Shown: positions 1 through 64,000 of the stretch, one piece after another | Layout: each line of letters begins with the position of its first letter | Position numbering within the stretch: the first letter of the stretch is position 1 | Source of the DNA: Spirochaetota bacterium | Lineage (GTDB): Bacteria; Spirochaetota; UBA12135; COTS27; JAFLEE01 | Assembly (NCBI GenBank): GCA_017302015.1 | Contig: JAFLEE010000015.1 | Location: 1 to 64,000 of the forward strand | Length of the DNA: 64,000 nucleotides | Reading direction: 5' to 3' | The notes under the pieces: model-generated | Databases searched by the model: none | Seen by the model: the letters and a program-made list of their open reading frames with translations, nothing else | What the model was told of the DNA's origin: nothing | Made by a program: the position numbers and the translations under genes

Positions 1-173
1 GCTGATCTCGCTCGCCCAATGGCATCCTCGCTCGACTTTTTCAAGCAAGTCAGTCGAAAATCAACCCCGAAGAGGTTCCACCTTAAAGGTCTCGAAAAAC
101 CGTCTCGAAATCGTGAGCCACTGCCAAGCGTTGCAACTCAACCAGAAGTTCGAACCGCGCCGCCCGCGTCATC
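1..173. other. intergenic, no gene seen
   Basis: These bases lie downstream of the GH5-like stop codon. I see no coding frame with a sensible start and no clear hairpin terminator. There are short direct repeats of CTCG and CGAGAC only. Confidence 0.5.
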
Positions 174-2108
174 CTACCGCCCCAACCGAACCACCGCCGC
201 CGCCCAAGGCGCGAGGGCGAGCGACAGGTCTTTCCCCTGCACCGCGAGTTTCTGGCCCGGCGACGTGGCCGAAACGAGCTCTGCCTTCCAACCCGCAGCC
301 ACGGCGGCCACCAGCGTTTGCGGATCTTCGGAGGCGTTATAGAGGACGGCCCAGACCGACTTCTCGGATTCGGGGTGCTCGCTGAGGAGCACGTCGCGCC
401 CCTCCCGCTTGATGAGGACCGACGGGAGGCTGGCTTCGTCGCGCAGGAATTTCCAGAAGGCCCATGCGGGCGTCGCGGCGCTTCCGTGGAAGCCGCCCTC
501 TTTTTTCGTGAGGGCGATCTCGAGGGGAAGCGCGCTGAAGATCACCTTTCCTTTTCCATAGGCGACCCGGGTGATGGCGGGATTCCCGTCGGGTTCGAGG
601 GCGAGGACTTCGCCGCGCGTCGCGCGGAGTTTCATATGCACGGGCGTGTCGCAGGAGAGCGCCGCCTCGGGGCCGGCCTGCTTGAACGATGCCGAGATGG
701 GCCCCGCTCTCCGGCTCCGGTGGATGATCTCGACGCCGGCGATGCGCTCCAGTTCGGCGACGATTCCGTCTTCGAGGGAGAGATAGAGCACGGCGCCCCG
801 CTCGACTTTCTCCAGGACGGCCATCCAGGTCCGCCGCGGCACGCCGCGCCCCCCGCCGATGGAAGGCATCATGTAGAGGGGCGAATCGGGGAGTTCATCC
901 CCGCCCCACGCGAATCGGATCGGCAGGCCGGCCTGGGCCGCGAGCACGTAGGAGCCGAAGGCGACCCCCCACTGGTCTTGATCGGGGCCGAGGAGGCAGA
1001 CGGCGCCTTCCCGCTTCGGCGGCAGGCGGTCGAAGGGCAGGGCCTTGCGGAACGCCTGGAAGGAGGCCATCTCTTTCGCGAAGGGCTTGACCTGCCCATC
1101 GACGGTGAGCAGGCCGAGTTCGCGCTCCACCGCGTTCCAATCGTAGGGGGCGTGCGCCAGGTGGGTCTGGTCGAAACCGCACCACCATAGGAGGCCGCGC
1201 TGATTTTCCATCCACCCAGAAAAGAGCATGGTGCGGAGGTGGGCGGAGGCGCGTTCCTGGTCGCCGTAGGCCGGGCCGAGGGTGCCGGCTTCTTCGATGA
1301 AGGCCGTGCGCCCGCCGAGGTCTCCATAGAGTTTGGTCTCGGCCGCCGCGTGGAGGGACCCGCGGATCGAACCGACGGGGTCGAGGCCGGCATGGGGCGT
1401 GAAGCGGGGATAGGGATGGGTGGTGAGGATATCGGTGAGTTCGCCCTGGTCGTGGGAGTTCCAGGGCAGCGCGGGATCGACGGGGAGCGAGTGCATGCCC
1501 GAGACCACGGGCCGCTCGGGGTCTTCCACCCGGATGGCCCCGGCGATGGAGGCGGTCCACACCCACGCCTGCTCGCGGTTGGCGTGGCCCATGCAATTGC
1601 ACTCGTTGCCGAGGTCCCATGCCCCGATGGCCTTATGGGCCTTGAAGGCGGCGACGAAGGCCCGCACGAAGCGCACCTCCCAGAGGAGGCACAAGGGATC
1701 GGTGAGCGGGTCCCGGCCCTCGAGGGCCGCGGGCATGAAGAGGCGGCCGCTCATCCAGCCGGTGACGAGCCCGACGATGAGGGTGATGCCGCGCTTCTCG
1801 GCCGCGTCGGCGAAGAACCGGAAGCGGGAGAGCATCTCGGGATCGAGCCCGGCCGCCCCGGGGCCCGCGCCCGGGAGGACGTCTTCGCCGCGGCGGATCT
1901 CCATGCGCGTCCCGCCGCCGCCGTAGAGTTGGGCGATGGGCTGGAAATCGGGCCAGAGGGGGAAGACGCGCAGCACGGTCAACCCGGCGGCGGCCATGCG
2001 GTCGAGGTCGCCCTCGACGACCTGCGGCCGCCAATCGCGCCACATGGCGGTGCCGGCGTGGCTGGCCCAATAATTGGCGCCGGTGAAAAAACGTCCGGAT
2101 TCGAACAT
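174..2108 (-). CDS. GH5-like (beta-mannanase-type) glycoside hydrolase
   Basis: This 644-residue protein looks like a clan GH-A TIM-barrel hydrolase of the GH5/mannanase type. The putative acid/base is E169 in the strand-4 motif WDLGNE, and the putative nucleophile is E272 or E273 in AFIEEAG. No signal peptide is visible, so it may act inside the cell on imported oligosaccharides. The C-terminal third (about residues 385-640) looks like an accessory beta-rich or glutamine-amidotransferase-like region. The start is supported by GGGGAGG five bases before the ATG. It is the last gene of a minus-strand run headed by the GntR-LacI regulator and follows the sulfatase after 88 bp, a gap that holds a perfect palindrome. 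The exact GH family and substrate are inferred and uncertain. Confidence 0.7.
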   Translation of the reverse strand: MFESGRFFTGANYWASHAGTAMWRDWRPQVVEGDLDRMAAAGLTVLRVFPLWPDFQPIAQLYGGGGTRMEIRRGEDVLPGAGPGAAGLDPEMLSRFRFFADAAEKRGITLIVGLVTGWMSGRLFMPAALEGRDPLTDPLCLLWEVRFVRAFVAAFKAHKAIGAWDLGNECNCMGHANREQAWVWTASIAGAIRVEDPERPVVSGMHSLPVDPALPWNSHDQGELTDILTTHPYPRFTPHAGLDPVGSIRGSLHAAAETKLYGDLGGRTAFIEEAGTLGPAYGDQERASAHLRTMLFSGWMENQRGLLWWCGFDQTHLAHAPYDWNAVERELGLLTVDGQVKPFAKEMASFQAFRKALPFDRLPPKREGAVCLLGPDQDQWGVAFGSYVLAAQAGLPIRFAWGGDELPDSPLYMMPSIGGGRGVPRRTWMAVLEKVERGAVLYLSLEDGIVAELERIAGVEIIHRSRRAGPISASFKQAGPEAALSCDTPVHMKLRATRGEVLALEPDGNPAITRVAYGKGKVIFSALPLEIALTKKEGGFHGSAATPAWAFWKFLRDEASLPSVLIKREGRDVLLSEHPESEKSVWAVLYNASEDPQTLVAAVAAGWKAELVSATSPGQKLAVQGKDLSLALAPWAAAVVRLGR

Positions 2109-2134
2109 GGGGCCTCCCCGTGAGTCGCACGGAA

Positions 2135-2149
2135 ATGTAATTATTACAT
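2135..2149. promoter_or_regulatory. perfect 15-bp palindrome, candidate operator
   Basis: The sequence ATGTAAT-T-ATTACAT is a perfect palindrome and stands out as AT-rich in a GC-rich region. It lies 27-41 bp upstream of the start of the GH5-like gene, where a repressor could block an internal promoter of the operon. Which regulator would bind is unknown. Confidence 0.5.
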
Positions 2150-2196
2150 CATGGGCAACCCCGAGGGAAGCGCATCCGGGCGGGGCCGAAAACGCG

Positions 2197-3525
2197 TCAA
2201 ACCCGGGTATTTTTCAGGGAATAGGAGACGTAGGTTTCCTCCCGCGGCTGGGGCGGGAGGGCACCGCGGGGGAAGACATCCCCCGTCTCGCGCATCCACG
2301 CCTCGAGTTTGCCGCGGAGTTCGGCGAGCGTCGGGAGGCGAGTCGGATCGTCCGCCAGATTGCGCCGCTCGAGGGGATCGAGGGCGAGGTCGTAGAGTTG
2401 CTCTTCGGGATAGGCGAGTTCATCCCGCCCCCAGGCCTTCCATTGCCCGTGGATGAGGCCCTGGTCGACGTGGTAGTGCCGGTAGCTCTGGGCCGCGCCG
2501 AAATGGCGGATGTACTTGTAGCGTTCGGTGCGCACCGCCCGAAGCGGGCAGGCGCTTCCGTGGTAATTCTGCTCGGTGTAGATCTCGGTGTGGACCCGCT
2601 CCGCCTTCCCGGAGAGCAGGCCGGTCCACGATTTGCCCGTGACCCAGGGCGGGATCGGCAAGCCGAAGGCGTCGCAGACGGTGGGGAAAAAATCGCATTG
2701 ATGCACCAGGGCGTCGCACACCCGCCCGCCCCCGTAGATCCCGGGGCCCCGCAGCATGAGGGCCGTGCCCGTGCCGAAATCGAGGAGATCCTTCTTCATG
2801 TCGGGCTGGCCCGGGCCATGGTCGGTCACGAAGATCACGAGGGTGTCCGCGGCCTTGCCCGCCTCTTCCAGGGCGCGGAGGACCTTGCCGATTTGCACGT
2901 CGAGGTATTCCACGGACCTCGCTTGCAGGGCGGCTTCGCGGCGCGTCTCGGCGTTGTCGGGATAGATCGGGAAGGGGGCGGCGAAGCGGTCGTCCACGAG
3001 GCCCATGGTTTCCCGGGTGTGGGCCTCCACCATCTCCCATTTGCTGCGGTGGGTCGCATCCCAACCGACGGCCAGGAAGAAGGGCTCGGGGAGGCCTTCG
3101 CGGATGCGCGCGGCGGCCACCTCGCCCGTGATCCAGCGGTCGTAGGATTCCATGGACTCGTGGTTATGGACTTCCTGCCAGACCTCCGTCGCCTCGCCCA
3201 CCGGGAGCTCGTGGACATGGTCATTGGAAACGCTGATCGTATGGAAGCCGTGCTTCTTCAGATAGCGCGCCAGGTGCCAATCGGGATGGTGGAGCCCCCA
3301 GCCATGGTTGGTGAGTCCGAATTGCCCGTTCTGGTGCGGGGTGCATCCGGTGAGGAGGGCGGCCCGACTCGGGGAGCAGGTGGGCGCCGCGGCGAAGGCC
3401 TTTCGGAAAAGCACGCCCTCCTCCGCGAAGCGTTGCAGGTGCGGGGTACGCATCGCGTACCCGTAGGGCCCGAGGTATCGGCCCATATCGTGGCTATGCA
3501 GATAAAGGAGGTTTTTCACGCCCAT
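2197..3525 (-). CDS. type I sulfatase (arylsulfatase family S1)
   Basis: This 442-residue alkaline-phosphatase-fold sulfatase should hydrolyse sulfate esters on a glycan. The formylglycine signature CSPSRAALLTG is complete, with the modified residue at C50, so it is the cysteine type that needs a formylglycine-generating enzyme; none is in this window. A second metal-site motif, TDHGPG, is present near the middle. The N-terminal metal motif reads HSHDMGR rather than the usual LxxDD, as seen in sulfoglucosamine-sulfatase-like subfamilies. There is no signal peptide, so desulfation is probably cytoplasmic unless another start is used. It sits between the GH51-like and GH5-like genes in one minus-strand run (40 and 88 bp gaps), implying a sulfated polysaccharide substrate. 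Confidence 0.9.
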   Translation of the reverse strand: MGVKNLLYLHSHDMGRYLGPYGYAMRTPHLQRFAEEGVLFRKAFAAAPTCSPSRAALLTGCTPHQNGQFGLTNHGWGLHHPDWHLARYLKKHGFHTISVSNDHVHELPVGEATEVWQEVHNHESMESYDRWITGEVAAARIREGLPEPFFLAVGWDATHRSKWEMVEAHTRETMGLVDDRFAAPFPIYPDNAETRREAALQARSVEYLDVQIGKVLRALEEAGKAADTLVIFVTDHGPGQPDMKKDLLDFGTGTALMLRGPGIYGGGRVCDALVHQCDFFPTVCDAFGLPIPPWVTGKSWTGLLSGKAERVHTEIYTEQNYHGSACPLRAVRTERYKYIRHFGAAQSYRHYHVDQGLIHGQWKAWGRDELAYPEEQLYDLALDPLERRNLADDPTRLPTLAELRGKLEAWMRETGDVFPRGALPPQPREETYVSYSLKNTRV

Positions 3526-3565
3526 GGGAGGCTCCAGGATTTAGGATGTTCGAGAGGACCGCGCT

Positions 3566-5401
3566 TTATTTTCTTTCCCACCTGGCCAGGACCAGATCGC
3601 GGGGGGATACGACCACCCGGATCTCATCTCGGTTCGGCGCGCCCGAGGCGTTCAACACGAGGGACTCGACGCGCCAGGCGCCCTTGCCCGGGTAGGGCCG
3701 GGGGCACAGGATGGTCAGCGGCGTTCGACGGGATTTATTCCCCGCCAAGAGCGACCACTGGCCGTTCTTCCTGAACACCGCGATGGATGCCGCGGCGGGG
3801 GCCCCTTCGGGAAAGTAGGTATCGGCGCCGGAGGCGTCCCGCCCCCAGGCCGCCAGTACCCGGAAACCCGCCGTCGGCTCTTGGCCGCGGAAGAGGAGGC
3901 TATTCTCCCAGCCGCCGGCGAAGCGCCGCAGGGGCCATTGGATGGCGAAATCGGCCCCCGCCCGGGCGAACCCGCAGAGGGCTTCATGCATGAAAAGGGC
4001 ATAACCGAGGGGGTCCTGGTAGTCCTTCCCGCCCCATTCCGTGTATCCGATCTCGTAGGGCCGGGGTTCCCGTTTCGATTCCCGGCACCAGGCGAGGTAC
4101 TCGCGCCGCCAATCGGTGAAATCGGCCCCGTAGGGGCCCCGCCCGGGCACCTGGTCCATCTGGGCGAAATAATGGTGGAGGATGATGCGGTCGACATCGC
4201 TCCCCACGGCCTTGAGGAGGGTCGGCCACCAGGGGACGCCCGTCTTTTCTTCCTTATCGCGCGCCCCCATCTGGGCGAAGCCCCCGTGCTCGGGACCGCA
4301 GAGGCCGAAACGGGCCGCGGGATCTACGCTGCGGAGGGCGTCGATGAAGCGGCGGCAGAGCATGGCGTAGGTCTTCGCCGTCAGGCGCACATGCCCGTTA
4401 TGCACATCGGGGAGATAATGCTCGTTGCCGAGTTCCCAGCAGGCGGGAGTCAAGCCCTGCTGCCGAAGGTAAAGCGCCCAGGCGCGGGCCTTCTCCACCT
4501 GCTGCTCAATTCGCGCCTCGCTTGGTTCGTTTTCCTGGAGGTACATCGAGGCCAAGTCGAGGACGAGGAAGGCCCCACTGCCAACGCGCCCGGCGAGGCG
4601 GGCGAAGCCGGTACTATCGAGCCACGTCTCCCCCGCCTTGGGCCCGAAGGGATAGCGCTTCACATCCACGACCTGCATCGTCTTCCAATCGAAGTTCTGC
4701 CCCGCCGTGCCGCCCGGGTAGCGCAAATACCCGACCCCGCCTTCTGCGAGTTGGGCGGCGATTTTTCCGTCCGCCAGATCTTCCGCCGTTTCCAGCCAGA
4801 ACAGGGTGTTCACCCCCGTGAAGCGGTTCGGAAGGCGGCGCAGGGGTTTTTCCGCATCCAACCGGATTTCGAACTCCATCGCTGACTGGGCGGGCGCGGA
4901 CTCGCAAGTCACCGCGGAGAGATCGCAAATGCCCTCGAACGCCTGGCCCCGTTGGCCCCGGGCGCCGGCGAACCACTGGAGGCGGAGCGGTTGGGGCGTC
5001 TCCTGGAGGAAGGTGAAGGATGCGTTTTTCCATTCCGTCGACGGCGCGAGGATCTCCGTCGCCACGGGGATCCAATTAGTCGTGGCCAGGGCCATCACCG
5101 GCTGGAGATCGCCGCGGGTGCGGTAGCGGAATCGGAAGGTATAGGACCGGTCCGCCGCCAGATCCAGTTTTTGGTCGAGGTGGATGTTCTCCCGCTTCAT
5201 GCCGCTGCCCATCTCGTAGCGGACGAAGCGGTTCCCCAGTTCGTTCGAAACCGTAAACGCGCGGGGATTCCCGAAGGCATCCCATCCCGAAAGTTCCCCC
5301 GAAAAATCACCGTTCTTCAAGGGGGAAGCGGTGGGTTGAGGCAGGAGGTACATGGGAATAAAAGCAACCGTCGCGCAAAGGAGCGGCAAGGTGGTTTTCA
5401 T
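3566..5401 (-). CDS. secreted GH51-like alpha-L-arabinofuranosidase candidate
   Basis: This 611-residue protein has an N-terminal signal peptide (residues 1-25), a carbohydrate-binding-like beta-sandwich (about 28-165) and a clan GH-A barrel. The motif YLRYPGG near residue 228 and WELGNE with candidate acid/base E327 resemble GH51/GH79 arabinofuranosidase-type enzymes. A candidate nucleophile is E455 in the motif YTEWGG. It would act in the periplasm or outside the cell, removing side-chain sugars, probably arabinose. The start is supported by AAGGAG upstream. It directly follows the GntR-LacI regulator gene (31 bp), and an AraR-like regulator next to an arabinofuranosidase makes functional sense. 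The GH51 assignment is by motif only; GH39 or GH79 are alternatives. Confidence 0.65.
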   Translation of the reverse strand: MKTTLPLLCATVAFIPMYLLPQPTASPLKNGDFSGELSGWDAFGNPRAFTVSNELGNRFVRYEMGSGMKRENIHLDQKLDLAADRSYTFRFRYRTRGDLQPVMALATTNWIPVATEILAPSTEWKNASFTFLQETPQPLRLQWFAGARGQRGQAFEGICDLSAVTCESAPAQSAMEFEIRLDAEKPLRRLPNRFTGVNTLFWLETAEDLADGKIAAQLAEGGVGYLRYPGGTAGQNFDWKTMQVVDVKRYPFGPKAGETWLDSTGFARLAGRVGSGAFLVLDLASMYLQENEPSEARIEQQVEKARAWALYLRQQGLTPACWELGNEHYLPDVHNGHVRLTAKTYAMLCRRFIDALRSVDPAARFGLCGPEHGGFAQMGARDKEEKTGVPWWPTLLKAVGSDVDRIILHHYFAQMDQVPGRGPYGADFTDWRREYLAWCRESKREPRPYEIGYTEWGGKDYQDPLGYALFMHEALCGFARAGADFAIQWPLRRFAGGWENSLLFRGQEPTAGFRVLAAWGRDASGADTYFPEGAPAAASIAVFRKNGQWSLLAGNKSRRTPLTILCPRPYPGKGAWRVESLVLNASGAPNRDEIRVVVSPRDLVLARWERK

Positions 5402-5432
5402 CGGTCGTCACTCCTTCATTTCACGGGGTTGC

Positions 5433-6536
5433 TCATCCGACTGCTTCGTCCGGGGCCTCACGGCTCCCCGCCGTGGACTCCCGCACGACCAGTTCTACCG
5501 GAACGACCGGGTCCACGGCTTCGCCGAGGAGCGCCAGGAGCGCACGGCGCCCCAATTCGCGCCCGTCATAGCCCACCGAGGTGATGGGCGGGATGAAATC
5601 TTCCACGAGGAGGGGATCATTGTCGAAGCCCGCCACCGCCACTTCCGAGGGGATGCGCTTCCCCTCTTCGCGGAGGCGGATCACCGCGCCGAGGGCCAGG
5701 CGGTCGTTGACGCACACGAGAGCGTCGAGGTCGGGGAATTGGGCGAGGGCTTCGCCCGTGAGCGCGTGCCCGCCGGCGAGGGTGAGGGTTTTCTGGCGGC
5801 TGCGCAGGGCGCCGGCGATGCGCCCGTCGGACTCGAAGGCCTTGAAGGCGGCCAGGCGCTCCCGGTGGGGCCAGGCATCCCCAAAGGCGCCCAGGAAAAC
5901 GATACGTCGGCGCCCGAGTTCGAAGAGGTGCGCCAACGTGCGGCGGACCCCGTCGCCGTCATCCAAACCGAGGAGGGGCTTGCCGGGGAAATGCCCGTTG
6001 CCCACGAGCACCGCCGGGCAGGCCGCCGCTTCGAGATCGAAGAGGAGGTCGGCGATCTCGGTGCCCGTGTGGAGCACCACCGCCCCTGTTCCCGGGAGCA
6101 AGAGGCGCTCCCGCTCGAGGGCGATGCGCCGCCGGGCCTCGGCGGGGTCGAGAAAAAGCACGATGGTTTCAAGGCGCCGTTTCAGGGCGAACTCGCCCAA
6201 ACCCTGGGTGATCGATTGGAGATAATGTCCCGCCCGCCGCCCATATTCGGGGGCGAAAATGACCACGCGGGCGATCGCTTCCCCTGCGTTTGGCCGGTGC
6301 CGGACGATGAAGGTTCCCCGCCCGATTTCTCCGTGGACCCTCCCCTGCCGGGTCAGGTACGAGAGCGCCTTCTCCACCGTGCCCTTACTGACCCCATACC
6401 TTCGCGCGAGTTCCCTCACCGGGGGTAATTGGGCTTCTGTGAATCCCGGATTATTCACGAAATCCTGCCCTAAAGCGCTTGCCGTCGCGTAAAAACGGGG
6501 TATCGGAGGGGGGATCGATGTTTTTGAAATTGTCAT
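5433..6536 (-). CDS. GntR-LacI hybrid (AraR-type) transcriptional regulator
   Basis: This 367-residue protein has an N-terminal GntR-type winged helix-turn-helix (about residues 12-80, with the recognition motif YGVSKGTVEKAL) fused to a LacI/periplasmic-binding-protein sensor domain (about 88-355). This architecture is that of AraR, which represses arabinose genes until the sugar binds. It heads the minus-strand run of arabinofuranosidase, sulfatase and GH5-like genes and is divergent from the GH42 gene, so it probably represses both units. Its ATG and its AGGA ribosome-binding site lie inside a perfect inverted repeat at 6531-6550, which suggests autoregulation. The effector sugar is not known from sequence. 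Confidence 0.88.
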   Translation of the reverse strand: MTISKTSIPPPIPRFYATASALGQDFVNNPGFTEAQLPPVRELARRYGVSKGTVEKALSYLTRQGRVHGEIGRGTFIVRHRPNAGEAIARVVIFAPEYGRRAGHYLQSITQGLGEFALKRRLETIVLFLDPAEARRRIALERERLLLPGTGAVVLHTGTEIADLLFDLEAAACPAVLVGNGHFPGKPLLGLDDGDGVRRTLAHLFELGRRRIVFLGAFGDAWPHRERLAAFKAFESDGRIAGALRSRQKTLTLAGGHALTGEALAQFPDLDALVCVNDRLALGAVIRLREEGKRIPSEVAVAGFDNDPLLVEDFIPPITSVGYDGRELGRRALLALLGEAVDPVVPVELVVRESTAGSREAPDEAVG

Positions 6537-6586
6537 AGTGTCCTATGACATTATTATCAATCGGTTTTCGTTTGTCAAATTTCAAA
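6523..6586. promoter_or_regulatory. nested inverted repeats, divergent control region
   Basis: Two inverted repeats lie here. The inner one is TGTCATAG-N4-CTATGACA (6531-6550), perfect over 8 bp per arm. The outer arms are TTTGAAATT (6523-6531) and AATTTCAAA (6578-6586), also perfect. The inner repeat covers the regulator's ribosome-binding site and start codon, so it could act as an operator, as an mRNA hairpin, or both. The outer arms may be a second site or chance in AT-rich DNA. Confidence 0.6.
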
Positions 6587-6825
6587 TACTGCGGAAATGG
6601 GGATTCTGGGCTCGGTTGGAGGGGCCCCTGGGGGCCACCCACGCGCGGGATTTCCATCCTACCCTTCCCCCATGACTTGCCGAAAAAGATATCCCAAGAA
6701 GCTTCGCAGACATGGCAATTCCCCCCGTTCCGTCCTATTGTTTTGGGGCGTGCTTCAGAAACCGACTTATCCGAGCGCAGGCAGATAGACAAAGAATCAA
6801 TCACCATCCCATCCAGGAGCCCCCG

Positions 6826-8961
6826 ATGATCACCCTCGGCACCCAGTATTACCGCGCCCCCTTCCCCGAATCTAAATGGTGGGATGACGACCTCCGCCAG
6901 ATGAAGGAGAGCGGCCTCAATACCGTTCAACTCTGGGTGCTCTGGGGATGGGTGGAGGCCAAGCAGGGCCACTTCGAGTACGGCGACTACGACCGCCTGG
7001 TGGAACTCGCCGCCAAGCACGGGCTCGGCGTGGTCCTCTCCACCATCGCCGAGATCCACCCCTATTGGATCCACGAGGCCGTGCCCGGCAGCGAGATGAT
7101 CACCCATACCGGGGCCAAGGTCGTCTCCTCGAACCGGGGCGAATGCCATTTCGGCATCACGCCGGGGGGCTGCTTCGACCACGACGGCGTGCTCGAGCGC
7201 ATGCTCGCCTTCATCCGCGCCACGGGGGAACGCTACGGCAAACTCGGCCACCTGCGCGGGTGGGATGCCTGGAACGAATTGCGGTGGAACGTGAACGCCG
7301 ACGGCCTCGTGTGCTATTGCCCCCGGACGCTTTCGGCCTACCGCGGCTGGCTCGAGAAGAAGCACGGCTCCCTCGACGGCCTCAATCGCGCCTGGAAACG
7401 CCGCTATTCCAAATGGGAAGAGGTCGTGCCGGGGAAGCAGGCGGGCCGCCCCTACACCGAGATGACCTCCTACATGTACTTCCTCACCGAGCGCGCGAAT
7501 GCCCACGCACGGCGCCGCTACGAGACGCTGAAGGCGGTCGACGCCGTCCATCCGATCACCGTGCACGGCGGCCAGCCCACCCCCTATTACGCGGGGGACA
7601 TGGCCGCGCCCCATTATGTCTTTCCCCTCGACCGCGGCAACGACTGGGCCTTCGCCGAGACCATCGACGGGGTGGGCTTCTCGAGTTTCCCCAAGTGGGG
7701 GAACCAGGACGACACCACCTTCGGGGTGCGCGTCTCCATCGGGGCCTCCTGCGCCTCCAGCCGCGGCAAGCGCATGTGGCTCTCCGAACTCCAGGGCGGC
7801 CGCTCCTCCACCGGCTTCATGGAGCCCCATGCCGTCGTCGACGCCAATTCCCAGCAGCGCTGGCTATGGAACGGGATCGCCGGCGGCGCCGATACGGTGC
7901 TCTTCTGGTGCTGGCGGGACGAGGTCTTCGGCACCGAATCCAACGGCTTCGGGATCATCGGCGGCGACGGGCACCGCGATGAGCGCGTGGCCGCCCTCAA
8001 GAAGACCGGGAAATTGCTCGCCGAACACGAGGCGCTCCTCGATGCCTACAAGCCCCTGCGCGGGGCCATCGGCGTGCTCTTCAGCCCCCAGACCTATTAC
8101 CTCTACGGGGCGCAGGAAGGGAAAGCCGGCCGCGTCTTCGGCGCCATGGAGGGCTATTGCCGCGCCCTCACCCGCCTCAACCTGCCCTACCGGGTGGTCG
8201 AAGAGGAGCACCTGGACCTGCTGGGGGAACTAAAGATCCTCTTCATCCCCAAATGCCTGGTGCTGGGCCCCGAGCAGGAAGCGGCCCTGGAGGCCTTCGT
8301 CAAAAACGGCGGGGTGCTCGTGTGCGAATCCGAGACGGGGGCCTTCGACCCCGCCGGGATCTACCGCTACCCCGCCGATCGCTTCCTCGCCAAACTCACC
8401 GGCGTCGTCGAGATCGGCCGGCGGAACCTCAAGATCCTCCCCGGGCAGACCGTGCCCGAAGCCACGCCCTATCGCGTCGGCAAAACCACCGCTTCCCTTT
8501 CCGCCGCCCAATGGGTGACGCCGCTTTCCGGTGCGGGCACGGTGCTCGCGGCCCACGAAGACGGCGCCCTCGCCATGGAAGTCGCCTGCGGCAAGGGCCG
8601 CGTGGTCCTCATCGGCACCTATCTGGGCGAGCATAACCGCGACTCGGCCGAACTCGAGAAGTTCGTGGGCGCCCTCGTCGAAGGCGCCGGCGTTCGCGGC
8701 CCCGTCGCCGTCGTCTCGCCGCTCCCGAAGCAGCGCAATTTCGTCCAATTGGTCGCCGGAAAGTCGGGCGAGAAGAACGTGCTCTTCGTCTTCTTCCCCC
8801 GGGAATGCGTGTGCGAATCCACCATGCTGCGCTTCTCGGCGGACTTCATGAAAGATGGGGCGTGGAGGGATGCGGTCTCCGGACAGATCGTGGAGGTGAA
8901 GGGCGGCAAGGCCAAGGTGAAGAACACCGACCTCGACTTCGCGATGCTGGTGCAACCCTAA
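6826..8961 (+). CDS. GH42 beta-galactosidase
   Basis: This 711-residue protein matches family GH42, which removes terminal beta-galactose from galactan oligosaccharides. The barrel occupies about residues 1-390, with acid/base E151 in WDAWNE and nucleophile E321 in MWLSELQGG. A beta-galactosidase trimerisation (glutamine-amidotransferase-like) domain follows at about 400-620, and a small beta domain ends the protein. There is no signal peptide, so it acts in the cytoplasm. The ATG at 6826 is preferred because AGGAG lies six bases upstream and the family starts there; a longer frame from 6712 adds unconserved residues. It is divergent from the GntR-LacI operon and probably shares its control. 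Confidence 0.93.
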   Translation: MITLGTQYYRAPFPESKWWDDDLRQMKESGLNTVQLWVLWGWVEAKQGHFEYGDYDRLVELAAKHGLGVVLSTIAEIHPYWIHEAVPGSEMITHTGAKVVSSNRGECHFGITPGGCFDHDGVLERMLAFIRATGERYGKLGHLRGWDAWNELRWNVNADGLVCYCPRTLSAYRGWLEKKHGSLDGLNRAWKRRYSKWEEVVPGKQAGRPYTEMTSYMYFLTERANAHARRRYETLKAVDAVHPITVHGGQPTPYYAGDMAAPHYVFPLDRGNDWAFAETIDGVGFSSFPKWGNQDDTTFGVRVSIGASCASSRGKRMWLSELQGGRSSTGFMEPHAVVDANSQQRWLWNGIAGGADTVLFWCWRDEVFGTESNGFGIIGGDGHRDERVAALKKTGKLLAEHEALLDAYKPLRGAIGVLFSPQTYYLYGAQEGKAGRVFGAMEGYCRALTRLNLPYRVVEEEHLDLLGELKILFIPKCLVLGPEQEAALEAFVKNGGVLVCESETGAFDPAGIYRYPADRFLAKLTGVVEIGRRNLKILPGQTVPEATPYRVGKTTASLSAAQWVTPLSGAGTVLAAHEDGALAMEVACGKGRVVLIGTYLGEHNRDSAELEKFVGALVEGAGVRGPVAVVSPLPKQRNFVQLVAGKSGEKNVLFVFFPRECVCESTMLRFSADFMKDGAWRDAVSGQIVEVKGGKAKVKNTDLDFAMLVQP

Positions 8962-9269
8962 CGCCCGGTTTTTCGATTCCCCGAAAACGACTGGGGGTAT
9001 GGCCCCCCACTCTTTTCACATCAGTTGCCATAAATCGCCCTTCCTAGAGGAAGATTCCTCCGAACAGACCTATATAAGATCCATTGCATATTCCGCGAAT
9101 TGTTGTTATGCTACGATGGCAACAAAAGATGACGGATGAACCACCTTCATCCAGGTTTGTCATCCAAACTATCTCTAGTGACACGAACCAGCGCATTTAT
9201 TTCCCCCATGATTGCCGATCCCCTTCATCGATCCATTCAACCTTTTCATCTTTTATCAGGAGTTTCTTC
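8962..9269. other. 308-bp intergenic region
   Basis: The region holds a short GC hairpin just after the GH42 stop (8992-9009) and then AT-richer DNA ahead of the ankyrin gene. AGGAG at 9258-9262 is the ribosome-binding site of that gene. A frame is open from 9084 through the region, but it lacks any coding signature before the signal peptide at 9270. Confidence 0.5.
8992..9009 (+). terminator. weak terminator-like hairpin after GH42
   Basis: TGGGGG (8992-8997) pairs with CCCCCA (9004-9009) around a six-base loop, and CTCTTTT follows. The stem is short and the T run interrupted, so it is a weak candidate. Confidence 0.35.
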
Positions 9270-10310
9270 ATGCGCAAGCCCATATTCTTTTTCATTTCCG
9301 TCGCCTGGCTTACACCATTATTCTCCTCTCCGTCCGATGACTTATGCCACGCGATCAAGAATGGCGATCACCCGAAATTCAAAGAACTCGTTAAAAGCGG
9401 CCTCAACCTCAACTTAAAATCCGCCGATGGGGTCGCGCCCATCATCGTCGCGGCCAGGTACGGAAACGCCGAAATGACCGCGACCCTGATCGAGGAGAAA
9501 GTGGATCTGGCCGAGGTGGACAATATCGGACGCGAACCCCTCAGCATCAGCGCGAGCGCCTCGAACTCCCAGGCCGCCTCCGAGTTCCTCAAAGCAGGAT
9601 GCAACCTCAATAAAACCGATTTTCGGGGGCGAACTCCCATCATCTACGCGGTGCGGACGCGGAACATCGAACTCGTCAAACTTCTGATTTCGAAAGGGGC
9701 CAAACTCAATCTCGAGGATAAGAACGGGGTCACCCCCTGGATCGAAGCGGTCAAGATGGGGGATGTCGAGATGATGGACCTCATCGCCGGTACCGGATAT
9801 GACATCAAAAAAACCTACGCGATCGGAAGGTGGAACGCGCTGCACGCAGCATCGATCGCCGGGAAGGCCGAAGCGGTCAAATGGCTCCTGCAAAGGAAAT
9901 TCCCGGTCAATGAGCAAACGGGGAACGGGGGCTCCACCGCGCTCCACCTCGCTGCGTTCCGCGGCCATCTTCCCGTCGTGAAGCTCCTTCTCGCCGCCGG
10001 GGCGGATTCGACCATCGAAACGGAGGATCGGGATAGCCTACTCGCCGAGGCGGTCTATTCAAGGAACCTTGAACTTGTCCAATTCCTGATCAGCAAAGGA
10101 GTGCCGGTCAACGCGAGGGGCAACGACGGCTATTACCCCCTCACCCGCGCCGTCTTTACAGGAAATCTCGAAATGGTGAAAACGCTGATTAAATCCGGTG
10201 CGGATGTCAATGTGAAGGACTATCGAAACCAGGGCAGCATCTTGGCGATGGCCTCCAATTTTGGTTTCGTCGAAATCGCCAATGCGATCGAGGATTCGGG
10301 GGCGGAATAA
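9270..10310 (+). CDS. exported ankyrin-repeat protein
   Basis: This 346-residue protein has a signal peptide (about residues 1-19) followed by about nine ankyrin repeats that fill the rest of the chain; repeats show typical G-x-TPL/TALHLAA and LLxxGAD positions. Ankyrin arrays bind other proteins, so a periplasmic or surface interaction role is likely, with no enzymatic domain. The start at 9270 is chosen because AGGAG lies seven bases upstream and the residues that follow form a clean signal peptide; upstream in-frame residues look non-coding. The next gene downstream begins 63 bp later on the same strand and encodes a lipoprotein. No partner can be named. Confidence 0.85.
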   Translation: MRKPIFFFISVAWLTPLFSSPSDDLCHAIKNGDHPKFKELVKSGLNLNLKSADGVAPIIVAARYGNAEMTATLIEEKVDLAEVDNIGREPLSISASASNSQAASEFLKAGCNLNKTDFRGRTPIIYAVRTRNIELVKLLISKGAKLNLEDKNGVTPWIEAVKMGDVEMMDLIAGTGYDIKKTYAIGRWNALHAASIAGKAEAVKWLLQRKFPVNEQTGNGGSTALHLAAFRGHLPVVKLLLAAGADSTIETEDRDSLLAEAVYSRNLELVQFLISKGVPVNARGNDGYYPLTRAVFTGNLEMVKTLIKSGADVNVKDYRNQGSILAMASNFGFVEIANAIEDSGAE

Positions 10311-10373
10311 GCCACCGAATCCCGGCACCACGTCCAAAGACCGAACTCCGACCCAATTAATGAGAGGATCCCC

Positions 10374-11258
10374 ATGTTTTCCCGTTTCCCCATCCACGCC
10401 GCCGCCATCACCCTCGCCTTCCTGGCGTTTTTCTCCTGTTCCAAAACCCCCGGCGGCAAACCCGCCACCGCCCAGAAAGCCTCCCTCGAGGATCCGGCCA
10501 AGGCGAAGGCCGAGTTCGGCCTATCCGTGCTCGATGCCGTCACCTGCGCCGACGTCAAAAACGAGCAACCCATCTCCCCGATGACTGAGTTCGCCCCCGG
10601 GGAGGGCAAGAAAGTCTGGGTGCATGCCACCATGCAGGCCGACCGGGATGCGGCCACGACCCACCGCTACGTGAAGCGCATCGAGACCCTCTCCGGCGAC
10701 CCCGAGTTCTACGTGCCCTTCCACGCCTTCAGCCTGAAAGTGGGCGCGTCCAAGTCGTGGAAGCTCTTCAGTTACATCAACGCCTACCCGGGCACCTACC
10801 GGGTCGATCTCCTCGCCAACGACAAGGCCACGGTGATGAAAAGCCTCGGCTTCACCGTGACCGGCGAAGCCTCCTCCCTCCCCGCCTTCCTCGCCACCCC
10901 CGGAGATCTGGTCGTCGAATCCACCCAGACGGCGGAGGGTGTGAAGAACGCCGCCCCCGAGAACCCCGGGACCGTCTTCCGCGCCAAGGACGGCAGCGCC
11001 AAGGTCTACCTTTTTATGAAGTTTTCCAAGGCCGCCGCCCCGACCACCGCCTGGCTGCGATGGTCCAAAGAGGTCGCCTCCATCGACGGCAAGACCGATT
11101 GGACCGCGATCTATTGGGTGCCCGCGGCGGTCAAGACCTCGCCGATGACCACCTGGTATTATATCGGCGCCGAAACCGGGAAATGGAAGGTGGAAGTCCT
11201 GTCCGCGGACGGGAAGAAGGTCCTGGCGGAGAATCCGTTCTCGGTGGTGGGGGAATAG
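10374..11258 (+). CDS. lipoprotein with two DUF2914-like beta domains
   Basis: This 294-residue protein begins with a lipoprotein signal whose likely lipidated cysteine is C22 in AFFSC. Two similar beta-rich segments follow (about residues 45-165 and 180-292). Each has a short pattern of the type YVPFHAFSLKVG or WYYIGAETGKWKVEV followed by a terminal F-x-V strand, which resembles the DUF2914 domain. It would be anchored in the envelope facing the periplasm or outside. The start is supported by GAGAGGAT before the ATG. The DUF2914 resemblance is by eye, and the function is unknown. Confidence 0.75.
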   Translation: MFSRFPIHAAAITLAFLAFFSCSKTPGGKPATAQKASLEDPAKAKAEFGLSVLDAVTCADVKNEQPISPMTEFAPGEGKKVWVHATMQADRDAATTHRYVKRIETLSGDPEFYVPFHAFSLKVGASKSWKLFSYINAYPGTYRVDLLANDKATVMKSLGFTVTGEASSLPAFLATPGDLVVESTQTAEGVKNAAPENPGTVFRAKDGSAKVYLFMKFSKAAAPTTAWLRWSKEVASIDGKTDWTAIYWVPAAVKTSPMTTWYYIGAETGKWKVEVLSADGKKVLAENPFSVVGE

Positions 11259-11329
11259 GGCGGGCGGCCTTCGTTCCCGTGTTCTTGATGTAGGAAACGA
11301 GGCTGCGTCCATCGAGGCGCCCTCCGCGT

Positions 11330-11998
11330 ATGGAAGCACCGATCAAGCCAGGAAATCAGGGGTCTCCCTTTTTTGCGTCCATCCCCGCGCTCTTGGTCGC
11401 AGCTTCCATGCACCTTGGCGCCCTCCTCGGCCAAGACCTCCCCGATTTTACCCGCGAGAGAACCCTCACGGCGAACCAAACCATCGAGGTGAACGCGTTC
11501 GGCATGAACTTCCTGAGGCAAGAGGGCGCTACACCGGAGGAACGGCGTCTGGGAGCGGCCAAAGCCGCACGCTATGTATTGGACCGCGACCTCAACCTAT
11601 TCCGCGGGGCGCTATGGATGAAGGAAAGCAATCGTTTCTCGAACACCTCCGTCTTCCGCGCCCAGAAGGTCGAGTCGAAGACCGTCTACTACTCGGACAT
11701 CCTCTGCGAAACGCGCGCGAAGATCAAGGTCGATTCGCCGTGCAAAGTCGATGAGATCCAGTACACCTTCGCCATCGATCCATTCCCGGACCCCACGAAC
11801 CACCTGGCGGTTCGAGCCCTCGTGAAGGAACTCAACGGGCGCGCGAGCGCGTGGCTCCTCGAAAAGATCTCCACCGAACGAAATATCACCCGCGCCATCA
11901 CGTTTTCATTCCTGTCGAAGCGGACCGTCCTGGGCAGCCGGAAAGACCGCTTCACGACCACGATCCTCTACCGCGTGGATCCGAGCCGATCCGAATAG
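11330..11998 (+). CDS. exported protein of unknown function
   Basis: I do not recognise this 222-residue protein. Residues 14-35 form a hydrophobic segment that looks like a signal peptide ending near LLGQD, so the product is probably periplasmic. The mature part is mixed alpha/beta and fairly polar, with two cysteines (in ILCET and SPCKV) that could form a disulfide. No strong ribosome-binding site precedes the ATG at 11330, so the start is uncertain. It follows the lipoprotein gene on the same strand and ends before a bidirectional terminator. Confidence 0.6.
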   Translation: MEAPIKPGNQGSPFFASIPALLVAASMHLGALLGQDLPDFTRERTLTANQTIEVNAFGMNFLRQEGATPEERRLGAAKAARYVLDRDLNLFRGALWMKESNRFSNTSVFRAQKVESKTVYYSDILCETRAKIKVDSPCKVDEIQYTFAIDPFPDPTNHLAVRALVKELNGRASAWLLEKISTERNITRAITFSFLSKRTVLGSRKDRFTTTILYRVDPSRSE

Positions 11999-12135
11999 CC
12001 CGCGGGAAATTTTCCTTCGCCGACTCGCGTTTCACTCGCCATCGGCGGGCCAATCGATAGAGGAGACTCGCCCGAATGAGGTCCCGCAGCGGTCCTGGAC
12101 CGCTTCCAATCAACCGGAGCACCGGGCCGCGGACT

Positions 12136-12165
12136 AAAAAAAACCGGCCTCGCGGCCGGCTTTTT
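12136..12165. terminator. bidirectional rho-independent terminator
   Basis: The stem CCGGCC (12144-12149) and GGCCGG (12154-12159) closes on a TCGC loop. A run of eight A precedes it and TTTTT follows. It sits between convergent genes ending at 11998 (plus) and 12188 (minus), so it can serve both. Confidence 0.88.
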
Positions 12166-12187
12166 AATTCAGGAGCGAAAAAGCCGC

Positions 12188-12703
12188 TTACTTGTCGCCT
12201 TTCTTCTTGTCCGCCTTCTTCTCGGCCTTTTTATCGCCCTTCTTCTCCTCCGCCTTGGCGGGGGTCGCGGCGGCGGGGGCGCTATCGTCGCACTTGGAGC
12301 ACACGCGCAGTTTCTTGTCTTTCGCGGCGTCCACCGTCATCGTCTCGACTTTGCCGCCGCACTGGGCCAGGGCCGAGCAATCCTTCGACACGTGATAGAC
12401 TTCGGAATTGGGGCAGACGCTGACCATCTTGGTCGCGGCGGGGGCGGAGGCTTCGCCGCCGCAGCTCTTGCAGGCGACGAGTTTCTTTCCGGTGGCGGCG
12501 GGGACGGTGGTCGTTTCGACCTTGCCGCCGCAGCGGGCGAGGGCCGAGCAATCTTTCGACACGTGGTAGACGTCGGATCCGGGGCAGACCCAGGCGGCCT
12601 TGGCCTCATTGGCGGCGGTTTTTGCGGCGGTCTTGGCCTCGGCGGCGAAGGCGACGCCCAGCAGCAACGAAGCCGCCAGGGCCATACGGTTGAAAGTCAT
12701 CAT
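12188..12703 (-). CDS. exported protein with two Cys/His metal-binding-like repeats
   Basis: This 171-residue protein has a signal peptide (about residues 1-23), two near-identical 43-residue modules and a Lys/Ala/Glu-rich tail. Each module has the order CP-x5-YHVSKDCSAL-x2-C and ends in C-x2-C: C40, H47, C52, C58, C78, C81 and then C97, H104, C109, C115, C135, C138. The YHxSxxC pattern resembles Ada-type or endonuclease-associated zinc modules, so metal binding is a reasonable inference, but in an exported protein disulfides are an alternative. The start is supported by GAGGGGATC upstream. The basic tail (after residue 150) may bind nucleic acid or an acidic polymer. It is monocistronic between a terminator and the GH95 gene. 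Confidence 0.8.
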   Translation of the reverse strand: MMTFNRMALAASLLLGVAFAAEAKTAAKTAANEAKAAWVCPGSDVYHVSKDCSALARCGGKVETTTVPAATGKKLVACKSCGGEASAPAATKMVSVCPNSEVYHVSKDCSALAQCGGKVETMTVDAAKDKKLRVCSKCDDSAPAAATPAKAEEKKGDKKAEKKADKKKGDK

Positions 12704-12949
12704 GGGTGATCCCCTCGAGTTGGTTTTCCCCTTACGGGGTGCGGAATTTTAAGATGAAACATCGCCGCCATCAGGGATTCACCCTACTCCGCTTTCGAGA
12801 AGCCCCGATTCGCCAGTGGCTGTATTTCATGCCTGTGGGCGACCGGGGACGGCGCGCTCATGAAGAGGAATATCGAGCCAGTCGTGGTCCCCGCTCCATT
12901 CCCGTGCCAAATTAATAAGTTTGCGCCGGCGCATGGCGAGGCCGGGCCG

Positions 12950-15223
12950 TCAGCCATCCCAGGCCCAGGTCTCTCCGGCGGCAAGGACCTCCTCATGGAG
13001 ATCCCTCCCGATGCGAACGCGAAGGAGTTCTCCGCGCAAGGACCGGATCCGTGCCCGGGTGAGCTTGGCGGCGCGCCACTCCAGATCGACTTCGAAGCCG
13101 CCGCGGGCGCGCAATCCCGACACCTTGCCCTCTTTCCATGCGGCGGGCAGGGCGGGCAGGAGACGCAGGAGCCCGCCGTGGCTTTGGAGGAGCATTTCCT
13201 GGATGCCGGCGGCGGCCCCGAAATTGGCGTCCATCTGGAAGGGGGGATGGTCGCCGAAAAGATTGGGGTGGACCCCACCGGGGGCGAGGCGAAGCATACG
13301 GGCGAGGATGGCCAGGGCGTGCTCGCCATCGCCGAGGCGGGCCCATAGGTTTACTTTCCAGGCGCTCGACCAGCCCGTACCCTCGTCACTGCGGGCGATG
13401 AGGCTCTTTCGCACGGCGTCGGCCCAATCCGGCGTGGCGTCGAGGGTGATGGCATCCCCCGGATAGGCGGCCCATAGGAAGGATAGGTGGCGGTGCTTGA
13501 CCTCCACCTCGGGGTACTCGCGATCCCACTCGGCCACGCGGCCGTCGGGGAGGCGCAGGAGGGGGCGGAGCCGTGCACGGGCGGCGGCGAGCTCGGCGAG
13601 GAAGGACGGATCGAGGCCCTCGCGCGCGCCCGCCGCACCCAGATGTTCGAAGAGGTCGGCGATGAGTTGGAGATCCATTGCCGTGCCGGTGCTCACGCAG
13701 GCGCGCTGGCCGCTGGCATCGAGGAAGGCGTTCTCGGGGGAAGTGGCTGGATTGGTCGTGAGATGTCCGCTCGGGTCCTCCACGAGCCAATCGAGGAGGA
13801 ACCGGGCCGCCCCCTTGAGCACGGGGTAGGAGACCGCCTTGAACCATTCGCGGTCGCCGCCATATTCATAGCGGTCCCGGAAATGGCGCATGAGCCAGGC
13901 GGCGCCCATGGGCCACAGGGCGTACTGGGCGCTCCCCCAGCCGTTCCCGCCGGCGGGCCAGGTCATCCCCCACGCGTCCACGTTATGGCAAGCCGTCCAG
14001 CCGCCGCATTGGAAAAAATCGCGGGCGGTCTTCTCGCCGCCGGGCACGAGGGCCGCGGTGAAATCGAGGAGCGCCCCGTGGCATTCCGCCAGATTCCCGG
14101 TCTCGGCGGGCCAGAGGTTCATCTGGGTATTGATGTTGGTGGTGAAATTGGACGACCAGGGGGCCCGCAGATCCGGATTCCAGACGCCCTGGAGATTGGG
14201 CGGCAAGGTGCCGGGGCGGGACGAAGCGATGAGCAGGTAACGCCCGTACTGGGCGAAGAGCGCGCAGAGGGACGCATCGGAGGCCCCGTGCTTGGCGAGG
14301 CGCACGCGCGTCGGCGTCTCGGGGGGATCGAGGGGCCCGCCGAGGTCCAAGGCGACGCGGCCGAAGAGGCCCGCATGGTCGGCAATATGCCGCTCGCGCA
14401 GCTCCGCCCAAGCCTTCCCGGCGGCGGCTTCCACGTCTTTTTTGGCGACGGCTTCGGGATCGCCGTTGGGCGAGCGGCCGGGGCCCGCGAAGTCCGTCGC
14501 CATGGCGAGGAGCAAGGTGGCGGACTTGGCGCCGCGCACTTCGAGGGCGTCGCCCAGGCGATTGAGACGGCCCCCGTCGAGCGCGATCTTAAGCCTCGCG
14601 GCCCAACGGAGCCCGCGCCCCTCCTCATACCGCACGGGGTCGGGGTCCTGGGCGAAATAGGAAGGCTCGACCCGCGAAGGCGCCCGGCCCTTCATGACGA
14701 GATCCCCGCCCTCGAAGCTCACCGCGTGGCGCAACAAACTCCTCAGGTGCAGGTGGAGTTCCAGGCTCCCGCCCTCGGCCTCGTAGCGCACCGCGAGCAC
14801 CCGATCGGGATAGGAGGCCAGGGTTTCCTGGTGGATCCGGATGGCCGCGGCCTGGAAATCCACACGGACCAGCCCATCCTCCAACGATAATTCTCTTCTA
14901 TAGGAGAGAACCGGCGCGGGAAATAGGAAGCGCGCCACGAGATCGCCCAGGGGCAGATAGGATTCTCCAAAGGGTCCGAAGAGTTTTTTGGAGGCCTCGC
15001 TGGCCTCGGCGTGCTTGCCTTCGTTTACGAGGCGGCGCACGCGCTCCAGCACCCCTGCCTCGGGAGCGAGCGGGACCGGGGTCGGGCCGCTCCACAGCGT
15101 GTCTTCGTTGAGCGCGATGCGCTCCTCGGGGTAGGCGCCAAAGACCAGGCCGCCGAGGCGGCCGGAGCCCACCGGGTAGGCTTCGAGCCACGACGAGGCC
15201 GCGCGATCATCGATGAGACGCAT
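12950..15223 (-). CDS. GH95 alpha-L-fucosidase (1,2-alpha type)
   Basis: This protein of about 757 residues is a full-length GH95 enzyme, which removes alpha-1,2-linked fucose by inversion. Numbering from the in-frame TTG at 15232, the catalytic set is intact: N366 and N368 in TTNINTQMN activate water with D668 in MDANFG, and E500 in TSPENAF is the general acid. The N-terminal beta domain includes GRLGGLVFG and [10 protein letters not shown]. No signal peptide is seen, so it is probably cytoplasmic. The ATG at 15223 is listed, but AGGAGG lies only four bases before the TTG at 15232, which could be the true start. The adjacent aldo/keto reductase and Gfo/Idh/MocA genes could process released sugars. 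Confidence 0.95.
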
Positions 15224-15365
15224 GGGGGACAAGGGGCCTCCTCCGCGGACGCCCGCTTACGACTTCGCGCGGGATCCGCTTGGCTCGAGGAAGCCACTTT
15301 ACCGTGGGACGGTTGATCCGGACATGGACGGAATTGAAACTCCCCCTTCACCGCCGGGAGGAAAG

Positions 15366-15393
15366 GCCGGGGATGGGGCCCGCCACGTCCCCG
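15366..15393 (-). terminator. hairpin after aldo/keto reductase gene
   Basis: CCGGGGA (15366-15372) pairs perfectly with TCCCCGG (15387-15393). It lies directly after the stop of the minus-strand gene at 15395. No strong U run follows on the minus strand, so termination may be weak or the hairpin may protect the mRNA end. Confidence 0.45.
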
Positions 15394-15394
15394 G

Positions 15395-16405
15395 TCAAGG
15401 CAAGGCGTTCTCCAGACGTTTCGGCCTCGCGTGGGCGGGGCGTTCCCCTTCCAGATCGAGCCATGCCGATTCCTCGGGGGTGAGCGTCAATTCGGCCGCC
15501 GCCCCATTGGCTCGGATCTCGCTTTCGTTGGCCGCCCCCACCAATGCGAAGACGTTCAGGGGCTGCCCGAGCACCCAAGCCAGGGCGAGATCGGCGACGC
15601 CCACGCCCTTGGCCTTGGCGAGTTCCACCGACCGATCCAAGCGCCGGAAATTGACCTCATGGCAATAGGCCTTCCGGCAGGCCGCGTCGAGGAAGGTCCC
15701 CTCGCGCTCGAAAGTCTCCCGGGTGAAACGGCCCGAGAAGAAACCGCGGCCCAGGCTCGAATACGCGAAAATCGGCATGCCGCTTCGGGCATACCAGGCG
15801 CGCGCTTCCCGGTTCGCCGGGCCGCCCAGGGAAACGCACCCCTGGCCCCAGGGGTTATCCACCTGTTCGGCGAGGCCGTAATTGGGGCTGCTGGCCACGA
15901 AGGGGGTGAGCCCGTGCTCGGCGGCGTAGGTATTAGCCTCCCGCAGGCGCTCGTGGCTCCAATTCGAGCCGCCATAGGCGCGGATGCGCCCGGCGAGCTT
16001 ATGGCTGTGGAGCGCTTCGACGATGGGCCCCACGGGCACGCCGGGGTCGTCCCGGTGGAGCAGGTAGAGGTCGAGATGGTCGGTCTGGAGGCGCGCGAGG
16101 GAATCGTGGAGGTCGCTGGCGATATCGTGGGGCGTCACCCGGGCGCGGTCGGCGTTGGGGTGGGCGCCCTTCGATAGGAGCACCAGTTTTTCCCGATGGC
16201 CCCGGGCCTTCATCCAGCGCCCCACCGCGCGCTCCGTGTTCCCGCCGCCGTAGACGTGGGCCATGTCGAGGGTATTCCATCCCGCCTCGAACGCCGCATC
16301 GAGGAGGGCGAAACTCTCCTCCAGGCGATCGGTGTGCACGATCATGGTGCCGAGCACGAGGCGCGAGACCGGCTTGTCGACGCCGGGAATGCTTCCGTAT
16401 TTCAT
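15395..16405 (-). CDS. aldo/keto reductase
   Basis: This 336-residue protein is a standard-length NAD(P)H-dependent aldo/keto reductase. The catalytic tetrad is visible as D and Y in DMAHVYGGG, K in LLSKGAH and H in YLLHRDD, in the expected order within the first 120 residues. The typical cofactor segment SSLGRGFFSG lies later. It probably reduces or oxidises a free sugar or sugar-derived aldehyde. It lies between the GH95 fucosidase (about 170 bp downstream on the same strand) and a Gfo/Idh/MocA gene, which suggests a role in deoxysugar or other sugar handling, but the substrate cannot be read from sequence. Confidence 0.92.
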   Translation of the reverse strand: MKYGSIPGVDKPVSRLVLGTMIVHTDRLEESFALLDAAFEAGWNTLDMAHVYGGGNTERAVGRWMKARGHREKLVLLSKGAHPNADRARVTPHDIASDLHDSLARLQTDHLDLYLLHRDDPGVPVGPIVEALHSHKLAGRIRAYGGSNWSHERLREANTYAAEHGLTPFVASSPNYGLAEQVDNPWGQGCVSLGGPANREARAWYARSGMPIFAYSSLGRGFFSGRFTRETFEREGTFLDAACRKAYCHEVNFRRLDRSVELAKAKGVGVADLALAWVLGQPLNVFALVGAANESEIRANGAAAELTLTPEESAWLDLEGERPAHARPKRLENALP

Positions 16406-16543
16406 GGTGATGAATCCTTTAAAGTTTGCGATGCGCGATCGGCGATGATCTGACGACTCGAGGTTGGGGGTTGATTGGATGCGGGTCGAGCGTCGATGCG
16501 TTTAAAACGGGGGGCTTCCGCCGGGGGGATCGGAACACCGGGG

Positions 16544-17623
16544 TCATTCCATCGGGTAGCGCAGCCCGATCTGGTCGCGCAACGTATCGAGGGTCTCCAT
16601 CACCGAAAGGCTCTCGGAGAGCGGCAAGAGCGGGCTTTCCTTGAGGCCGAGGGCGAGGCAATGGGCGAACTCCATCGCCTCGTGGCTATAGCCATTGCCC
16701 GCGTGGGGCGGTTCGATGACGACGGGATCCTTCCCGGGTTGGGAGAGGGTGAGGCGGCTCGGCCGCCACCAGGGCGCGTGGAGGCGGAGACTCCCCGCGG
16801 TGCCGAGGAGGAGCGCCTCTTGGGGCGAGTTGGTGCGCACGGCGCAGGAGAGGACCGCGAGCTCCCCGCCCCCGAAACGCAGCAGCATGCCGGCCTGCTC
16901 ATCCACCCCGGTCGCCCCCAGATGGGCCGTCGCCCTCGCGTCCACGGGCTTGCCGAAAAAGAGGTGCGCGAGGCTCACGGGGTAGATGCCCACGTCGAGG
17001 AGGCCGCCGCCGGCCAGGGCGGGATCCATGAGGCGCGAGGCGGGATCCCCCCCGCATCGGAAACCGAAATCGGCCTGCAGGAGGCGGGGCTCGCCGATGG
17101 CGCCCGAAGCCGCCAGGGCCTTGGCTTGGATGACGTGGGGCAGGAAGCGCGACCACAGGGCTTCCATGAGGAGCACGCCCTTCTTCCGCGCCGCGTCGAT
17201 GACGATGGCCTCGTCTTTGGCGCTGATGCCCATGGGCTTCTCGCAGAGCACGGCCTTCCCGTGCTCGATGCAGAGGAGGCAGGCCTCGCGGTGCATGGGA
17301 TGGGGCGTGGCCACGTAGACGGCATCGACTTGCGGATCGCGGGCGAGGGCCTCGTAGGATGGGTGGCGACGGGGGATCTTCCATTGTTCTCCGAAGGCCT
17401 GCGCCTTGGCGCCGTCGCGGGAGGCGCAGGCCATGAGACGGGCCCCGGGCGCATGGGCCAGCCCCTGGGCGAAGGCCTTCGCGATGTTCCCCAGGCCCAA
17501 GATGCCCCAACGCGTCACCGCGGTGGGCTTCGAGACGGGAGCGCCCGAGATGTCTGCGCCGGTATTCCTATCGATTATTGCCGAAGCCCCAAGGCTTACG
17601 CCGCAGCGATTGATCATTTCCAT
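16544..17623 (-). CDS. Gfo/Idh/MocA family dehydrogenase
   Basis: The protein has an N-terminal Rossmann domain with WGILGLGNIAKAF, followed by the conserved sugar-dehydrogenase signature CEKPMGIS and a C-terminal alpha/beta substrate domain. It most resembles the branch around dimeric dihydrodiol dehydrogenase and NAD(P)-dependent sugar oxidoreductases. It should oxidise or reduce a sugar in the cytoplasm. The start is unclear: ATG at 17623 or 17617 and TTG at 17641 are all in frame without a good ribosome-binding site, and about 35 residues precede the Rossmann strand, so the true start may be further in. It is divergent from an AraC gene, which may control it. Confidence 0.88.
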   Translation of the reverse strand: MEMINRCGVSLGASAIIDRNTGADISGAPVSKPTAVTRWGILGLGNIAKAFAQGLAHAPGARLMACASRDGAKAQAFGEQWKIPRRHPSYEALARDPQVDAVYVATPHPMHREACLLCIEHGKAVLCEKPMGISAKDEAIVIDAARKKGVLLMEALWSRFLPHVIQAKALAASGAIGEPRLLQADFGFRCGGDPASRLMDPALAGGGLLDVGIYPVSLAHLFFGKPVDARATAHLGATGVDEQAGMLLRFGGGELAVLSCAVRTNSPQEALLLGTAGSLRLHAPWWRPSRLTLSQPGKDPVVIEPPHAGNGYSHEAMEFAHCLALGLKESPLLPLSESLSVMETLDTLRDQIGLRYPME

Positions 17624-17713
17624 GCAGTGAATATAGGACAAACTCGGGGAATCCGAAATGCCCCGTCATGCCGTATACATGCATTATCTTGTCGCCCTGT
17701 GGTATGATCGCCC

Positions 17714-18538
17714 ATGAAGACGTCCCAGGTCGCGCCCCAAAAAATCGGATTCCTCTTCGGACGCGGCCGAAATACGCGGCGCGATCCGCACCACGTCCTG
17801 CGGCCGGGGGGCACGGATGTCTGGATCCTCGAGTACACCGTTTCGGGCCGGGGGTTCGTACGCTCCGGCGGGCTCGTGACGTCCATGGGTCCGGGCGAAC
17901 TCCTCCTCTTCCCCCCCGGCCTCGCCCAAGACTATGGGATGCATCCCGAACATGGGGCCTGGGACCACCTCTGGGTCTGCTTCGCCCCCCCCGCCCCTTG
18001 GCTCGAACTCCTCAAATGGCCCGAGGGCGCCCAGGGGCTTCCGCGCCTCGCCCTTCCCCCGGCCCTGAGGCCGCGGGTCAAACGGGCCCTCGAAGAGGGC
18101 GTGCGCCTTTTCCATGAGCCCCTCGAGCGCCGCCACGCGTTCGCCATGAACCGCCTGGAGGAAGTGCTCCTGTGGTGCGAGACCGCCAACCCCGACCGGG
18201 CCCAAGGCCGCATGGATCCCCGCATCCGCCGGGCGCTGGAGTTCATCCACCGCCAGGCGACGCGGCCCCTGAGCCTTGCGGAATTGGCCCATTGCGCCGT
18301 CCTCTCCCCGCCCCGCTTCTCCCACCTCTTCAAGGAACAAACCGGCCGGTCGCCCTGGCATTTCATCGAGGATCGCCGCCTGGCCCACGCGGTAGAACTC
18401 CTCCTCATGTCCGGAAAAACGGTGGCGGAAGTGGGGCGGGAATCGGGATTCTTGAGCCCGTTCTATTTTTCCCGCACTTTCAAGAGGCGGTATGGGATGG
18501 GGCCCCGCGCCTTCCGCGGGAAAACTCCTCGAAGCTGA
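17714..18538 (+). CDS. AraC family regulator with cupin sensor
   Basis: This 274-residue protein has an N-terminal cupin-like sugar-sensing domain (about residues 15-110) and a C-terminal double helix-turn-helix (about 165-268). The signature around SGKTVAEVGRESGFLSPFYFSRTFKRRYG is close to the AraC consensus. It is divergent from the Gfo/Idh/MocA gene, with a 72-90 bp intergenic stretch that includes small palindromes GTATAC and ATGCAT near 17670-17685. It probably activates that gene and possibly the reductase and fucosidase further along. The inducer is unknown. Confidence 0.93.
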   Translation: MKTSQVAPQKIGFLFGRGRNTRRDPHHVLRPGGTDVWILEYTVSGRGFVRSGGLVTSMGPGELLLFPPGLAQDYGMHPEHGAWDHLWVCFAPPAPWLELLKWPEGAQGLPRLALPPALRPRVKRALEEGVRLFHEPLERRHAFAMNRLEEVLLWCETANPDRAQGRMDPRIRRALEFIHRQATRPLSLAELAHCAVLSPPRFSHLFKEQTGRSPWHFIEDRRLAHAVELLLMSGKTVAEVGRESGFLSPFYFSRTFKRRYGMGPRAFRGKTPRS

Positions 18539-18627
18539 TCCTAGCAGCGCCATCGGGGATCCCCCGATCCAAATGCAGGCGTCCCCCGATTCACGCCTCG
18601 TCGGCTTCGTGCGATTATGGCAACATC

Positions 18628-20928
18628 ATGCAGCCTGCCCTCCCGCGCCGCGTTCCTTTCTGGCCCGCACGCCTCGATTTTCCCCTCGTGATCCTCGCCG
18701 CGATCGCCATCAATCTACCCTCCCTCAGTCCCGCCATCCTCCCCGCCCACGACGGGCTCTACGCCTTCCAGGTATTCCATTTTTTCTACACGACCCTCTT
18801 CTCCCATGGCGAGTTCCCCCTCTGGGTTCCCTACGGGTTCGTGGGCGTCCAGGCCGATTATTACGTCAATAATTTCCTCGGTCCCGCCCAGGTCGGCTTG
18901 GGCCTCATCGGCCTCCTCTTCCGCGTCGAGAATGTGCTGCTGCTCTTCAAACTTTCCATGGTGGTCCTCAATCTCTTCTACGTGGCCGGGCTCTGGCTCT
19001 TGGCCGGGGAACTCTTCACGCGCCGGACCACCCGCCTCATCGCGACGCTGAGCCTGGGGCTGAGCGCCTTCTGGCTCATCCAGGTTTTCTTCAATCTGAC
19101 CTTCCTCGCCATGGTGCCCTTGACCCTCTCGCTGCTCTTCCGCTTCTTCCGCACCGGACGCGGGCCGTTCTTCTACCTCGCCGTCCTCACCGCCGCCGTG
19201 GGCATGTGGGGGAACATCGAGTATTTCGGGGTCATCTACTTCTATCTTTATATCCTCGTTTTCGCGGGGCTCGCCTGGGGACGATGGGGCACCCTCAAGG
19301 CCCTCGTGCGGCCCTCCTGGGCTAACGGGGCGGCCGCGCTGGCCGCGGTCCTGGCTTCGGCGGCCTACCTCTACGCCATCTACCACCAATTCGACGGCAT
19401 CCACTTCTACCCCGTCGGGGGGCGCGACCCCGTGACCTTCCGCTCCACCCTGGAAGATTTCCTCACCTATAACGGCACCCCCCGGATCTTCGCCATCGCC
19501 GCCGAGTTCCTCCTGGGCAAGAGCCTCATGAGCGATCTCGTCCTGTATTGCGGCGCGGTCCCCGTATTCTTTTTCCTGGCGACCCTCTTCCTCCCCACCC
19601 GCCGCGCCTCCCGCACCCTCCTCGTCGCCTTCCTCTTCTTCGCCGCCATCGCCCTCGGGGGGCTCTTCGCCATGGCCGCGTTCCACTTCCCGCTCTTCTC
19701 CTATTACCGCCACCTCGGTTATCTTTGGGCGATCGAGCGAATCCTTCTCGTCCTCCTCGCGGGATTTTCCATCGACGCCCTGTTCGACCATGCGAAGGCC
19801 GACTCCGCGGCCCCCGGCGTGGGGGTCCGCGCATTCCTGGGCCGGCTCCCCGTGTGGCCGATCCTGCTGTTCCTCGTGCTCATCCTCTCCCAGAAAGACC
19901 TCATGAGCCCCTCCTATTTCCAATTCGCCACCGATGCCGACCTCGTCCTCGGCACCCTGGCTTGGCGCTTCGCCCTGTTGGCCGCGATCGTCATCGCCCT
20001 CGTGATCCTCGCGAAGAAGGCGCGGTGGGTCCTTCCCCAGGCCCTGGCGCTGCTGCTCCTGCTGTTCGTCCTCGGCGACCTGGGGCTCTTCCGCTGGGCC
20101 CGGGTGGCGATCTTCCCCCGCCTCTCCCATCCCATCGCCTTCCAGCCCCTCAATCGTCCCGCCCCATGGACCTACCGCCCGATGCGCAGCGAGAACCCCC
20201 TGGAACCCAAGGACAATCTCGCCGCCGAGTTCTTCTTCGCCAGCGGGGGCGTGCGCTACGCCTTCCACCATAGCTTCGACCGCACCGAAGCGGGCTATCC
20301 CCGGGGCCGGGTGGATTTCATCTCCAAGCCGCTGGCGCGCCTCCTCGAGGCCCGCGGGGTTACGAACCTCCAGGAGTACGACCAGATCACGCGGGATCCC
20401 GTCCTCGCCAAGAGCCTGGCCATCGAATACCCGAAGTGGGCGGCTTCCGGGACGCCGAGGATCGTTCGGCGGGAGCCGGAGGCCTTCGGCCTCCTGCGCG
20501 GCAAGGACGATTTCGTTTCGCTCCCCGTCATCCTGGCGCCCGACCTCTCGGCCTCCGAAGCCTCGCGCCCTGGCGCCTATCGCGGACCGCAAATCCTGTC
20601 GGTGAACGCCTTCACGCCGAACCGCATCCGCCTCCAACTCGCCGTCGACTCCCCCGGCTGGCTCGTCTACTCCGACGCCTGGCACCCCGATTGGAAGGCC
20701 CGCGTCGATGGGGCCCCGAGGGCGGTGCGCGCGGCGAACCTGGCCTTCAAGGCGGTCCATCTCCAGCCCGGCGACCGCGAACTCGTCCTTTCGTTCAAGC
20801 ACTTCGGACTCGCCCACGCCGGTTGGCTCGCCTCCACCACGATCGGGTTCCTCCTCGGGCTCGGCCTGCTCGCCTCGCTCCTCGCCGGAAGGCCCCGGGG
20901 AACCGACGACGCCGGCCCCGTGGGCTGA
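18628..20928 (+). CDS. YfhO-like multi-spanning membrane protein
   Basis: This 766-residue integral membrane protein has about a dozen hydrophobic segments, then a soluble segment (about residues 510-730) and a last membrane helix near the C-terminus. The soluble tail has the typical YfhO pattern in which a strand reading GWLVYSDAWHPDWKARVDG is followed by FKAVHLQPGDRE. YfhO and related GT-C-like proteins are linked to glycosylation of cell-wall polymers. The start at 18628 is chosen because the first membrane helix follows closely; the frame is open far upstream but overlaps the AraC gene. No sugar-polymer genes adjoin it, so the acceptor is unknown. Confidence 0.82.
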   Translation: MQPALPRRVPFWPARLDFPLVILAAIAINLPSLSPAILPAHDGLYAFQVFHFFYTTLFSHGEFPLWVPYGFVGVQADYYVNNFLGPAQVGLGLIGLLFRVENVLLLFKLSMVVLNLFYVAGLWLLAGELFTRRTTRLIATLSLGLSAFWLIQVFFNLTFLAMVPLTLSLLFRFFRTGRGPFFYLAVLTAAVGMWGNIEYFGVIYFYLYILVFAGLAWGRWGTLKALVRPSWANGAAALAAVLASAAYLYAIYHQFDGIHFYPVGGRDPVTFRSTLEDFLTYNGTPRIFAIAAEFLLGKSLMSDLVLYCGAVPVFFFLATLFLPTRRASRTLLVAFLFFAAIALGGLFAMAAFHFPLFSYYRHLGYLWAIERILLVLLAGFSIDALFDHAKADSAAPGVGVRAFLGRLPVWPILLFLVLILSQKDLMSPSYFQFATDADLVLGTLAWRFALLAAIVIALVILAKKARWVLPQALALLLLLFVLGDLGLFRWARVAIFPRLSHPIAFQPLNRPAPWTYRPMRSENPLEPKDNLAAEFFFASGGVRYAFHHSFDRTEAGYPRGRVDFISKPLARLLEARGVTNLQEYDQITRDPVLAKSLAIEYPKWAASGTPRIVRREPEAFGLLRGKDDFVSLPVILAPDLSASEASRPGAYRGPQILSVNAFTPNRIRLQLAVDSPGWLVYSDAWHPDWKARVDGAPRAVRAANLAFKAVHLQPGDRELVLSFKHFGLAHAGWLASTTIGFLLGLGLLASLLAGRPRGTDDAGPVG

Positions 20929-21049
20929 AACCGGCCGCGAAGGCGGGGCCCGGTGGAGCCGTTGAGCGCGCAGTCGCCACCGCCGGCGCCTGCGGAACGC
21001 CCGAAGGACGCGCCGCCCACGGACCTAAGGGCCGCGCGGGTCCATAGGC

Positions 21050-21055
21050 TATAAT
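21050..21055 (+). promoter_or_regulatory. consensus -10 box before small gene
   Basis: TATAAT lies 33 bp upstream of the ATG at 21088. No convincing -35 element is found 17 bp upstream, so this is a candidate only. Confidence 0.35.
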
Positions 21056-21087
21056 TCCGCGGGGGTCCCTTCCCCGCCGGAGAAACG

Positions 21088-21426
21088 ATGGCTTCCCACG
21101 AACTCTTTTTCGACACGTACACGCTCACCGGCTACGGGCTCGTCATCCAGATGGTGGAGGGGCGCAACGACCGGCGCATCCGGGATTTCGAACTCGACGA
21201 CAAGAATATCTCCCGGATCATGGTGGGCCCCGAGAAGAAGGGCCTCCTGTTCAAGACCCGGGTCGACCGCATCCTCCTCGTGACGAAGAAGAACGTGCGC
21301 GTCGAACTGTGGAAGCCCAAGACGAAGGGCCTCTACGATACCTATGTGGGCAAACTCCGGGATTTCGCCAAGCGCAACGCCGTGCCGTTCGCCGAGACCC
21401 AGGACGTGCTGGTCGAGGAGCGCTGA
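21088..21426 (+). CDS. small cytoplasmic protein of unknown function
   Basis: I do not recognise this 112-residue protein. It has no signal or membrane segment and is rich in charged residues. The pattern of strands followed by a C-terminal helix could suit a small beta-barrel or PH-like fold. The ATG at 21088 follows CCGGAGAAACG, a good ribosome-binding site. It lies 32 bp before the FAD oxidoreductase on the same strand, so they may be co-transcribed. Confidence 0.7.
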   Translation: MASHELFFDTYTLTGYGLVIQMVEGRNDRRIRDFELDDKNISRIMVGPEKKGLLFKTRVDRILLVTKKNVRVELWKPKTKGLYDTYVGKLRDFAKRNAVPFAETQDVLVEER

Positions 21427-21457
21427 ACCTCCCGGCCCGCCCGCCCCGCCCGCCCGC

Positions 21458-22825
21458 ATGAAGACCTTCGACTACACGAAAAAGGGCCTGCGCCTCCAGG
21501 AGGGGTGGGACGTCATCATCGCCGGCGGCGGCACGGCGGGGGCGGTGGCGGCGATCTCCTGCGGCATGGAGGGGCTGCGCACCCTCCTCATCGAGGCCCA
21601 GGGCGCCCTCGGCGGGGAACAGACCCTAGGCCTCGCCACGCCCATCCCCCCGAGCCAGGTCGCCGGCGACCGCCTAAGCTCCGCCATCGACATGGAGATC
21701 CGCGCCCGGACCCACGCGCGCCTCCCCCTCGAGGCCCTCGGCGCCGAGGCCTCGCGCCGTTTCGACCCCGTCGCGCTGGCGGGCCTCCTCGAAGAGATGG
21801 CCCTCGAGCACGAAGTCGAACTCTTCTATCTAACTTCCCTCATCGACGTCCGGCGCGAAGGCGAGCGCGTGCATTCCCTGGTTCTCCACAATCGCGACGG
21901 CCTCTTCGCGGCCGCCGCCCCCCGCTTCATCGACGCCACGGGCGACGCCGAACTCGCCTTCCGCGCCGGGGTGCCCTGCGAGAGCGGCGACGCCGAGGGG
22001 TGGAACCCGAGCGCATCGCTGCGCTTCGAGATGTCGGGGGTCGATCTGGGCCGCTTCGGCGATTGGCTGGAGGGCACCGGCCAGAAGATGCTCACGCGCT
22101 ACCCCAAACTCCATTGGGATATGGCCTCCCCCGCCGCGAGCCCGGCCCTCAAGCAACTCCTCCTCGAGGAGTGCGCGGCCGGCCACCTCTCCCGAAGCGA
22201 CTTCGCGCGGCTAAAGTTCTGGGCGGTCGCCGGGAAGCCCGGCACCCTCAATTTCAGCGGCCCGGAGCACGGCCGGGAACGCGAGGCCGCCCGGGCGAAA
22301 TCCGTGAGCCTCAAACTCACCGAGGGCCGCCGCGCCATCGCGCGCCTGGCCAATTTCCTGCGCCGCGCCGTGCCGGGCTTCGAGGAGGCCTGCGTGGCCC
22401 AGGTGGCGGTGCTCCCGGGCATCCCGGAATCCCGCCGTATCCAGGCCCGCCGCCGCTTGGTCGCCGAAGATCTGGCCGCCTTCCGGAAATTCCCGGACGG
22501 CATCGCGACCAGCAATCTCCCCATGGAGGCGCCCGGCGAAAGATCCGCGGCGCCCGTCGCGGGGGTCCCCATCCCCGAGAAGTACTGGGAGATCCCCTTC
22601 GGGGCCCTCGTCCCCGTCGGGCTCGACAATCTCCTCGTCGCCGGGCGCTGCGCCGGTTTCGACTTCGCCGCCCAATCGGCGGCCCGCGCCCAGCACACCT
22701 GCCGGGCGATGGGCGAGGCCGCCGGCATCGCCGTCCGGCTTTGCCAAGACGACGGACTCCCCTTCCCCGCCCTCGACGGCGCGCGGGTGCGCGAGCGCAT
22801 GCGCCGCCGCGGGGCGCCCCTCTGA
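21458..22825 (+). CDS. FAD-dependent oxidoreductase (FAD_oxidored family)
   Basis: This 455-residue flavoprotein has an N-terminal dinucleotide-binding motif (GGGTAG near residue 24) and the C-terminal FAD segment AGRCAGFDFAAQSAARAQHTC that marks the PF12831-type family found with polysaccharide loci in PVC bacteria. It lacks a signal peptide and is probably cytoplasmic. The start at 21458 is chosen because the FAD motif follows 20 residues later; the frame continues upstream to 21344 but overlaps the previous gene. The substrate is unknown; a sugar, amine or other small metabolite oxidation is possible. Confidence 0.88.
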   Translation: MKTFDYTKKGLRLQEGWDVIIAGGGTAGAVAAISCGMEGLRTLLIEAQGALGGEQTLGLATPIPPSQVAGDRLSSAIDMEIRARTHARLPLEALGAEASRRFDPVALAGLLEEMALEHEVELFYLTSLIDVRREGERVHSLVLHNRDGLFAAAAPRFIDATGDAELAFRAGVPCESGDAEGWNPSASLRFEMSGVDLGRFGDWLEGTGQKMLTRYPKLHWDMASPAASPALKQLLLEECAAGHLSRSDFARLKFWAVAGKPGTLNFSGPEHGREREAARAKSVSLKLTEGRRAIARLANFLRRAVPGFEEACVAQVAVLPGIPESRRIQARRRLVAEDLAAFRKFPDGIATSNLPMEAPGERSAAPVAGVPIPEKYWEIPFGALVPVGLDNLLVAGRCAGFDFAAQSAARAQHTCRAMGEAAGIAVRLCQDDGLPFPALDGARVRERMRRRGAPL

Positions 22826-22882
22826 ACTGGATTCCCGCACCCGCGCCGATTACATTATCCACAGACCTTCAGGAGCGTCCAC

Positions 22883-23446
22883 ATGATCCACCACCACCTT
22901 CCCTCCCGCATGGAGGATCTCTTCTTCCTCAAGGAAGAGAAGCGCCTCATCGAACAACTTAAAAAGATGGAGAAAATGAAGGAAACGAAGGAAGCCCTCG
23001 CCCAGGTTTCCGGCATCCGCGACGAAGCGCTGCTGCAGAAATTCGTCGACCTCAATATCCGCCCGGAGACCGTCGCCTCCGTCTCCCTCATTCCCCTCAT
23101 CGAAGTCGCTTGGGCGGACGGCGGCGTCGACGAAAAGGAACGCGAGGCGCTGCTTTCGGCCGTGCACCAATTCGGCATCAAGCCCGGCGACATCGACTAT
23201 GAACTGGTGAAGGAATGGACGGCGATCCGCCCGAGCGCCCAACTCCTGGAGGCCTGGATGCATTATATCGAGCACCTCTGCGAGCGCCTCATGCCGGTGG
23301 AGCGCGCCGCCCTGAAAAAGGAGATCCTGGAGCAGACCACCGCCATCGCCGAGGCCAGCGGCGGCCTCCTCGGGCTCGGGGACAAGATCTCCAAGAGCGA
23401 ACGCGCGATGCTCCAGAAATTGGAGTCGGCCTTCCCCAAGGCCTAA
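22883..23446 (+). CDS. TerB-like domain protein
   Basis: This 187-residue soluble protein starts with a charged helical segment (about residues 8-45) and continues with a TerB/DjlA-like helical domain, seen in the motif LIEVAWADGGVDEKEREAL (about 70-92). TerB domains often bind metal ions and act near membranes in stress-related assemblies, but the acidic pair here is not enough to prove binding. The ribosome-binding site CAGGAG precedes the ATG. It ends 43 bp before the convergent steroid-type operon. No tellurite-resistance partners are near. Confidence 0.75.
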   Translation: MIHHHLPSRMEDLFFLKEEKRLIEQLKKMEKMKETKEALAQVSGIRDEALLQKFVDLNIRPETVASVSLIPLIEVAWADGGVDEKEREALLSAVHQFGIKPGDIDYELVKEWTAIRPSAQLLEAWMHYIEHLCERLMPVERAALKKEILEQTTAIAEASGGLLGLGDKISKSERAMLQKLESAFPKA

Positions 23447-23489
23447 AGGGGAACCCGTCCCGACCGCGGCGGCCGCCCGCCCCCGAAGT

Positions 23490-24290
23490 CTAGAAGACGA
23501 AGGGGATGAGCACCTTGCGCTCCCGCGGATAATCGGGGAACGCGCTGCGGTACCAGCGGTGGTTGGCCAGGGCCCTCGGGATCAGGTTGGCGGCGCTGAT
23601 GCCGAGGATGAACACCCCGGGCAGCGACCAGGTGGCCAGGGCGAAGCCCGTCCAGGCGGTGAGTTCGCCCAGGAATTGGGCGTTGGTCACGAAGCGGAAG
23701 AGCCCGCCCCGGGGGGTCTGGTAGCGGGGCAGGCCGGCGGCCTTCGAGGGATCTTTCGGCCGAAGCTGGCGGAGCACGGAGTCGGAATGCAGGATGATCC
23801 CGAATCCCACGAGGTAGACGAAGAGGCCCGCGAGGAAGCGCGCATCGGTGAACCAAGAGGCGTCCAGGTGGCGCCCCAGGCCCGAGACGAAGCTCGCCGA
23901 AAGGTAGCCGTGCATCGGCGTCACGAGCCAGCCGCTGGCCACCACGAAGAAACTGAAGGTGCTGCGGTACCCCGGGGCGACCCGCATGAGGGCCGGGAAG
24001 GTGAAGGTGCGGTAGGCGTAATGGAGGCACCAGAGGCCGAGGAAGGCGAGGGAGATCGGCGCGTACGGGTGGCCGCCGCGGAAATAGAAGAAGAGGAAGG
24101 TGAGCGGCGCGGGGAGTTCCATGAGGAACCAGCCGAGGCGGGGGCTCACGTGGAGGCCCTTCCCCTTCCCGCCGAACCGGCCGTAGGGCGTCTCCATGAA
24201 GAAGAGCCCCGCGACCGTGAGGGGGATGAGGGCGAGGGCCCCCGCGAGGATGGTGTCGTAGACGGGATCGCCGGTGTACCAGGCCTTCAT
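23490..24290 (-). CDS. 3-oxo-5-alpha-steroid 4-dehydrogenase (steroid 5-alpha-reductase) homologue
   Basis: This 266-residue integral membrane protein, with 6-7 hydrophobic segments, matches the length and the hallmarks of eukaryotic SRD5A1/2. E58 in WFLMELP corresponds to the catalytic-site glutamate of the QELPS motif. LHYAYRTF (about residues 89-96) corresponds to HYxxRT. The NADPH-binding segment has N203 and E209 in TNAQFLGE followed by ALATWSLP, and the end reads HRWYRSAFPDYPRERKVLIPF, close to the animal enzyme tail. The expected reaction is NADPH-dependent reduction of a Delta4 double bond in a 3-keto steroid or similar enone. It is the last gene of a three-gene run with an EthD-like and a 3-beta-HSD-like gene. 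Confidence 0.9.
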   Translation of the reverse strand: MKAWYTGDPVYDTILAGALALIPLTVAGLFFMETPYGRFGGKGKGLHVSPRLGWFLMELPAPLTFLFFYFRGGHPYAPISLAFLGLWCLHYAYRTFTFPALMRVAPGYRSTFSFFVVASGWLVTPMHGYLSASFVSGLGRHLDASWFTDARFLAGLFVYLVGFGIILHSDSVLRQLRPKDPSKAAGLPRYQTPRGGLFRFVTNAQFLGELTAWTGFALATWSLPGVFILGISAANLIPRALANHRWYRSAFPDYPRERKVLIPFVF

Positions 24291-24336
24291 GGTTTCCCCC
24301 GATCGATGGGCCGCCCCGCACGGGGGGCCCTCGCGG

Positions 24337-25182
24337 TTATTTCTTCCAGGCGCTCTTCAGGATGTACTCGCCCATCATCACGGTCTGGATCTTGCGCAGG
24401 GAGAGGAACGAGGTCACGGCGCGCAGGATGCGGACCATGTTCACCGGCAGCATGAGCGGGTTGCGGGCCCCGTAGAACAGGAACGGGTTGGAAACGTGCC
24501 GCGGGCTGGGCCACGCCTCGGCGACGATGCCCTCGAAGGGGGGCGCGCCCCGGGTGAGGGCCTCTTCGACCACGTTGCGGACGTAGCGCGTGCGGGGTTG
24601 GATCGATTCGGAGAGGGGCGACATGGCGCCGTGCCAGCGGCGGATCCACTCGGCGCGGGGGAGCTTGGCGGGGCGCTCCATGAGGGTCACCGCCACCACC
24701 CCGGGGGAGCGAACCCCGTCGGGCCAGTGCCGCGCCGCGGCGTGGGCGTTGTCGCCGTAATCCTTATAGACGCTCTCGGTGACGCGGTAGGCGGCGCTGG
24801 TGAAGCCCGTCTCGGCGACGGCCTTCTCGATGCGCCCATGGGCCGCCTTCGACTTCACCCAGAGGCAGAGTTTGGCGTCGGGCGCCGTTTTGCCGTAGAG
24901 GTTGGGCGCGGGGGACTTCACCGTGGTTTCGCCGTCTTTGCAATAGAGGGTGATGGCCGTGACCCCGGCGCCGCCGAGATGGGGCACCAGCACATCGAGG
25001 ATCGCGCCCTTCACCTGCCGCGGCTCCCAAGTGCTCGGGGCCCAGAGCAGGTAGATGAGTTTCGTGGCCCCGGCGGCCACCGGCCCACGAGGGGCTGCCT
25101 TCTTCCCCCCTTTCGGGGCGGGTCGGCGGACGCCGGCCTTCTTCGCGGTTTTCCTGGCGGGAACCTTCTTCTTCTGGGCCAT
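24337..25182 (-). CDS. EthD-like dimeric alpha/beta-barrel protein
   Basis: This 281-residue protein begins with a Lys/Ala/Pro-rich tail (residues 1-35) and then seems to carry two ferredoxin-like alpha/beta modules of the EthD type (about 40-140 and 150-270), the second with the pattern RAEWIRRWHGAMSPL. EthD-like proteins often accompany ring-modifying oxidation pathways, where they act as small dimeric barrels without a fixed activity. It lies between the 3-beta-HSD-like gene (25 bp) and the 5-alpha-reductase-like gene (46 bp), strongly suggesting one transcript. Its role in a steroid pathway is inferred from context only. Confidence 0.7.
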   Translation of the reverse strand: MAQKKKVPARKTAKKAGVRRPAPKGGKKAAPRGPVAAGATKLIYLLWAPSTWEPRQVKGAILDVLVPHLGGAGVTAITLYCKDGETTVKSPAPNLYGKTAPDAKLCLWVKSKAAHGRIEKAVAETGFTSAAYRVTESVYKDYGDNAHAAARHWPDGVRSPGVVAVTLMERPAKLPRAEWIRRWHGAMSPLSESIQPRTRYVRNVVEEALTRGAPPFEGIVAEAWPSPRHVSNPFLFYGARNPLMLPVNMVRILRAVTSFLSLRKIQTVMMGEYILKSAWKK

Positions 25183-25207
25183 GTTTCGCCTCCGGGCTAT
25201 TGTCGCA

Positions 25208-26317
25208 TCAAGCTTTTTTCGCCAACGCTTCGGCGAGGACCCCGCGCGCCCACGGCAGGGCCTGCTCCATCCCGGCGCGGTGCTGGAGGACGGGACGGTA
25301 GCCCAGATCCCGGCGCGCCCGGTCGGTCTTGAAGGTGAAACTCGTGGTGAGGTTATGCACCTCGAGGCGGGACATGGCCGGGCGGGGGCCGCCGAAGCGG
25401 TGGGTCCACTCGCCGATCCAGCCGATGAAATACATGAGGGACGCGGGCACCCGCCATTTCGGGAGCCGGTAGCCCAGGGCCTCGATCATCGGGCGGAACC
25501 ATTGCCAGAGGTTCATGGGTTCCTCGTCGGTGACGAAATAGGCCTTACCGCCGACGAGGTCCGGCTTCGAGGCGAGTTTTTCCGCGGCGAGGAGTTCGGC
25601 GGAGACGACGTTCACGACATGGGTATTATCGGCGAGGCCCTTCCCGTCGCCGATGGTCGCCACCAGCTTCCCCCCGGCCAATTCCTGGATGACCCGCTTC
25701 ATCATGTAGCAGCGCTCATCGGGCCCCCAGAGCCCCGCCGGGCGGATGGAGACGGTGCGCAGCCCGTCCTTCCCATCGGCGGCGAGGACGGCCTTCTCGG
25801 CGAGGGCCTTGCTGGCGGCGTAGACGTCCAAGTACTTCTCCGTATAGGGCCGCCCCTCGTCCCCGCCGACGAGCGCTCCGCGGCTGAAGCACACCGTATT
25901 CGTGCTCGTGTAGACGAGGCGCCTCACCCGCGCCTCCCGGCAGGCGCGCAGCACGTTCTCCGTGCCCCCGAGATTGATGGCGAAGGTGCTCTCGCGAAGC
26001 GAAGGCTTCACCACCCCGAGGAGCGTCATGGCCACCGCCGTATGGAAGACGGTTTGGCAGCCCCGGGCCGCGCGGGACACCGAGGCGCCGTCGCGGATAT
26101 CCCCCACGAACACCTTGATCCGCCGGTCCCGGGCGTACTCGGGCATCGGGCGCACATCGTGGGCGTGCACCACGTAGCCCCTTTCGCGCAGGGCGCGCAC
26201 CAGGGCGTGGCCGAGGAAGCCGGCGGCCCCCGTCACGAGGCACGCCGGGCCGATGGGAACCTCGCGGGCGGGGGAGGCTTTGGCGCGTTTGGACTTGGGC
26301 GACTTTTTCGTTTTCAT
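25208..26317 (-). CDS. 3-beta-hydroxysteroid dehydrogenase-like NAD(P) epimerase/dehydrogenase
   Basis: This 369-residue extended short-chain dehydrogenase has TGAAGFLGHAL near residue 28 and the catalytic YAASK motif near residue 175. A hydrophobic stretch in the C-terminal quarter, including MYFIGWIGEW, resembles the membrane-associating part of 3-beta-HSD and sterol-4-carboxylate 3-dehydrogenases. The expected reaction is oxidation of a 3-beta-hydroxyl to a 3-ketone, with or without isomerisation. The ATG at 26317 is chosen because the basic N-terminus leads straight into the Rossmann strand; the upstream frame to 26449 looks non-coding. It is the first gene of the three-gene steroid-type run. 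Confidence 0.85.
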   Translation of the reverse strand: MKTKKSPKSKRAKASPAREVPIGPACLVTGAAGFLGHALVRALRERGYVVHAHDVRPMPEYARDRRIKVFVGDIRDGASVSRAARGCQTVFHTAVAMTLLGVVKPSLRESTFAINLGGTENVLRACREARVRRLVYTSTNTVCFSRGALVGGDEGRPYTEKYLDVYAASKALAEKAVLAADGKDGLRTVSIRPAGLWGPDERCYMMKRVIQELAGGKLVATIGDGKGLADNTHVVNVVSAELLAAEKLASKPDLVGGKAYFVTDEEPMNLWQWFRPMIEALGYRLPKWRVPASLMYFIGWIGEWTHRFGGPRPAMSRLEVHNLTTSFTFKTDRARRDLGYRPVLQHRAGMEQALPWARGVLAEALAKKA

Positions 26318-26534
26318 GGGTCGCCATTTTACCCTCAGGCCCCGGGGCCTTTCCCGCCGACCCGGGGAAAGGGGATGGATGCACCGCGGCAAAGCGCGTG
26401 GCGGCGCCGCGATGGTCTCGACGCCATCGATCCACGAACTCCGACCCATTCAATCCCAGAAACGCCATGCGGTTGATCTTTCCCGGCGAACCGGGTACGC
26501 TCCTCACTCCATGGCCCTGCGGCGCCCCTCCCCC
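26318..26534. promoter_or_regulatory. divergent intergenic region
   Basis: This stretch separates the minus-strand steroid-type run from the plus-strand small membrane protein gene, so it should hold promoters for both. I found no clear -35/-10 pair or palindrome. Confidence 0.3.
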
Positions 26535-26939
26535 ATGAAACGATTTCTCTTCCCTACGGGCCTATTCCTTTTGGCCTTCTCCACCCTGGTCTTCTTCGCC
26601 CTCTTTTCCATCCCGCTTTGGCCGGTTTCGGGGGGACGCAAGGCCGCCTTCGCCGGGATCGGCTTCGCGGTCGCCGAGGCGACCTGGTGGATCGGAACGG
26701 CGCTCGTCGGGCCCGCGCTTTTCGCGAAGTACAAAAGATTTCTTTCGCCGGCCGCCTGGTTCCGGCGGGGCTCGCCCCCACCCTGTCGGCCATCGCGCCG
26801 AGGCGTGTTCCGACGGCCATCTCCCGCGCGATTCCCCCTGCACAGACGCCTCCCGCCCCGTCCACCATTGTTATTTCCCGGGTTTCGGGTTAGCTTTGGG
26901 CGTAGTCATGGGGCCCGTCGCGCGGGCCCCGTCCCCTAG
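26535..26939 (+). CDS. small two-helix membrane protein with odd C-terminal extension
   Basis: The first 75 residues contain two hydrophobic helices and end in AKYKRFLSPAAWFRRG, which matches the small transporter-suffix-domain proteins, normally about 70-85 residues long. Here the frame continues for about 58 more residues that are rich in Pro, Arg and Ser and look like non-coding translation. The normal stop appears lost by point change or indel near 26770. ATG at 26511 is an alternative start. It ends 9 bp before the GAF-HD-GYP gene and may share its transcript. Function unknown. Confidence 0.55.
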   Translation: MKRFLFPTGLFLLAFSTLVFFALFSIPLWPVSGGRKAAFAGIGFAVAEATWWIGTALVGPALFAKYKRFLSPAAWFRRGSPPPCRPSRRGVFRRPSPARFPLHRRLPPRPPLLFPGFRVSFGRSHGARRAGPVP

Positions 26940-26948
26940 GAAGCCTCC

Positions 26949-28082
26949 ATGGCCGAAGCCCTGCCCCCAAGCGCCGTGCGAGCGGAACCCTCGGCCGAGG
27001 AACTCCTCGCCCTCATCTTCCGCTACATCGCCCGCATCCCCGCCGAGCGCGACCTCGACCGCCTGCTCGTGCTCTTCGCCGACCTGGGCCGGGAATTGGT
27101 GACGGCCAGTTCCTGTACGCTGTGGCTCATCGACCGCGAGAGGGGCCAGCTGTGGAGCAAGGTCTCCCACCAACTCGGGCGGGTCACGATCCCCCTCACC
27201 TCGGGGATCGCCGGCGAGGTGGCGCGCAGCGGGAAGGCGATCCTCCTCAACGACCCCTACGGCGACCCGCGCTTCGACCCCGAGATCGACCGCCGCTACC
27301 AATTCCGCACCGAGAACCTCCTCGCCCTCCCCATCATGAGCGCCCGGGGCGACGTCATGGGCGTCTTCCAGGCCGTCAATAAGCTCACCCCCGAGGGCGC
27401 CTTCAACCCGCGCGACCTCGAGCGCTTCCAACTCGCGGCCACCTACACGGCCATGGAACTCGAGGCCGCCATCCTCCACGACGAGATGGAGAACTCCGAG
27501 CGCGAGATCATCCTCACCCTGGCCGAGACCGGGGAACTCCGCTCGAAGGAGACGGGCCAGCACGTCAACCGGGTCGCCGAGTACTCGGGCATCCTCGGCG
27601 GCAAATGCGGCCTGCCCGCCGACGAGGTCGAACGCCTGAAGCGCGCCGCCCCCCTCCACGACATCGGCAAGATCGCCATCCCCGACGCGATCCTCCTCAA
27701 GCCCGGCCCCCTCACCGGGAACGAGATGGAGACCATCCGCACCCATGCCGACCTCGGCTTCGAGATCCTGCGCCATTCCGACCGGCGCATCCTCAAGGCC
27801 GCGGCGATCATCGCCAGCCAGCACCACGAAAAATGGGACGGCACCGGCTACCCGAAGCGCCTCGCCGGGGAGCAGATCCACCTCTACGGCCGCATCGTCG
27901 CCGTGGCCGACGTCTTCGACGCGCTCGGCAGCGACCGCTGCTACAAGAAGGCCTGGCCCCACGAGAAGATCCTGGACTACCTGAGGGAACAATCGGGCAA
28001 GCATTTCGACCCGGCCCTCGTGAAGATCTTCCTCGACAACCTCGACCTGTTCCTCGCGGTGCGCGACCGCCACCGGGACTGA
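26949..28082 (+). CDS. GAF-HD-GYP phosphodiesterase (cyclic dinucleotide signalling)
   Basis: This 377-residue protein has an N-terminal GAF sensor (about residues 35-175) and an HD-GYP domain (about 185-370). The metal-binding pattern is intact: LHDIGKIAIPD near residue 236 and QHHEKWDGTGYP near residue 290, followed by VADVFDAL. HD-GYP proteins hydrolyse cyclic di-GMP or related dinucleotides, and the GAF domain probably senses a small ligand or redox state. There is no membrane segment, so it acts in the cytoplasm. GGAAG lies just before the start. The product could link surface lifestyle to signalling, but no target is visible nearby. Confidence 0.93.
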   Translation: MAEALPPSAVRAEPSAEELLALIFRYIARIPAERDLDRLLVLFADLGRELVTASSCTLWLIDRERGQLWSKVSHQLGRVTIPLTSGIAGEVARSGKAILLNDPYGDPRFDPEIDRRYQFRTENLLALPIMSARGDVMGVFQAVNKLTPEGAFNPRDLERFQLAATYTAMELEAAILHDEMENSEREIILTLAETGELRSKETGQHVNRVAEYSGILGGKCGLPADEVERLKRAAPLHDIGKIAIPDAILLKPGPLTGNEMETIRTHADLGFEILRHSDRRILKAAAIIASQHHEKWDGTGYPKRLAGEQIHLYGRIVAVADVFDALGSDRCYKKAWPHEKILDYLREQSGKHFDPALVKIFLDNLDLFLAVRDRHRD

Positions 28083-28086
28083 GAAA

Positions 28087-28104
28087 GCGGGGGAGTCTCC
28101 CCGC
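28087..28104. terminator. GC hairpin between convergent genes
   Basis: GCGGGG (28087-28092) pairs perfectly with CCCCGC (28099-28104) over a six-base loop, five bases after the HD-GYP stop. No T run follows, so it is a weak intrinsic terminator or an mRNA-end hairpin. Confidence 0.4.
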
Positions 28105-28237
28105 ACCGGCCTATTCCCCTTCCCGCAGCGTTCATCTCGGCGAGCGGCGCCCATACAGACCCAGGGCGGGTCGAAAGGCGCCGAGCGGGCCCCGGATGGA
28201 CCCGAGCGCCTCCGAGGCTCGGCGATTTCGAGCGGCG

Positions 28238-31200
28238 CTATTTCGTCCGTTCCACCGTGAGCGCCAGGAGCGCCGGGACCACCTCGACCTTGGCCCTCGA
28301 GACCGCCCGGATGAGCGATATCGAGCGCACCTTATCCTGCGGCCGGGGATTGGCGAACTCCACCTGCTGCACGGCCAAGTCGGCGTCGTCCGGATTGCGG
28401 GCCGTGAGGGCGCGGGTCGCGCCCGTCCACACCCAGCGCGCGGCGTAGAGGTAGCGCTGGAGCGGGTGGGCGTCGTAGACGGTGATGTTGTGGAACAGGA
28501 AGAGGGGAATCTCGTGGGAGGATCCGTCCTCGTATTCCAGGCGGTAGCGGCCGACGACGAAGCCCCGGTCGTCATCGATGAGGCTGTAATTGCCCTCGAA
28601 GAACGGGCGCTGCGCCTCCTTGGCGATGTGCACCGTATGCAGCGCCGTAAAGGAGCTGATGCGCGCCCCCACCGCGATGGGCTTGGCTTCCCCGGGGATC
28701 TTCGCCTCGTAGGCCCTTCCCCCGAGGGCGAAGGGGACGCCCCCGATGTCCCCGGGCTTGGCGGGGAACGAGGAAAAGTCGTATTCCAGGCCGAGCCCGA
28801 AGAGGGCCGGGCCCCGCGCGGCGTCGAGGGACGCATTGGCCACGGGGGTGAGGTCGACGGGCGCGAACACGCCCGACCCATTGCGTCGGTCCGGCTCCTG
28901 GAGCGCCCGGACGAGGTGGTTCCCCCATTTGGCCGCCTTCACGAAATGTTTCATCCGGGCGTCGGCCTTGTTCCAAAAATTGCCCCCGGCGAACGCGACC
29001 ATGAGGTGATTGTACTCGTGGTCGACCTCCATGCGCCCGGAGGACCACGGGCGGTTCCCCCCGAGGAGGGCCAGCACGTCGCCGCGATTGGAGATGAGCG
29101 CGTAGTCGTCGAAGAAATGGTCGGCCTGGTTCTGCGCGTAGCCCGTCTCGCCGCGGATGAACGGGAAGCCGAGGTCGACGAATGGCTTGATCGGGTTGGG
29201 ATCCTGGTACCACCAGTTCATGATCGTGATGTCGCGGGGGATGCGCGGCACGATTTCGCGCACCTGGTGCTCGCCCCCCCCCGAATTGCCCTGGGATGAG
29301 CATGTCGTTCCAGATGATCATCTTGCGCCCCTTGCTCTTCAGGTACGCGTTGACTTTGACGATCCACTCCAGGAAGAGTTCGCGCTTGGGGACGCCCGGG
29401 AACAGGCGGTCTTCGGGCTTGAGCAGGTGGTCCTTCCACCAGACCTCGTCGCAATGCGCGTGGAAATAGGGCGAGGGCAGGAGTTCCATGAGTTCATCGT
29501 AGCAATCGATGACGATCCGCTCGACCCCGGGGTGGCGGGTGTTCAGGACATCGGTGCGAAGCGGTTTCCCGGTGGCGTCCACGGGGGGATTGGCGCAGAA
29601 GGCGGGGTAGGCCTTGGTCAGCCACCGGGCGTGCCCCGGCGTGTTGAGCGCGGGGATCACGTCGGAGATGTAGTGCTGTCGGGCGAAGGCGGCGAGCTCG
29701 CGGATCTCGGCCTTGGTGAAGGGGGGATTGACGGGCTTCTCGGCCAAGGCCGCGGTGATCTCGGGGTGGCGCTCGTACTCCACGACGCCGTCGAAGTCGA
29801 TGAAAAGGGTGTTGTAGCGGTTCCCCGCGACGTAGCGGTAGATGAAATCCTTGAGGCTCGCCAGGGAGGCCTTCCCGTTCATGGCGTACACGTAGCCCGA
29901 GAGGTTGATCATCAAGCCCCGTAAGGGCAGGTCGGCCCCGTCTTGGATGGAGACGGCCCTCGCTTGGACGCGCCCCCCCCGCGGGGTCGATGCTTGGATG
30001 AGTTGGAGCAGCGTGCGCACCCCGTAATAGAGGCCGCTCTCGCTGTCCGCCGCCAAGCGGATCCCCGCGGGATCGACCTCCAATCGGTAGCCGTCGCGCC
30101 GGGGTTGGGCCCCGGGCTCCACGGCGAGGGACACCGCCGCGGTGGCCGCATCGGAATCCACCGCTTCCAGGCCCCATTGCTCGCCCATCTTCTGGCGGAA
30201 CAATTCGGCAGGGAATTTCTTGGCGGAAGGAGCGACATGAAGCGTAAACCGCTGCTCGAGCCGCGCCGCGCCGGCCTTCCACTCCGCCTTTTGGGGCCGG
30301 GGCCAGAGCATGATTTCGGAGGCGGGCATGGGCTCCACCGACGGCGAGACCGCGGTGCGCGCGCAATAATAGCCCGCATAGGCCCCGGTCGCCTTATCGG
30401 TGAAGAGGGCCGAGAGGGTGGCATCGCCCCGGCCTTGGATGCGGCCCTTGTCGGCCCGAAAAAGGAGGGACGGGCTGCCTGCATCCAAAACCCCGCTTAG
30501 ATGTTGGGGAGGCAACTCGGGCAGCTGGAGATCGAAGGCGACGGAGAGCGCCCCGTGCGGGCCGCCGGCCTCGAGGAGGATTCCCAGGCTGTCTTTTTCG
30601 TGGCTAGCCCGGGCGCGGAGGTCCAATGGCCGGAACCCCGCCGGCAGGGCGTTCTCGAGGAAGACGACGCGGCCATAATTCTCGCTGTCGCTGTGCTTGA
30701 GCGTTGCCCAGGCGGAATGCTCCACTATTTTGTCGGAATCGCCGTAGGTGATCCGCTTGAAGTTGAGTTTCCACGCCGACTTGGCGGCGGGCCGGGGGGC
30801 GTCCAAGCCGGCGTAGGGGATCTCCATCTCCACCGACCAGGCGCCCTTTCCGGCGCGGGCCTTGGCGCGCACGGCGGGGTTCCAATTCAGTTCCGCCGCC
30901 GTGATTTTGCGCTGGTCGAATAGCACACCGGCGGCATTCACGTCGATCTGGTAATAGGCGCCCCGGGGGTCGTCCGATGGGCTGTAGAAGAACTCGAGGC
31001 AATCGTCGAGGTAGACGTTCTGGTCGCGCTCCCGGACGGTGACCCGGGGCGCCATGCCCTCGGGCATCTGCAGCCGCGCGCCGATCCAGAGCGAGGCCTC
31101 TCCCCAGGCGAGTTTCACTTCGGTGGCGTACTTCGGGGGCTTGGCATCGGGGACGGAGACCTGGCCATCGCGACCCCGCAGGCCGAGGGCGATTGGCGGG

Positions 31201-32399
31201 ATGGGCGCCCAGAAAGCATCCCCGAGGTCTCCGTCGAGGACCGGGGCGAGAGAACCGACCGGGGAAGCGAGGTGGTTGGCCAGCGGCGTGAGGGAGGGTC
31301 TCTTTTCCCGGACCGCCGCCTCGACGCCGGAGAGCAGGATCTGGATCCCCCCCTCCAGGATGAACGTCGCCTCGCGCATCGAATACAGGTCGGGTGGGAA
31401 CTGGGTGAGGAGGGACCGGAGATCCCCCGCGCTGACCTCGTAGCGCCGCCATTCTTTGTCGAGGGTCGTGAAGCTCGCCCCGGCGATGGTCTTCTGGCCG
31501 TTCTGGTCGTTGCATTCGAAACGGAAATGGATGCGGGTTCCGGCCTGGCCTTCGACCATGCGGTACCAGAACCCCAAACTCTCGAGATAATAGTCGCCGA
31601 GCGCCGAGACCATTTCGGGATCGATCCGGCGCGTGAGGATGAGGTTCTGCCCGGCCTGGGAGGCTTCTTGGCGCCCGTAATCCACCCGCATCGCGGAGGT
31701 GCCCGGGTCCTTCCCGCCGACCCGGGCGAGGGCGGCCCGATTGTTCGCGTGCGTCGAGAATCTCCACGCCGAGAGCGCCGCGTCGTCTTCGAGGGGCGCG
31801 AGCATGGCGCGCCCGGCTTCGACGCGGAGCTTTCCCGGTTTCGCGTTCGGGGCCGCCAGGGGGCCCACGGTCGGCGCGGGCGCCGAAGCGTTCTCGCACC
31901 GGAACTCATAGGCATCCTTCACCTCGGCCGAGGTCCATTCCGCCACCGCCTTTCGGTCCGGGCCATAGAGCCGCGCCACCAAGGGAACCAGGCGCTCCTT
32001 GCAACAGGACCTCCGGTTGTAGACGACGACCGACTTGATGTTCACGGGGACCGCCCACTCGAGTTGCCACCACGGCGCCCCATCGCCCTCGGCCGTATGG
32101 GTGAAATTATTCTTATCGCCATCGAGGGCCAACCCCGGCCCATAGGCGCCGAGTTGAGAATTCTGGGCGGCCTTCCCGGTCGACGCGATATTTTGTCCCC
32201 GGTCGTCCCAAACCTCGATTTCGGCCAGGGAAAGGGTGCGCCGGGGACCGGGCAGCTCGATCCGTAGGACGAGGGCCGCCTTGACGACATCGGAGCCCTC
32301 GGCGCGCACGGCCTGGAATCCCCAGATCGCTGTCAGGGAAAGGACGGCCATGAGAAAACGCGCGCGGAACGCGCCGCCGGGCTGCTTAGGTTGATTCAT
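28238..32399 (-). CDS. multidomain GH20 beta-hexosaminidase, frameshifted at a poly-G tract
   Basis: Read as one gene of about 1386 residues, this is an exported GH20 enzyme: a signal peptide (1-33), an F5/8-like carbohydrate-binding domain (about 35-160), a CBM9-like domain (about 388-583), a GH20b domain (about 700-805) and the catalytic barrel from about 808. The catalytic Asp-Glu pair is D984-E985 in HAHCDEVWW. It should release beta-linked N-acetylhexosamines. The frame breaks near residue 1039 in a run of nine G on the coding strand (29274-29282). Removing one G joins GQFGGGEHQ to REIVPRIPRD, and the remaining barrel and tail then continue to 28238. As given it would truncate the barrel, so either the sequence has an error or the tract is variable. 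Confidence 0.85.
29274..29282. repeat. nine-C homopolymer causing frameshift in GH20
   Basis: Nine consecutive C on the plus strand (nine G on the coding strand). Eight would keep the GH20 frame open. The position inside a catalytic barrel and the exact one-base shift make this the cause of the break. Confidence 0.9.
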
Positions 32400-32688
32400 G
32401 GGGGAATCTTACTTCGCAGCCCCCCGATTTTCAATTAGGCGGGAACCCCAACAAAGGCGCCGCCTCGCGAATGAGGGGGGGTGCCCCGCCCATGGCAAGG
32501 CGTAAAGTCCGGTAAAACACCAGGTTTCCGCCCGGTTTTCACGAACCCGATGCCAAACATCCGCCCGTGCGATTGCGAAAAAGAGAAAGCAATTCCGAAA
32601 ATGTGCATGCCGGATAAGCCGAAGCCTCCCACGGCGGCTCGGTCCATCCCCCCCCCCGACCTCCTCGAACCTTATGGTTGGAATCGCC
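32400..32688. other. 289-bp intergenic region upstream of GH20
   Basis: The region separates the second AraC gene from the GH20 gene, all on the minus strand, and should hold the GH20 promoter. ATTGC and GCAAT form a short inverted repeat around an A-rich centre (about 32573-32594), a possible AraC site. I see no gene or convincing promoter boxes. Confidence 0.35.
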
Positions 32689-33576
32689 CTATCCCGAGTA
32701 TTTCCGGCGGTAGAACATCGGCGACACGCCGCCGTACTTCTTGAAAAAACGGGAGAAATGGCTCTCCCGCTGGAAGCCGAGACCGTGGGCGACGGCCTTC
32801 ACCGTGGCCTCGGGCTTGAGGAGGCGCCGGGCGGACTCCTTGAAGACGGCGTGCTCGACAAATTTTTTGATGCTCATCCCCATGTCCGCCTTGAAGAGGG
32901 AGGAGAGGTAATAGTCGGACATCCCCGACTTCGCGGAGAGTTCCCGGATGGAGAGCCCGATGGAGAGATGCTGGTGGATGGTGGCGATGAGCGCCTGGTG
33001 CTTCCCGAAGACCGCCAGGCGGTCGGCATCGAGGCACTGGTCGTGGGTTTCGAGGTAGGCGTTCACGGCGCCGAAGGCGGCTTGGCCCAGGGCGCTGGCG
33101 GAGGCGAGTAGGTGGCGCGCGTCGCGCTTCAGGTCGGGCCATTTCATGGACCGCAGGCGCATCGGTTTTTTCCCGCGATAGAACCCGAGGATCTCCTCGT
33201 TGGCGTAAGCGAAGGCGTTGAAATCGACCCAGAATTTAGACACGGAAAGGCAGGCGCACCGCAGGGGGAGCCCGGCGGGCAGGAACCAAGTCTCGCCCGC
33301 GGATAAAACCGTCTGGTCGGTCCCCGACCAGACGGTGATGCGGCCGGACTCGATGCGCCAAATGCGGTTCACCTCGCAACGATCCAGGTAATAGCGTTCC
33401 CAATCCCATTCGCGGCCCAACTCGGCCCACCCCGCCGAATGGAGCTTAAACGCCAGGGGTCCGACCAAGTCCACGGGATGCCGCTCGAGCCTTCCGGTTC
33501 CCATCGACGCGCCTGGCTTCGATTTACTCCTGGGGGCCAAAGCGGAAGAATGCAGGCGGTCCGATTCGATGCTCAC
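32689..33576 (-). CDS. AraC family regulator, second of an overlapping pair
   Basis: This 295-residue protein has a cupin-like sensor (about residues 35-150) and a C-terminal AraC double helix-turn-helix (about 195-292), seen in LSIRELSAKSGMSDYYLSSLFK and the end GFQRESHFSRFFKKYGGVSPM. Its ATG overlaps the stop of the other AraC gene by four bases (ATGA, 33573-33576), so the two are translationally coupled. The next gene downstream is the GH20 hydrolase, a likely target. The inducer is unknown. Confidence 0.93.
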   Translation of the reverse strand: MSIESDRLHSSALAPRSKSKPGASMGTGRLERHPVDLVGPLAFKLHSAGWAELGREWDWERYYLDRCEVNRIWRIESGRITVWSGTDQTVLSAGETWFLPAGLPLRCACLSVSKFWVDFNAFAYANEEILGFYRGKKPMRLRSMKWPDLKRDARHLLASASALGQAAFGAVNAYLETHDQCLDADRLAVFGKHQALIATIHQHLSIGLSIRELSAKSGMSDYYLSSLFKADMGMSIKKFVEHAVFKESARRLLKPEATVKAVAHGLGFQRESHFSRFFKKYGGVSPMFYRRKYSG

Positions 33577-34376
33577 TCCGGTTCATCCTTCCCGCGCGCC
33601 TCCCCGACCGCCTGTTTCTTGCGGAACGCGAGCGGCGAGGCGCCCGCGCGCTTTCGGAACAAGCGCGAAAAATAATAGGGATCTTCGAACCCCGCCTGGC
33701 GGCCGATTTCTTCCACGGTCAAGCTCGTGGTTTTCAGGAGATTGGAGGCGTAGCGGACGCGGCGTTCCAGCAGGTACTGCATGGGCGAGAGGCCCGTGGA
33801 GATCTTGAAGACGCGCATGAAATGGAAGCGGGAACGCCCCATCCCCTTGAGCGCCTTCTCCACGGAGAACTCGGGGTTGTGGATATTGTCGATGAGCAGG
33901 TTCTCGAGGCGGGAGACGTCGTTTTGGCCCACGGGGGCCTTCTCGATCGCGGCGATGTAATGGAGGAGCACGCCCAGGAGTTCCTCGCAGGTCGCCTCCC
34001 AGCCCCCGCGCTTCAGGTGGAACTCGCGGTCCAGGAGTTCCATGAGGGCGAGCATGGGCCGATGCTCCGGGTCGCGGGCGACCAGGGCGGTCCGGGGGTC
34101 GAGGCGGCAATCGTGGACGAGCATGGCGATGTTGGAATAGCCCCGGGCGCTATGCTCCCGGTGGGGGATGCCGGGCGGGTTGGCGACGAGGGTGCCGTCG
34201 TCGAAGGGGATCTCGCGGGCGCCGCTCCAGGCGCGGCCCGGGCCCTTGGTGTAGAGGACGAGTTCCCACTGGGCGTGGGCGTGGGCGGGGTACTCGGTGG
34301 AGAGCCGGCGCATCTTGCCGATGGCGATGAAATTGCCCATGGGCAGAGGATTCCACGAGACCGCAATTTTGTCCAT
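33573..34376 (-). CDS. AraC family regulator, first of an overlapping pair
   Basis: This 267-residue protein has a cupin sensor with HAHAQWELVLY (about residues 32-42) and a C-terminal AraC DNA-binding domain (about 165-262) ending in GFEDPYYFSRLFRKRAGASPLAF. The ATG at 34376 is chosen because the cupin strand follows at once; the frame is open much further upstream, antisense to the GHL6-like gene, but that part is not coding. It is divergent from the GHL6-like hydrolase, so it may control that gene and, with its overlapping partner, the GH20 gene. Confidence 0.93.
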   Translation of the reverse strand: MDKIAVSWNPLPMGNFIAIGKMRRLSTEYPAHAHAQWELVLYTKGPGRAWSGAREIPFDDGTLVANPPGIPHREHSARGYSNIAMLVHDCRLDPRTALVARDPEHRPMLALMELLDREFHLKRGGWEATCEELLGVLLHYIAAIEKAPVGQNDVSRLENLLIDNIHNPEFSVEKALKGMGRSRFHFMRVFKISTGLSPMQYLLERRVRYASNLLKTTSLTVEEIGRQAGFEDPYYFSRLFRKRAGASPLAFRKKQAVGEARGKDEPE

Positions 34377-34499
34377 CCCCCCGCCCTTTTCTCCATTCCC
34401 CCGGGGGGGGCCGCATCCTATCCTTAGGGCAGGCGGGCGCCCCGGGACCGCCGGCGGCGAAGGCCCGCGAACCGACGCTCGAAACCAGGAGAAACGCCC
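34377..34499. promoter_or_regulatory. divergent promoter region AraC / GHL6-like
   Basis: This 123-bp region contains the ribosome-binding site AGGAG for the plus-strand gene and a TATCCT near 34419-34424 that could be a -10 box. No matching -35 box is clear. Confidence 0.3.
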
Positions 34500-36524
34500 A
34501 TGTCCGATTGGCAAGAACGCTGCTACGCCCGCCTCCTCATCGACAACCACATCACCGAGGACGACCCCTCGTTCATGGCGAAGTTCGACCCCGAACGCTA
34601 CGTCGCCATGGTCAAGCGCGCCGGCACCGAGGCGGCCATGGTCTATGCGACCTGCCACAACGGCAATTGCTATTACCCGACGAAGGTCGGGCACGTCCAC
34701 GCGAACCTGAAGGGACGCGACCTCTACGGCGACACCGTGAAGGCCCTGAAGCGCGAGGGCATCGTGCCCATCGCCTACTACACCAGCATCTACCACAACC
34801 ATTCCGCCAAGACCCACCCGGCCTGGCGCGTGACCCACCCCAACGGCAACCAGCACAATACCCGCTATTGGTGGAGTTGCCCCAACAACGACGAATACAC
34901 GGCCTTCACCATCGCCCAGATCCTCGAGGTGGTCTCCTACGACGTCGAGGGGATCTTCAACGACATGACCTTCTGGCCGGGCCTGTGCGTGTGCGCCTCG
35001 TGCCGGGCCAAGTTCCTGGCCGAGACGGGGAAGGAGATCCCGGCGCGCATCGACTGGAGGAACCCCGAATGGGTGGCCTTCCAGCGCTTCCGCGAACGCT
35101 CCATGGCGTCCTTCACCCAGAAGATCACCGCCGCCATCAAGGCGAAGAAAAACATCACGGTGACCCACCAGACGAGCACCATCACCCACGGGTGGATGAA
35201 CGGCTATAGCCTGGGCATCGCGGCGGCCTGCGACTACACCTCGGGGGATTTCTACGGGGGGAAGTACCAGCACATCCTCGGCGCCAAGATCCTCGACGCG
35301 GCCACGAAGAAGCGCCCCTACGAGTTCATGACTTCGCGCTGCGTCAACCTGCGCGACCACACCTCCATGAAGAGCGAGGCCGAACTCACCGCCGAGGCCG
35401 CCACCACCCTGGCCAACGCGGGGGCCTATTTCTTCATCGACGCCATCAACCCCGACGGCACCCTGGAAGAGGCCGTCTACGACCGCCTGGGGAGCGTGGC
35501 GAAGCGCCTCTTCCCCTTCACCGAAGCCCTCCGCCGCCACCATCCCGTGCTCACGGGCGAGAAAGCCCTCTATTATTCGTCCTCGGCCTACGTCGACGAC
35601 AACGCCGCGGCGGAACTCATCATGAGCCCGAACACCGGAAAGCCCGCGGTGGAGGAACTCACGGGAACCTCCATCATCCTCACCCGCGCCCATATCCCGT
35701 TCCGCGCCGTCACCAGCGAAGCGCCGCTCGACGCCGGCATCGAGACGCTCGTGATGAACAATATCCTCTACACCTCGCCCGAGGAGAACGAGCGGGTGCG
35801 GGCCTTCGTCAAGGGCGGCGGCACGCTCCTGGCCACGGGGCAGACCTCGCTCCTGCGCCCCGATGGCACGGGCACGGGGGATTTCGGCCTCGCCGACGTC
35901 TTCGGCGTCTCGTACTCCGGGAAGAAGACCAAGGGGTTCCATTACCTCTCCTTCGTCGACCACCGCGAGTTCGTCTCCTCCCATACCGCCGGGCCGCTGG
36001 TGGAGGCTAAGGGCGCCGAAGTGCTGGCGCGCATCGCCGAACCCGTGTTCGACCCGGCCGGCGAGAAGTACGCCTCCATCCACAGCAATCCCCCCGGGCC
36101 CGTCTCCGAGTTCGCCGGACTCACGGTGAACCGTTTCGGCAAGGGCCAATGCATCTACCTCTCCGCCCCGCTCTTGTCGCTCCAGCAAGACGCCCAGCAG
36201 GGCTTCGGCACCTGGCTCTTCAGGACCTACGCGCCCTCCGCCGTCGTCCTCGAGACCAACGCCCCGCCCTGCGTAGAGATCACGGTGAATATGTCCACCC
36301 TCAAACCCGCGTTCCTCGTATCATTCGTCAATTGGCAGAAGGAACTCCCAAACGTGCCGGTGCACGGCCTCACCGCGCTTCTGCGCCTGCCCGGGGGCGC
36401 CCGGGCGAAGCGCCTCACCCGGGTTTCGGACGGAACGAAGTTGGAGTTGAAGACCCAGGGAGACGCACTCCTCGTGGAAGTGCCCCTCCTCGAGACGATC
36501 GAGATGGTGGAGGTGGAGGTTTGA
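34500..36524 (+). CDS. GHL6-like glycoside hydrolase with beta-galactosidase trimerisation-type domain
   Basis: This 674-residue protein resembles the putative hydrolase family GHL6 (PF14871). A barrel (about residues 1-340) carries the family-like segment FNDMTFWPG followed by CVCASCRAKF, and a glutamine-amidotransferase-like beta-galactosidase trimerisation domain follows (about 350-580), then a short beta tail. There is no signal peptide. AGGAG precedes the start by eight bases. The gene is divergent from two AraC regulators and is followed after 46 bp by a PMI-like cupin gene, which suggests that the sugar it releases is isomerised next. The family has related fucosidase and galactosidase members, but the activity here cannot be assigned. 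Confidence 0.75.
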   Translation: MSDWQERCYARLLIDNHITEDDPSFMAKFDPERYVAMVKRAGTEAAMVYATCHNGNCYYPTKVGHVHANLKGRDLYGDTVKALKREGIVPIAYYTSIYHNHSAKTHPAWRVTHPNGNQHNTRYWWSCPNNDEYTAFTIAQILEVVSYDVEGIFNDMTFWPGLCVCASCRAKFLAETGKEIPARIDWRNPEWVAFQRFRERSMASFTQKITAAIKAKKNITVTHQTSTITHGWMNGYSLGIAAACDYTSGDFYGGKYQHILGAKILDAATKKRPYEFMTSRCVNLRDHTSMKSEAELTAEAATTLANAGAYFFIDAINPDGTLEEAVYDRLGSVAKRLFPFTEALRRHHPVLTGEKALYYSSSAYVDDNAAAELIMSPNTGKPAVEELTGTSIILTRAHIPFRAVTSEAPLDAGIETLVMNNILYTSPEENERVRAFVKGGGTLLATGQTSLLRPDGTGTGDFGLADVFGVSYSGKKTKGFHYLSFVDHREFVSSHTAGPLVEAKGAEVLARIAEPVFDPAGEKYASIHSNPPGPVSEFAGLTVNRFGKGQCIYLSAPLLSLQQDAQQGFGTWLFRTYAPSAVVLETNAPPCVEITVNMSTLKPAFLVSFVNWQKELPNVPVHGLTALLRLPGGARAKRLTRVSDGTKLELKTQGDALLVEVPLLETIEMVEVEV

Positions 36525-36570
36525 CCCCATCCCCCCGACCGCGAATCGCCGCCAGCAATAGGAGCATTCA

Positions 36571-37782
36571 ATGAACCCGAAACAACTCGCCGAACGGGCC
36601 CTCGAGCAGGGCAAGGGCATCCTCAGGCTCGCGCCGAATTGGGTCCCGCGATCCTTTTGCGTGCCCGGGCGCCGAATCAAACTGCACCCCGACGATTATT
36701 ACGCCCTGGGGGGCGAACGGGGTGGGATCGATGAGCGGTGGTTCTCCTCCACCACGCCCGCCGACAACGGCCCCCTGACCGCCCCGAACGAGGGCCTGAG
36801 CAAGGTGGTGCTGCGCGACGGGGGGCATAACCTCGAGTTCACCCTGCGCGACGCAGTGGCCGAGATGAAGGGGGCCCTCATCGGGGAACGGCTTTGGAAG
36901 GAGCACGGGTCTTGGCCCATGTATTCCAAGTTCTTCGATAACCTGGGCCCCCTGCCCCACCATGTGCACCACCGGGAAGCCCACGCGGCCCGCGTGGGGC
37001 AAAAAGGGAAGCCAGAGGCTTACTATTTCCCGCCCCAGGTGAACAACCATGGCGGCGATTTTCCCTTCACGTTCTTCGGTTTCCAGCCCGGCGTCACCAA
37101 GGATCGGGTGAAAGAATGCCTGGTGAACTTCACCAAGGGCGACAATAAGATCACGAACCTCTCCCAGGCCTTCCGCTTGGAGCCGGGCACGGGATGGGAC
37201 GTTCCCCCCGGCGTGCTCCACGCCCCCGGAAGCCTCTGCACCTACGAACCGCAGAAGGCTTCCGATGTCTACGCGATGTACCAGTCATTGGTAAACAACC
37301 AGGTCATCCCCGATTCTCTCCTTTGGAAGGATACGCCGCCCGAGAAGAAGGGCGATTTCGACTACCTCATGGACGTGCTCGATTGGGATCTCAATGTCGA
37401 TCCCGACTTCGCCGGGAAGCATTTCATGCGGCCCAAACCCGTGAAATCTCCCGCCGCCATGTCGCAGGAGGGCTACCTCGAGTCGTGGATCTGCTACAAA
37501 TCCGACGCCTTCAGCGCCAAGGAACTCACCGTGCTCCCGGGGCGCACCATGACGATCAAGGATCCGGCCGCCTACGGGCTCATCCTGATGCAGGGTTTCG
37601 GCACCCTCGGGGTCTGGCAAGCGAGCACGCCCGCCCTGATCCGCTATGGCGACCTCACCGATGACGAGTTCTTCGTGGGAGAGGCCGCGGCGAAGGAGGG
37701 GGTGAAGATCGTCAACCTCTCCCAGACGGAGCCCTTGGTGATGCTCAAGCATTTCGGGCCGGGGAATCCGGAGTTGAAATAG
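36571..37782 (+). CDS. type I phosphomannose isomerase-like cupin protein
   Basis: This 403-residue cupin has a histidine-rich metal site HHVHHREAH (residues 130-138) and a second metal histidine at H216 in WDVPPGVLHAPG, the pattern of class I mannose-6-phosphate isomerases and related sugar isomerases. It should interconvert an aldose and a ketose, possibly a free or phosphorylated sugar. It follows the GHL6-like gene with AGGAG before the start and is probably co-transcribed. Substrate specificity cannot be read; the protein is not a canonical ManA, as the active-site loop sequences differ. Confidence 0.8.
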   Translation: MNPKQLAERALEQGKGILRLAPNWVPRSFCVPGRRIKLHPDDYYALGGERGGIDERWFSSTTPADNGPLTAPNEGLSKVVLRDGGHNLEFTLRDAVAEMKGALIGERLWKEHGSWPMYSKFFDNLGPLPHHVHHREAHAARVGQKGKPEAYYFPPQVNNHGGDFPFTFFGFQPGVTKDRVKECLVNFTKGDNKITNLSQAFRLEPGTGWDVPPGVLHAPGSLCTYEPQKASDVYAMYQSLVNNQVIPDSLLWKDTPPEKKGDFDYLMDVLDWDLNVDPDFAGKHFMRPKPVKSPAAMSQEGYLESWICYKSDAFSAKELTVLPGRTMTIKDPAAYGLILMQGFGTLGVWQASTPALIRYGDLTDDEFFVGEAAAKEGVKIVNLSQTEPLVMLKHFGPGNPELK

Positions 37783-37797
37783 GGAAGGGGGATCCTC

Positions 37798-37846
37798 GGG
37801 CGCACTTCGCACCGTCCGGGGAGGGGTCCTGGATGGCGCGAAGCGC
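37798..37846 (+). terminator. candidate terminator after PMI-like gene
   Basis: GCGC-A-CTTCGC (37800-37810 region) pairs with GCGAAGCGC (37838-37846) with a small bulge and a 27-base loop, and TGCTTTTG follows. It is plausible but not strong. Confidence 0.4.
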
Positions 37847-37874
37847 TGCTTTTGTCCTGTTTTCGTTTAACAAG

Positions 37875-37909
37875 TGAATCGAGCCACTTAGCATCCGAGT
37901 GTCGATTCA
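37875..37909. promoter_or_regulatory. 8-bp inverted repeat upstream of solute-binding protein
   Basis: TGAATCGA (37875-37882) and TCGATTCA (37902-37909) are perfect inverted repeats with a 19-bp spacer. They lie 32-66 bp upstream of the ATG at 37941, where a regulator or leader hairpin could act. Confidence 0.4.
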
Positions 37910-37940
37910 GGGATTCCCCTAGGATGATAGTATTGCGATC

Positions 37941-38801
37941 ATGCTTGGAAGGATCCTCCTCCCGATCGCCCTCCTCCTCGGTCTGCTGTCGGCCAGGCCC
38001 TATTTCGATATCCTCGAATCGGGGGAACTCCGAGTGGGGATTCGGGTGCGCACCGGCGTGCTCGGGGCGGACCTAAAATCGGGCTTCCATTACGACTTGG
38101 CCAAGGCCTTCGCCCTGGAGCACGGGCGCCTCGCGGTGAAACTCGTCGTCAAGACGGCGATCAAGGATTATTTCGCGCCCGGCATCTGGGACGAAGTCGA
38201 CGTGGTGGCCGACAACCTCACCCAGACCGCGGAACGCCTCGAGAAGGTCGATTTCGTCACCGTGATGCCCACCAGTTACGTGCTCGTCGTTCCCAAGGGG
38301 CGCACCGCCCGGGAAGCCAAGGCGACCCTCTCCGCCCAGAAGATCATCGTCTGCCAAGACACGTCCTATTTCAATGAAATCCGGGCCAACGAGAGCGACC
38401 GCATCTGGGGCAAGAAGTACCAGTATTTCTTCTCCGCCACGGCCAACGACCAGGTCGCCGACCTGTTAGCCGGCAAGGGAACGGTGACCATCCTCGACGC
38501 CAATCTCGCCCTTCCCTTCATCAACGAGATCGACCAACTCGAGAACGCCTCCATCGGGACCGTCCAAAAGATCGGCTGGGCCGTCCCCAAGGGGCAGACC
38601 TCCCTCGCCGCCCGCCTCGGCCCCTTTTTCTCCACGATCAAGCGGAGCGGGGCCTTCCAGGAACTCTGGTCCAAGGCCAGCCCTCGACTTTCCTATTTAG
38701 AATACCTCAAGCTCCTCGACGCCCGGGATGATGATTTCGACATCCCCCATCGCGGCGAAATCGATAAACTCATCCGAGAACGCCTGGCGACGCCCCCCTG
38801 A
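37941..38801 (+). CDS. periplasmic solute-binding protein, family 3
   Basis: This 286-residue exported protein has a signal peptide (about residues 1-18) and a family 3 solute-binding fold, with LRVGIRVRTG, the segment FHYDLAKAFA near residue 50 and VDVVADNLTQTAERLEKVDF near residue 95. Such proteins deliver amino acids or other polar solutes to an ABC importer, or act as sensors. No permease or ATPase gene adjoins it, so it is an orphan binding protein here. It lacks a lipobox, so it is soluble in the periplasm. Confidence 0.88.
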   Translation: MLGRILLPIALLLGLLSARPYFDILESGELRVGIRVRTGVLGADLKSGFHYDLAKAFALEHGRLAVKLVVKTAIKDYFAPGIWDEVDVVADNLTQTAERLEKVDFVTVMPTSYVLVVPKGRTAREAKATLSAQKIIVCQDTSYFNEIRANESDRIWGKKYQYFFSATANDQVADLLAGKGTVTILDANLALPFINEIDQLENASIGTVQKIGWAVPKGQTSLAARLGPFFSTIKRSGAFQELWSKASPRLSYLEYLKLLDARDDDFDIPHRGEIDKLIRERLATPP

Positions 38802-38971
38802 CCCCCTCGGCCCAGAACAGGCCGTAGGCCGTGCGACCTCGTCGACTTGTGATCTTTTTTGCGAATTTACGGATATTTTAGTAGATTCCCTTAGTAAACA
38901 ATGGTACATTTTAGGCGTTTTCTGTAATGTTTTTCCTGACACCGGGCTAAGCGTGTTGAAATAGTACCCCC
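38802..38971 (+). promoter_or_regulatory. AT-rich promoter region of the surface operon
   Basis: The 130 bp before the ATG at 38972 are distinctly AT-rich for this genome, with TTGTGA near 38845, TATTTT near 38873 and several T runs. A single promoter cannot be fixed because spacing is not ideal, but this is the likely start of the surface-operon transcript. Confidence 0.4.
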
Positions 38972-40060
38972 ATGAACCTCCCAGTGAAAGGACTTCCTCT
39001 CTTCGCCTTGGCCGTTTCCCTGTGGAATTGCGCTCCGGTCGCCGTTCCCTTCACCCCGTCGCGCACCACCAATACCTATACCAACCTCATCATCACCACG
39101 AATTGGCGGGCCGTCTTCCAATCCGCGGTGGGGGTGGCCGGGCTTCCGCCCAATCTGCAGAATCCCAACGGCGTCGTCGTGGTGCCCGATACCACGACCC
39201 CGAATAGCCTCTGGCACCTCTACGTCTCCGACTCGGTGAACAACCAGGTCGTGCATTATTCCTATGACGGCACGAACGCGACCTACCTCAATTATGTCAA
39301 CGTGCCCGTGATGGGCGCTCCCCAACTCATGTGCACCAACGCCTCCGGAACCCAACTCTTCGTCATCGAGAACACCGTGCGTGTCTCCATCTGGGGCCCC
39401 ATCGGATCATCCGCCCAGCCGACCAATACGTTCCCCTATTTCTATTCCCTGGGCAATAGCAGCGGGGTCGGGCAATGCAGCACGACCATCGGGGGGATCT
39501 ACGTCAACCCGGCGGGCACCCTCTTCGTGGCCGACCGCGGCAATAGCCGGGTGCAGAGTTATACCAACCTGCCGCCGGGGGGCATCAATACCATCCCCAA
39601 TTTCTACCACTTGGGGACCCTCTACCTGGGCGTCACGCTCAACCAGCCCTGGGCCGTGCACGATTCGCGGGACGGCAACCTCTACATCGTCGACAGCCTC
39701 AATAACCGCATCATCAAGACCGACTACGACTTCAATATGATGGGCTTCGTCTTCAACGCCCTCACCACCCCCGGGGTCTTCAACCAGATGGGCGATTTCG
39801 CCGTCAATAGCGCCGGGCACCTCCTCGTCGCCGACCGCAATAACCACCGGGTCGTCCGCATGGATGCGGCGGGCAACGTGCTCGAGACGATCGGCGGATT
39901 GGGCTACGCGCCGGGCCCCGGGCTCTACCTTCCCCTCGGCGTCGCGGTCGACAACCTCGACCGCACCTATATCGTCGACCAGAACAATAACCGCGTCTGC
40001 ATCTACACCAATATCCTCACCACCGTGGTCACCACCAATAGTTCGTTGATCTTGTACTAG
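38972..40060 (+). CDS. NHL-repeat lipoprotein (beta-propeller), first of pair
   Basis: This 362-residue protein has a signal with a likely lipidated cysteine at C20 in SLWNC, a relaxed lipobox with Asn at -1 of the kind allowed in spirochaetes. The rest is an NHL-type beta-propeller, with repeats such as LYVSDSVNNQVVHY, LFVADRGNSRVQSYT, LYIVDSLNNRIIK, LLVADRNNHRVVRM and TYIVDQNNNRVCIYT. It should be a surface- or periplasm-facing binding protein. The N- and C-termini are rich in Thr-Asn pairs. It is the first gene of a tightly spaced plus-strand run and lies 8 bp before its paralogue. Confidence 0.9.
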   Translation: MNLPVKGLPLFALAVSLWNCAPVAVPFTPSRTTNTYTNLIITTNWRAVFQSAVGVAGLPPNLQNPNGVVVVPDTTTPNSLWHLYVSDSVNNQVVHYSYDGTNATYLNYVNVPVMGAPQLMCTNASGTQLFVIENTVRVSIWGPIGSSAQPTNTFPYFYSLGNSSGVGQCSTTIGGIYVNPAGTLFVADRGNSRVQSYTNLPPGGINTIPNFYHLGTLYLGVTLNQPWAVHDSRDGNLYIVDSLNNRIIKTDYDFNMMGFVFNALTTPGVFNQMGDFAVNSAGHLLVADRNNHRVVRMDAAGNVLETIGGLGYAPGPGLYLPLGVAVDNLDRTYIVDQNNNRVCIYTNILTTVVTTNSSLILY

Positions 40061-40068
40061 GGGATCCC

Positions 40069-41283
40069 ATGAGCACCGCGCGCCCCCGATCTTTCGCCCC
40101 CGCCCCGGCGGGCCGCCGCGGCGGGCTCCTCCGCCATGCGGCCCTCTTCTTCCTGCTATGCCTCCTCGGGGCCTGCACCGCCGACCGGGCCCTCAGTCCG
40201 ACCGCCCCCTACGTGACCAACGGGACGGTCGTCCCCAACCCCGGGAGCGCCACGGGTCAGGTCGTCGAGAGGACCAACGTCGTGACCGCGACGAATTACC
40301 GGTATGTCTACGTCGCGAGCTACGCCACCGTGCCCGGACCGCTCCCGAAATTTAGCGGTCCCGTCGGCATCCTCGTCGCCGGGGCGTCCCCCAACAAGCG
40401 CATCTATGTCAGCGACGCCAACAACCAAGTCATCTTCCATTTCCTGTACGACGGCGCCTTCACCATCGGGGCGCCCACATGGACCGCGGTGGCATCCGCC
40501 GTGCAATTGATGACGCTGGACGCGGCGGGGAACCTGTGGGTCCCCGATTCCACCCTCAATCGGATCGTCGTCTACGGGAACATCGGCCTCGGCTTGCCCA
40601 CGCCGCTCTATACCAACCTGCTGACGAGCGGGTCCGCCCCGGGCTATCTCGGCGCGACCCCCGGGACCGCCCTCGCCCTGCCGTCGGGGATGATCCTGGT
40701 CTGCGACCGGGGGAACAACCGGTTGATGAGCTTCACGAACGTGTCGTCGCCGCCGAATAAGTCGACCAATATCTCGACGAATTTCTTCTTCAACATGGCC
40801 CTCAATTTCGGCCTCCTCAACCTGAACGCGCCCACCACGCTCCGCCCCAATTTCATCAATAACGGCGCGCAAAATTACCTCGCGGTGGACCAGGGCAATA
40901 ACCGCCTGCTCGAAATCGACAGCAATTTCAATCTCGTGCGCATCATGGGGAACCCGACGACCACCGCCGCCGCCTCCGGGGGCGCAAACACCTTCAACGC
41001 GATGATCGACGTGGCCACCAATACCCTCCGGCATTATTTGGTGGTCGACCGCAATAACCACCGCGTCATCCGCCTCAATAGCGACGGTTACGTCATGGAA
41101 ATCATCGGGGGATATAATTCCTCCCCCGCCAACGGCATGTTCTTCAACCCCTACGGCATCTGGGTCGACGGCGACGACCTGATGTACGTCGTCGACCAGG
41201 GCAATAACCGCTTCCAGGTCTTCACCAACACCGTCACCAACCAAATCGTCACCAACATCGTCCGGACCTGGAGCAATTACTGA
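40069..41283 (+). CDS. NHL-repeat lipoprotein, second of pair
   Basis: This 404-residue protein has a long basic n-region and a classic lipobox LGAC with C36, then NHL repeats such as IYVSDANNQVIFHF, MILVCDRGNNRLMSFT, YLAVDQGNNRLLEI, YLVVDRNNHRVIRL and MYVVDQGNNRFQVFT. It is a paralogue of the preceding gene, so a tandem duplication is likely. Thr-Asn pairs again mark both ends and some loops. Lipid anchoring plus a propeller suggests cell-surface ligand or polymer binding. The stop TGA is one base from the ATG of the next gene. Confidence 0.9.
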   Translation: MSTARPRSFAPAPAGRRGGLLRHAALFFLLCLLGACTADRALSPTAPYVTNGTVVPNPGSATGQVVERTNVVTATNYRYVYVASYATVPGPLPKFSGPVGILVAGASPNKRIYVSDANNQVIFHFLYDGAFTIGAPTWTAVASAVQLMTLDAAGNLWVPDSTLNRIVVYGNIGLGLPTPLYTNLLTSGSAPGYLGATPGTALALPSGMILVCDRGNNRLMSFTNVSSPPNKSTNISTNFFFNMALNFGLLNLNAPTTLRPNFINNGAQNYLAVDQGNNRLLEIDSNFNLVRIMGNPTTTAAASGGANTFNAMIDVATNTLRHYLVVDRNNHRVIRLNSDGYVMEIIGGYNSSPANGMFFNPYGIWVDGDDLMYVVDQGNNRFQVFTNTVTNQIVTNIVRTWSNY

Positions 41284-41284
41284 C

Positions 41285-42727
41285 ATGGGCGGCCCCGGCG
41301 CCTTCCCGATCTCCCGGCCGCGCGCGGCGCGGCGCGCACGGTTCCTCCCGTTCGCGCTCGCCCTGTGCTTGGCTCCGATGGCCCACGCCTTCGTCTACAC
41401 CAATTTCTACAACGGGCCCTTCATCACCACCACGGCCATCTCCAATTTCCCCTGGAAGATCTACCTCGGGTCTTCGCGGGTCTACGACGGCAACCAGAAA
41501 CTCGACGGCAACGCCGGGGGCGCCCTCGACGCCGATTACCCGATCTACTTCATGGATATCGCCCCGCGCCTCACGGCCATGCACCGGGCCCTGGGCTTCA
41601 TCGACATCCTCGTCTCGTGCGATATCGACCCGCTCACGGTGCCCTGGCGCATGTACGGCTCCACCGACCAGCGAAATGACAACGACCTGCGCGCCGTCGA
41701 CGGCAGTTCCACCCTCTGGCCCCTGGCCGACACGAATTACCGCGTCATCTTCCGGACCGGGAACGCGGGCGCCAGCCTCTCCTATAATAACGCCAGCCTC
41801 TGGCTTTCCACCACCAATCCCAACCTGGGGGCCCATACCTACGTCGCCCGCTCGGGGGAGTTCGTCGTCGCGCGCTTCCTCGTGCCGCGCAACCCGGCTT
41901 CGGTCTACGGGATCTTCCTGGGGAAGCAGAACATCCGCACGGGCCCCATCGGGGCGGAGGGCGGGACCACCAAGACGTGGACGGTGAAGGTCCATGTGTT
42001 CACCACCGCCATCGCCAACCTGCTCATCCCCCGCATCGACGTCATCGGACCCCCCATGGACGGCGCCTGGATCTCGGTGGTGGCCGATTCCAGCGCCTTC
42101 AAGTTCGCCCCCACCCGGCGCATCCAGGTGCCGGCGAACGTGCCCGTGACGTTCACCACCAGCAATTCGTATAACGGCACCGGGGCTCCGGTGACCAATT
42201 GGCAATGGGACGTCAACGGCACGGGCGTGTGGCTGAGCGGAGGCGACACGATCACCACGACCTACGGCGCCAAAGGGCTCTATAACGTCTATGTTCGCCT
42301 CGCCGCGAGCAACGTCTGCGCCACCAATAACGGGGAGCCGGTGGACTCCAGCAATAATTTCGCCGCCCAGCGCCCCGCCCTCACCCCCGCGTCGCTGCCG
42401 CTCTACCTCGAGGTGATCGACCCGCCCGGCCTCAAGTCCCTCTCCGTCGCCCGGCCCGCCCCCTTCGTCATCGGCCTCGAACCCGAAGTCCAATGGGATC
42501 TCGCCCTCGATGCGGCGGTGCCCGACTGCTCCGCCACCATCCACCGCCTCGACGGCGTGCTCGTGAAGCAGCTATGGCAGACCCAGATGCCCCAGGGCCT
42601 TTGGACCGTGCGCTGGGACGGAACGGACGCGAAGGGCAACCTCGTCGGCGAGGGCATCTATTACCTGCGCGTGGCCGCGGGTGCCCAGTCGTTCGTTCGG
42701 AAATGCCACGTCGCGAGGCTCCTGTGA
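41285..42727 (+). CDS. exported PKD-like protein with FlgD-type C-terminal Ig domain
   Basis: This 480-residue protein has a signal peptide (cleavage near residue 36 in MAHAF), an N-terminal beta-rich domain of unknown kind (about 37-250), a PKD-like domain (about 255-350, around VTNWQWDVNG) and a C-terminal FlgD_ig-like domain (about 395-480), with GLWTVRWDGTDAKGNLVGEGIYYLRV. Domains of the last kind serve as C-terminal export or anchoring signals in bacteria with PorV-like systems. It is translationally coupled to both neighbours, and the next gene starts with a GTG inside its stop codon. It is a likely surface protein whose partners are the two barrels encoded next. Confidence 0.82.
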   Translation: MGGPGAFPISRPRAARRARFLPFALALCLAPMAHAFVYTNFYNGPFITTTAISNFPWKIYLGSSRVYDGNQKLDGNAGGALDADYPIYFMDIAPRLTAMHRALGFIDILVSCDIDPLTVPWRMYGSTDQRNDNDLRAVDGSSTLWPLADTNYRVIFRTGNAGASLSYNNASLWLSTTNPNLGAHTYVARSGEFVVARFLVPRNPASVYGIFLGKQNIRTGPIGAEGGTTKTWTVKVHVFTTAIANLLIPRIDVIGPPMDGAWISVVADSSAFKFAPTRRIQVPANVPVTFTTSNSYNGTGAPVTNWQWDVNGTGVWLSGGDTITTTYGAKGLYNVYVRLAASNVCATNNGEPVDSSNNFAAQRPALTPASLPLYLEVIDPPGLKSLSVARPAPFVIGLEPEVQWDLALDAAVPDCSATIHRLDGVLVKQLWQTQMPQGLWTVRWDGTDAKGNLVGEGIYYLRVAAGAQSFVRKCHVARLL

Positions 42728-43704
42728 GCCGCGCGCGATTCGCGCGTGGGGCGACGGGGGTTTCCCTGGTCCTCTCGCTACTCGGCGGCCCCCTTTCCGC
42801 GGGGGACGGCGGCATGGATATGCTCATCGACCGCGACATCTCCCCGTCCGCGGTCGCCCGGGGGGGCTCGGAAGCCTTCACCATGGCCGCCGCGGCCCTC
42901 AAGCCCTCCACGGTGAAGAACACCTTCGAGATCTCCGCCATGTTCCTCCCCGACGGGGTCAGCGCCCAGGAACTCGGCTGGCTCACCCTCATCGCCAAGC
43001 GGCCCTGGCATTTTTCGCTGCTGCATTTCTCCTCGGACGCCGCCGCCATGAGCGGGAGCGGGGAGGCCCTGGGCGACCTCAACCTGCGCTTCGTGCGGGT
43101 GGGCGCCGGCACCGGCATCCGCCTGGCCAAGACCCCGCTGGTCATCGGGGGCGACGTGCGGTTCCTCAACCAGCGCACCTACATCTACGAGCGCAATTAC
43201 CTCTCCTTCGATGCGTCGGCGATCTGGTCCCCGACCAACGTGCCCCTGCGCTTCGCGTTCAACATGCGCAATCTCGGCTTCGATCTCTTCAACGTGGTGC
43301 GCCTGTTCAATCCCCTGACGAACCAGGCCATCGGGTCCTCCTCGTACAGCAATATGTACATCGGCACGCTCCCGCTCACCTTCAGCTTCGCCACCGGGTT
43401 CGGCATCGAGAAGTTCATCATCGAGGCCGCCCTCGACTATTCGCCCCTCCCCCTGGCCTCCTCCCTGGCCGCTTGGGGGGGAGGCGAGTTCCAGGGGCGC
43501 GCCGGGGTGAGTTTTTCCCCCCTGCCCTGGCTCACCCTCATGGCGGGCTGGCGCACCCGGGGCGCGGCCGATAGCGTGTTCACCGGCGGCATCTCGTTCG
43601 TCTTCAAACTGGGCGACCTCCCCATGAATTGGCGCTACGCCATCGAGCCGACGCCGGGCTTCGATCCGACGCATTTCGTGGGGCTCTCCATCAGGTTCCC
43701 GTGA
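42724..43704 (+). CDS. PorV-like (UPF0164-like) outer-membrane beta-barrel protein
   Basis: This 326-residue protein has a signal peptide (about residues 1-25) and alternating amphipathic strands typical of a 14-stranded barrel. The early segment (about residues 35-110, with RGGSEAFTMAAAALKPSTVKN) is close in style to PorV/PorQ and UPF0164 proteins, which in other phyla help export or attach surface proteins. The GTG start at 42724 overlaps the TGA of the previous gene (GTGA), and no ATG fits as well. The next gene overlaps it in the same way. The family call is by eye, and a general porin role is an alternative. Confidence 0.7.
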   Translation: MSRARFARGATGVSLVLSLLGGPLSAGDGGMDMLIDRDISPSAVARGGSEAFTMAAAALKPSTVKNTFEISAMFLPDGVSAQELGWLTLIAKRPWHFSLLHFSSDAAAMSGSGEALGDLNLRFVRVGAGTGIRLAKTPLVIGGDVRFLNQRTYIYERNYLSFDASAIWSPTNVPLRFAFNMRNLGFDLFNVVRLFNPLTNQAIGSSSYSNMYIGTLPLTFSFATGFGIEKFIIEAALDYSPLPLASSLAAWGGGEFQGRAGVSFSPLPWLTLMAGWRTRGAADSVFTGGISFVFKLGDLPMNWRYAIEPTPGFDPTHFVGLSIRFP

Positions 43705-44876
43705 AACCGCTTCCCGCCGCGGCCCTCCTCGCCCTCCTCCTCGGCTTCGTCGCCCCGTTGCGGGCCGCGCCCGCCTCCCTCCTCCAGCGGGCGCTCCGGG
43801 ACCTGGATAAATCGTGGCTCAACGCCGATGGGGAGTTCTCCATGCGGCTCAACATGCACCAGGACGCCTGGCAGGCCCTCCACTTCACCGACCACCTCGT
43901 GGATCCCGTCTACGAGGCCGCGGCCTTCCTGCCCTTCCTCTCCACCACCCCGTTCTTCTCCGTGCGCACCGACCTCAAGTTCACCCCCGTGAAGGGCTTC
44001 CGCGTCTCGCTTTGGTACGATGTCCTGCCGCAATCGGGGCCGAATCTCCAGCAGAATACCCTTTCCTATACGGCCATCGCGCCGGACACCGGCGTCTACC
44101 CCTTGGGAAGCCTGGCGGGAAACCTTCTCCTGTGGAAATACAACCGGGGCGGGGTGAGCGTCGCCGCCACCCTCGGCGACTCCTTCACCGTGACCCTGTC
44201 CGCCGTCGACCACACCGAGGAGATCACCGGCACGGCCAATAATTTCAGCACCCTCGGGCGGCCCTTCGACGCCTTCGCCGGCGCCCTCTCCAATCAGTTC
44301 CAGAACCGCACGACCTACCGCTTCACCGACCAGGAACTCCACCTCGAGATCCGCCCCCTCAAGACGCTGCCCGTGGCCCCGAGCTTCAAACTCAGCGCCA
44401 TCCAGACCTCCTTCGAGTACATCAAACTCGCCAACCCGACCACGGTGATGATCGACCCCTATTCGGGAGGGGCGGGCTATAACGACCAGATCGGTTGGGA
44501 ACAGAAGAAACTCGTGCCGACCTTCAACGGCACGCTGCGTATCCAACCCATGAACCCCTGGTGGTTCCAGATCGGCTATTCCATGACGTGGTTCTCCCCG
44601 GGCCTCGACACCAGTTTCGCCGACCCCGCGACCTACGATAACCTGCGCAACGCCCTCACCCTCGACGCCGAGGTCACGGTGCACAAGCGCCTGCGCGTTC
44701 AGGTGGGCTACCGCTTCGATTGGTTCCAGTACCTCCAGCCCGGCTATTCCGCGTGGCGCACCTATCCCTGGGGCGCCCCCTACGATGTGCTCCTCACCCA
44801 GCCATTGGACAAGACGCTCTTGGGCGAGCGCAACCAGAACCGCTCCAGCGCCTATTTCGGCTTCGTGTTCCGGTAA
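43701..44876 (+). CDS. outer-membrane beta-barrel protein
   Basis: This 391-residue protein has a signal peptide (cleavage near residue 22) and many short amphipathic strands ending in a terminal aromatic-rich strand SSAYFGFVFR, as in outer-membrane barrels. It may be a porin or export channel paired with the PorV-like barrel. The GTG start at 43701 overlaps the previous stop (GTGA), so it is translationally coupled. I cannot assign a family. Confidence 0.75.
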   Translation: MKPLPAAALLALLLGFVAPLRAAPASLLQRALRDLDKSWLNADGEFSMRLNMHQDAWQALHFTDHLVDPVYEAAAFLPFLSTTPFFSVRTDLKFTPVKGFRVSLWYDVLPQSGPNLQQNTLSYTAIAPDTGVYPLGSLAGNLLLWKYNRGGVSVAATLGDSFTVTLSAVDHTEEITGTANNFSTLGRPFDAFAGALSNQFQNRTTYRFTDQELHLEIRPLKTLPVAPSFKLSAIQTSFEYIKLANPTTVMIDPYSGGAGYNDQIGWEQKKLVPTFNGTLRIQPMNPWWFQIGYSMTWFSPGLDTSFADPATYDNLRNALTLDAEVTVHKRLRVQVGYRFDWFQYLQPGYSAWRTYPWGAPYDVLLTQPLDKTLLGERNQNRSSAYFGFVFR

Positions 44877-44931
44877 CCGGGGAAGGTCCGCCGATGGAAA
44901 CGACGCCGCACCCGCCCGTCCGGGATGCTCG

Positions 44932-45241
44932 ATGAGGTCCCGGGGGATCCTCCTCGCCGCCGCGGCGATTTTTTTCGCCCTTGCGACCGCGCGGCTGTCC
45001 GCCCAGGCCGTTCCTCCCGGAACCGGCGCGCGGTGGGTCGACACCGATGGCGACGGGATCCCCGACGAATGGGAGCGGCACAAGTACCCCACCAGCCCGA
45101 CCGCGAGGGAGACCGGGGGCGACCGCCGATTTCGCCGCTATGCAGGCCGGGGTCGAATACCGCCTCTCGAGCGCCGTCCCCGTAGGAGAGTATACCTGGG
45201 AGTTCCGGCGCCCCGTGGCCATCCGCAAGGAAGCGCCCTAA
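44932..45241 (+). pseudogene. small exported calcium-binding-repeat protein, frameshifted
   Basis: The frame from the ATG at 44932 starts with a signal peptide (about residues 1-25) and a thrombospondin type 3-like repeat DTDGDGIPDEWE that normally binds calcium. It then runs into a low-quality basic tail. The neighbouring frame continues with ATADFAAMQAGVEYRLSSAV and VGEYTWEFRRPVAIRKEAP to 45241, a natural ending. One base too many lies in the stretch 45095-45125, most simply one G in the G run at 45115-45119. The repaired protein has about 102 residues and is the last gene of the surface operon. It could be a sequencing error or true decay. Confidence 0.65.
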
Positions 45242-45328
45242 ACCCGGGTCGCACACGGCTGAAACCATTTGAAAGAAAGACCGCCTCCGTGTATCCTTAA
45301 GGATCCCGGGGCGCCCACCCCGCACCCC

Positions 45329-48187
45329 ATGCGCCTGCGTACCCCCCTCCCCGCCCCGCTCCACCCATTGGCCGCCCGTCTCGGGGTGCCCCCCGAATCG
45401 CCGGCTCTTTGCATGCTCAGCGACTTTACCCTCGACGGGCGCATCGAATCCCAGTACCTCCTCGCCGCCCCCGGCCGTCTTCTCGTCCTCGCCGAATCCA
45501 CGCCCGACGGCGCCCTCATCGATCTCGATCTCAACGACACCCAGGAGTTCCGCTGCATCCCGGTGGTCGGCTCCGGGCTCCTCCAGATCAAGACCGAGGG
45601 GGCGTGGATCGATCTGGTGCGCTACGGCACCGCCCATAAGTACCATTTCCACCGGCTCTCGCGCCGCCTGGGCCAATTGGCCAAGGGCGAGACGCTCACC
45701 CTGGTGGACGAGGACGAGATCGACCCCTGCCGTTGCCCGAGCTGCGGCCTCATGCGCGAGAACGCGGGAGAGACCTGCCCCCGCTGCATCGACCGGCGCC
45801 TGGTGTTCCGGCGCATCCTTCAGATGGTGAAGCCGTACTGGCCCGCCGCGCTCATCGTCCTGACCCTCATGCTCATCGGGGTCACCCTCGACATCGTATC
45901 GCCGCTGCTCACCAAGTTCCTCATCGACGATGTGCTCAAGCCGGTGAACCCGGACGCCGTGCGTATGGCGCCGCTGCTCAATATCCCCCTAGCGGTGGCC
46001 CACCTTCTCCCCGGCGTGGTGATGGTGCTGGCGAGCGTCCAGATCCTGCGCACCCTGGTGAACATCTTCAACGGCCGCCTCGCCACCCGCGTCGGCACGG
46101 CCCTCACCCGCGACATCCGCGGCCGCATGGTGGAGCACCTGGAGAAACTCTCCCTGGCCTATTACGACCGCCAGCAGATCGGCTCATTGGTCACCCGGGT
46201 CGCCCACGACACCGACGCCGTGCAGGGGTTCATGTCCCAGCTCTCCGGCGGCTTCCTGCTCCAGATCCTCATGGTCGCCCTCAGCGTGGGGATGATGTTC
46301 CACCTCGAACCGCGCCTGGCCGTCTGGACCCTGGTGCCCGCGCCCTTCGTGCTCCTGGGCACCCTCATCTTCACCCGCTACGTGCAGCCTCTCTACCGGC
46401 GCCTGTGGGACCGCTCCAGCAAGCAGGCGGGCATGCTCAGCGGCCTCCTCTCGGGCATCCGCGTCATCAAATCCTTCGCCCAGGAGGACCGGGAACTCGA
46501 GCGCTTCCAGGCCCATAGCGGCGCGCTTCGCTCCATGCAGGTGCGCCTCGACATGGCGGCCGGCACCTTCTTCCCGGCCATGGGCCTGCTCTTCCAGGTG
46601 GGCGGCTGGATCATCTGGTACGTGGGCGGCCACGCGGTGCTCGGGGGGACGCTCAGCCTGGGCACCCTCATGGCGTTCCTGGGCTACCTGTGGATGTTCT
46701 ACGGGCCGCTGTCGCAGCTCACCAACCTCTCCAATTGGGTCACCCAATTCTCGGTGCAGATGCACCGCATCTTCGAGGTGCTCGACACGCCCATCATCGT
46801 CGCCGACGCCGCCGAACCGGTCCGCCTCCCCCAGATGAAGGGAGACATCTCCTTCCTCGACGTGTCCTTCGGCTACGTCCGCCAGCAGCCCATCCTGAAG
46901 GAAGTCACCCTCGAGATCAAGGCCGGCCAGCGCATCGGCGTGGTGGGGCGCAGCGGCTCGGGGAAGACCACCCTCATCAACCTCCTCATGCGCTTCTACG
47001 ACGTCGAGGAGGGCGAGGTGCGCATCGACGGGGTCGACCTTCGCGCCATCGCCCGGGCCGATATCCACCGCCAGGTGGGCGTCGTCCTCCAGGAGCCCTT
47101 CCTCTTCCGCGGCACGATCTGGGAGAACCTCGTCTACGGCCGCACCGACGCCGACACCGAGCGCGTCATCGCGGCCGCCAAGGCCGGCAATTGCCACGAC
47201 TTCATCATGAAGCAGCTCCACGCCTACGACACCTGGGTGGGGGAGCGCGGCTCGGGCCTCTCGGGCGGCGAACGCCAACGCCTCTCCATCGCCCGGGCCC
47301 TCCTGTGCGAACCGCGCATCCTCATCCTCGACGAGGCCACCTCCAGCGTCGACAGCGAAAGCGAGCTCCAGATCCAGCAGGCCCTGGGCGAACTCACCAA
47401 GGGGCGCACCAGCATCATCATCGCCCACCGCCTGACGACGCTGCGGACCTGCGACGCCATCATGGTCATGGACGACGGGCGCATGGTGGAATCGGGCACC
47501 CACGACGACCTCATGCGCAAGGACGGCCGCTACGCCCGCATGGTGAAGATCCAGGGCACGCTCAACCCCAAGGCCAACGTCGACGACGTCATCCTCCAGG
47601 ACGAGGAGAACAAGCGCCAGCGCCAGATCCTCGACGAATCCTACGCGGTCAAGGAGGGGATGCTCCCCCCCGTGGGCGGGCACCGGGTGCGCTGGCTCGA
47701 TCCCTCCAACGCGACCATCCGCCGGGACGCCCGAGGGGCCCTCGTCGTCGCCGCCCGGGGCGAGGCCGAGCATCCGGGGGTCTTCGCGCTGCGCATCATC
47801 CCCGTGCAGCACGCCGAGCGCTACATCAGCCTGCGCAATTACGACGGCGAGAACCGGGAGCAGGAAGTCGGCGTCTTGCGAGCGCTCTCCGATTGGCCCG
47901 CCGAGACCCAAGAGGTGCTGCGCGCCGCCCTCGGCCGCCGCTATTTCGTCTACATCGTCACCGGCGTGAAGCGCGTCGAGCAATTCCAGAATTTCCTGGC
48001 CTTCGAGATCGAGACCGACCACGGCCCCAAGAACTTCATCACCCGCTACGCCGGCGCCACGGCCATCGAGTTCGGCACCGGCGGCAAGATGCTCATCGAC
48101 GTCGAGGACAACCGCTACCTCATCCCCGAGGTGGCGAAACTGCCGCTCCGGGACCGCATGGTGTTCGAACGCTATATCTATTGGTGA
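45329..48187 (+). CDS. ABC exporter with N-terminal zinc ribbon and C-terminal DUF1854
   Basis: This 952-residue protein fuses a small N-terminal beta domain, a zinc ribbon (about residues 132-155, C-x-CPSC and CPRC), a six-helix type I exporter membrane domain (about 165-465), an ABC ATPase and a DUF1854 tail (about 790-952). Walker A is GRSGSGKTT near residue 540, the signature LSGGERQR is near 642, Walker B is LILDEATSS and the H-loop is IIAHRL, all intact. DUF1854-tailed transporters are annotated in other bacteria as cyanophycin-associated, but no cyanophycin gene is here. The ATG at 45329 is chosen over a TTG at 45269. It should work as a dimer in the inner membrane; the cargo is unknown. 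Confidence 0.88.
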   Translation: MRLRTPLPAPLHPLAARLGVPPESPALCMLSDFTLDGRIESQYLLAAPGRLLVLAESTPDGALIDLDLNDTQEFRCIPVVGSGLLQIKTEGAWIDLVRYGTAHKYHFHRLSRRLGQLAKGETLTLVDEDEIDPCRCPSCGLMRENAGETCPRCIDRRLVFRRILQMVKPYWPAALIVLTLMLIGVTLDIVSPLLTKFLIDDVLKPVNPDAVRMAPLLNIPLAVAHLLPGVVMVLASVQILRTLVNIFNGRLATRVGTALTRDIRGRMVEHLEKLSLAYYDRQQIGSLVTRVAHDTDAVQGFMSQLSGGFLLQILMVALSVGMMFHLEPRLAVWTLVPAPFVLLGTLIFTRYVQPLYRRLWDRSSKQAGMLSGLLSGIRVIKSFAQEDRELERFQAHSGALRSMQVRLDMAAGTFFPAMGLLFQVGGWIIWYVGGHAVLGGTLSLGTLMAFLGYLWMFYGPLSQLTNLSNWVTQFSVQMHRIFEVLDTPIIVADAAEPVRLPQMKGDISFLDVSFGYVRQQPILKEVTLEIKAGQRIGVVGRSGSGKTTLINLLMRFYDVEEGEVRIDGVDLRAIARADIHRQVGVVLQEPFLFRGTIWENLVYGRTDADTERVIAAAKAGNCHDFIMKQLHAYDTWVGERGSGLSGGERQRLSIARALLCEPRILILDEATSSVDSESELQIQQALGELTKGRTSIIIAHRLTTLRTCDAIMVMDDGRMVESGTHDDLMRKDGRYARMVKIQGTLNPKANVDDVILQDEENKRQRQILDESYAVKEGMLPPVGGHRVRWLDPSNATIRRDARGALVVAARGEAEHPGVFALRIIPVQHAERYISLRNYDGENREQEVGVLRALSDWPAETQEVLRAALGRRYFVYIVTGVKRVEQFQNFLAFEIETDHGPKNFITRYAGATAIEFGTGGKMLIDVEDNRYLIPEVAKLPLRDRMVFERYIYW

Positions 48188-48294
48188 AGCGGCTACCGGG
48201 CGGCGGTCCTTGAGGGCGTTCAAATGGGCGGACCCAGGCTCGGCGCACCCTGGCGGCCCGACCCGCTCTTCTGGTCGATAAAAGAAGGCCCCCG

Positions 48295-49239
48295 ATTCGC
48301 ATCCGCCACCGTCCCCCGTTTTTTTTCATCCTTTTCCTGACGGCGACCCAACTGAGCGGCGCGACTCAAGGCGCTTCTGCTCCCCTCCCCGCCTCCCAGG
48401 CGGCGGCCCCATGGGTCACCGAGGAGATCCGAGCGACCCGGGTCGAATACCGCATCTTCCCGAGCGTGGCGGCCAAATCACCGGTCAGTTACCATATCTA
48501 CCTCCCCGACATCTATCACAAAGAAACGCTGCGCCGCTTCCCGGTCTTGTATTGGCTCCACGGCACCGGCGGCGGCCTCCCCGGCATCGCAAAACTCGCG
48601 GCCTTCTTCGATGACGCGATCCGCGCGGGCAAGACGCCCGCCATGCTCGTCGTCTTCGCCAATGGACTCGCGACCAGCCTGTGGTGCGATTCCAAGGACG
48701 GTTCGGTGCCGATGGAGTCCGTAGTGGTGGAAGAACTCGTTCCCCACGTCGACGCGACCACCCGCACCCGCGCCGATCGCGGAGGACGGCTGATCGAAGG
48801 CTTCAGCATGGGCGGCTACGGTGCGGCGCGCCTGGGGCTCAAATACCCCGGCGTGTTCGGCGCTATCTCGATCCTCGCCGGAGGACCGCTGGATCCGGAG
48901 TTCAGGGGCCCGAAGGCGCTTTCCGATCCCGCGCTCCGCGAGCGCATCCTACGGACCGTTTTCAGCGGCGATCTCGAGGCCTTCAAGGCCCAGAGCCCGT
49001 GGGTCTTGGCGGCGCGTTACGGCGCCACCGCCCACGGCAGAACGCCGATACGGATTGCGATCGGATCCCTCGACTTCACCCTCGGCGACAACCGGAATTT
49101 TTCCGGGCGCCTCGACGCCTTGAGCATCCCCCACACTTTTTCCGTCGTCCCGGACGTGGGCCATGACTCCCTATCGCTTATGCGGGGGCTCGGGGAATCC
49201 AATTGGGCCTTCTACCGCGAAGTTTTCGGGTTCCAATAA
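48295..49239 (+). CDS. exported esterase D-like hydrolase with apparent ATT start
   Basis: The frame encodes an alpha/beta hydrolase of the esterase D (PF00756) type, with the oxyanion strand LYWLHGTGGG, the nucleophile S171 in GFSMGG, and a candidate catalytic His in the segment VPDVGHDSL. Upstream of the first common start (GTG, 48466) the same frame continues cleanly as RIRHRPPFFFILFLT, a good signal peptide, then a coding-like stretch. No ATG, GTG or TTG exists in frame between the stop at 48211-48213 and 48466, but AGAAGG lies six bases before an ATT at 48295. The protein would be 314 residues and periplasmic, perhaps removing acyl groups from glycans. An alternative is an ATG at 48224 joined by one missing T in the T8 run near 48319-48328. 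Confidence 0.75.
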   Translation: MRIRHRPPFFFILFLTATQLSGATQGASAPLPASQAAAPWVTEEIRATRVEYRIFPSVAAKSPVSYHIYLPDIYHKETLRRFPVLYWLHGTGGGLPGIAKLAAFFDDAIRAGKTPAMLVVFANGLATSLWCDSKDGSVPMESVVVEELVPHVDATTRTRADRGGRLIEGFSMGGYGAARLGLKYPGVFGAISILAGGPLDPEFRGPKALSDPALRERILRTVFSGDLEAFKAQSPWVLAARYGATAHGRTPIRIAIGSLDFTLGDNRNFSGRLDALSIPHTFSVVPDVGHDSLSLMRGLGESNWAFYREVFGFQ

Positions 49240-49562
49240 CCAAGAGCCCGAGGGCGCCGAAGGCCACGCGCTTTCCTGATGAAGGGCGCTTGTTCGGGGG
49301 ATCCCCAACGATTCGACCAAACTTTCCCCGCCCACAAGATTTTTTTCCGGGATTTCTAAGGAGGCTCCACGTCGGATGACTGGACGAGCTCCGGAGTTCT
49401 TGGCGAATCGCTTCCGCGCCGGAACGCCCATGCGCCGCCGCGAAAACCGTATCGGATGGAATCCATTCGCACATCGAAGGTTCTAAGTCGGTTTAATTCA
49501 TCCGCCAAAGAAAAGAGATTCCCCGGCGACCCGATGGTTTGCCAAATCCTCCCCCCCCTATA

Positions 49563-49721
49563 GAAATGCGTAAGCGTTTCACGTCGGGGTCGACGCAGGT
49601 GCCCGTGATCCCGCGCGGGGGAATCGGTCCGCGGAGGAGCGCCTAAGCGCCACCGCAAAACCGCATCGGCCAAAACCAGCAGGCGCTTCGAGCGCTCCGG
49701 AGCGGATCGATTCCCCTGCGC
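49563..49721 (+). ncRNA. predicted structured RNA element, unit 1
   Basis: Hairpin A: GAAATGC (49563-49569) and GCGTTTC (49574-49580) close on GTAA, a GNRA tetraloop, with one U-G pair. Hairpin B: 20-base arms at 49613-49632 and 49702-49721 pair fully with two G-U pairs. Inside lie a GGA/GGA loop, GGAGCGC (49636-49642) with GCGCTCC (49692-49698), and AAGCGCC (49645-49651) with GGCGCTT (49682-49688), topped by a 30-base apical region. The wobble pairs and the GNRA loop only make sense for plus-strand RNA. Whether it is transcribed is unknown. Confidence 0.55.
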
Positions 49722-49774
49722 AGGAGAAGGGATTCCCCGGCGACCCGATGGTTTAACAAATCCTCCCCCCCATA

Positions 49775-49933
49775 GAAATGCGTAAGCGTTTCACGTCGGG
49801 GTCAACGCGGGTGCCCGTGATCCCGCGCGGGTGAAACGATCCGCGGAGGAGCGCCTAAGCGCCACCGCAAAACCGCATCGGCATAAACCCGCAGGCGCTT
49901 CGAGCGCTCCGGAGCGGATCGATTCACCCGCGC
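49775..49933 (+). ncRNA. predicted structured RNA element, unit 2
   Basis: The same fold as unit 1: GNRA hairpin at 49775-49792 and long hairpin with arms 49825-49844 and 49914-49933. Compared with unit 1, arm position 8 changes from G-C to U-A on both sides, position 5 from G-U to G-C and position 15 from G-U to A-U, while position 12 becomes an A-A mismatch. Substitutions that keep pairing are evidence that the stem is selected. Confidence 0.55.
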
Positions 49934-49994
49934 TGGAGAAGGGATTCCCCGGCGATCCGATGGTTTGTAAAAATCCTGACAACAGAGCGGAGCG

Positions 49995-52685
49995 TTACCT
50001 CGCGCACCTCGCCACAAGATCGAAGATCGACCGATAGGGCACCCCCGCGTGGCGGGTGAGCCCGATCTCGCAGCCGCGGCTGGAAGAGACGCCGTGGCCG
50101 CAATCCGCCGGGAGTTGCTCCTTCAAGAAGCGCAGCGCGCTGCGGTTGAGTTCGGGGCGCAGGAAGCCGCGGTCGCCGGCGAAGGCGCAACAATCGGTAT
50201 CCACCGGGAAGATCGGCTTGGCGCACAAACGGGCGGCGACCCGTTGCCAGGCGGGTTCGAGGCCCATCTTGCGGTCGCTGCACGGGATGTGGAAGGCGAT
50301 GGGTTCCTCGAGGGGCGCCAGGGTCAAGCGGGGAAGCAGGATGCGCTCGAGGAAGGCGATGGGCGCGGTCTCCTTGGGGAAATGCAGCGCGCAGGGGCTG
50401 GTGTCGATGAGGAGCGGCAGGCGGCCGTCTTCCGTGGCCTCGCGGATGGCCTCGACGAGTTCGCGGTGCTTCGCTTCGCCCTCGGCGGGGAAGCCCTTGC
50501 TCTCGAAGGCCTTGCCGCAACATAGGTTGGGCAGGTTCTTGGGCAGGACGGCCTCGAGCCCGGCGCGCTCGAAGAGGTCGAGGACCGCCTCGGGGGTGGA
50601 GACGGCCTTGTCGCCGGAACCGGCCCCGAGGGTGCGCGCCATGCAACTGGGGAAATACACCGCGCGGTCCCCGTGGGGCCTCGGCTTGGGGACGCGCGCC
50701 GCCTTGGGGAGCCCGGGCGCCAAGGCGGTGCCGAGCCTCGCCACCGTCGCCACGGCGGCGAAATTGCCCGCGATGCTCGCGGCGACCCGGCGCCCCAAGC
50801 CCGACCATTCGGTCTGGCGAAGGGCGACGGTGAGTTTGCCGGTGTCGATGCCCACCGGGCAGGCCAGGGCACACAGGCCGTCGGCCGCGCAGGTATCGAT
50901 TCCCTGGTAGACGTAGGCGCGGGCCAGCTCCTTGAATCGGGCGGCTTCCGCGGGGATTTCCTGGAGGCGCGCGACTTCGCGCACCGAGGCGATGCGCTGG
51001 CGCGGGGTGAGGGTGAGGTGGCGGGAGGGGCAACGGGGCTCGCAGAAACCGCACTCGATGCAGGCGTCCACCAGTTCGTGGGCCGCGGGCATGGGCTTAA
51101 GGTTCTTGAGGTGCGCCTCGGGGTCGTCGCTGAGGATGACCCCGGGATTGAGGATGCCCCGTGGATCGATGAGCGCCTTGAGGCGGCCCATGATGCCGTA
51201 GAGGTCTTCGCCCCATTCCCGGGCCACGAAGGGGGCCATATTGCGGCCCGTGCCGTGCTCGGCCTTGAGGGAGCCGTCCAGGCGCAGGACGAGGGCCGCC
51301 ACGTCCTCCATGAAGGCGGCGTAGCGCGCCACTTCCGAGGGCCCGCCGAAGGATTGGGAGAAGACGAAGTGGATATTCCCCGCGAGGGCGTGGCCGAAGA
51401 TCACGCCATCGGGATAGCCGTGGCGCGCCATGAGTTCCTGGACGCGCGCGATGCCCTCGGCGAGTCGCTCGATGGGGAAGGCGACGTCTTCGATGATCAC
51501 CGTCGTGCCCGTGGGGCGCTTCGCCCCCACGGCCGGGAAGACGCCCTTGCGGATCTTCCAGAACGCCTCGTATTCGGCGGGGACGCGGGTAAAGGCGGGG
51601 GGCGCCAGGAGCGACGGTCCCCCCAGGAGGCCGGCGAGTTCGGCGATTTGCGAGGTGAGGAGTTCCTCGGAGGGGGCCCGCGTCTCCACCAGGAGGGCCG
51701 CGGCGGCCTCCGGGAGGCCCTCGATCATGGCGGGGATCCCCGGCTTTCCCTCCACCGACCTCAGGGCGGGCCGGTCCAGGAGTTCCGCCGCGGAGACGCT
51801 GCGCCCCTGGAGGCGCACCACGGCCTCGCAGACCGCCGCCATGTCGCGGAAGAGGAGCAGCGCGCTGGCCTTGTGGGGATGCTCCGCCACCGTGCGGTAG
51901 GTGATCGAGGAGAGGAAGGCCAGCGTGCCCTCGCTGCCGATCAGGAGGTGGGCCAGCGCGTCCACCGGATCGTCGAAATCCAGGAGCGCGTTGAGGCCGT
52001 AGCCGGTGGTGTTCTTGATCCGGTATTTGTTCCGCAGGCGCTCGGCGAGGGCCGGGGCGCGGACTTCGTCCATGAGGGCCCGAAGCCCCGACAGCAGGGC
52101 CCCGTGCCCGGCGGCCCATACGCGGCGGGAGGATTCGTCCCCGGTATCGAGGACGCTCCCGTCGGTGAACACCGCGCGGAGCGAGCGCAGCGTGTGGTAG
52201 GAGTTCTCGACGATCCCGCAGCACATCCCGCTGGCGTTATTGGCCGCGATCCCCCCGATCATGGCCGCGTCGATGGAAGCGGGGTCGGGCCCGATCTTCT
52301 TTCCGTAGGGGGCGAGGAACCGATTGGCCTGGGAGCCGGTCAGCCCCGGATCGAGGCGGATCCAGGATCCGTCCGGCGCGACCTCGGCGCGGCGCCAGGC
52401 CGTACCCAGGGTCACGAGCACCGAATCGGTGATGGCCTGGCCCGAGAGGCTCGTGCCGGCGGCGCGGAAGGTAACGGGCACCCGCAAGGAATCAGCGAGG
52501 GTCACGAGGAAAGAGAGTTCCGCCTCATCCTTCACCGCCACGACGATCTTGGGGGTGAGCCGGTAGAAGCCCGCGTCGGTCCCCTTGGCGAAGGTGGTGA
52601 GCGCGTCGGTGGCTACCCGGTCTTTCGGGATTTTTTTCAGCAGGCGGCGGTGGAAACTCGACCAGGGTTCGGGTAGTTTGGGCAT
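49995..52685 (-). CDS. fused FAD / Fe-S D-lactate-type dehydrogenase
   Basis: This 896-residue protein fuses a PCMH-type FAD-binding domain (about residues 39-270, with AAGTSLSGQ and NNASGMCCG), an FAD-linked oxidase C-terminal domain (about 280-515), two 4Fe-4S segments (CIECGFCEPRCP near 541 and CAADGLCALACP near 595) and a C-terminal cysteine-rich (CCG) region with LCCGKAF and CCAFAG. This is the single-chain form of D-lactate or D-2-hydroxyacid dehydrogenases that pass electrons to the membrane. The second cluster has a wider spacing, usual in this family. It probably oxidises D-lactate, glycolate or D-2-hydroxyglutarate. Its stop lies 18 bp from the repeat array. Confidence 0.93.
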   Translation of the reverse strand: MPKLPEPWSSFHRRLLKKIPKDRVATDALTTFAKGTDAGFYRLTPKIVVAVKDEAELSFLVTLADSLRVPVTFRAAGTSLSGQAITDSVLVTLGTAWRRAEVAPDGSWIRLDPGLTGSQANRFLAPYGKKIGPDPASIDAAMIGGIAANNASGMCCGIVENSYHTLRSLRAVFTDGSVLDTGDESSRRVWAAGHGALLSGLRALMDEVRAPALAERLRNKYRIKNTTGYGLNALLDFDDPVDALAHLLIGSEGTLAFLSSITYRTVAEHPHKASALLLFRDMAAVCEAVVRLQGRSVSAAELLDRPALRSVEGKPGIPAMIEGLPEAAAALLVETRAPSEELLTSQIAELAGLLGGPSLLAPPAFTRVPAEYEAFWKIRKGVFPAVGAKRPTGTTVIIEDVAFPIERLAEGIARVQELMARHGYPDGVIFGHALAGNIHFVFSQSFGGPSEVARYAAFMEDVAALVLRLDGSLKAEHGTGRNMAPFVAREWGEDLYGIMGRLKALIDPRGILNPGVILSDDPEAHLKNLKPMPAAHELVDACIECGFCEPRCPSRHLTLTPRQRIASVREVARLQEIPAEAARFKELARAYVYQGIDTCAADGLCALACPVGIDTGKLTVALRQTEWSGLGRRVAASIAGNFAAVATVARLGTALAPGLPKAARVPKPRPHGDRAVYFPSCMARTLGAGSGDKAVSTPEAVLDLFERAGLEAVLPKNLPNLCCGKAFESKGFPAEGEAKHRELVEAIREATEDGRLPLLIDTSPCALHFPKETAPIAFLERILLPRLTLAPLEEPIAFHIPCSDRKMGLEPAWQRVAARLCAKPIFPVDTDCCAFAGDRGFLRPELNRSALRFLKEQLPADCGHGVSSSRGCEIGLTRHAGVPYRSIFDLVARCAR

Positions 52686-52851
52686 GGGAGAGGGCTCTTT
52701 CTCGCGCGGCGGGCGTGCCCAATTTTACCTTCTGGCGGGGATCCCGGCAGGTGAAAACGGTTGCACGTACGTAAGCCCCTTCCCGCTCCGTTGCGCCCAC
52801 GGGGCGCGGGAGGCTCCATCGTAAACTATCCCAACAGAAGGAAACGCCGTT

Positions 52852-53283
52852 ATGAAAGAAAAAGCGCAGAACTACAAGAACCACGTCCGCATCGACTGGG
52901 TGGCGACCGGCTTCATCGTGCCCGTCGCCCTCGCGGCCCTCCCCATCTCCATCGCGCACCTCGTCCAAGAGCCCGGGTGGCTCTCCGGGTACCTCGTCCT
53001 CGCCGCCTTCGCCGCGGCGCTCTCCGTGTTCAAGATGCGGGGCAACGCCATCCGCGTCCAGAACCGCGTCATCCGCCTCGAAGAGCGCCGGCGCCTGGAA
53101 AAACTACTGAAGGGGCCCCTGGCCAAGAGGATCCCGGACCTCACAACCCCGCAACTCATCGCCATCCGCTTCGCCGCAGACGCGGAAGTCCCCGGCCTCG
53201 TGAAGAAGGCCCTCGCGGGGATGGGGCGGGAAGACCTCAAAAAAGAGATCCGATCCTGGCGGGCCGACCACCTGCGGGTCTGA
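52852..53283 (+). CDS. DUF6526-like small membrane protein
   Basis: This 143-residue protein has a short polar N-terminus with QNYKNH, two membrane helices (about residues 20-62) and a soluble helical tail with the conserved segments RVQNRVIRLEERRRL, IAIRFAADAEVP and IRSWRADHLRV. This pattern matches DUF6526 proteins, whose function is unknown. It is divergent from the lactate-type dehydrogenase gene, and ACAGAAGGAAAC before the ATG supplies the ribosome-binding site. Confidence 0.85.
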   Translation: MKEKAQNYKNHVRIDWVATGFIVPVALAALPISIAHLVQEPGWLSGYLVLAAFAAALSVFKMRGNAIRVQNRVIRLEERRRLEKLLKGPLAKRIPDLTTPQLIAIRFAADAEVPGLVKKALAGMGREDLKKEIRSWRADHLRV

Positions 53284-53296
53284 AGCGCTCGCCGCG

Positions 53297-53314
53297 CGGC
53301 CCCGATCTGGGCCG
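53297..53314. terminator. hairpin between convergent genes
   Basis: CGGCCC (53297-53302) pairs with GGGCCG (53309-53314) over CGATCT. It lies exactly between the stop codons of the DUF6526-like gene and the convergent gene at 53317. T runs are short. Confidence 0.5.
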
Positions 53315-53316
53315 GC

Positions 53317-53730
53317 TTATTTGAGTTGGGCGCCCACGCGCTTCTGGAACATCTCGAAGCGCGACTGGGCCAGGAGGTTTCCGGCGATGAACGCCTCGCC
53401 CTCGGCCATGGTGCGCTGCCAGGCGTCGGGGAATTTCGCCTTGAGCCCTTGGCATTTGGCCACGAACCAATAGCCCTCGCCGCAATTCTTGGCGAAGAGC
53501 GGCGCGTCGACCGCGCCGTTATTGGCGATGGAGAACGCCATCTCCCAATAGCTGGTGGCTTGGCGCATATAGGCGTTCTCTTCCCGCCGCTCGCCGCTGA
53601 CGACCGCGCGCACCTCGTCGGCGGTCAGGGGCGTCCAGGCGCCGAACCAGGCGCGGGCCTTGCGGCAGACTTCTTCGCGGCGCAGGTCGTAGAGTTTGAG
53701 GATGAGTTCGGCATCGTGGTGGTTGGCCAT
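53317..53730 (-). CDS. small soluble protein of unknown function
   Basis: I do not recognise this 137-residue protein with certainty. It is predicted all-helical, without signal or membrane segments, and contains the stretch MRQATSYWEMAFSIANNGAVD that appears as a conserved core in short bacterial hypothetical proteins. A clean ATG follows a purine-rich stretch. It is convergent with the DUF6526-like gene and lies 83 bp downstream of the ROK gene on the same strand. Confidence 0.7.
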   Translation of the reverse strand: MANHHDAELILKLYDLRREEVCRKARAWFGAWTPLTADEVRAVVSGERREENAYMRQATSYWEMAFSIANNGAVDAPLFAKNCGEGYWFVAKCQGLKAKFPDAWQRTMAEGEAFIAGNLLAQSRFEMFQKRVGAQLK

Positions 53731-53813
53731 GTGGACTCCAAGGATCGGCGGCGTGCGTTCTCGCGCGCCGCGTTTACTCTATATTTAACAGAAAGAACGG
53801 GCAAAGGAAAGCG

Positions 53814-54827
53814 TCATCTGGGGCCTTCCGCGGCGAGGGCCGCCAGGGAGAGCGCCGCGTAATCGCCGATCTGCTCGCCGAGGGCCGCGGGCACGAGCCG
53901 GCAGACTTCCCGCGCCCGGGGGATGGCCTCGCGGCGGATGACCGCCATCGCCGGCGGCCGCAAAAACCGCTCGCAGCGCGCGTAGATGCTGCCGATCACG
54001 ATGCGTTCGGGATTGAGCAGGTCGATGACGAGGGAGAGGCCCTTGCCCAGCATGGTCCCCGATTCCTCCAGGATGGACCGCGAAAGGGGGTCGCCCTTCC
54101 CCGCCGCCTCCGCCACCGCCTTCGCCGTGAGCGCGGACGGGGGGAGCGCGTCGAGGAGGCCCGCCTTCCTTCCCGCCTTCCGCCATTCCTTGCGCCGGGT
54201 CGCTGCCAATTGGGCGATGCCACCCCCGCTGCAGAAGCCCTCGAAAGAACCCGCCTTGCCGAAACCCACGGGGCCCCGGTCGGCGAGGCGCAGGTGGCCC
54301 GCCTCGCCGGCGAGGTCGTTGGTGCCCGAATAGAGCCGGCCATCCAGGATGAGGCCGGCGCCGAGGCCGGTGCCGAAGGTGAAGAACACCAGATTGCGGC
54401 ACCCCCGCCCGGCGCCGTACTTCCACTCCGCCACCGCGCAGGCATTGGCGTCGTTCTCGAGGCGCACCGGGGCGCGGAAACGCTTCGCCGCGAGGGCGAC
54501 GATGGGCACGCGATCCCAACCGGGCAGGTTCGGGGGGGAGAGGATGAGGCCGCGGCGCGAGTCGAGGGGCCCGCCGCAGCTGATGCCGATTCCCCCCAGG
54601 CCGCCGCGGGCGAGGCCATGGTCCGCCAGCAGGCGTTCCCCGGTCTCGAAGAGGAGCCCCTGGGCGTGCTTCGGGCCGAGGCGGGTCTCGGTGGGGAAGG
54701 ACCTGCGCTCGAGGATGCGCACGCCCTTGCCGCCGGAGGCTATTTCCCCGAGGAGGACCGCGCATTTGGTGCCGCCGATGTCGAAGCCGAGGAGTTTCGG
54801 GGGGATGGGTTTGCGTTTAGGCGGCAT
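53814..54827 (-). CDS. ROK family sugar kinase without the usual zinc cysteines
   Basis: This 337-residue protein is a ROK kinase: GFDIGGTKCAVLL at the start for phosphate binding, LENDANACAVAEW for the sugar and catalytic Asp, and FGTGLGAGLI for the second phosphate loop. It should phosphorylate glucose, an N-acetylhexosamine or another hexose. The usual zinc segment CxCGxxGCxE reads GFGKAGSFE here, so the cysteines are missing although the flanking GH is kept. The absence of an N-terminal helix-turn-helix argues for a kinase and not a repressor. ATG at 54872 is an alternative start; 54827 gives a normal N-terminus. The nearest catabolic genes are the beta-helix protein and GH78. Confidence 0.88.
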   Translation of the reverse strand: MPPKRKPIPPKLLGFDIGGTKCAVLLGEIASGGKGVRILERRSFPTETRLGPKHAQGLLFETGERLLADHGLARGGLGGIGISCGGPLDSRRGLILSPPNLPGWDRVPIVALAAKRFRAPVRLENDANACAVAEWKYGAGRGCRNLVFFTFGTGLGAGLILDGRLYSGTNDLAGEAGHLRLADRGPVGFGKAGSFEGFCSGGGIAQLAATRRKEWRKAGRKAGLLDALPPSALTAKAVAEAAGKGDPLSRSILEESGTMLGKGLSLVIDLLNPERIVIGSIYARCERFLRPPAMAVIRREAIPRAREVCRLVPAALGEQIGDYAALSLAALAAEGPR

Positions 54828-55115
54828 CTTGCATCGACTCCCGATGCCCGGGTCGCCGGGCTTCCCAACCATCGCGTCATGGAAACTTTTAGAGTCCCCA
54901 TTTTACCAAGAATCGGACCGCGCTCCCGGGCGGAGGCGGGCGATGCGTGCTCGAAAAAGCTTAACCAGGACATGAAAAAATGGGGGATCGGTCCCCGCCC
55001 CGGGGTCCCCAATTTAAAATTATGCGGTGCCCAGGGCCCACGGTGGCGCGGTGCGGCAACCCGTGTCGACGACCGGAGACCCGCTAACACAATCCTCATC
55101 CCAGGGAGTTCCTCC
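54828..55115. promoter_or_regulatory. divergent promoter region
   Basis: This region lies between the ROK gene and the beta-helix gene. It contains the AT-rich stretch AATTTAAAATTATG near 55011-55024, a likely core promoter for the plus-strand gene, and AGGGAG at 55103-55108 as its ribosome-binding site. For the minus-strand gene, TTCTTG and TAAAAG near 54890-54916 are a weak pair. Confidence 0.35.
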
Positions 55116-56426
55116 ATGCAAACGACGATCAAGGCGATTCTAGGAGCGATCATGCTGACTTACGGAGCGCTTACGGCGCAAACCGGCATCTTGAACGTGA
55201 AGGATTTCGGGGCGAAGGGAGACCTTAAAACCGACGATTCGGACGCCATCCAAAAGGCTATCGATGCGACCGCGTGGACCATGGGGGATCCCTCCCAAAT
55301 CCGGCCGGTCACCGTTTTTTTCCCCCCGGGACACTACCTCGTGCGGAAGACCCTCAAGATCCGCCACGAGAATAAGAACCTCACCCTCGTCGGCGCCGGG
55401 AGCGTTTCCCCGTATGGAGGCCTTCCGGGGGACGATGCCCGCCCGCTTCCCCCGGGGGGCACTCCCTCGACCCCGGTCCCCTTCGGGCCGACGCAGCTGA
55501 TCTGGGGCGGGGCGGAGGGGGGCACGCTGTTGGAATGGACTTCCGCCGACGGCGTCGTCCTGCGCCATCTCGCCTTGATCGGATCCGACAAGGCCGGCAC
55601 GCTCCTGTCCATCAACTCGGCGCCCGGGACGGGCTCCGGGCTGGGAACGCTGGAGCGTTGCCTCTTCACCCGCGCCCGCATCGGCATCGAATGCGGCCAG
55701 AACGGTATCAACGCCAACGCCGCCGATTTGACGCTCACCGATTTGATGTTCTTCGACCTCGGGGTCGGGTTCAAGACGACCCAGTCCCAGAACGTGGACT
55801 ATTGCTTCATCCGCCCGATGGCCTTCGCCTGCGGGTGCGCCCTCTGGTTCGCCCAAGGCGGGAGCGCCGACGTATACTCCCTCGCGACCCGCCGGACGCC
55901 CCTGGTCATCCGCATCGACGGCGGAGGCATCCAGAACGGCACCTTCCATTTCTCCAACTTGCGCGTCGATGTGAACTCCGTGGGGACGAACGTGCTCGGC
56001 GGGAACCCCTGGAGCCACGAGTACCCGGCCCGGCCGGTCGTGCTCTTGGCGAAGGGCGAGGTCAACGTGAAATTCACCTCGCTCTGCGTCATGGGGGAGC
56101 GCCGGGATCGGGAAACCCCGATCTTCTCCCTGGACACCCACGCCCAGGTTTCCGTGGAGTCTTCGATGCTCTCCGGTCCCGTCGCCGTCCTCCGCGGGAA
56201 AGCCGGGAACCTCCCGACCTGGATCCAATTCGACCAATGCCGCTTCCGCATGGGCGCCGACCCCCGGGAGATCCTTTGCGACGAGTTCTCGGGCTACGAA
56301 CTGCGCAATTGCTCGGTGACCGTGGAGGCGGACCCGTCCAAGGGGAATTACGCGCCGATCGAAAAAACGTTCATCCCCAGCCTGTCGCGTCTTCCGACCC
56401 GGCTCACCCATCCACCCGCGAAATAG
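55116..56426 (+). CDS. exported right-handed beta-helix protein, pectate lyase 3 superfamily
   Basis: This 436-residue protein has a signal peptide (about residues 1-21) followed by LNVKDFGAKGD, the hallmark opening of the Pectate_lyase_3 / GH28-GH55 beta-helix superfamily, and repeated short strands throughout. It may cleave a polyuronide or beta-glucan in the periplasm or outside. The catalytic residues cannot be picked out by eye. AGGGAG lies seven bases before the ATG. It is divergent from the ROK kinase and lies upstream of an unknown helical protein. Confidence 0.82.
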   Translation: MQTTIKAILGAIMLTYGALTAQTGILNVKDFGAKGDLKTDDSDAIQKAIDATAWTMGDPSQIRPVTVFFPPGHYLVRKTLKIRHENKNLTLVGAGSVSPYGGLPGDDARPLPPGGTPSTPVPFGPTQLIWGGAEGGTLLEWTSADGVVLRHLALIGSDKAGTLLSINSAPGTGSGLGTLERCLFTRARIGIECGQNGINANAADLTLTDLMFFDLGVGFKTTQSQNVDYCFIRPMAFACGCALWFAQGGSADVYSLATRRTPLVIRIDGGGIQNGTFHFSNLRVDVNSVGTNVLGGNPWSHEYPARPVVLLAKGEVNVKFTSLCVMGERRDRETPIFSLDTHAQVSVESSMLSGPVAVLRGKAGNLPTWIQFDQCRFRMGADPREILCDEFSGYELRNCSVTVEADPSKGNYAPIEKTFIPSLSRLPTRLTHPPAK

Positions 56427-56549
56427 GCCCTACCCCGCGGTGGCGGGAAGCTTCCCCGGGCGTTCCACGACTTCCCAGGAAGGCTCCCCCAAGTTACCAT
56501 CACGCGAGCGGGTTTCCCCACGGGGCGGCCCCGGGAGCGGTGACCGAAC

Positions 56550-57695
56550 ATGCCCCAGCCCATCCATATCGCCCCGAAAGTCCAGCACCTCCACGAGACG
56601 CTGAAGCAGATCCACGAGAAGATGGCCCACCGCACGGCCGGCTTCTACCAGGATATGGAGGGTTTTTTCCACGTCAACCACGGCCGCCACCTGGCCGAGA
56701 TCCGGGCGATCTGCACCGAGATCGAGGGCCATTGCCAGCAGCAGGCCGAACGCCTCATGAAGATCCTCGCCGAGTTCCGGGAGGAGGGCCCACTGGCGGA
56801 GCGGACCCTCGCCTTCATCGACCAGGACCTCGCCAAATTGCAGAAGGCCATCGGCGCCCTGTCGCCCTACCTGCCCAAACTGAATTTCTCCGACGCCTCC
56901 CTCGCCCAGCGCTCCAGCCGCGAGATCACGGCCCTCTTCCTTTCCATCCCCGAAACCCGCGCCTTCCTGGCCAACCGGGCCCCAGCAGAAGCTCCCGCGG
57001 CGCCTCCGCCGAAATTGGAGATCCTGCCCCCCGATCCCGATAACCTCTACCACAAAGACGAGCGGAAGAAACTGGGCCTCGACAAGGAGGCGCTCCAGAA
57101 GCAGGTGGGGAAGGACCTCGACGCCATCGACCTCATCCTCTACGTCCAGGAGAAGCTCAGGAAGGATATGGAGACCCACGACAATGGGATGCTCCAGAAA
57201 CTGGTGGCGAGCGTGGGCACCCGCCTCTCCATCCTCCTCTTCAAGAAGACCGTCACCCAAGAGGAACTCGTGCGCCACGGCATCCTCAGCAAGGAACTCC
57301 CCAAGCTCGCCATCCGCCACTTCAACGACAAGAACCACTATTCCCTGGGGGCGATCCTCATCTACGTCAGCGATTTCGCGGCGATCCTCGCCGATATGCG
57401 GGAGAGGGCCTACGCGCACCACCAGCGCGACGGCCTGCAATTCGAGACCCTCAAGTCCAAGGCGATGGAGACCCTGGTCTCGCTGGCGCTCCTCACCGAG
57501 GATCCCCCCGTGCTCGACGCCTCCCTCGGGCGCCTCGATACCGTGACGCTCATCAAGAAACTCTACGCGCTCTTCAACGAGATGTCGGGCGTCTTCTCCA
57601 AATCAGGCTACGCCCAGGCGGTGGAGATCCGCACCAGTTTCTCGTATTTAGGGAAAAGCCTGGCGGATTTCAAGGCGGAACTCACCCATCCCTGA
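56550..57695 (+). CDS. helical cytoplasmic protein of unknown function
   Basis: I do not recognise this 381-residue protein. It has no signal or membrane segment and appears all-helical, with heptad-like stretches in the first 115 residues (for example LHETLKQIHEKMAH) suggesting a coiled coil, a Pro/Ala linker near residues 147-158 and a second helical domain to the end. It overlaps the convergent GH78 gene by 14 bp, so transcription of the two may interfere. Confidence 0.75.
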   Translation: MPQPIHIAPKVQHLHETLKQIHEKMAHRTAGFYQDMEGFFHVNHGRHLAEIRAICTEIEGHCQQQAERLMKILAEFREEGPLAERTLAFIDQDLAKLQKAIGALSPYLPKLNFSDASLAQRSSREITALFLSIPETRAFLANRAPAEAPAAPPPKLEILPPDPDNLYHKDERKKLGLDKEALQKQVGKDLDAIDLILYVQEKLRKDMETHDNGMLQKLVASVGTRLSILLFKKTVTQEELVRHGILSKELPKLAIRHFNDKNHYSLGAILIYVSDFAAILADMRERAYAHHQRDGLQFETLKSKAMETLVSLALLTEDPPVLDASLGRLDTVTLIKKLYALFNEMSGVFSKSGYAQAVEIRTSFSYLGKSLADFKAELTHP

Positions 57696-60180
57696 GGGCC
57701 TCCAAGCGCAGCGCGTTCGCCCCCGGGGCCAGCGCGTGGCCGAAAAGGGCGCCGTCCCTCCCCGCGGACGCCAACCCCGCGACGGGGTGCGGGGCCCAGA
57801 GCACCGCGGCGCACCCGACGGGGATCTCGAGGCGGATCCGATGCCCCGTGCCCTCTTTGCGCGCATCGAAGACGATGCCCCCCAGCGGCGTATGGCAGGT
57901 GAGGGAAAGCCCCTCCAGATCGCCGAGTTGGGGCCGGATGGAGGCGCGGCGGAAGCCCGGCTCGGTCGCACGGATGCCCGCGAGGTCCATGTAGGCGTGG
58001 AAGAGGGGCGACACCGGGCAATGGGACCATTCGTCGGTGGAATCGGGTTTGGGGCCGAAGAACTCGGACAGGCTATGGTTCTGGACGACGGAGGGCTGGG
58101 TCGCCCAAAGATCGCGGAGTTCGCGCAGCACCGTCTGGGGTCGGCCGTGGAGGAAGAGGGCCCAATGCCGCCAGCAAGCGTTGGCCGGGTAGGCGATGCC
58201 CATCCACGGGGGGCGATCCGCGAGCGCCCGCAGGGACGCCTCCACCCGGCCGCCCGGGCAGAGCCCGAAGACGACCGAGAAGGCGAGGGTCTCGTCGGCG
58301 ACGTGGGCCTCCTCCCCTTCCCCGATCCAGGGGTGATTGTCGACGAAATGGCCCCGATTGCGGTCCCAGAATCGCCGGGCCGTGTCGGCGGCCAGGCGCC
58401 TCCCCAGTTTCCGCCAGCGCGCGGCGCCTCGGCCCCCGTCGAGCCGATCCGCCAATACCGCAAGCCCGTGGATGAACATGCCCGAAACGTAGAGATTAAA
58501 GGCGGCCTGCTTGTTGCGCTTCTTCCCGTAGGCGACGTGATCGAGCCATACCGAGGGGATGCCCAGGGCGCGGTCGTCCACGGGGAGCAGCCCGCCCTCG
58601 CCCCGGAGGCCCGCGAGATACTCCCCGAAGGCCGCAAGCCGCGGGAGGAGGGGCGCCACCGCCTCGCGGTCGCCGGTTTGCATGAAGTGGTCGCGGCAAT
58701 CGAGGACGAATTGCACCCCGTGGTCGAGGATCGGGCCCCAATCGGTAAGCCCGAGGATCCGCTGGGAGACGCGGGCGAGGCGGTCGTAGCCGGGCCAGCA
58801 ATCCATGAAATAGCCCTCGGCGGCTTGGCCGTCGCTCCAGGTGCGCAGGTAGCGCGCGCTTAAGCGCGTTTCGCCGAAGGCCAGGCGCACGCCGTGGTGC
58901 TGGTGGCCCACATCCCCGGCGTACTGCTGGCGTTCCCGGCCGAATCCGTCGGAACCGATCTCCTGGATGCTATTGCAAAGCGTATTGAGGCTCGCCGTGA
59001 AGAGGCGCTGGAGCGCCGGTTCCGGGGTCCGGATCTCGGGCGCATGCGGGAAGGGGTAGAGGCGACGGCGCCAATGCACCCCCGAGAGGCGCACCGGGCG
59101 GGAAGCGCCCCGGATGGAGATCTGGAGCCACCGGCCGCTGGAGAAGTCGAAGGGGCCGAGTTCCTGCAGGCCCTCCCGGCAGATAAAGCGCGTCCACGCG
59201 TGGAAATGGGTCTCTAGCCACAGGGTCCCGCCCACCTCGTGGCTCTCCTGGAGCATGAGTTCAATGATCGTCCCCGCCGCCGCCTCGACGGTGAACGCGG
59301 GCCAGCCCGTCATATGCTCGTGCAGGCTGAAGGTGAGGAAGAGCGATTCATCCGCGCCCGTGGCCGGGAGTTCCCAGACGCCATCGGCCACCGCCGCCGC
59401 CACGGGGGCCGCCTCGATGTCGAACGAGTCGGGCACGCGGAAATCGAACCAGTCCCGGGGATCGCGCTTCCACCGCAGGCGTCCCTGCTCGCGAAGTTGC
59501 GCGTCGTGGCGTTCCTCGCGCATGAGCGGGATGCTGCGGGCGAGGAGACGGGTCGTCCCCGCGTCCTGGCAGGAGATCCCGGTGTAGACGGAGTAGGTGA
59601 AGGCCAGGGGCGGTTTGTCCGCGGGCACCGGAAGGAGGGCGGGCGCCATCCAGGACCCGTCTTCCGTGAAACCCGGGCGATCCCAACCCCACGGATGGAG
59701 CCGGGCGTCCCATTCCTCCTGGAGGGCCCGCAGGAACCATTGCTTGTGCCGGCCGGGGGCGTGGGCGCGGTCGATGGCGCAGCGCCAATCGCCATCGCTG
59801 ACGATCGTCTCCTCGCGCCCGTCGCCGTGGACGAGGGCGAGGCGGGCGATGAAGCCCGGGTTGCCCGCCGCCCAGGTGCCGTCGCCCTCGCCGAAATAGA
59901 GGACCTGGGCGCCGATCACATTCTCCCCGGCGACGAGGGCGCCGGCGAGATCGACCGAGTCGACTTCGAGGCTCCGGGGGTCGCAGGGAGCGGGCCCCCA
60001 CGCCAACGCGCGCCCGTTCACCGTGAGGCGATAGCGGCTATCGGCGAGGATCTGGAGTTCGGCCCGCATCGGCGCGGCATCCAAGCGGATCCGCCGGCGG
60101 AAAAAAACGAAGGTATTGGGGAGCGTACGCGCGCCGGGGAGCCAGAGCCACCGGGCCGGAGCGAGGTTCAGTGCTTCCAT
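57682..60180 (-). CDS. GH78 alpha-L-rhamnosidase
   Basis: This 832-residue protein has N-terminal beta-sandwich domains (about residues 1-385), an (alpha/alpha)6 barrel (about 395-735) and a C-terminal beta domain. The barrel opens with SDGFGRERQQYAGDVG, the variant of the GH78 DxxxRERxxWxGD catalytic segment that supplies the general acid. Near the end it has SLSEFF followed by DEWSHCPVSPLFHAY, typical of the family. The expected reaction is inverting release of terminal alpha-L-rhamnose. No signal peptide is present. The next minus-strand gene upstream, after 109 bp, is the large unclassified hydrolase-like protein. The Trp in the usual acid segment is replaced by Tyr. Confidence 0.88.
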   Translation of the reverse strand: MEALNLAPARWLWLPGARTLPNTFVFFRRRIRLDAAPMRAELQILADSRYRLTVNGRALAWGPAPCDPRSLEVDSVDLAGALVAGENVIGAQVLYFGEGDGTWAAGNPGFIARLALVHGDGREETIVSDGDWRCAIDRAHAPGRHKQWFLRALQEEWDARLHPWGWDRPGFTEDGSWMAPALLPVPADKPPLAFTYSVYTGISCQDAGTTRLLARSIPLMREERHDAQLREQGRLRWKRDPRDWFDFRVPDSFDIEAAPVAAAVADGVWELPATGADESLFLTFSLHEHMTGWPAFTVEAAAGTIIELMLQESHEVGGTLWLETHFHAWTRFICREGLQELGPFDFSSGRWLQISIRGASRPVRLSGVHWRRRLYPFPHAPEIRTPEPALQRLFTASLNTLCNSIQEIGSDGFGRERQQYAGDVGHQHHGVRLAFGETRLSARYLRTWSDGQAAEGYFMDCWPGYDRLARVSQRILGLTDWGPILDHGVQFVLDCRDHFMQTGDREAVAPLLPRLAAFGEYLAGLRGEGGLLPVDDRALGIPSVWLDHVAYGKKRNKQAAFNLYVSGMFIHGLAVLADRLDGGRGAARWRKLGRRLAADTARRFWDRNRGHFVDNHPWIGEGEEAHVADETLAFSVVFGLCPGGRVEASLRALADRPPWMGIAYPANACWRHWALFLHGRPQTVLRELRDLWATQPSVVQNHSLSEFFGPKPDSTDEWSHCPVSPLFHAYMDLAGIRATEPGFRRASIRPQLGDLEGLSLTCHTPLGGIVFDARKEGTGHRIRLEIPVGCAAVLWAPHPVAGLASAGRDGALFGHALAPGANALRLEALRDG

Positions 60181-60289
60181 GGACTATCTTCCCGCGGGCT
60201 ACCGAAACCCACAACCGGGGCCGCAGTGCCTGCACTTTTTTTAGGTCCGTCCCCAACGTACGGGAAGGCGTTGGAACCCCGGAGGGGCG

Positions 60290-62752
60290 CTACCAGGAAA
60301 TGATCAGGTCGCCCGTGACGTGCTCCACGCGCAGCGCGAGGCCCGAAGCCCGCTCTTCCCGCGCCGGGGTCGCGAAATCGCCCACGAGGTAGGGGTGGTG
60401 GCCGTTACGCAGGATGGCCACGTTCCCCTCGGTGCCGGTCTCGGGGAAGAAGCGCACCACGGCGTCTTTCAAGCCCTTCACCCGAAGGCGGCGTTTCACC
60501 CCCACCATGATCGAGCACTCCTCGATGCAGGCGAGTTCGCCGTCGGCCGCCTGTTCGACGAACACGCGGCATTCCCGCCGCCACGCCTTGGGCATGCGCC
60601 ACGTGCTCGATCCGTTCTGGATCCAGGTCTCCTGCCCGGTGAGCAGCGGAGCGCCCTCGGGGAACCGCAGCGATTGCCCCACGGTGATGTTGGGGGAATG
60701 GCCGGCGAAATAGAAGGCGTTGCGATGGCGCGAAACCACGAGGATCGGGTTCTTCTGCTTGCCCTCGCGCTTCTCGAGCGCCAAGGAGTACCCGAAGGCC
60801 GAGAGCAGGTGCCGGGAGAGGAGTTCGGAGTAGAAGACGGCATCCGGGTCGTGCATCTCGGGCAGGTGGGCGCCCTTGAACTCGGGGAGCCGGAACGAAT
60901 TGGTGCCGCGCACCCAGGCGAGGGCCCCGCCCTTCCAGGCGGGGTCGCGGCGCACGAGGGCGTAGGCGCGGACTTGGCCCTTGGACGATACCGTGGCGGC
61001 CAATTCGGTGCGCGGATCCTTCGCGTCGGCGAGGATCTCCGCCACCCCGCCGGCGGAGGAGAGTTCGTGGTGGATGAGGCGGGCGGGCCGCTTGGAGGCG
61101 GTGAGGGCGTCGGTGGCGAGCTTCACGTCGATCTCCAGTTCGCCGGAGATCGGAGCGTCTTGCTTAAGGCCCAGCAATTCGAGGAGCGCCGCGTCGGCGT
61201 GCCGGGTCGGGCCGTAGAGGAGCGCGTGCCCCCCGCGCTTCACGTGGTCGGCGACCCGTTCGGCGGCCCGTTTGCCGATCGCGGCGGGGGTGACGAGCAC
61301 GCGGCCGGCGAAGGCGCCCTTCCCCGCCTCCTCGGCCTCGGCGAAATGGGCCGTGCTCACCACGGTATTGAGGGGCAGGCCGTGATTGACCGAGGTGCGC
61401 ATGAACCAGTCCCCGAAAAAAACCTCGGGGATGCGACCCGCGTCGAGGGCCATGTCGTGGTATTCGTCGAAGGGATAGACCCACACGAGCGGGCCCGCGG
61501 CGTCCGGCGAAGTGCCCACATCCTCGAGGATGAAGGGGATCACCTCGTTGGGCACGAGATCGGGCATCTTGCCGTAGGTATCGTCGACGGAGAGGATGTT
61601 GATGTCGGTGGGCAGGGAGACCTTCCCGTCGCCCTCCAGGCGGCAGACGGAGAGCGGAAGGTGGATGTCGTGGGGTTCGCGCCCGTAGCGGTCGATCCAA
61701 GGGCTATTGACGAACCAATTATCGTGGGTGTAGAAGCGGTAGGGGTAGGTCGTGCCGGGGATCTGGGCGATATGCGACATCCACCCCGTGAGTTCCAGGC
61801 CGAAATCGCCGTTGAGGGCCGCCCAGGGGGAGTTCACCGCCGGCTCGAGGTTGAACCCGCCGCGGTAGATCTCGCGCAACGGCACGCCGTCGCTGGCCAG
61901 ATCGCGCCCGGTGGTCTGGTTGGTGCCGCGGCTTCGAAGCCAAACATCGGGGCATTCCTTGCGGAAGGCCTTGAAGAAAGCCAGGCTCTTATCCTTCACC
62001 TCGGCGGCCTTGGCGGGGTCGTAGCGCTTCCCGTCGAAGACGACGCCGTACATCCCCCAGGTCTCGAGGCCGAAGCCGAAGCCGTTGGAGAGCCAGAGCC
62101 AATCGAAGCCCATCGCCTTGAGGAAATGCCGGCTCTGGCGGCCGAGGAAGGTGCCGAAGGGCGTGCCTTCGGGGATGCCATCGGGGAAGCCGGCGTACTC
62201 GGCCTTGTCGGCGTGGAGCGTGGCGTAGCAGGTGACCATGCTGGCGTGCCCCATGGTGCCGCCCAGGCAGATCTCGGGGTGCTTCTGGTACTTGAAGATC
62301 GATTTGGCGAACTCGGGCCCCGGGTCGAAGGTGGCGCCCAGGGTCACGGGCCGCTCCAATTCTTGGGCGCCGACTTCCTTCACCAATTCGAGGAACCGCT
62401 TGTACCACCGGTAGGTATGCAGCGGCGGGTTCTCGATGTAGGTGTAGGGATGGCGGTGGATGGAGATATTCTTGGGATCGTTCGCGTCGTGGGCCTCGAC
62501 GTGGGGGTTGGCCGTGCCGATCGTGTAGGACCATTCGAAGGTCCGGTCGAGGTCGCCGGTGAAGTCGAGGATCTCGGAGCCATCCGAGGTCCACATCATC
62601 ACCGAGGCCGTGTCGGCGTGCCGGGCCAGGGGCCGCCATTGGCGGAACATGCCCCGCAGCACCTTGCGCACGCCCTCTTCCGTGGTGTCGACGAACGGGC
62701 GCAGGGAGAGTTCGAGGGTGACGCTTCGCAGCGATCGGCCGAGGTAGGGCAT
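60290..62752 (-). CDS. large unclassified glycoside-hydrolase-like protein
   Basis: This 820-residue protein has no signal peptide. The first 480 residues look like a TIM barrel (strand-like segments such as TLELSLRPF, VTLGATFDP, FDWLWLSNGFGFG and YRFYTHDNWF, with several conserved-looking acidic and aromatic residues). Residues about 480-600 resemble a glutamine-amidotransferase-like or trimerisation domain, with GRVLVTPAAI and HVKRGGHALLYGPT, and the tail is beta-rich. This layout is that of GH42-like and GHL families, but I cannot match it to a known family. It sits between GH78 and Gfo/Idh/MocA genes, so a carbohydrate role is likely. The start at 62752 has no strong ribosome-binding site. 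Confidence 0.75.
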   Translation of the reverse strand: MPYLGRSLRSVTLELSLRPFVDTTEEGVRKVLRGMFRQWRPLARHADTASVMMWTSDGSEILDFTGDLDRTFEWSYTIGTANPHVEAHDANDPKNISIHRHPYTYIENPPLHTYRWYKRFLELVKEVGAQELERPVTLGATFDPGPEFAKSIFKYQKHPEICLGGTMGHASMVTCYATLHADKAEYAGFPDGIPEGTPFGTFLGRQSRHFLKAMGFDWLWLSNGFGFGLETWGMYGVVFDGKRYDPAKAAEVKDKSLAFFKAFRKECPDVWLRSRGTNQTTGRDLASDGVPLREIYRGGFNLEPAVNSPWAALNGDFGLELTGWMSHIAQIPGTTYPYRFYTHDNWFVNSPWIDRYGREPHDIHLPLSVCRLEGDGKVSLPTDINILSVDDTYGKMPDLVPNEVIPFILEDVGTSPDAAGPLVWVYPFDEYHDMALDAGRIPEVFFGDWFMRTSVNHGLPLNTVVSTAHFAEAEEAGKGAFAGRVLVTPAAIGKRAAERVADHVKRGGHALLYGPTRHADAALLELLGLKQDAPISGELEIDVKLATDALTASKRPARLIHHELSSAGGVAEILADAKDPRTELAATVSSKGQVRAYALVRRDPAWKGGALAWVRGTNSFRLPEFKGAHLPEMHDPDAVFYSELLSRHLLSAFGYSLALEKREGKQKNPILVVSRHRNAFYFAGHSPNITVGQSLRFPEGAPLLTGQETWIQNGSSTWRMPKAWRRECRVFVEQAADGELACIEECSIMVGVKRRLRVKGLKDAVVRFFPETGTEGNVAILRNGHHPYLVGDFATPAREERASGLALRVEHVTGDLIISW

Positions 62753-62920
62753 CGGGTTTCCTGGGAAAGCGCCCCTTTCGGCTTCCAGCTGGGGCGCCTT
62801 CGCCGGGATCCGCTGGACCCCGGTTCGGGTGAAGTATGGGCCCCGCGCGCCCGGAGGTCATGGGAAATGGGGCCTTCCCCGGGATTTTACGCCCCGATGC
62901 CGGGATCGTCCATACGCCCG

Positions 62921-63934
62921 CTACAGGGCCATCCAACCCTTCTTTTTTCCGGCCGCTTCCTGCATGCACAACGCTACCCGGGTCGCTTCCAGGACCGACC
63001 GGGTGGAGAGGCCATCGGCAGGGGGATTCCCCGCCGCGTCGGCGAGGAAATCGTCCAAGTGCAGGCCGGGGCGGGCCGGGGCAAACGGCACGCTTCGGGC
63101 CTCCTTCTCTCCGTCCATCCAAAGCTTGACGTCCGGGAGGGTGGTGGAGGTCTCGAGCACGCCCTTCTCGCCGTGGAAGGTGAAGCGCCAATAATGGGGC
63201 GCGGTGAATCCCTGGCTATCGGGAGCCATGTAGGAGACATCCCCGAGGACCCCGGCCCCGTCCCCGAGGCGGGCCATGAGTTGGGCGCAGACCTCGAATT
63301 GGGGCGCCTGGGGAAGGCGCTCGTTCCAGGCTCGGGCGGCGATGACTTCCGCGAACGGGGTACCGAGGACCCAATGGATGAAGTCGACGGCGTGGATGGC
63401 GATGTCGTTGATCGTGCCGCCGTGCTTGCCCGCTTCGAAGTACCAGCCCGGGCGCGATCCCCAATTCAGCGGATGCTGGCCCGTGAAGTTCACGGTGTGC
63501 ACCCGCCCCAGGGTCCGCTCCGCCAGGAGTTTCTTGATCGTCTGCATGGGCGCGAGGTCGCGCAGGTCGAATTGGGCCCCGACGGCGAGCTGCTTCTTCC
63601 CCGCGAGGGCCCGGATCTCCTCCCATTCCTCTAGGCGGGTGCAAAGGGGCTTGTCGGCGATGACGTGCTTGCCGGCCTCCAGGGCGCGCTTCACCAGGCC
63701 GCCGCGGCGGGAGAAATAATCCCCGATGGCCACGAAGTCGAAGGCCCCCGCATCCTTGAAGAGCGCATCAATGGATGGATGGGTGAGGGGGATGTCCTTG
63801 AGGATGGCCCCGGCGGCCGCGGGATCGTCCTCGGCCACGGCGACGATCTCGAGGTCGTCGCGCTTCTGGATGAGACGGTAGAGGCCGGCGCTATGGCCGT
63901 GGCGCATGCCGGCGAAGGCGATCCGTTTTTTCAT
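62921..63934 (-). CDS. Gfo/Idh/MocA family dehydrogenase
   Basis: This 337-residue protein has a Rossmann N-terminus (RIAFAGMRHGHSAGL), the ADKPLCT signature near residue 95 that takes the place of the usual EKP, and an alpha/beta C-terminal domain with HGGTINDIAIHAVDFIHW, whose Asp and His are the usual active-site pair. The glycine-rich loop is unusual in reading GMRHGH. It probably acts on a sugar or inositol. GGAAG precedes the ATG, and the upstream gene (partial) is of the same family, so the two form an operon with the hydrolase genes downstream. Confidence 0.92.
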   Translation of the reverse strand: MKKRIAFAGMRHGHSAGLYRLIQKRDDLEIVAVAEDDPAAAGAILKDIPLTHPSIDALFKDAGAFDFVAIGDYFSRRGGLVKRALEAGKHVIADKPLCTRLEEWEEIRALAGKKQLAVGAQFDLRDLAPMQTIKKLLAERTLGRVHTVNFTGQHPLNWGSRPGWYFEAGKHGGTINDIAIHAVDFIHWVLGTPFAEVIAARAWNERLPQAPQFEVCAQLMARLGDGAGVLGDVSYMAPDSQGFTAPHYWRFTFHGEKGVLETSTTLPDVKLWMDGEKEARSVPFAPARPGLHLDDFLADAAGNPPADGLSTRSVLEATRVALCMQEAAGKKKGWMAL

Positions 63935-63944
63935 GGGGGCTTCC

Positions 63945-64000
63945 TTAAAGGGTGACGGTCTTCCCGCTGCGGGAGGACTCGTAGATGGCGAGGATGAGGT
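63945..64000 (-). CDS. C-terminal end of a Gfo/Idh/MocA family dehydrogenase (partial)
   Basis: Only the last 17 codons and the stop (TAA at 63945-63947) lie inside the window. They read LILAIYESSRSGKTVTL, the usual C-terminus of Gfo/Idh/MocA proteins. The gap to the next minus-strand gene is 10 bp, so they are co-transcribed. The rest lies beyond the window edge. Confidence 0.7.
   Translation of the reverse strand, partial: LILAIYESSRSGKTVTL

Follow-up and report, generated by a model that had tools for sequence, protein, structure and literature searches.

What is the tandem repeat that lies between two genes in the window, the 64,000-nt stretch of Spirochaetota DNA analysed here, and from what was it derived? 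A first-pass annotation had described a 212-bp tandem repeat with two full units, and this description held. Tandem Repeats Finder placed an array at 49513-49966 with a period of 212 and 92% matches; its two full copies, at 49553-49754 and 49765-49966, share 94% identity across 202 nt. At this period, the full tandem units span 49553-49764 and 49765-49976, and each contains a 192-nt core on the plus strand (49563-49754 in unit 1 and 49775-49966 in unit 2) that starts with a GUAA hairpin and ends with GGTTT. C tracts were found before unit 1 (49551-49558, also seen in the family alignment) and unit 2 (49765-49771), and most family copies are preceded by a pyrimidine-rich tract in that alignment. 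The array opens with an old, degenerate partial unit on the same strand (49402-49550), which shows 70% identity to unit positions 66-212. Two listed ORFs flank it: on the left a plus-strand, esterase-like ORF (48466-49239; name from the first-pass annotation), convergent with the array, and on the right a minus-strand ORF of 896 amino acids (49995-52685), named FAD-binding-oxidase-like from its sequence, whose 3′ end abuts the gene-proximal unit 2.

Both cores were recovered by a covariance model of the family, unit 1 at 165.7 bits (E 7.4e-37) with 44 of 45 pairs and unit 2 at 161.1 bits (E 9.7e-36) with 43 of 45. Fold prediction for unit 1 located the GUAA hairpin of the earlier description at 49563-49580. 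It is followed by a closing stem (helix 1, 49582-49599 with 49735-49750), a long stem of 19 bp (helix 2, 49614-49632 with 49702-49720), inner stem A (helix 3, 49636-49642 with 49692-49698) and inner stem B (helix 4, 49645-49651 with 49682-49688), which encloses an apical loop (49652-49681) with a conserved CGCA motif in near-invariant alignment columns. The long stem of unit 2 pairs 49826-49844 with 49914-49932. Folding of the plus strand scores far lower in both units than folding of shuffled sequence (z -6.2 and -7.1), and folding of the minus strand is less strong (z -3.9 and -4.1). The three arm changes previously reported between the units are all real, with a numbering one position off. 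G-C at 49620/49714 becomes T-A at 49832/49926, a true two-sided change; G-T to G-C at 49617/49717 and G-T to A-T at 49627/49707 are one-sided. Two differences were absent from the earlier account: a U-A pair broken to A.A (49624 to 49836) and a G-C pair turned into G-U (49744 to 49956). Covariation from two window copies alone is thin evidence, and it is the family of copies that settles the matter of compensatory change.

When the window unit was used as a blastn query of the same genome (5.43 Mb, 165 contigs), more than 12 further copies were retrieved, and a second query taken from one of these retrieved more. The covariance model, built from 25 copies, gave 62 matches in the genome, which after removal of opposite-strand echoes correspond to approximately 38 units at approximately 29 loci. 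No unit was found in 392 other genomes of the phylum under strict filters or in 40 relatives searched by blastn, and BLAST searches of plasmids and phages gave no match. Exact-pattern loci in GTDB r220 (64) and IMG/VR (3) were rejected as chance matches, as the family profile found no homologue among them. By these searches, the family is genome-specific, and the evidence on the units comes from this one genome.

Besides the window (C57), arrays are present on C82, C117, C119 and C140, with periods of approximately 245 bp in L055 (C82:36391-37562), 188 bp in L053 (C117:35131-35977), 171 bp in L018 (C119:17500-17890) and 179 bp in L017 (C140:17546-18110). In these four arrays, every copy except the last is cut in the 3′ arm, which is expected from tandem duplication running from the leader to mid-stem. 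The idea that only the gene-proximal array unit stays intact as a sign of function was dropped, since the duplication geometry alone gives this pattern. Two copies, L044 (C81:22820-22971) and L046 (C96:19784-19880), lack their 5′ part, and gene-end sequence is joined straight to the remaining 3′ part. The left flanks of L038 and L031 have approximately 39 nt in common (CATCCCCATTTCCACTCCA...) with GTCATCC motifs, which suggests another small dispersed repeat in the genome. The left flank of L032 (C158) holds a 12-bp repeat run encoding FLPS/KEGR repeats, near two adjacent single-strand-binding-protein-like genes.

Units range from 182 to 195 nt, and the model structure comprises 45 pairs, with 14 in the closing stem, 19 in the long stem and 5 and 7 in the two inner stems; the 5′ hairpin stands ahead of the closing stem. 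Across the 25 copies, standard pairs fill 96.9% of pair cells, against 42-48% when partners are slid by 1-3 columns. Two-sided changes were counted in 29 of the 45 pairs, a count that ignores shared ancestry; they affect 9 of the 14 pairs of helix 1 and 15 of the 19 of helix 2. The covariation score was 0.369, compared with 0.057-0.075 for slid and 0.122 for shuffled alignments, and none of 500 shuffles was as good as the real alignment. The conserved fold with compensatory changes, first suggested by the two window units, is thus borne out by further copies that covary above both backgrounds. Four held-out copies, L200, L202, L203 and L017 (C44, C134, C133 and C140), kept 44, 43, 42 and 44 of the 45 pairs; their arms, for example CGCGCCCGGGGGTATATCCC / GGGATATATCCCCGGGCGCG, have little in common with those of other copies. 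A 3x3 internal loop of the form GNA/GRA and the apical CGCA motif are also kept across copies. Rfam 15, group I and II introns included, gave no gathering match in the window, and at E<=5 the only matches were to miRNAs and sRNAs, far below cut-off and due to chance, in agreement with the earlier statement that the repeat matches no known RNA class.

The first-pass annotation had further held that the wobble pairs and the GNRA loop fit plus-strand RNA only. The choice of strand stood. Among the non-Watson-Crick cells of 19 intact units read on the plus strand, G-U outnumbers A-C by 34 to 8, cells that are not independent, one G-U pair being common to 17 of the 25 training copies. In most copies the plus strand also has lower folding z-scores than the minus strand, although the latter folds well too. 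The wobble bias identifies the plus strand as the folded strand and favours selection on it; by itself, it fits RNA and single-stranded DNA alike. The part of the claim that concerned the loop stood only partially. GUAA is present in the window, and nearly all copies have a GNNA or GNA loop (GUAA, GCAA, GGGA, GAA, GCA, GCCA, GACA or GCUA; a few array units differ), but in DNA the loops d(cGNAg) and d(cGNNAg) have unusual stability, so the loop alone is no proof of RNA.

The origin of the units became visible in their flanks. In approximately ten copies, the start of a transposase can be read on the minus strand to the left of the unit (MPANFVSVDCDTQLLLPPDLRPWLPADPIAHF in C6, NLVSVDNDSLLLFPTDFRQWLSAEPM in C158, and others). 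The longest remnant, in C158, matched NCBIfam NF033551 (IS1182) at E 2.5e-6, a fragment-only match below the curated cut-off, and Pfam DUF772 at E 1.7e-4; shorter fragments occur in other copies. The right side of the copies ends in CCCGACGGGCTCCTAG, which, read towards the transposase, is CTAG|GAGCCCGTCGGGCT, the same kind of start as CTAG|CAGYCTGTCGGACTT and CTAG|CAGTCTGTCGGACTT in IS1182 relatives in the phylum. The unit of IS-linked copies lies between the left inverted repeat and the decayed start of an IS1182 transposase. The left end is approximately 290 nt from the ATG here and approximately 65-95 nt in the phylum's IS1182 relatives, which lack the structured unit, so that the unit represents an insert of approximately 195 nt in the IS leader. 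The literature searched contained no described IS1182 element with a structured leader. The earlier view that the repeat belongs to no mobile element is not supported: the family is linked to an IS1182-family IS by the NF033551 and DUF772 matches and by an IS1182-type left end at CTAG. For copies without a recognisable IS end, those of the window included, fold, position and orientation are the only ties to the IS; where IS-linked copies have the IS1182 left end, the window has a stretch (49967-49994) that is at best a degenerate version and in which no IS end was recognisable by pattern. At the right ends of L052, L055 and L200, a different motif, GCGCTAR, stands in place of GGGCTCCTAG; a second IS subgroup may possibly have carried the unit as well.

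In this assembly, 93% complete, the carrier IS is dead. No copy retains more than approximately 110 residues of the transposase, no C-terminal part was found in the assembly, and the genome holds no intact transposase. No right inverted repeat was found beside the copies, and no second inverted repeat scored above shuffles, save in one doubtful case. Membership of the carrier in IS1182 accordingly stands on the transposase and the left terminal inverted repeat of relics, with neither right repeat nor intact transposase found. Two copies at contig starts, C23 (L135) and C33 (L131), were considered as an intact IS and rejected: read together, the two contig ends overlap across a G/C run to give a further relic, apparently a single locus with an assembly break inside it. 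The first-pass annotation had named a MITE with the arms as terminal inverted repeats as an outcome that would refute its reading. A classical MITE was rejected, as the arms are internal rather than terminal, each copy has one IS end and a second inverted repeat was not found.

Most units lie against the 3′ end of a gene. In approximately 14 of the 17 copies with a recognisable end, the abutting minus-strand ORF stops in frame at the TAG of the IS end, and copies without such an end show similar spacing to the neighbour's stop (in the window, approximately 30 nt to the stop at 49995). Three or four exceptions (L037, L039, L200 and perhaps L041) have no abutting minus-strand gene end. The flanking genes were called as ORFs, and Pfam domains support those examined, ten in number. 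Among the flanking genes are an HflX-like GTPase, a YgiQ-like radical SAM protein, TerC, an AraC regulator, ATP synthase epsilon, a LacI regulator, EamA and a helicase, and one neighbour is the 3′ end of a tRNA-Arg. In L033 (C142), the gene for the YgiQ-like radical SAM protein ends inside DUF3362 (73 of 151 positions), exactly at the IS end, indicating that some genes were trimmed by the insertion. The left gene of a unit may lie on either strand, so a plus-strand RNA would be no simple mRNA tail in approximately ten copies. IS1272 and TnSha1, both of the IS1182 family, insert into hairpins, several of which are confirmed terminators (PMC5678879; PMC4923244), and such targeting would explain the position of the units at gene ends.

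The unit was compared with the IS sequence that adjoins it in seven IS-linked copies. Mean identity was 84% in the unit with 1.3% gapped positions, compared with 63% and 24.5% in the adjoining transposase remnant and 73.5% and 15.2% in the IS end. The difference between unit and remnant implies that the unit was kept after the transposon had lost its function, and speaks against both neutral relics and a role confined to control of the transposase in cis. That the shape is strictly conserved though the jumping gene has decayed points to a function nobody has described.

We tentatively favour, at somewhat short of an even chance, an IS1182 leader module that encodes a folded antisense-type RNA and was kept by the host after the death of the transposon. 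The 192-nt element would have been delivered as an extra left-leader module of an IS1182-family IS, after the left inverted repeat and ahead of the transposase start codon, and the carrier would have landed at CTAG sites, mostly gene 3′ ends, before its transposase died in all copies recovered. The conserved fold is that of the plus strand, which is antisense both to the transposase and to the abutting gene; the most likely reading, we infer, is that this strand is made as RNA. In ISPpu9, Asr9 is an unusually stable antisense RNA to the folded 5′-UTR of tnp (PMC8450116), and the first role of the unit may likewise have been that of a stable antisense-type leader RNA controlling the transposase. 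Both systems have a structured region upstream of the transposase and an antisense strand able to form a stable RNA; they differ in that ISPpu9 belongs to an unrelated family (IS110), in that the module here outlives its transposase and in that it is known from sequence alone. Since all transposases are dead, an antisense role cannot be the present one. Today, the unit would probably serve the host as a rigid boundary structure between transcription units, blocking read-through or exonucleases. Several observations stand against this explanation: sigma-70-like promoters are enriched at the units on neither strand, no promoter or terminator signal backs one particular model of transcription, the exceptions named above lie off gene ends, and the loops and the GNA/GNA internal loop suit DNA too.

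A second reading, which we regard as possible but doubtful, is that the unit is a new structured-RNA class, possibly catalytic or protein-binding, that travelled as a passenger in the IS1182 leader, outlived the transposon and is used by the host at approximately 29 gene boundaries. Structured intergenic repeats are a known kind of element, of which one survey describes 92 families (Cozzuto et al., 2008; PMC2267715). The present family resembles those families, REP/BIME, ERIC and YPAL in being dispersed, intergenic, near gene ends, stably folded and genome-restricted. It differs from such stem-loop families in its fixed-length 192-nt, four-helix fold, in arm sequences that have been replaced wholesale with pairing kept, and in an IS-leader origin that is still visible. 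REP/BIME are palindromes of 20-40 nt with a GTAG or CGTC tag, mobilised by RAYTs; the unit is 192 nt long and has a different fold.

We consider it rather unlikely that the unit acts at the level of DNA, folding as single-stranded DNA or a cruciform used in structure-dependent IS1182-type transposition, with the copies as hitchhiking or trans-mobilised DNA hairpins. The C(GNNA)G and C(GNA)G loops and the conserved GNA/GNA internal loop match motifs that are unusually stable in DNA, and arrays of units exist. Recognition of DNA hairpins is established for IS1272 and TnSha1, and a short sequence of the left end can be duplicated in tandem by IS1272 (PMC5678879; PMC4923244). The carrier shares with these elements the transposase N-terminus, a CTAG plus AGYCYGTCGG-type left end and insertion at gene 3′ ends. 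IS1272 targets hairpins without sequence preference, unlike the carrier, which also differs from the IS1182 family in the approximately 195 additional structured nucleotides that separate its left end from the transposase, in that all its copies are dead and in that its right end was not found. Against a DNA-level role, the strand bias of G-U over A-C is unexpected of a cruciform, the far side lacks a second inverted repeat, and IS1182 relatives manage without the unit.

Unlikely, in our judgement, is a 3′-UTR element of the abutting gene, a minus-strand RNA hairpin that would terminate transcription or protect the mRNA 3′ end in place of a terminator lost on IS insertion. Most units do follow immediately on the stop codon of a minus-strand gene, tandem gene contexts show this orientation over the other by approximately 10 to 2, and the minus strand is itself well folded. 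The wobble pairs, however, favour the opposite strand, IS1182 targeting of gene ends alone accounts for the position, and the window array lacks a terminator-like site with a T run: no GC stem followed by a T run was found on either strand within 49150-50150.

An improbable alternative is a ribozyme or other self-contained RNA that rides in the IS and, like the group I introns of IStrons, renders insertions harmless. The unit is a discrete module of nearly fixed length with an elaborate fold and near-invariant loop nucleotides, it was inserted into the IS leader and it belongs to no known RNA family; like the IStrons (an IS plus a group I intron), it joins an insertion sequence to a structured nucleic-acid module. 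Against this, Rfam gave no group I or group II intron match, no evidence of splicing was seen, the flanking genes show no sign of needing it and no cleavage site was identified. Very improbable are neutral relics whose paired changes arose by template switching that corrects imperfect palindromes rather than by selection: quasi-palindrome correction can give paired changes in any long inverted repeat, but the mismatched GNA/GNA internal loops and apical motifs were kept in nearly all copies and not corrected, unit length stayed constant beside heavily gapped relic DNA, and the wobble pairs are strand-biased.

To our knowledge, few of the intergenic stem-loop repeats of bacteria have a known origin. 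In the present family, an IS1182 leader can still be recognised as the source, and the fold has outlived the transposon, which makes the transition from transposon part to host element testable. The covariation is strong enough to define a new family of structured nucleic acids with a ready covariance model, and the family adds a case linking IS1182 elements to hairpins at gene 3′ ends.
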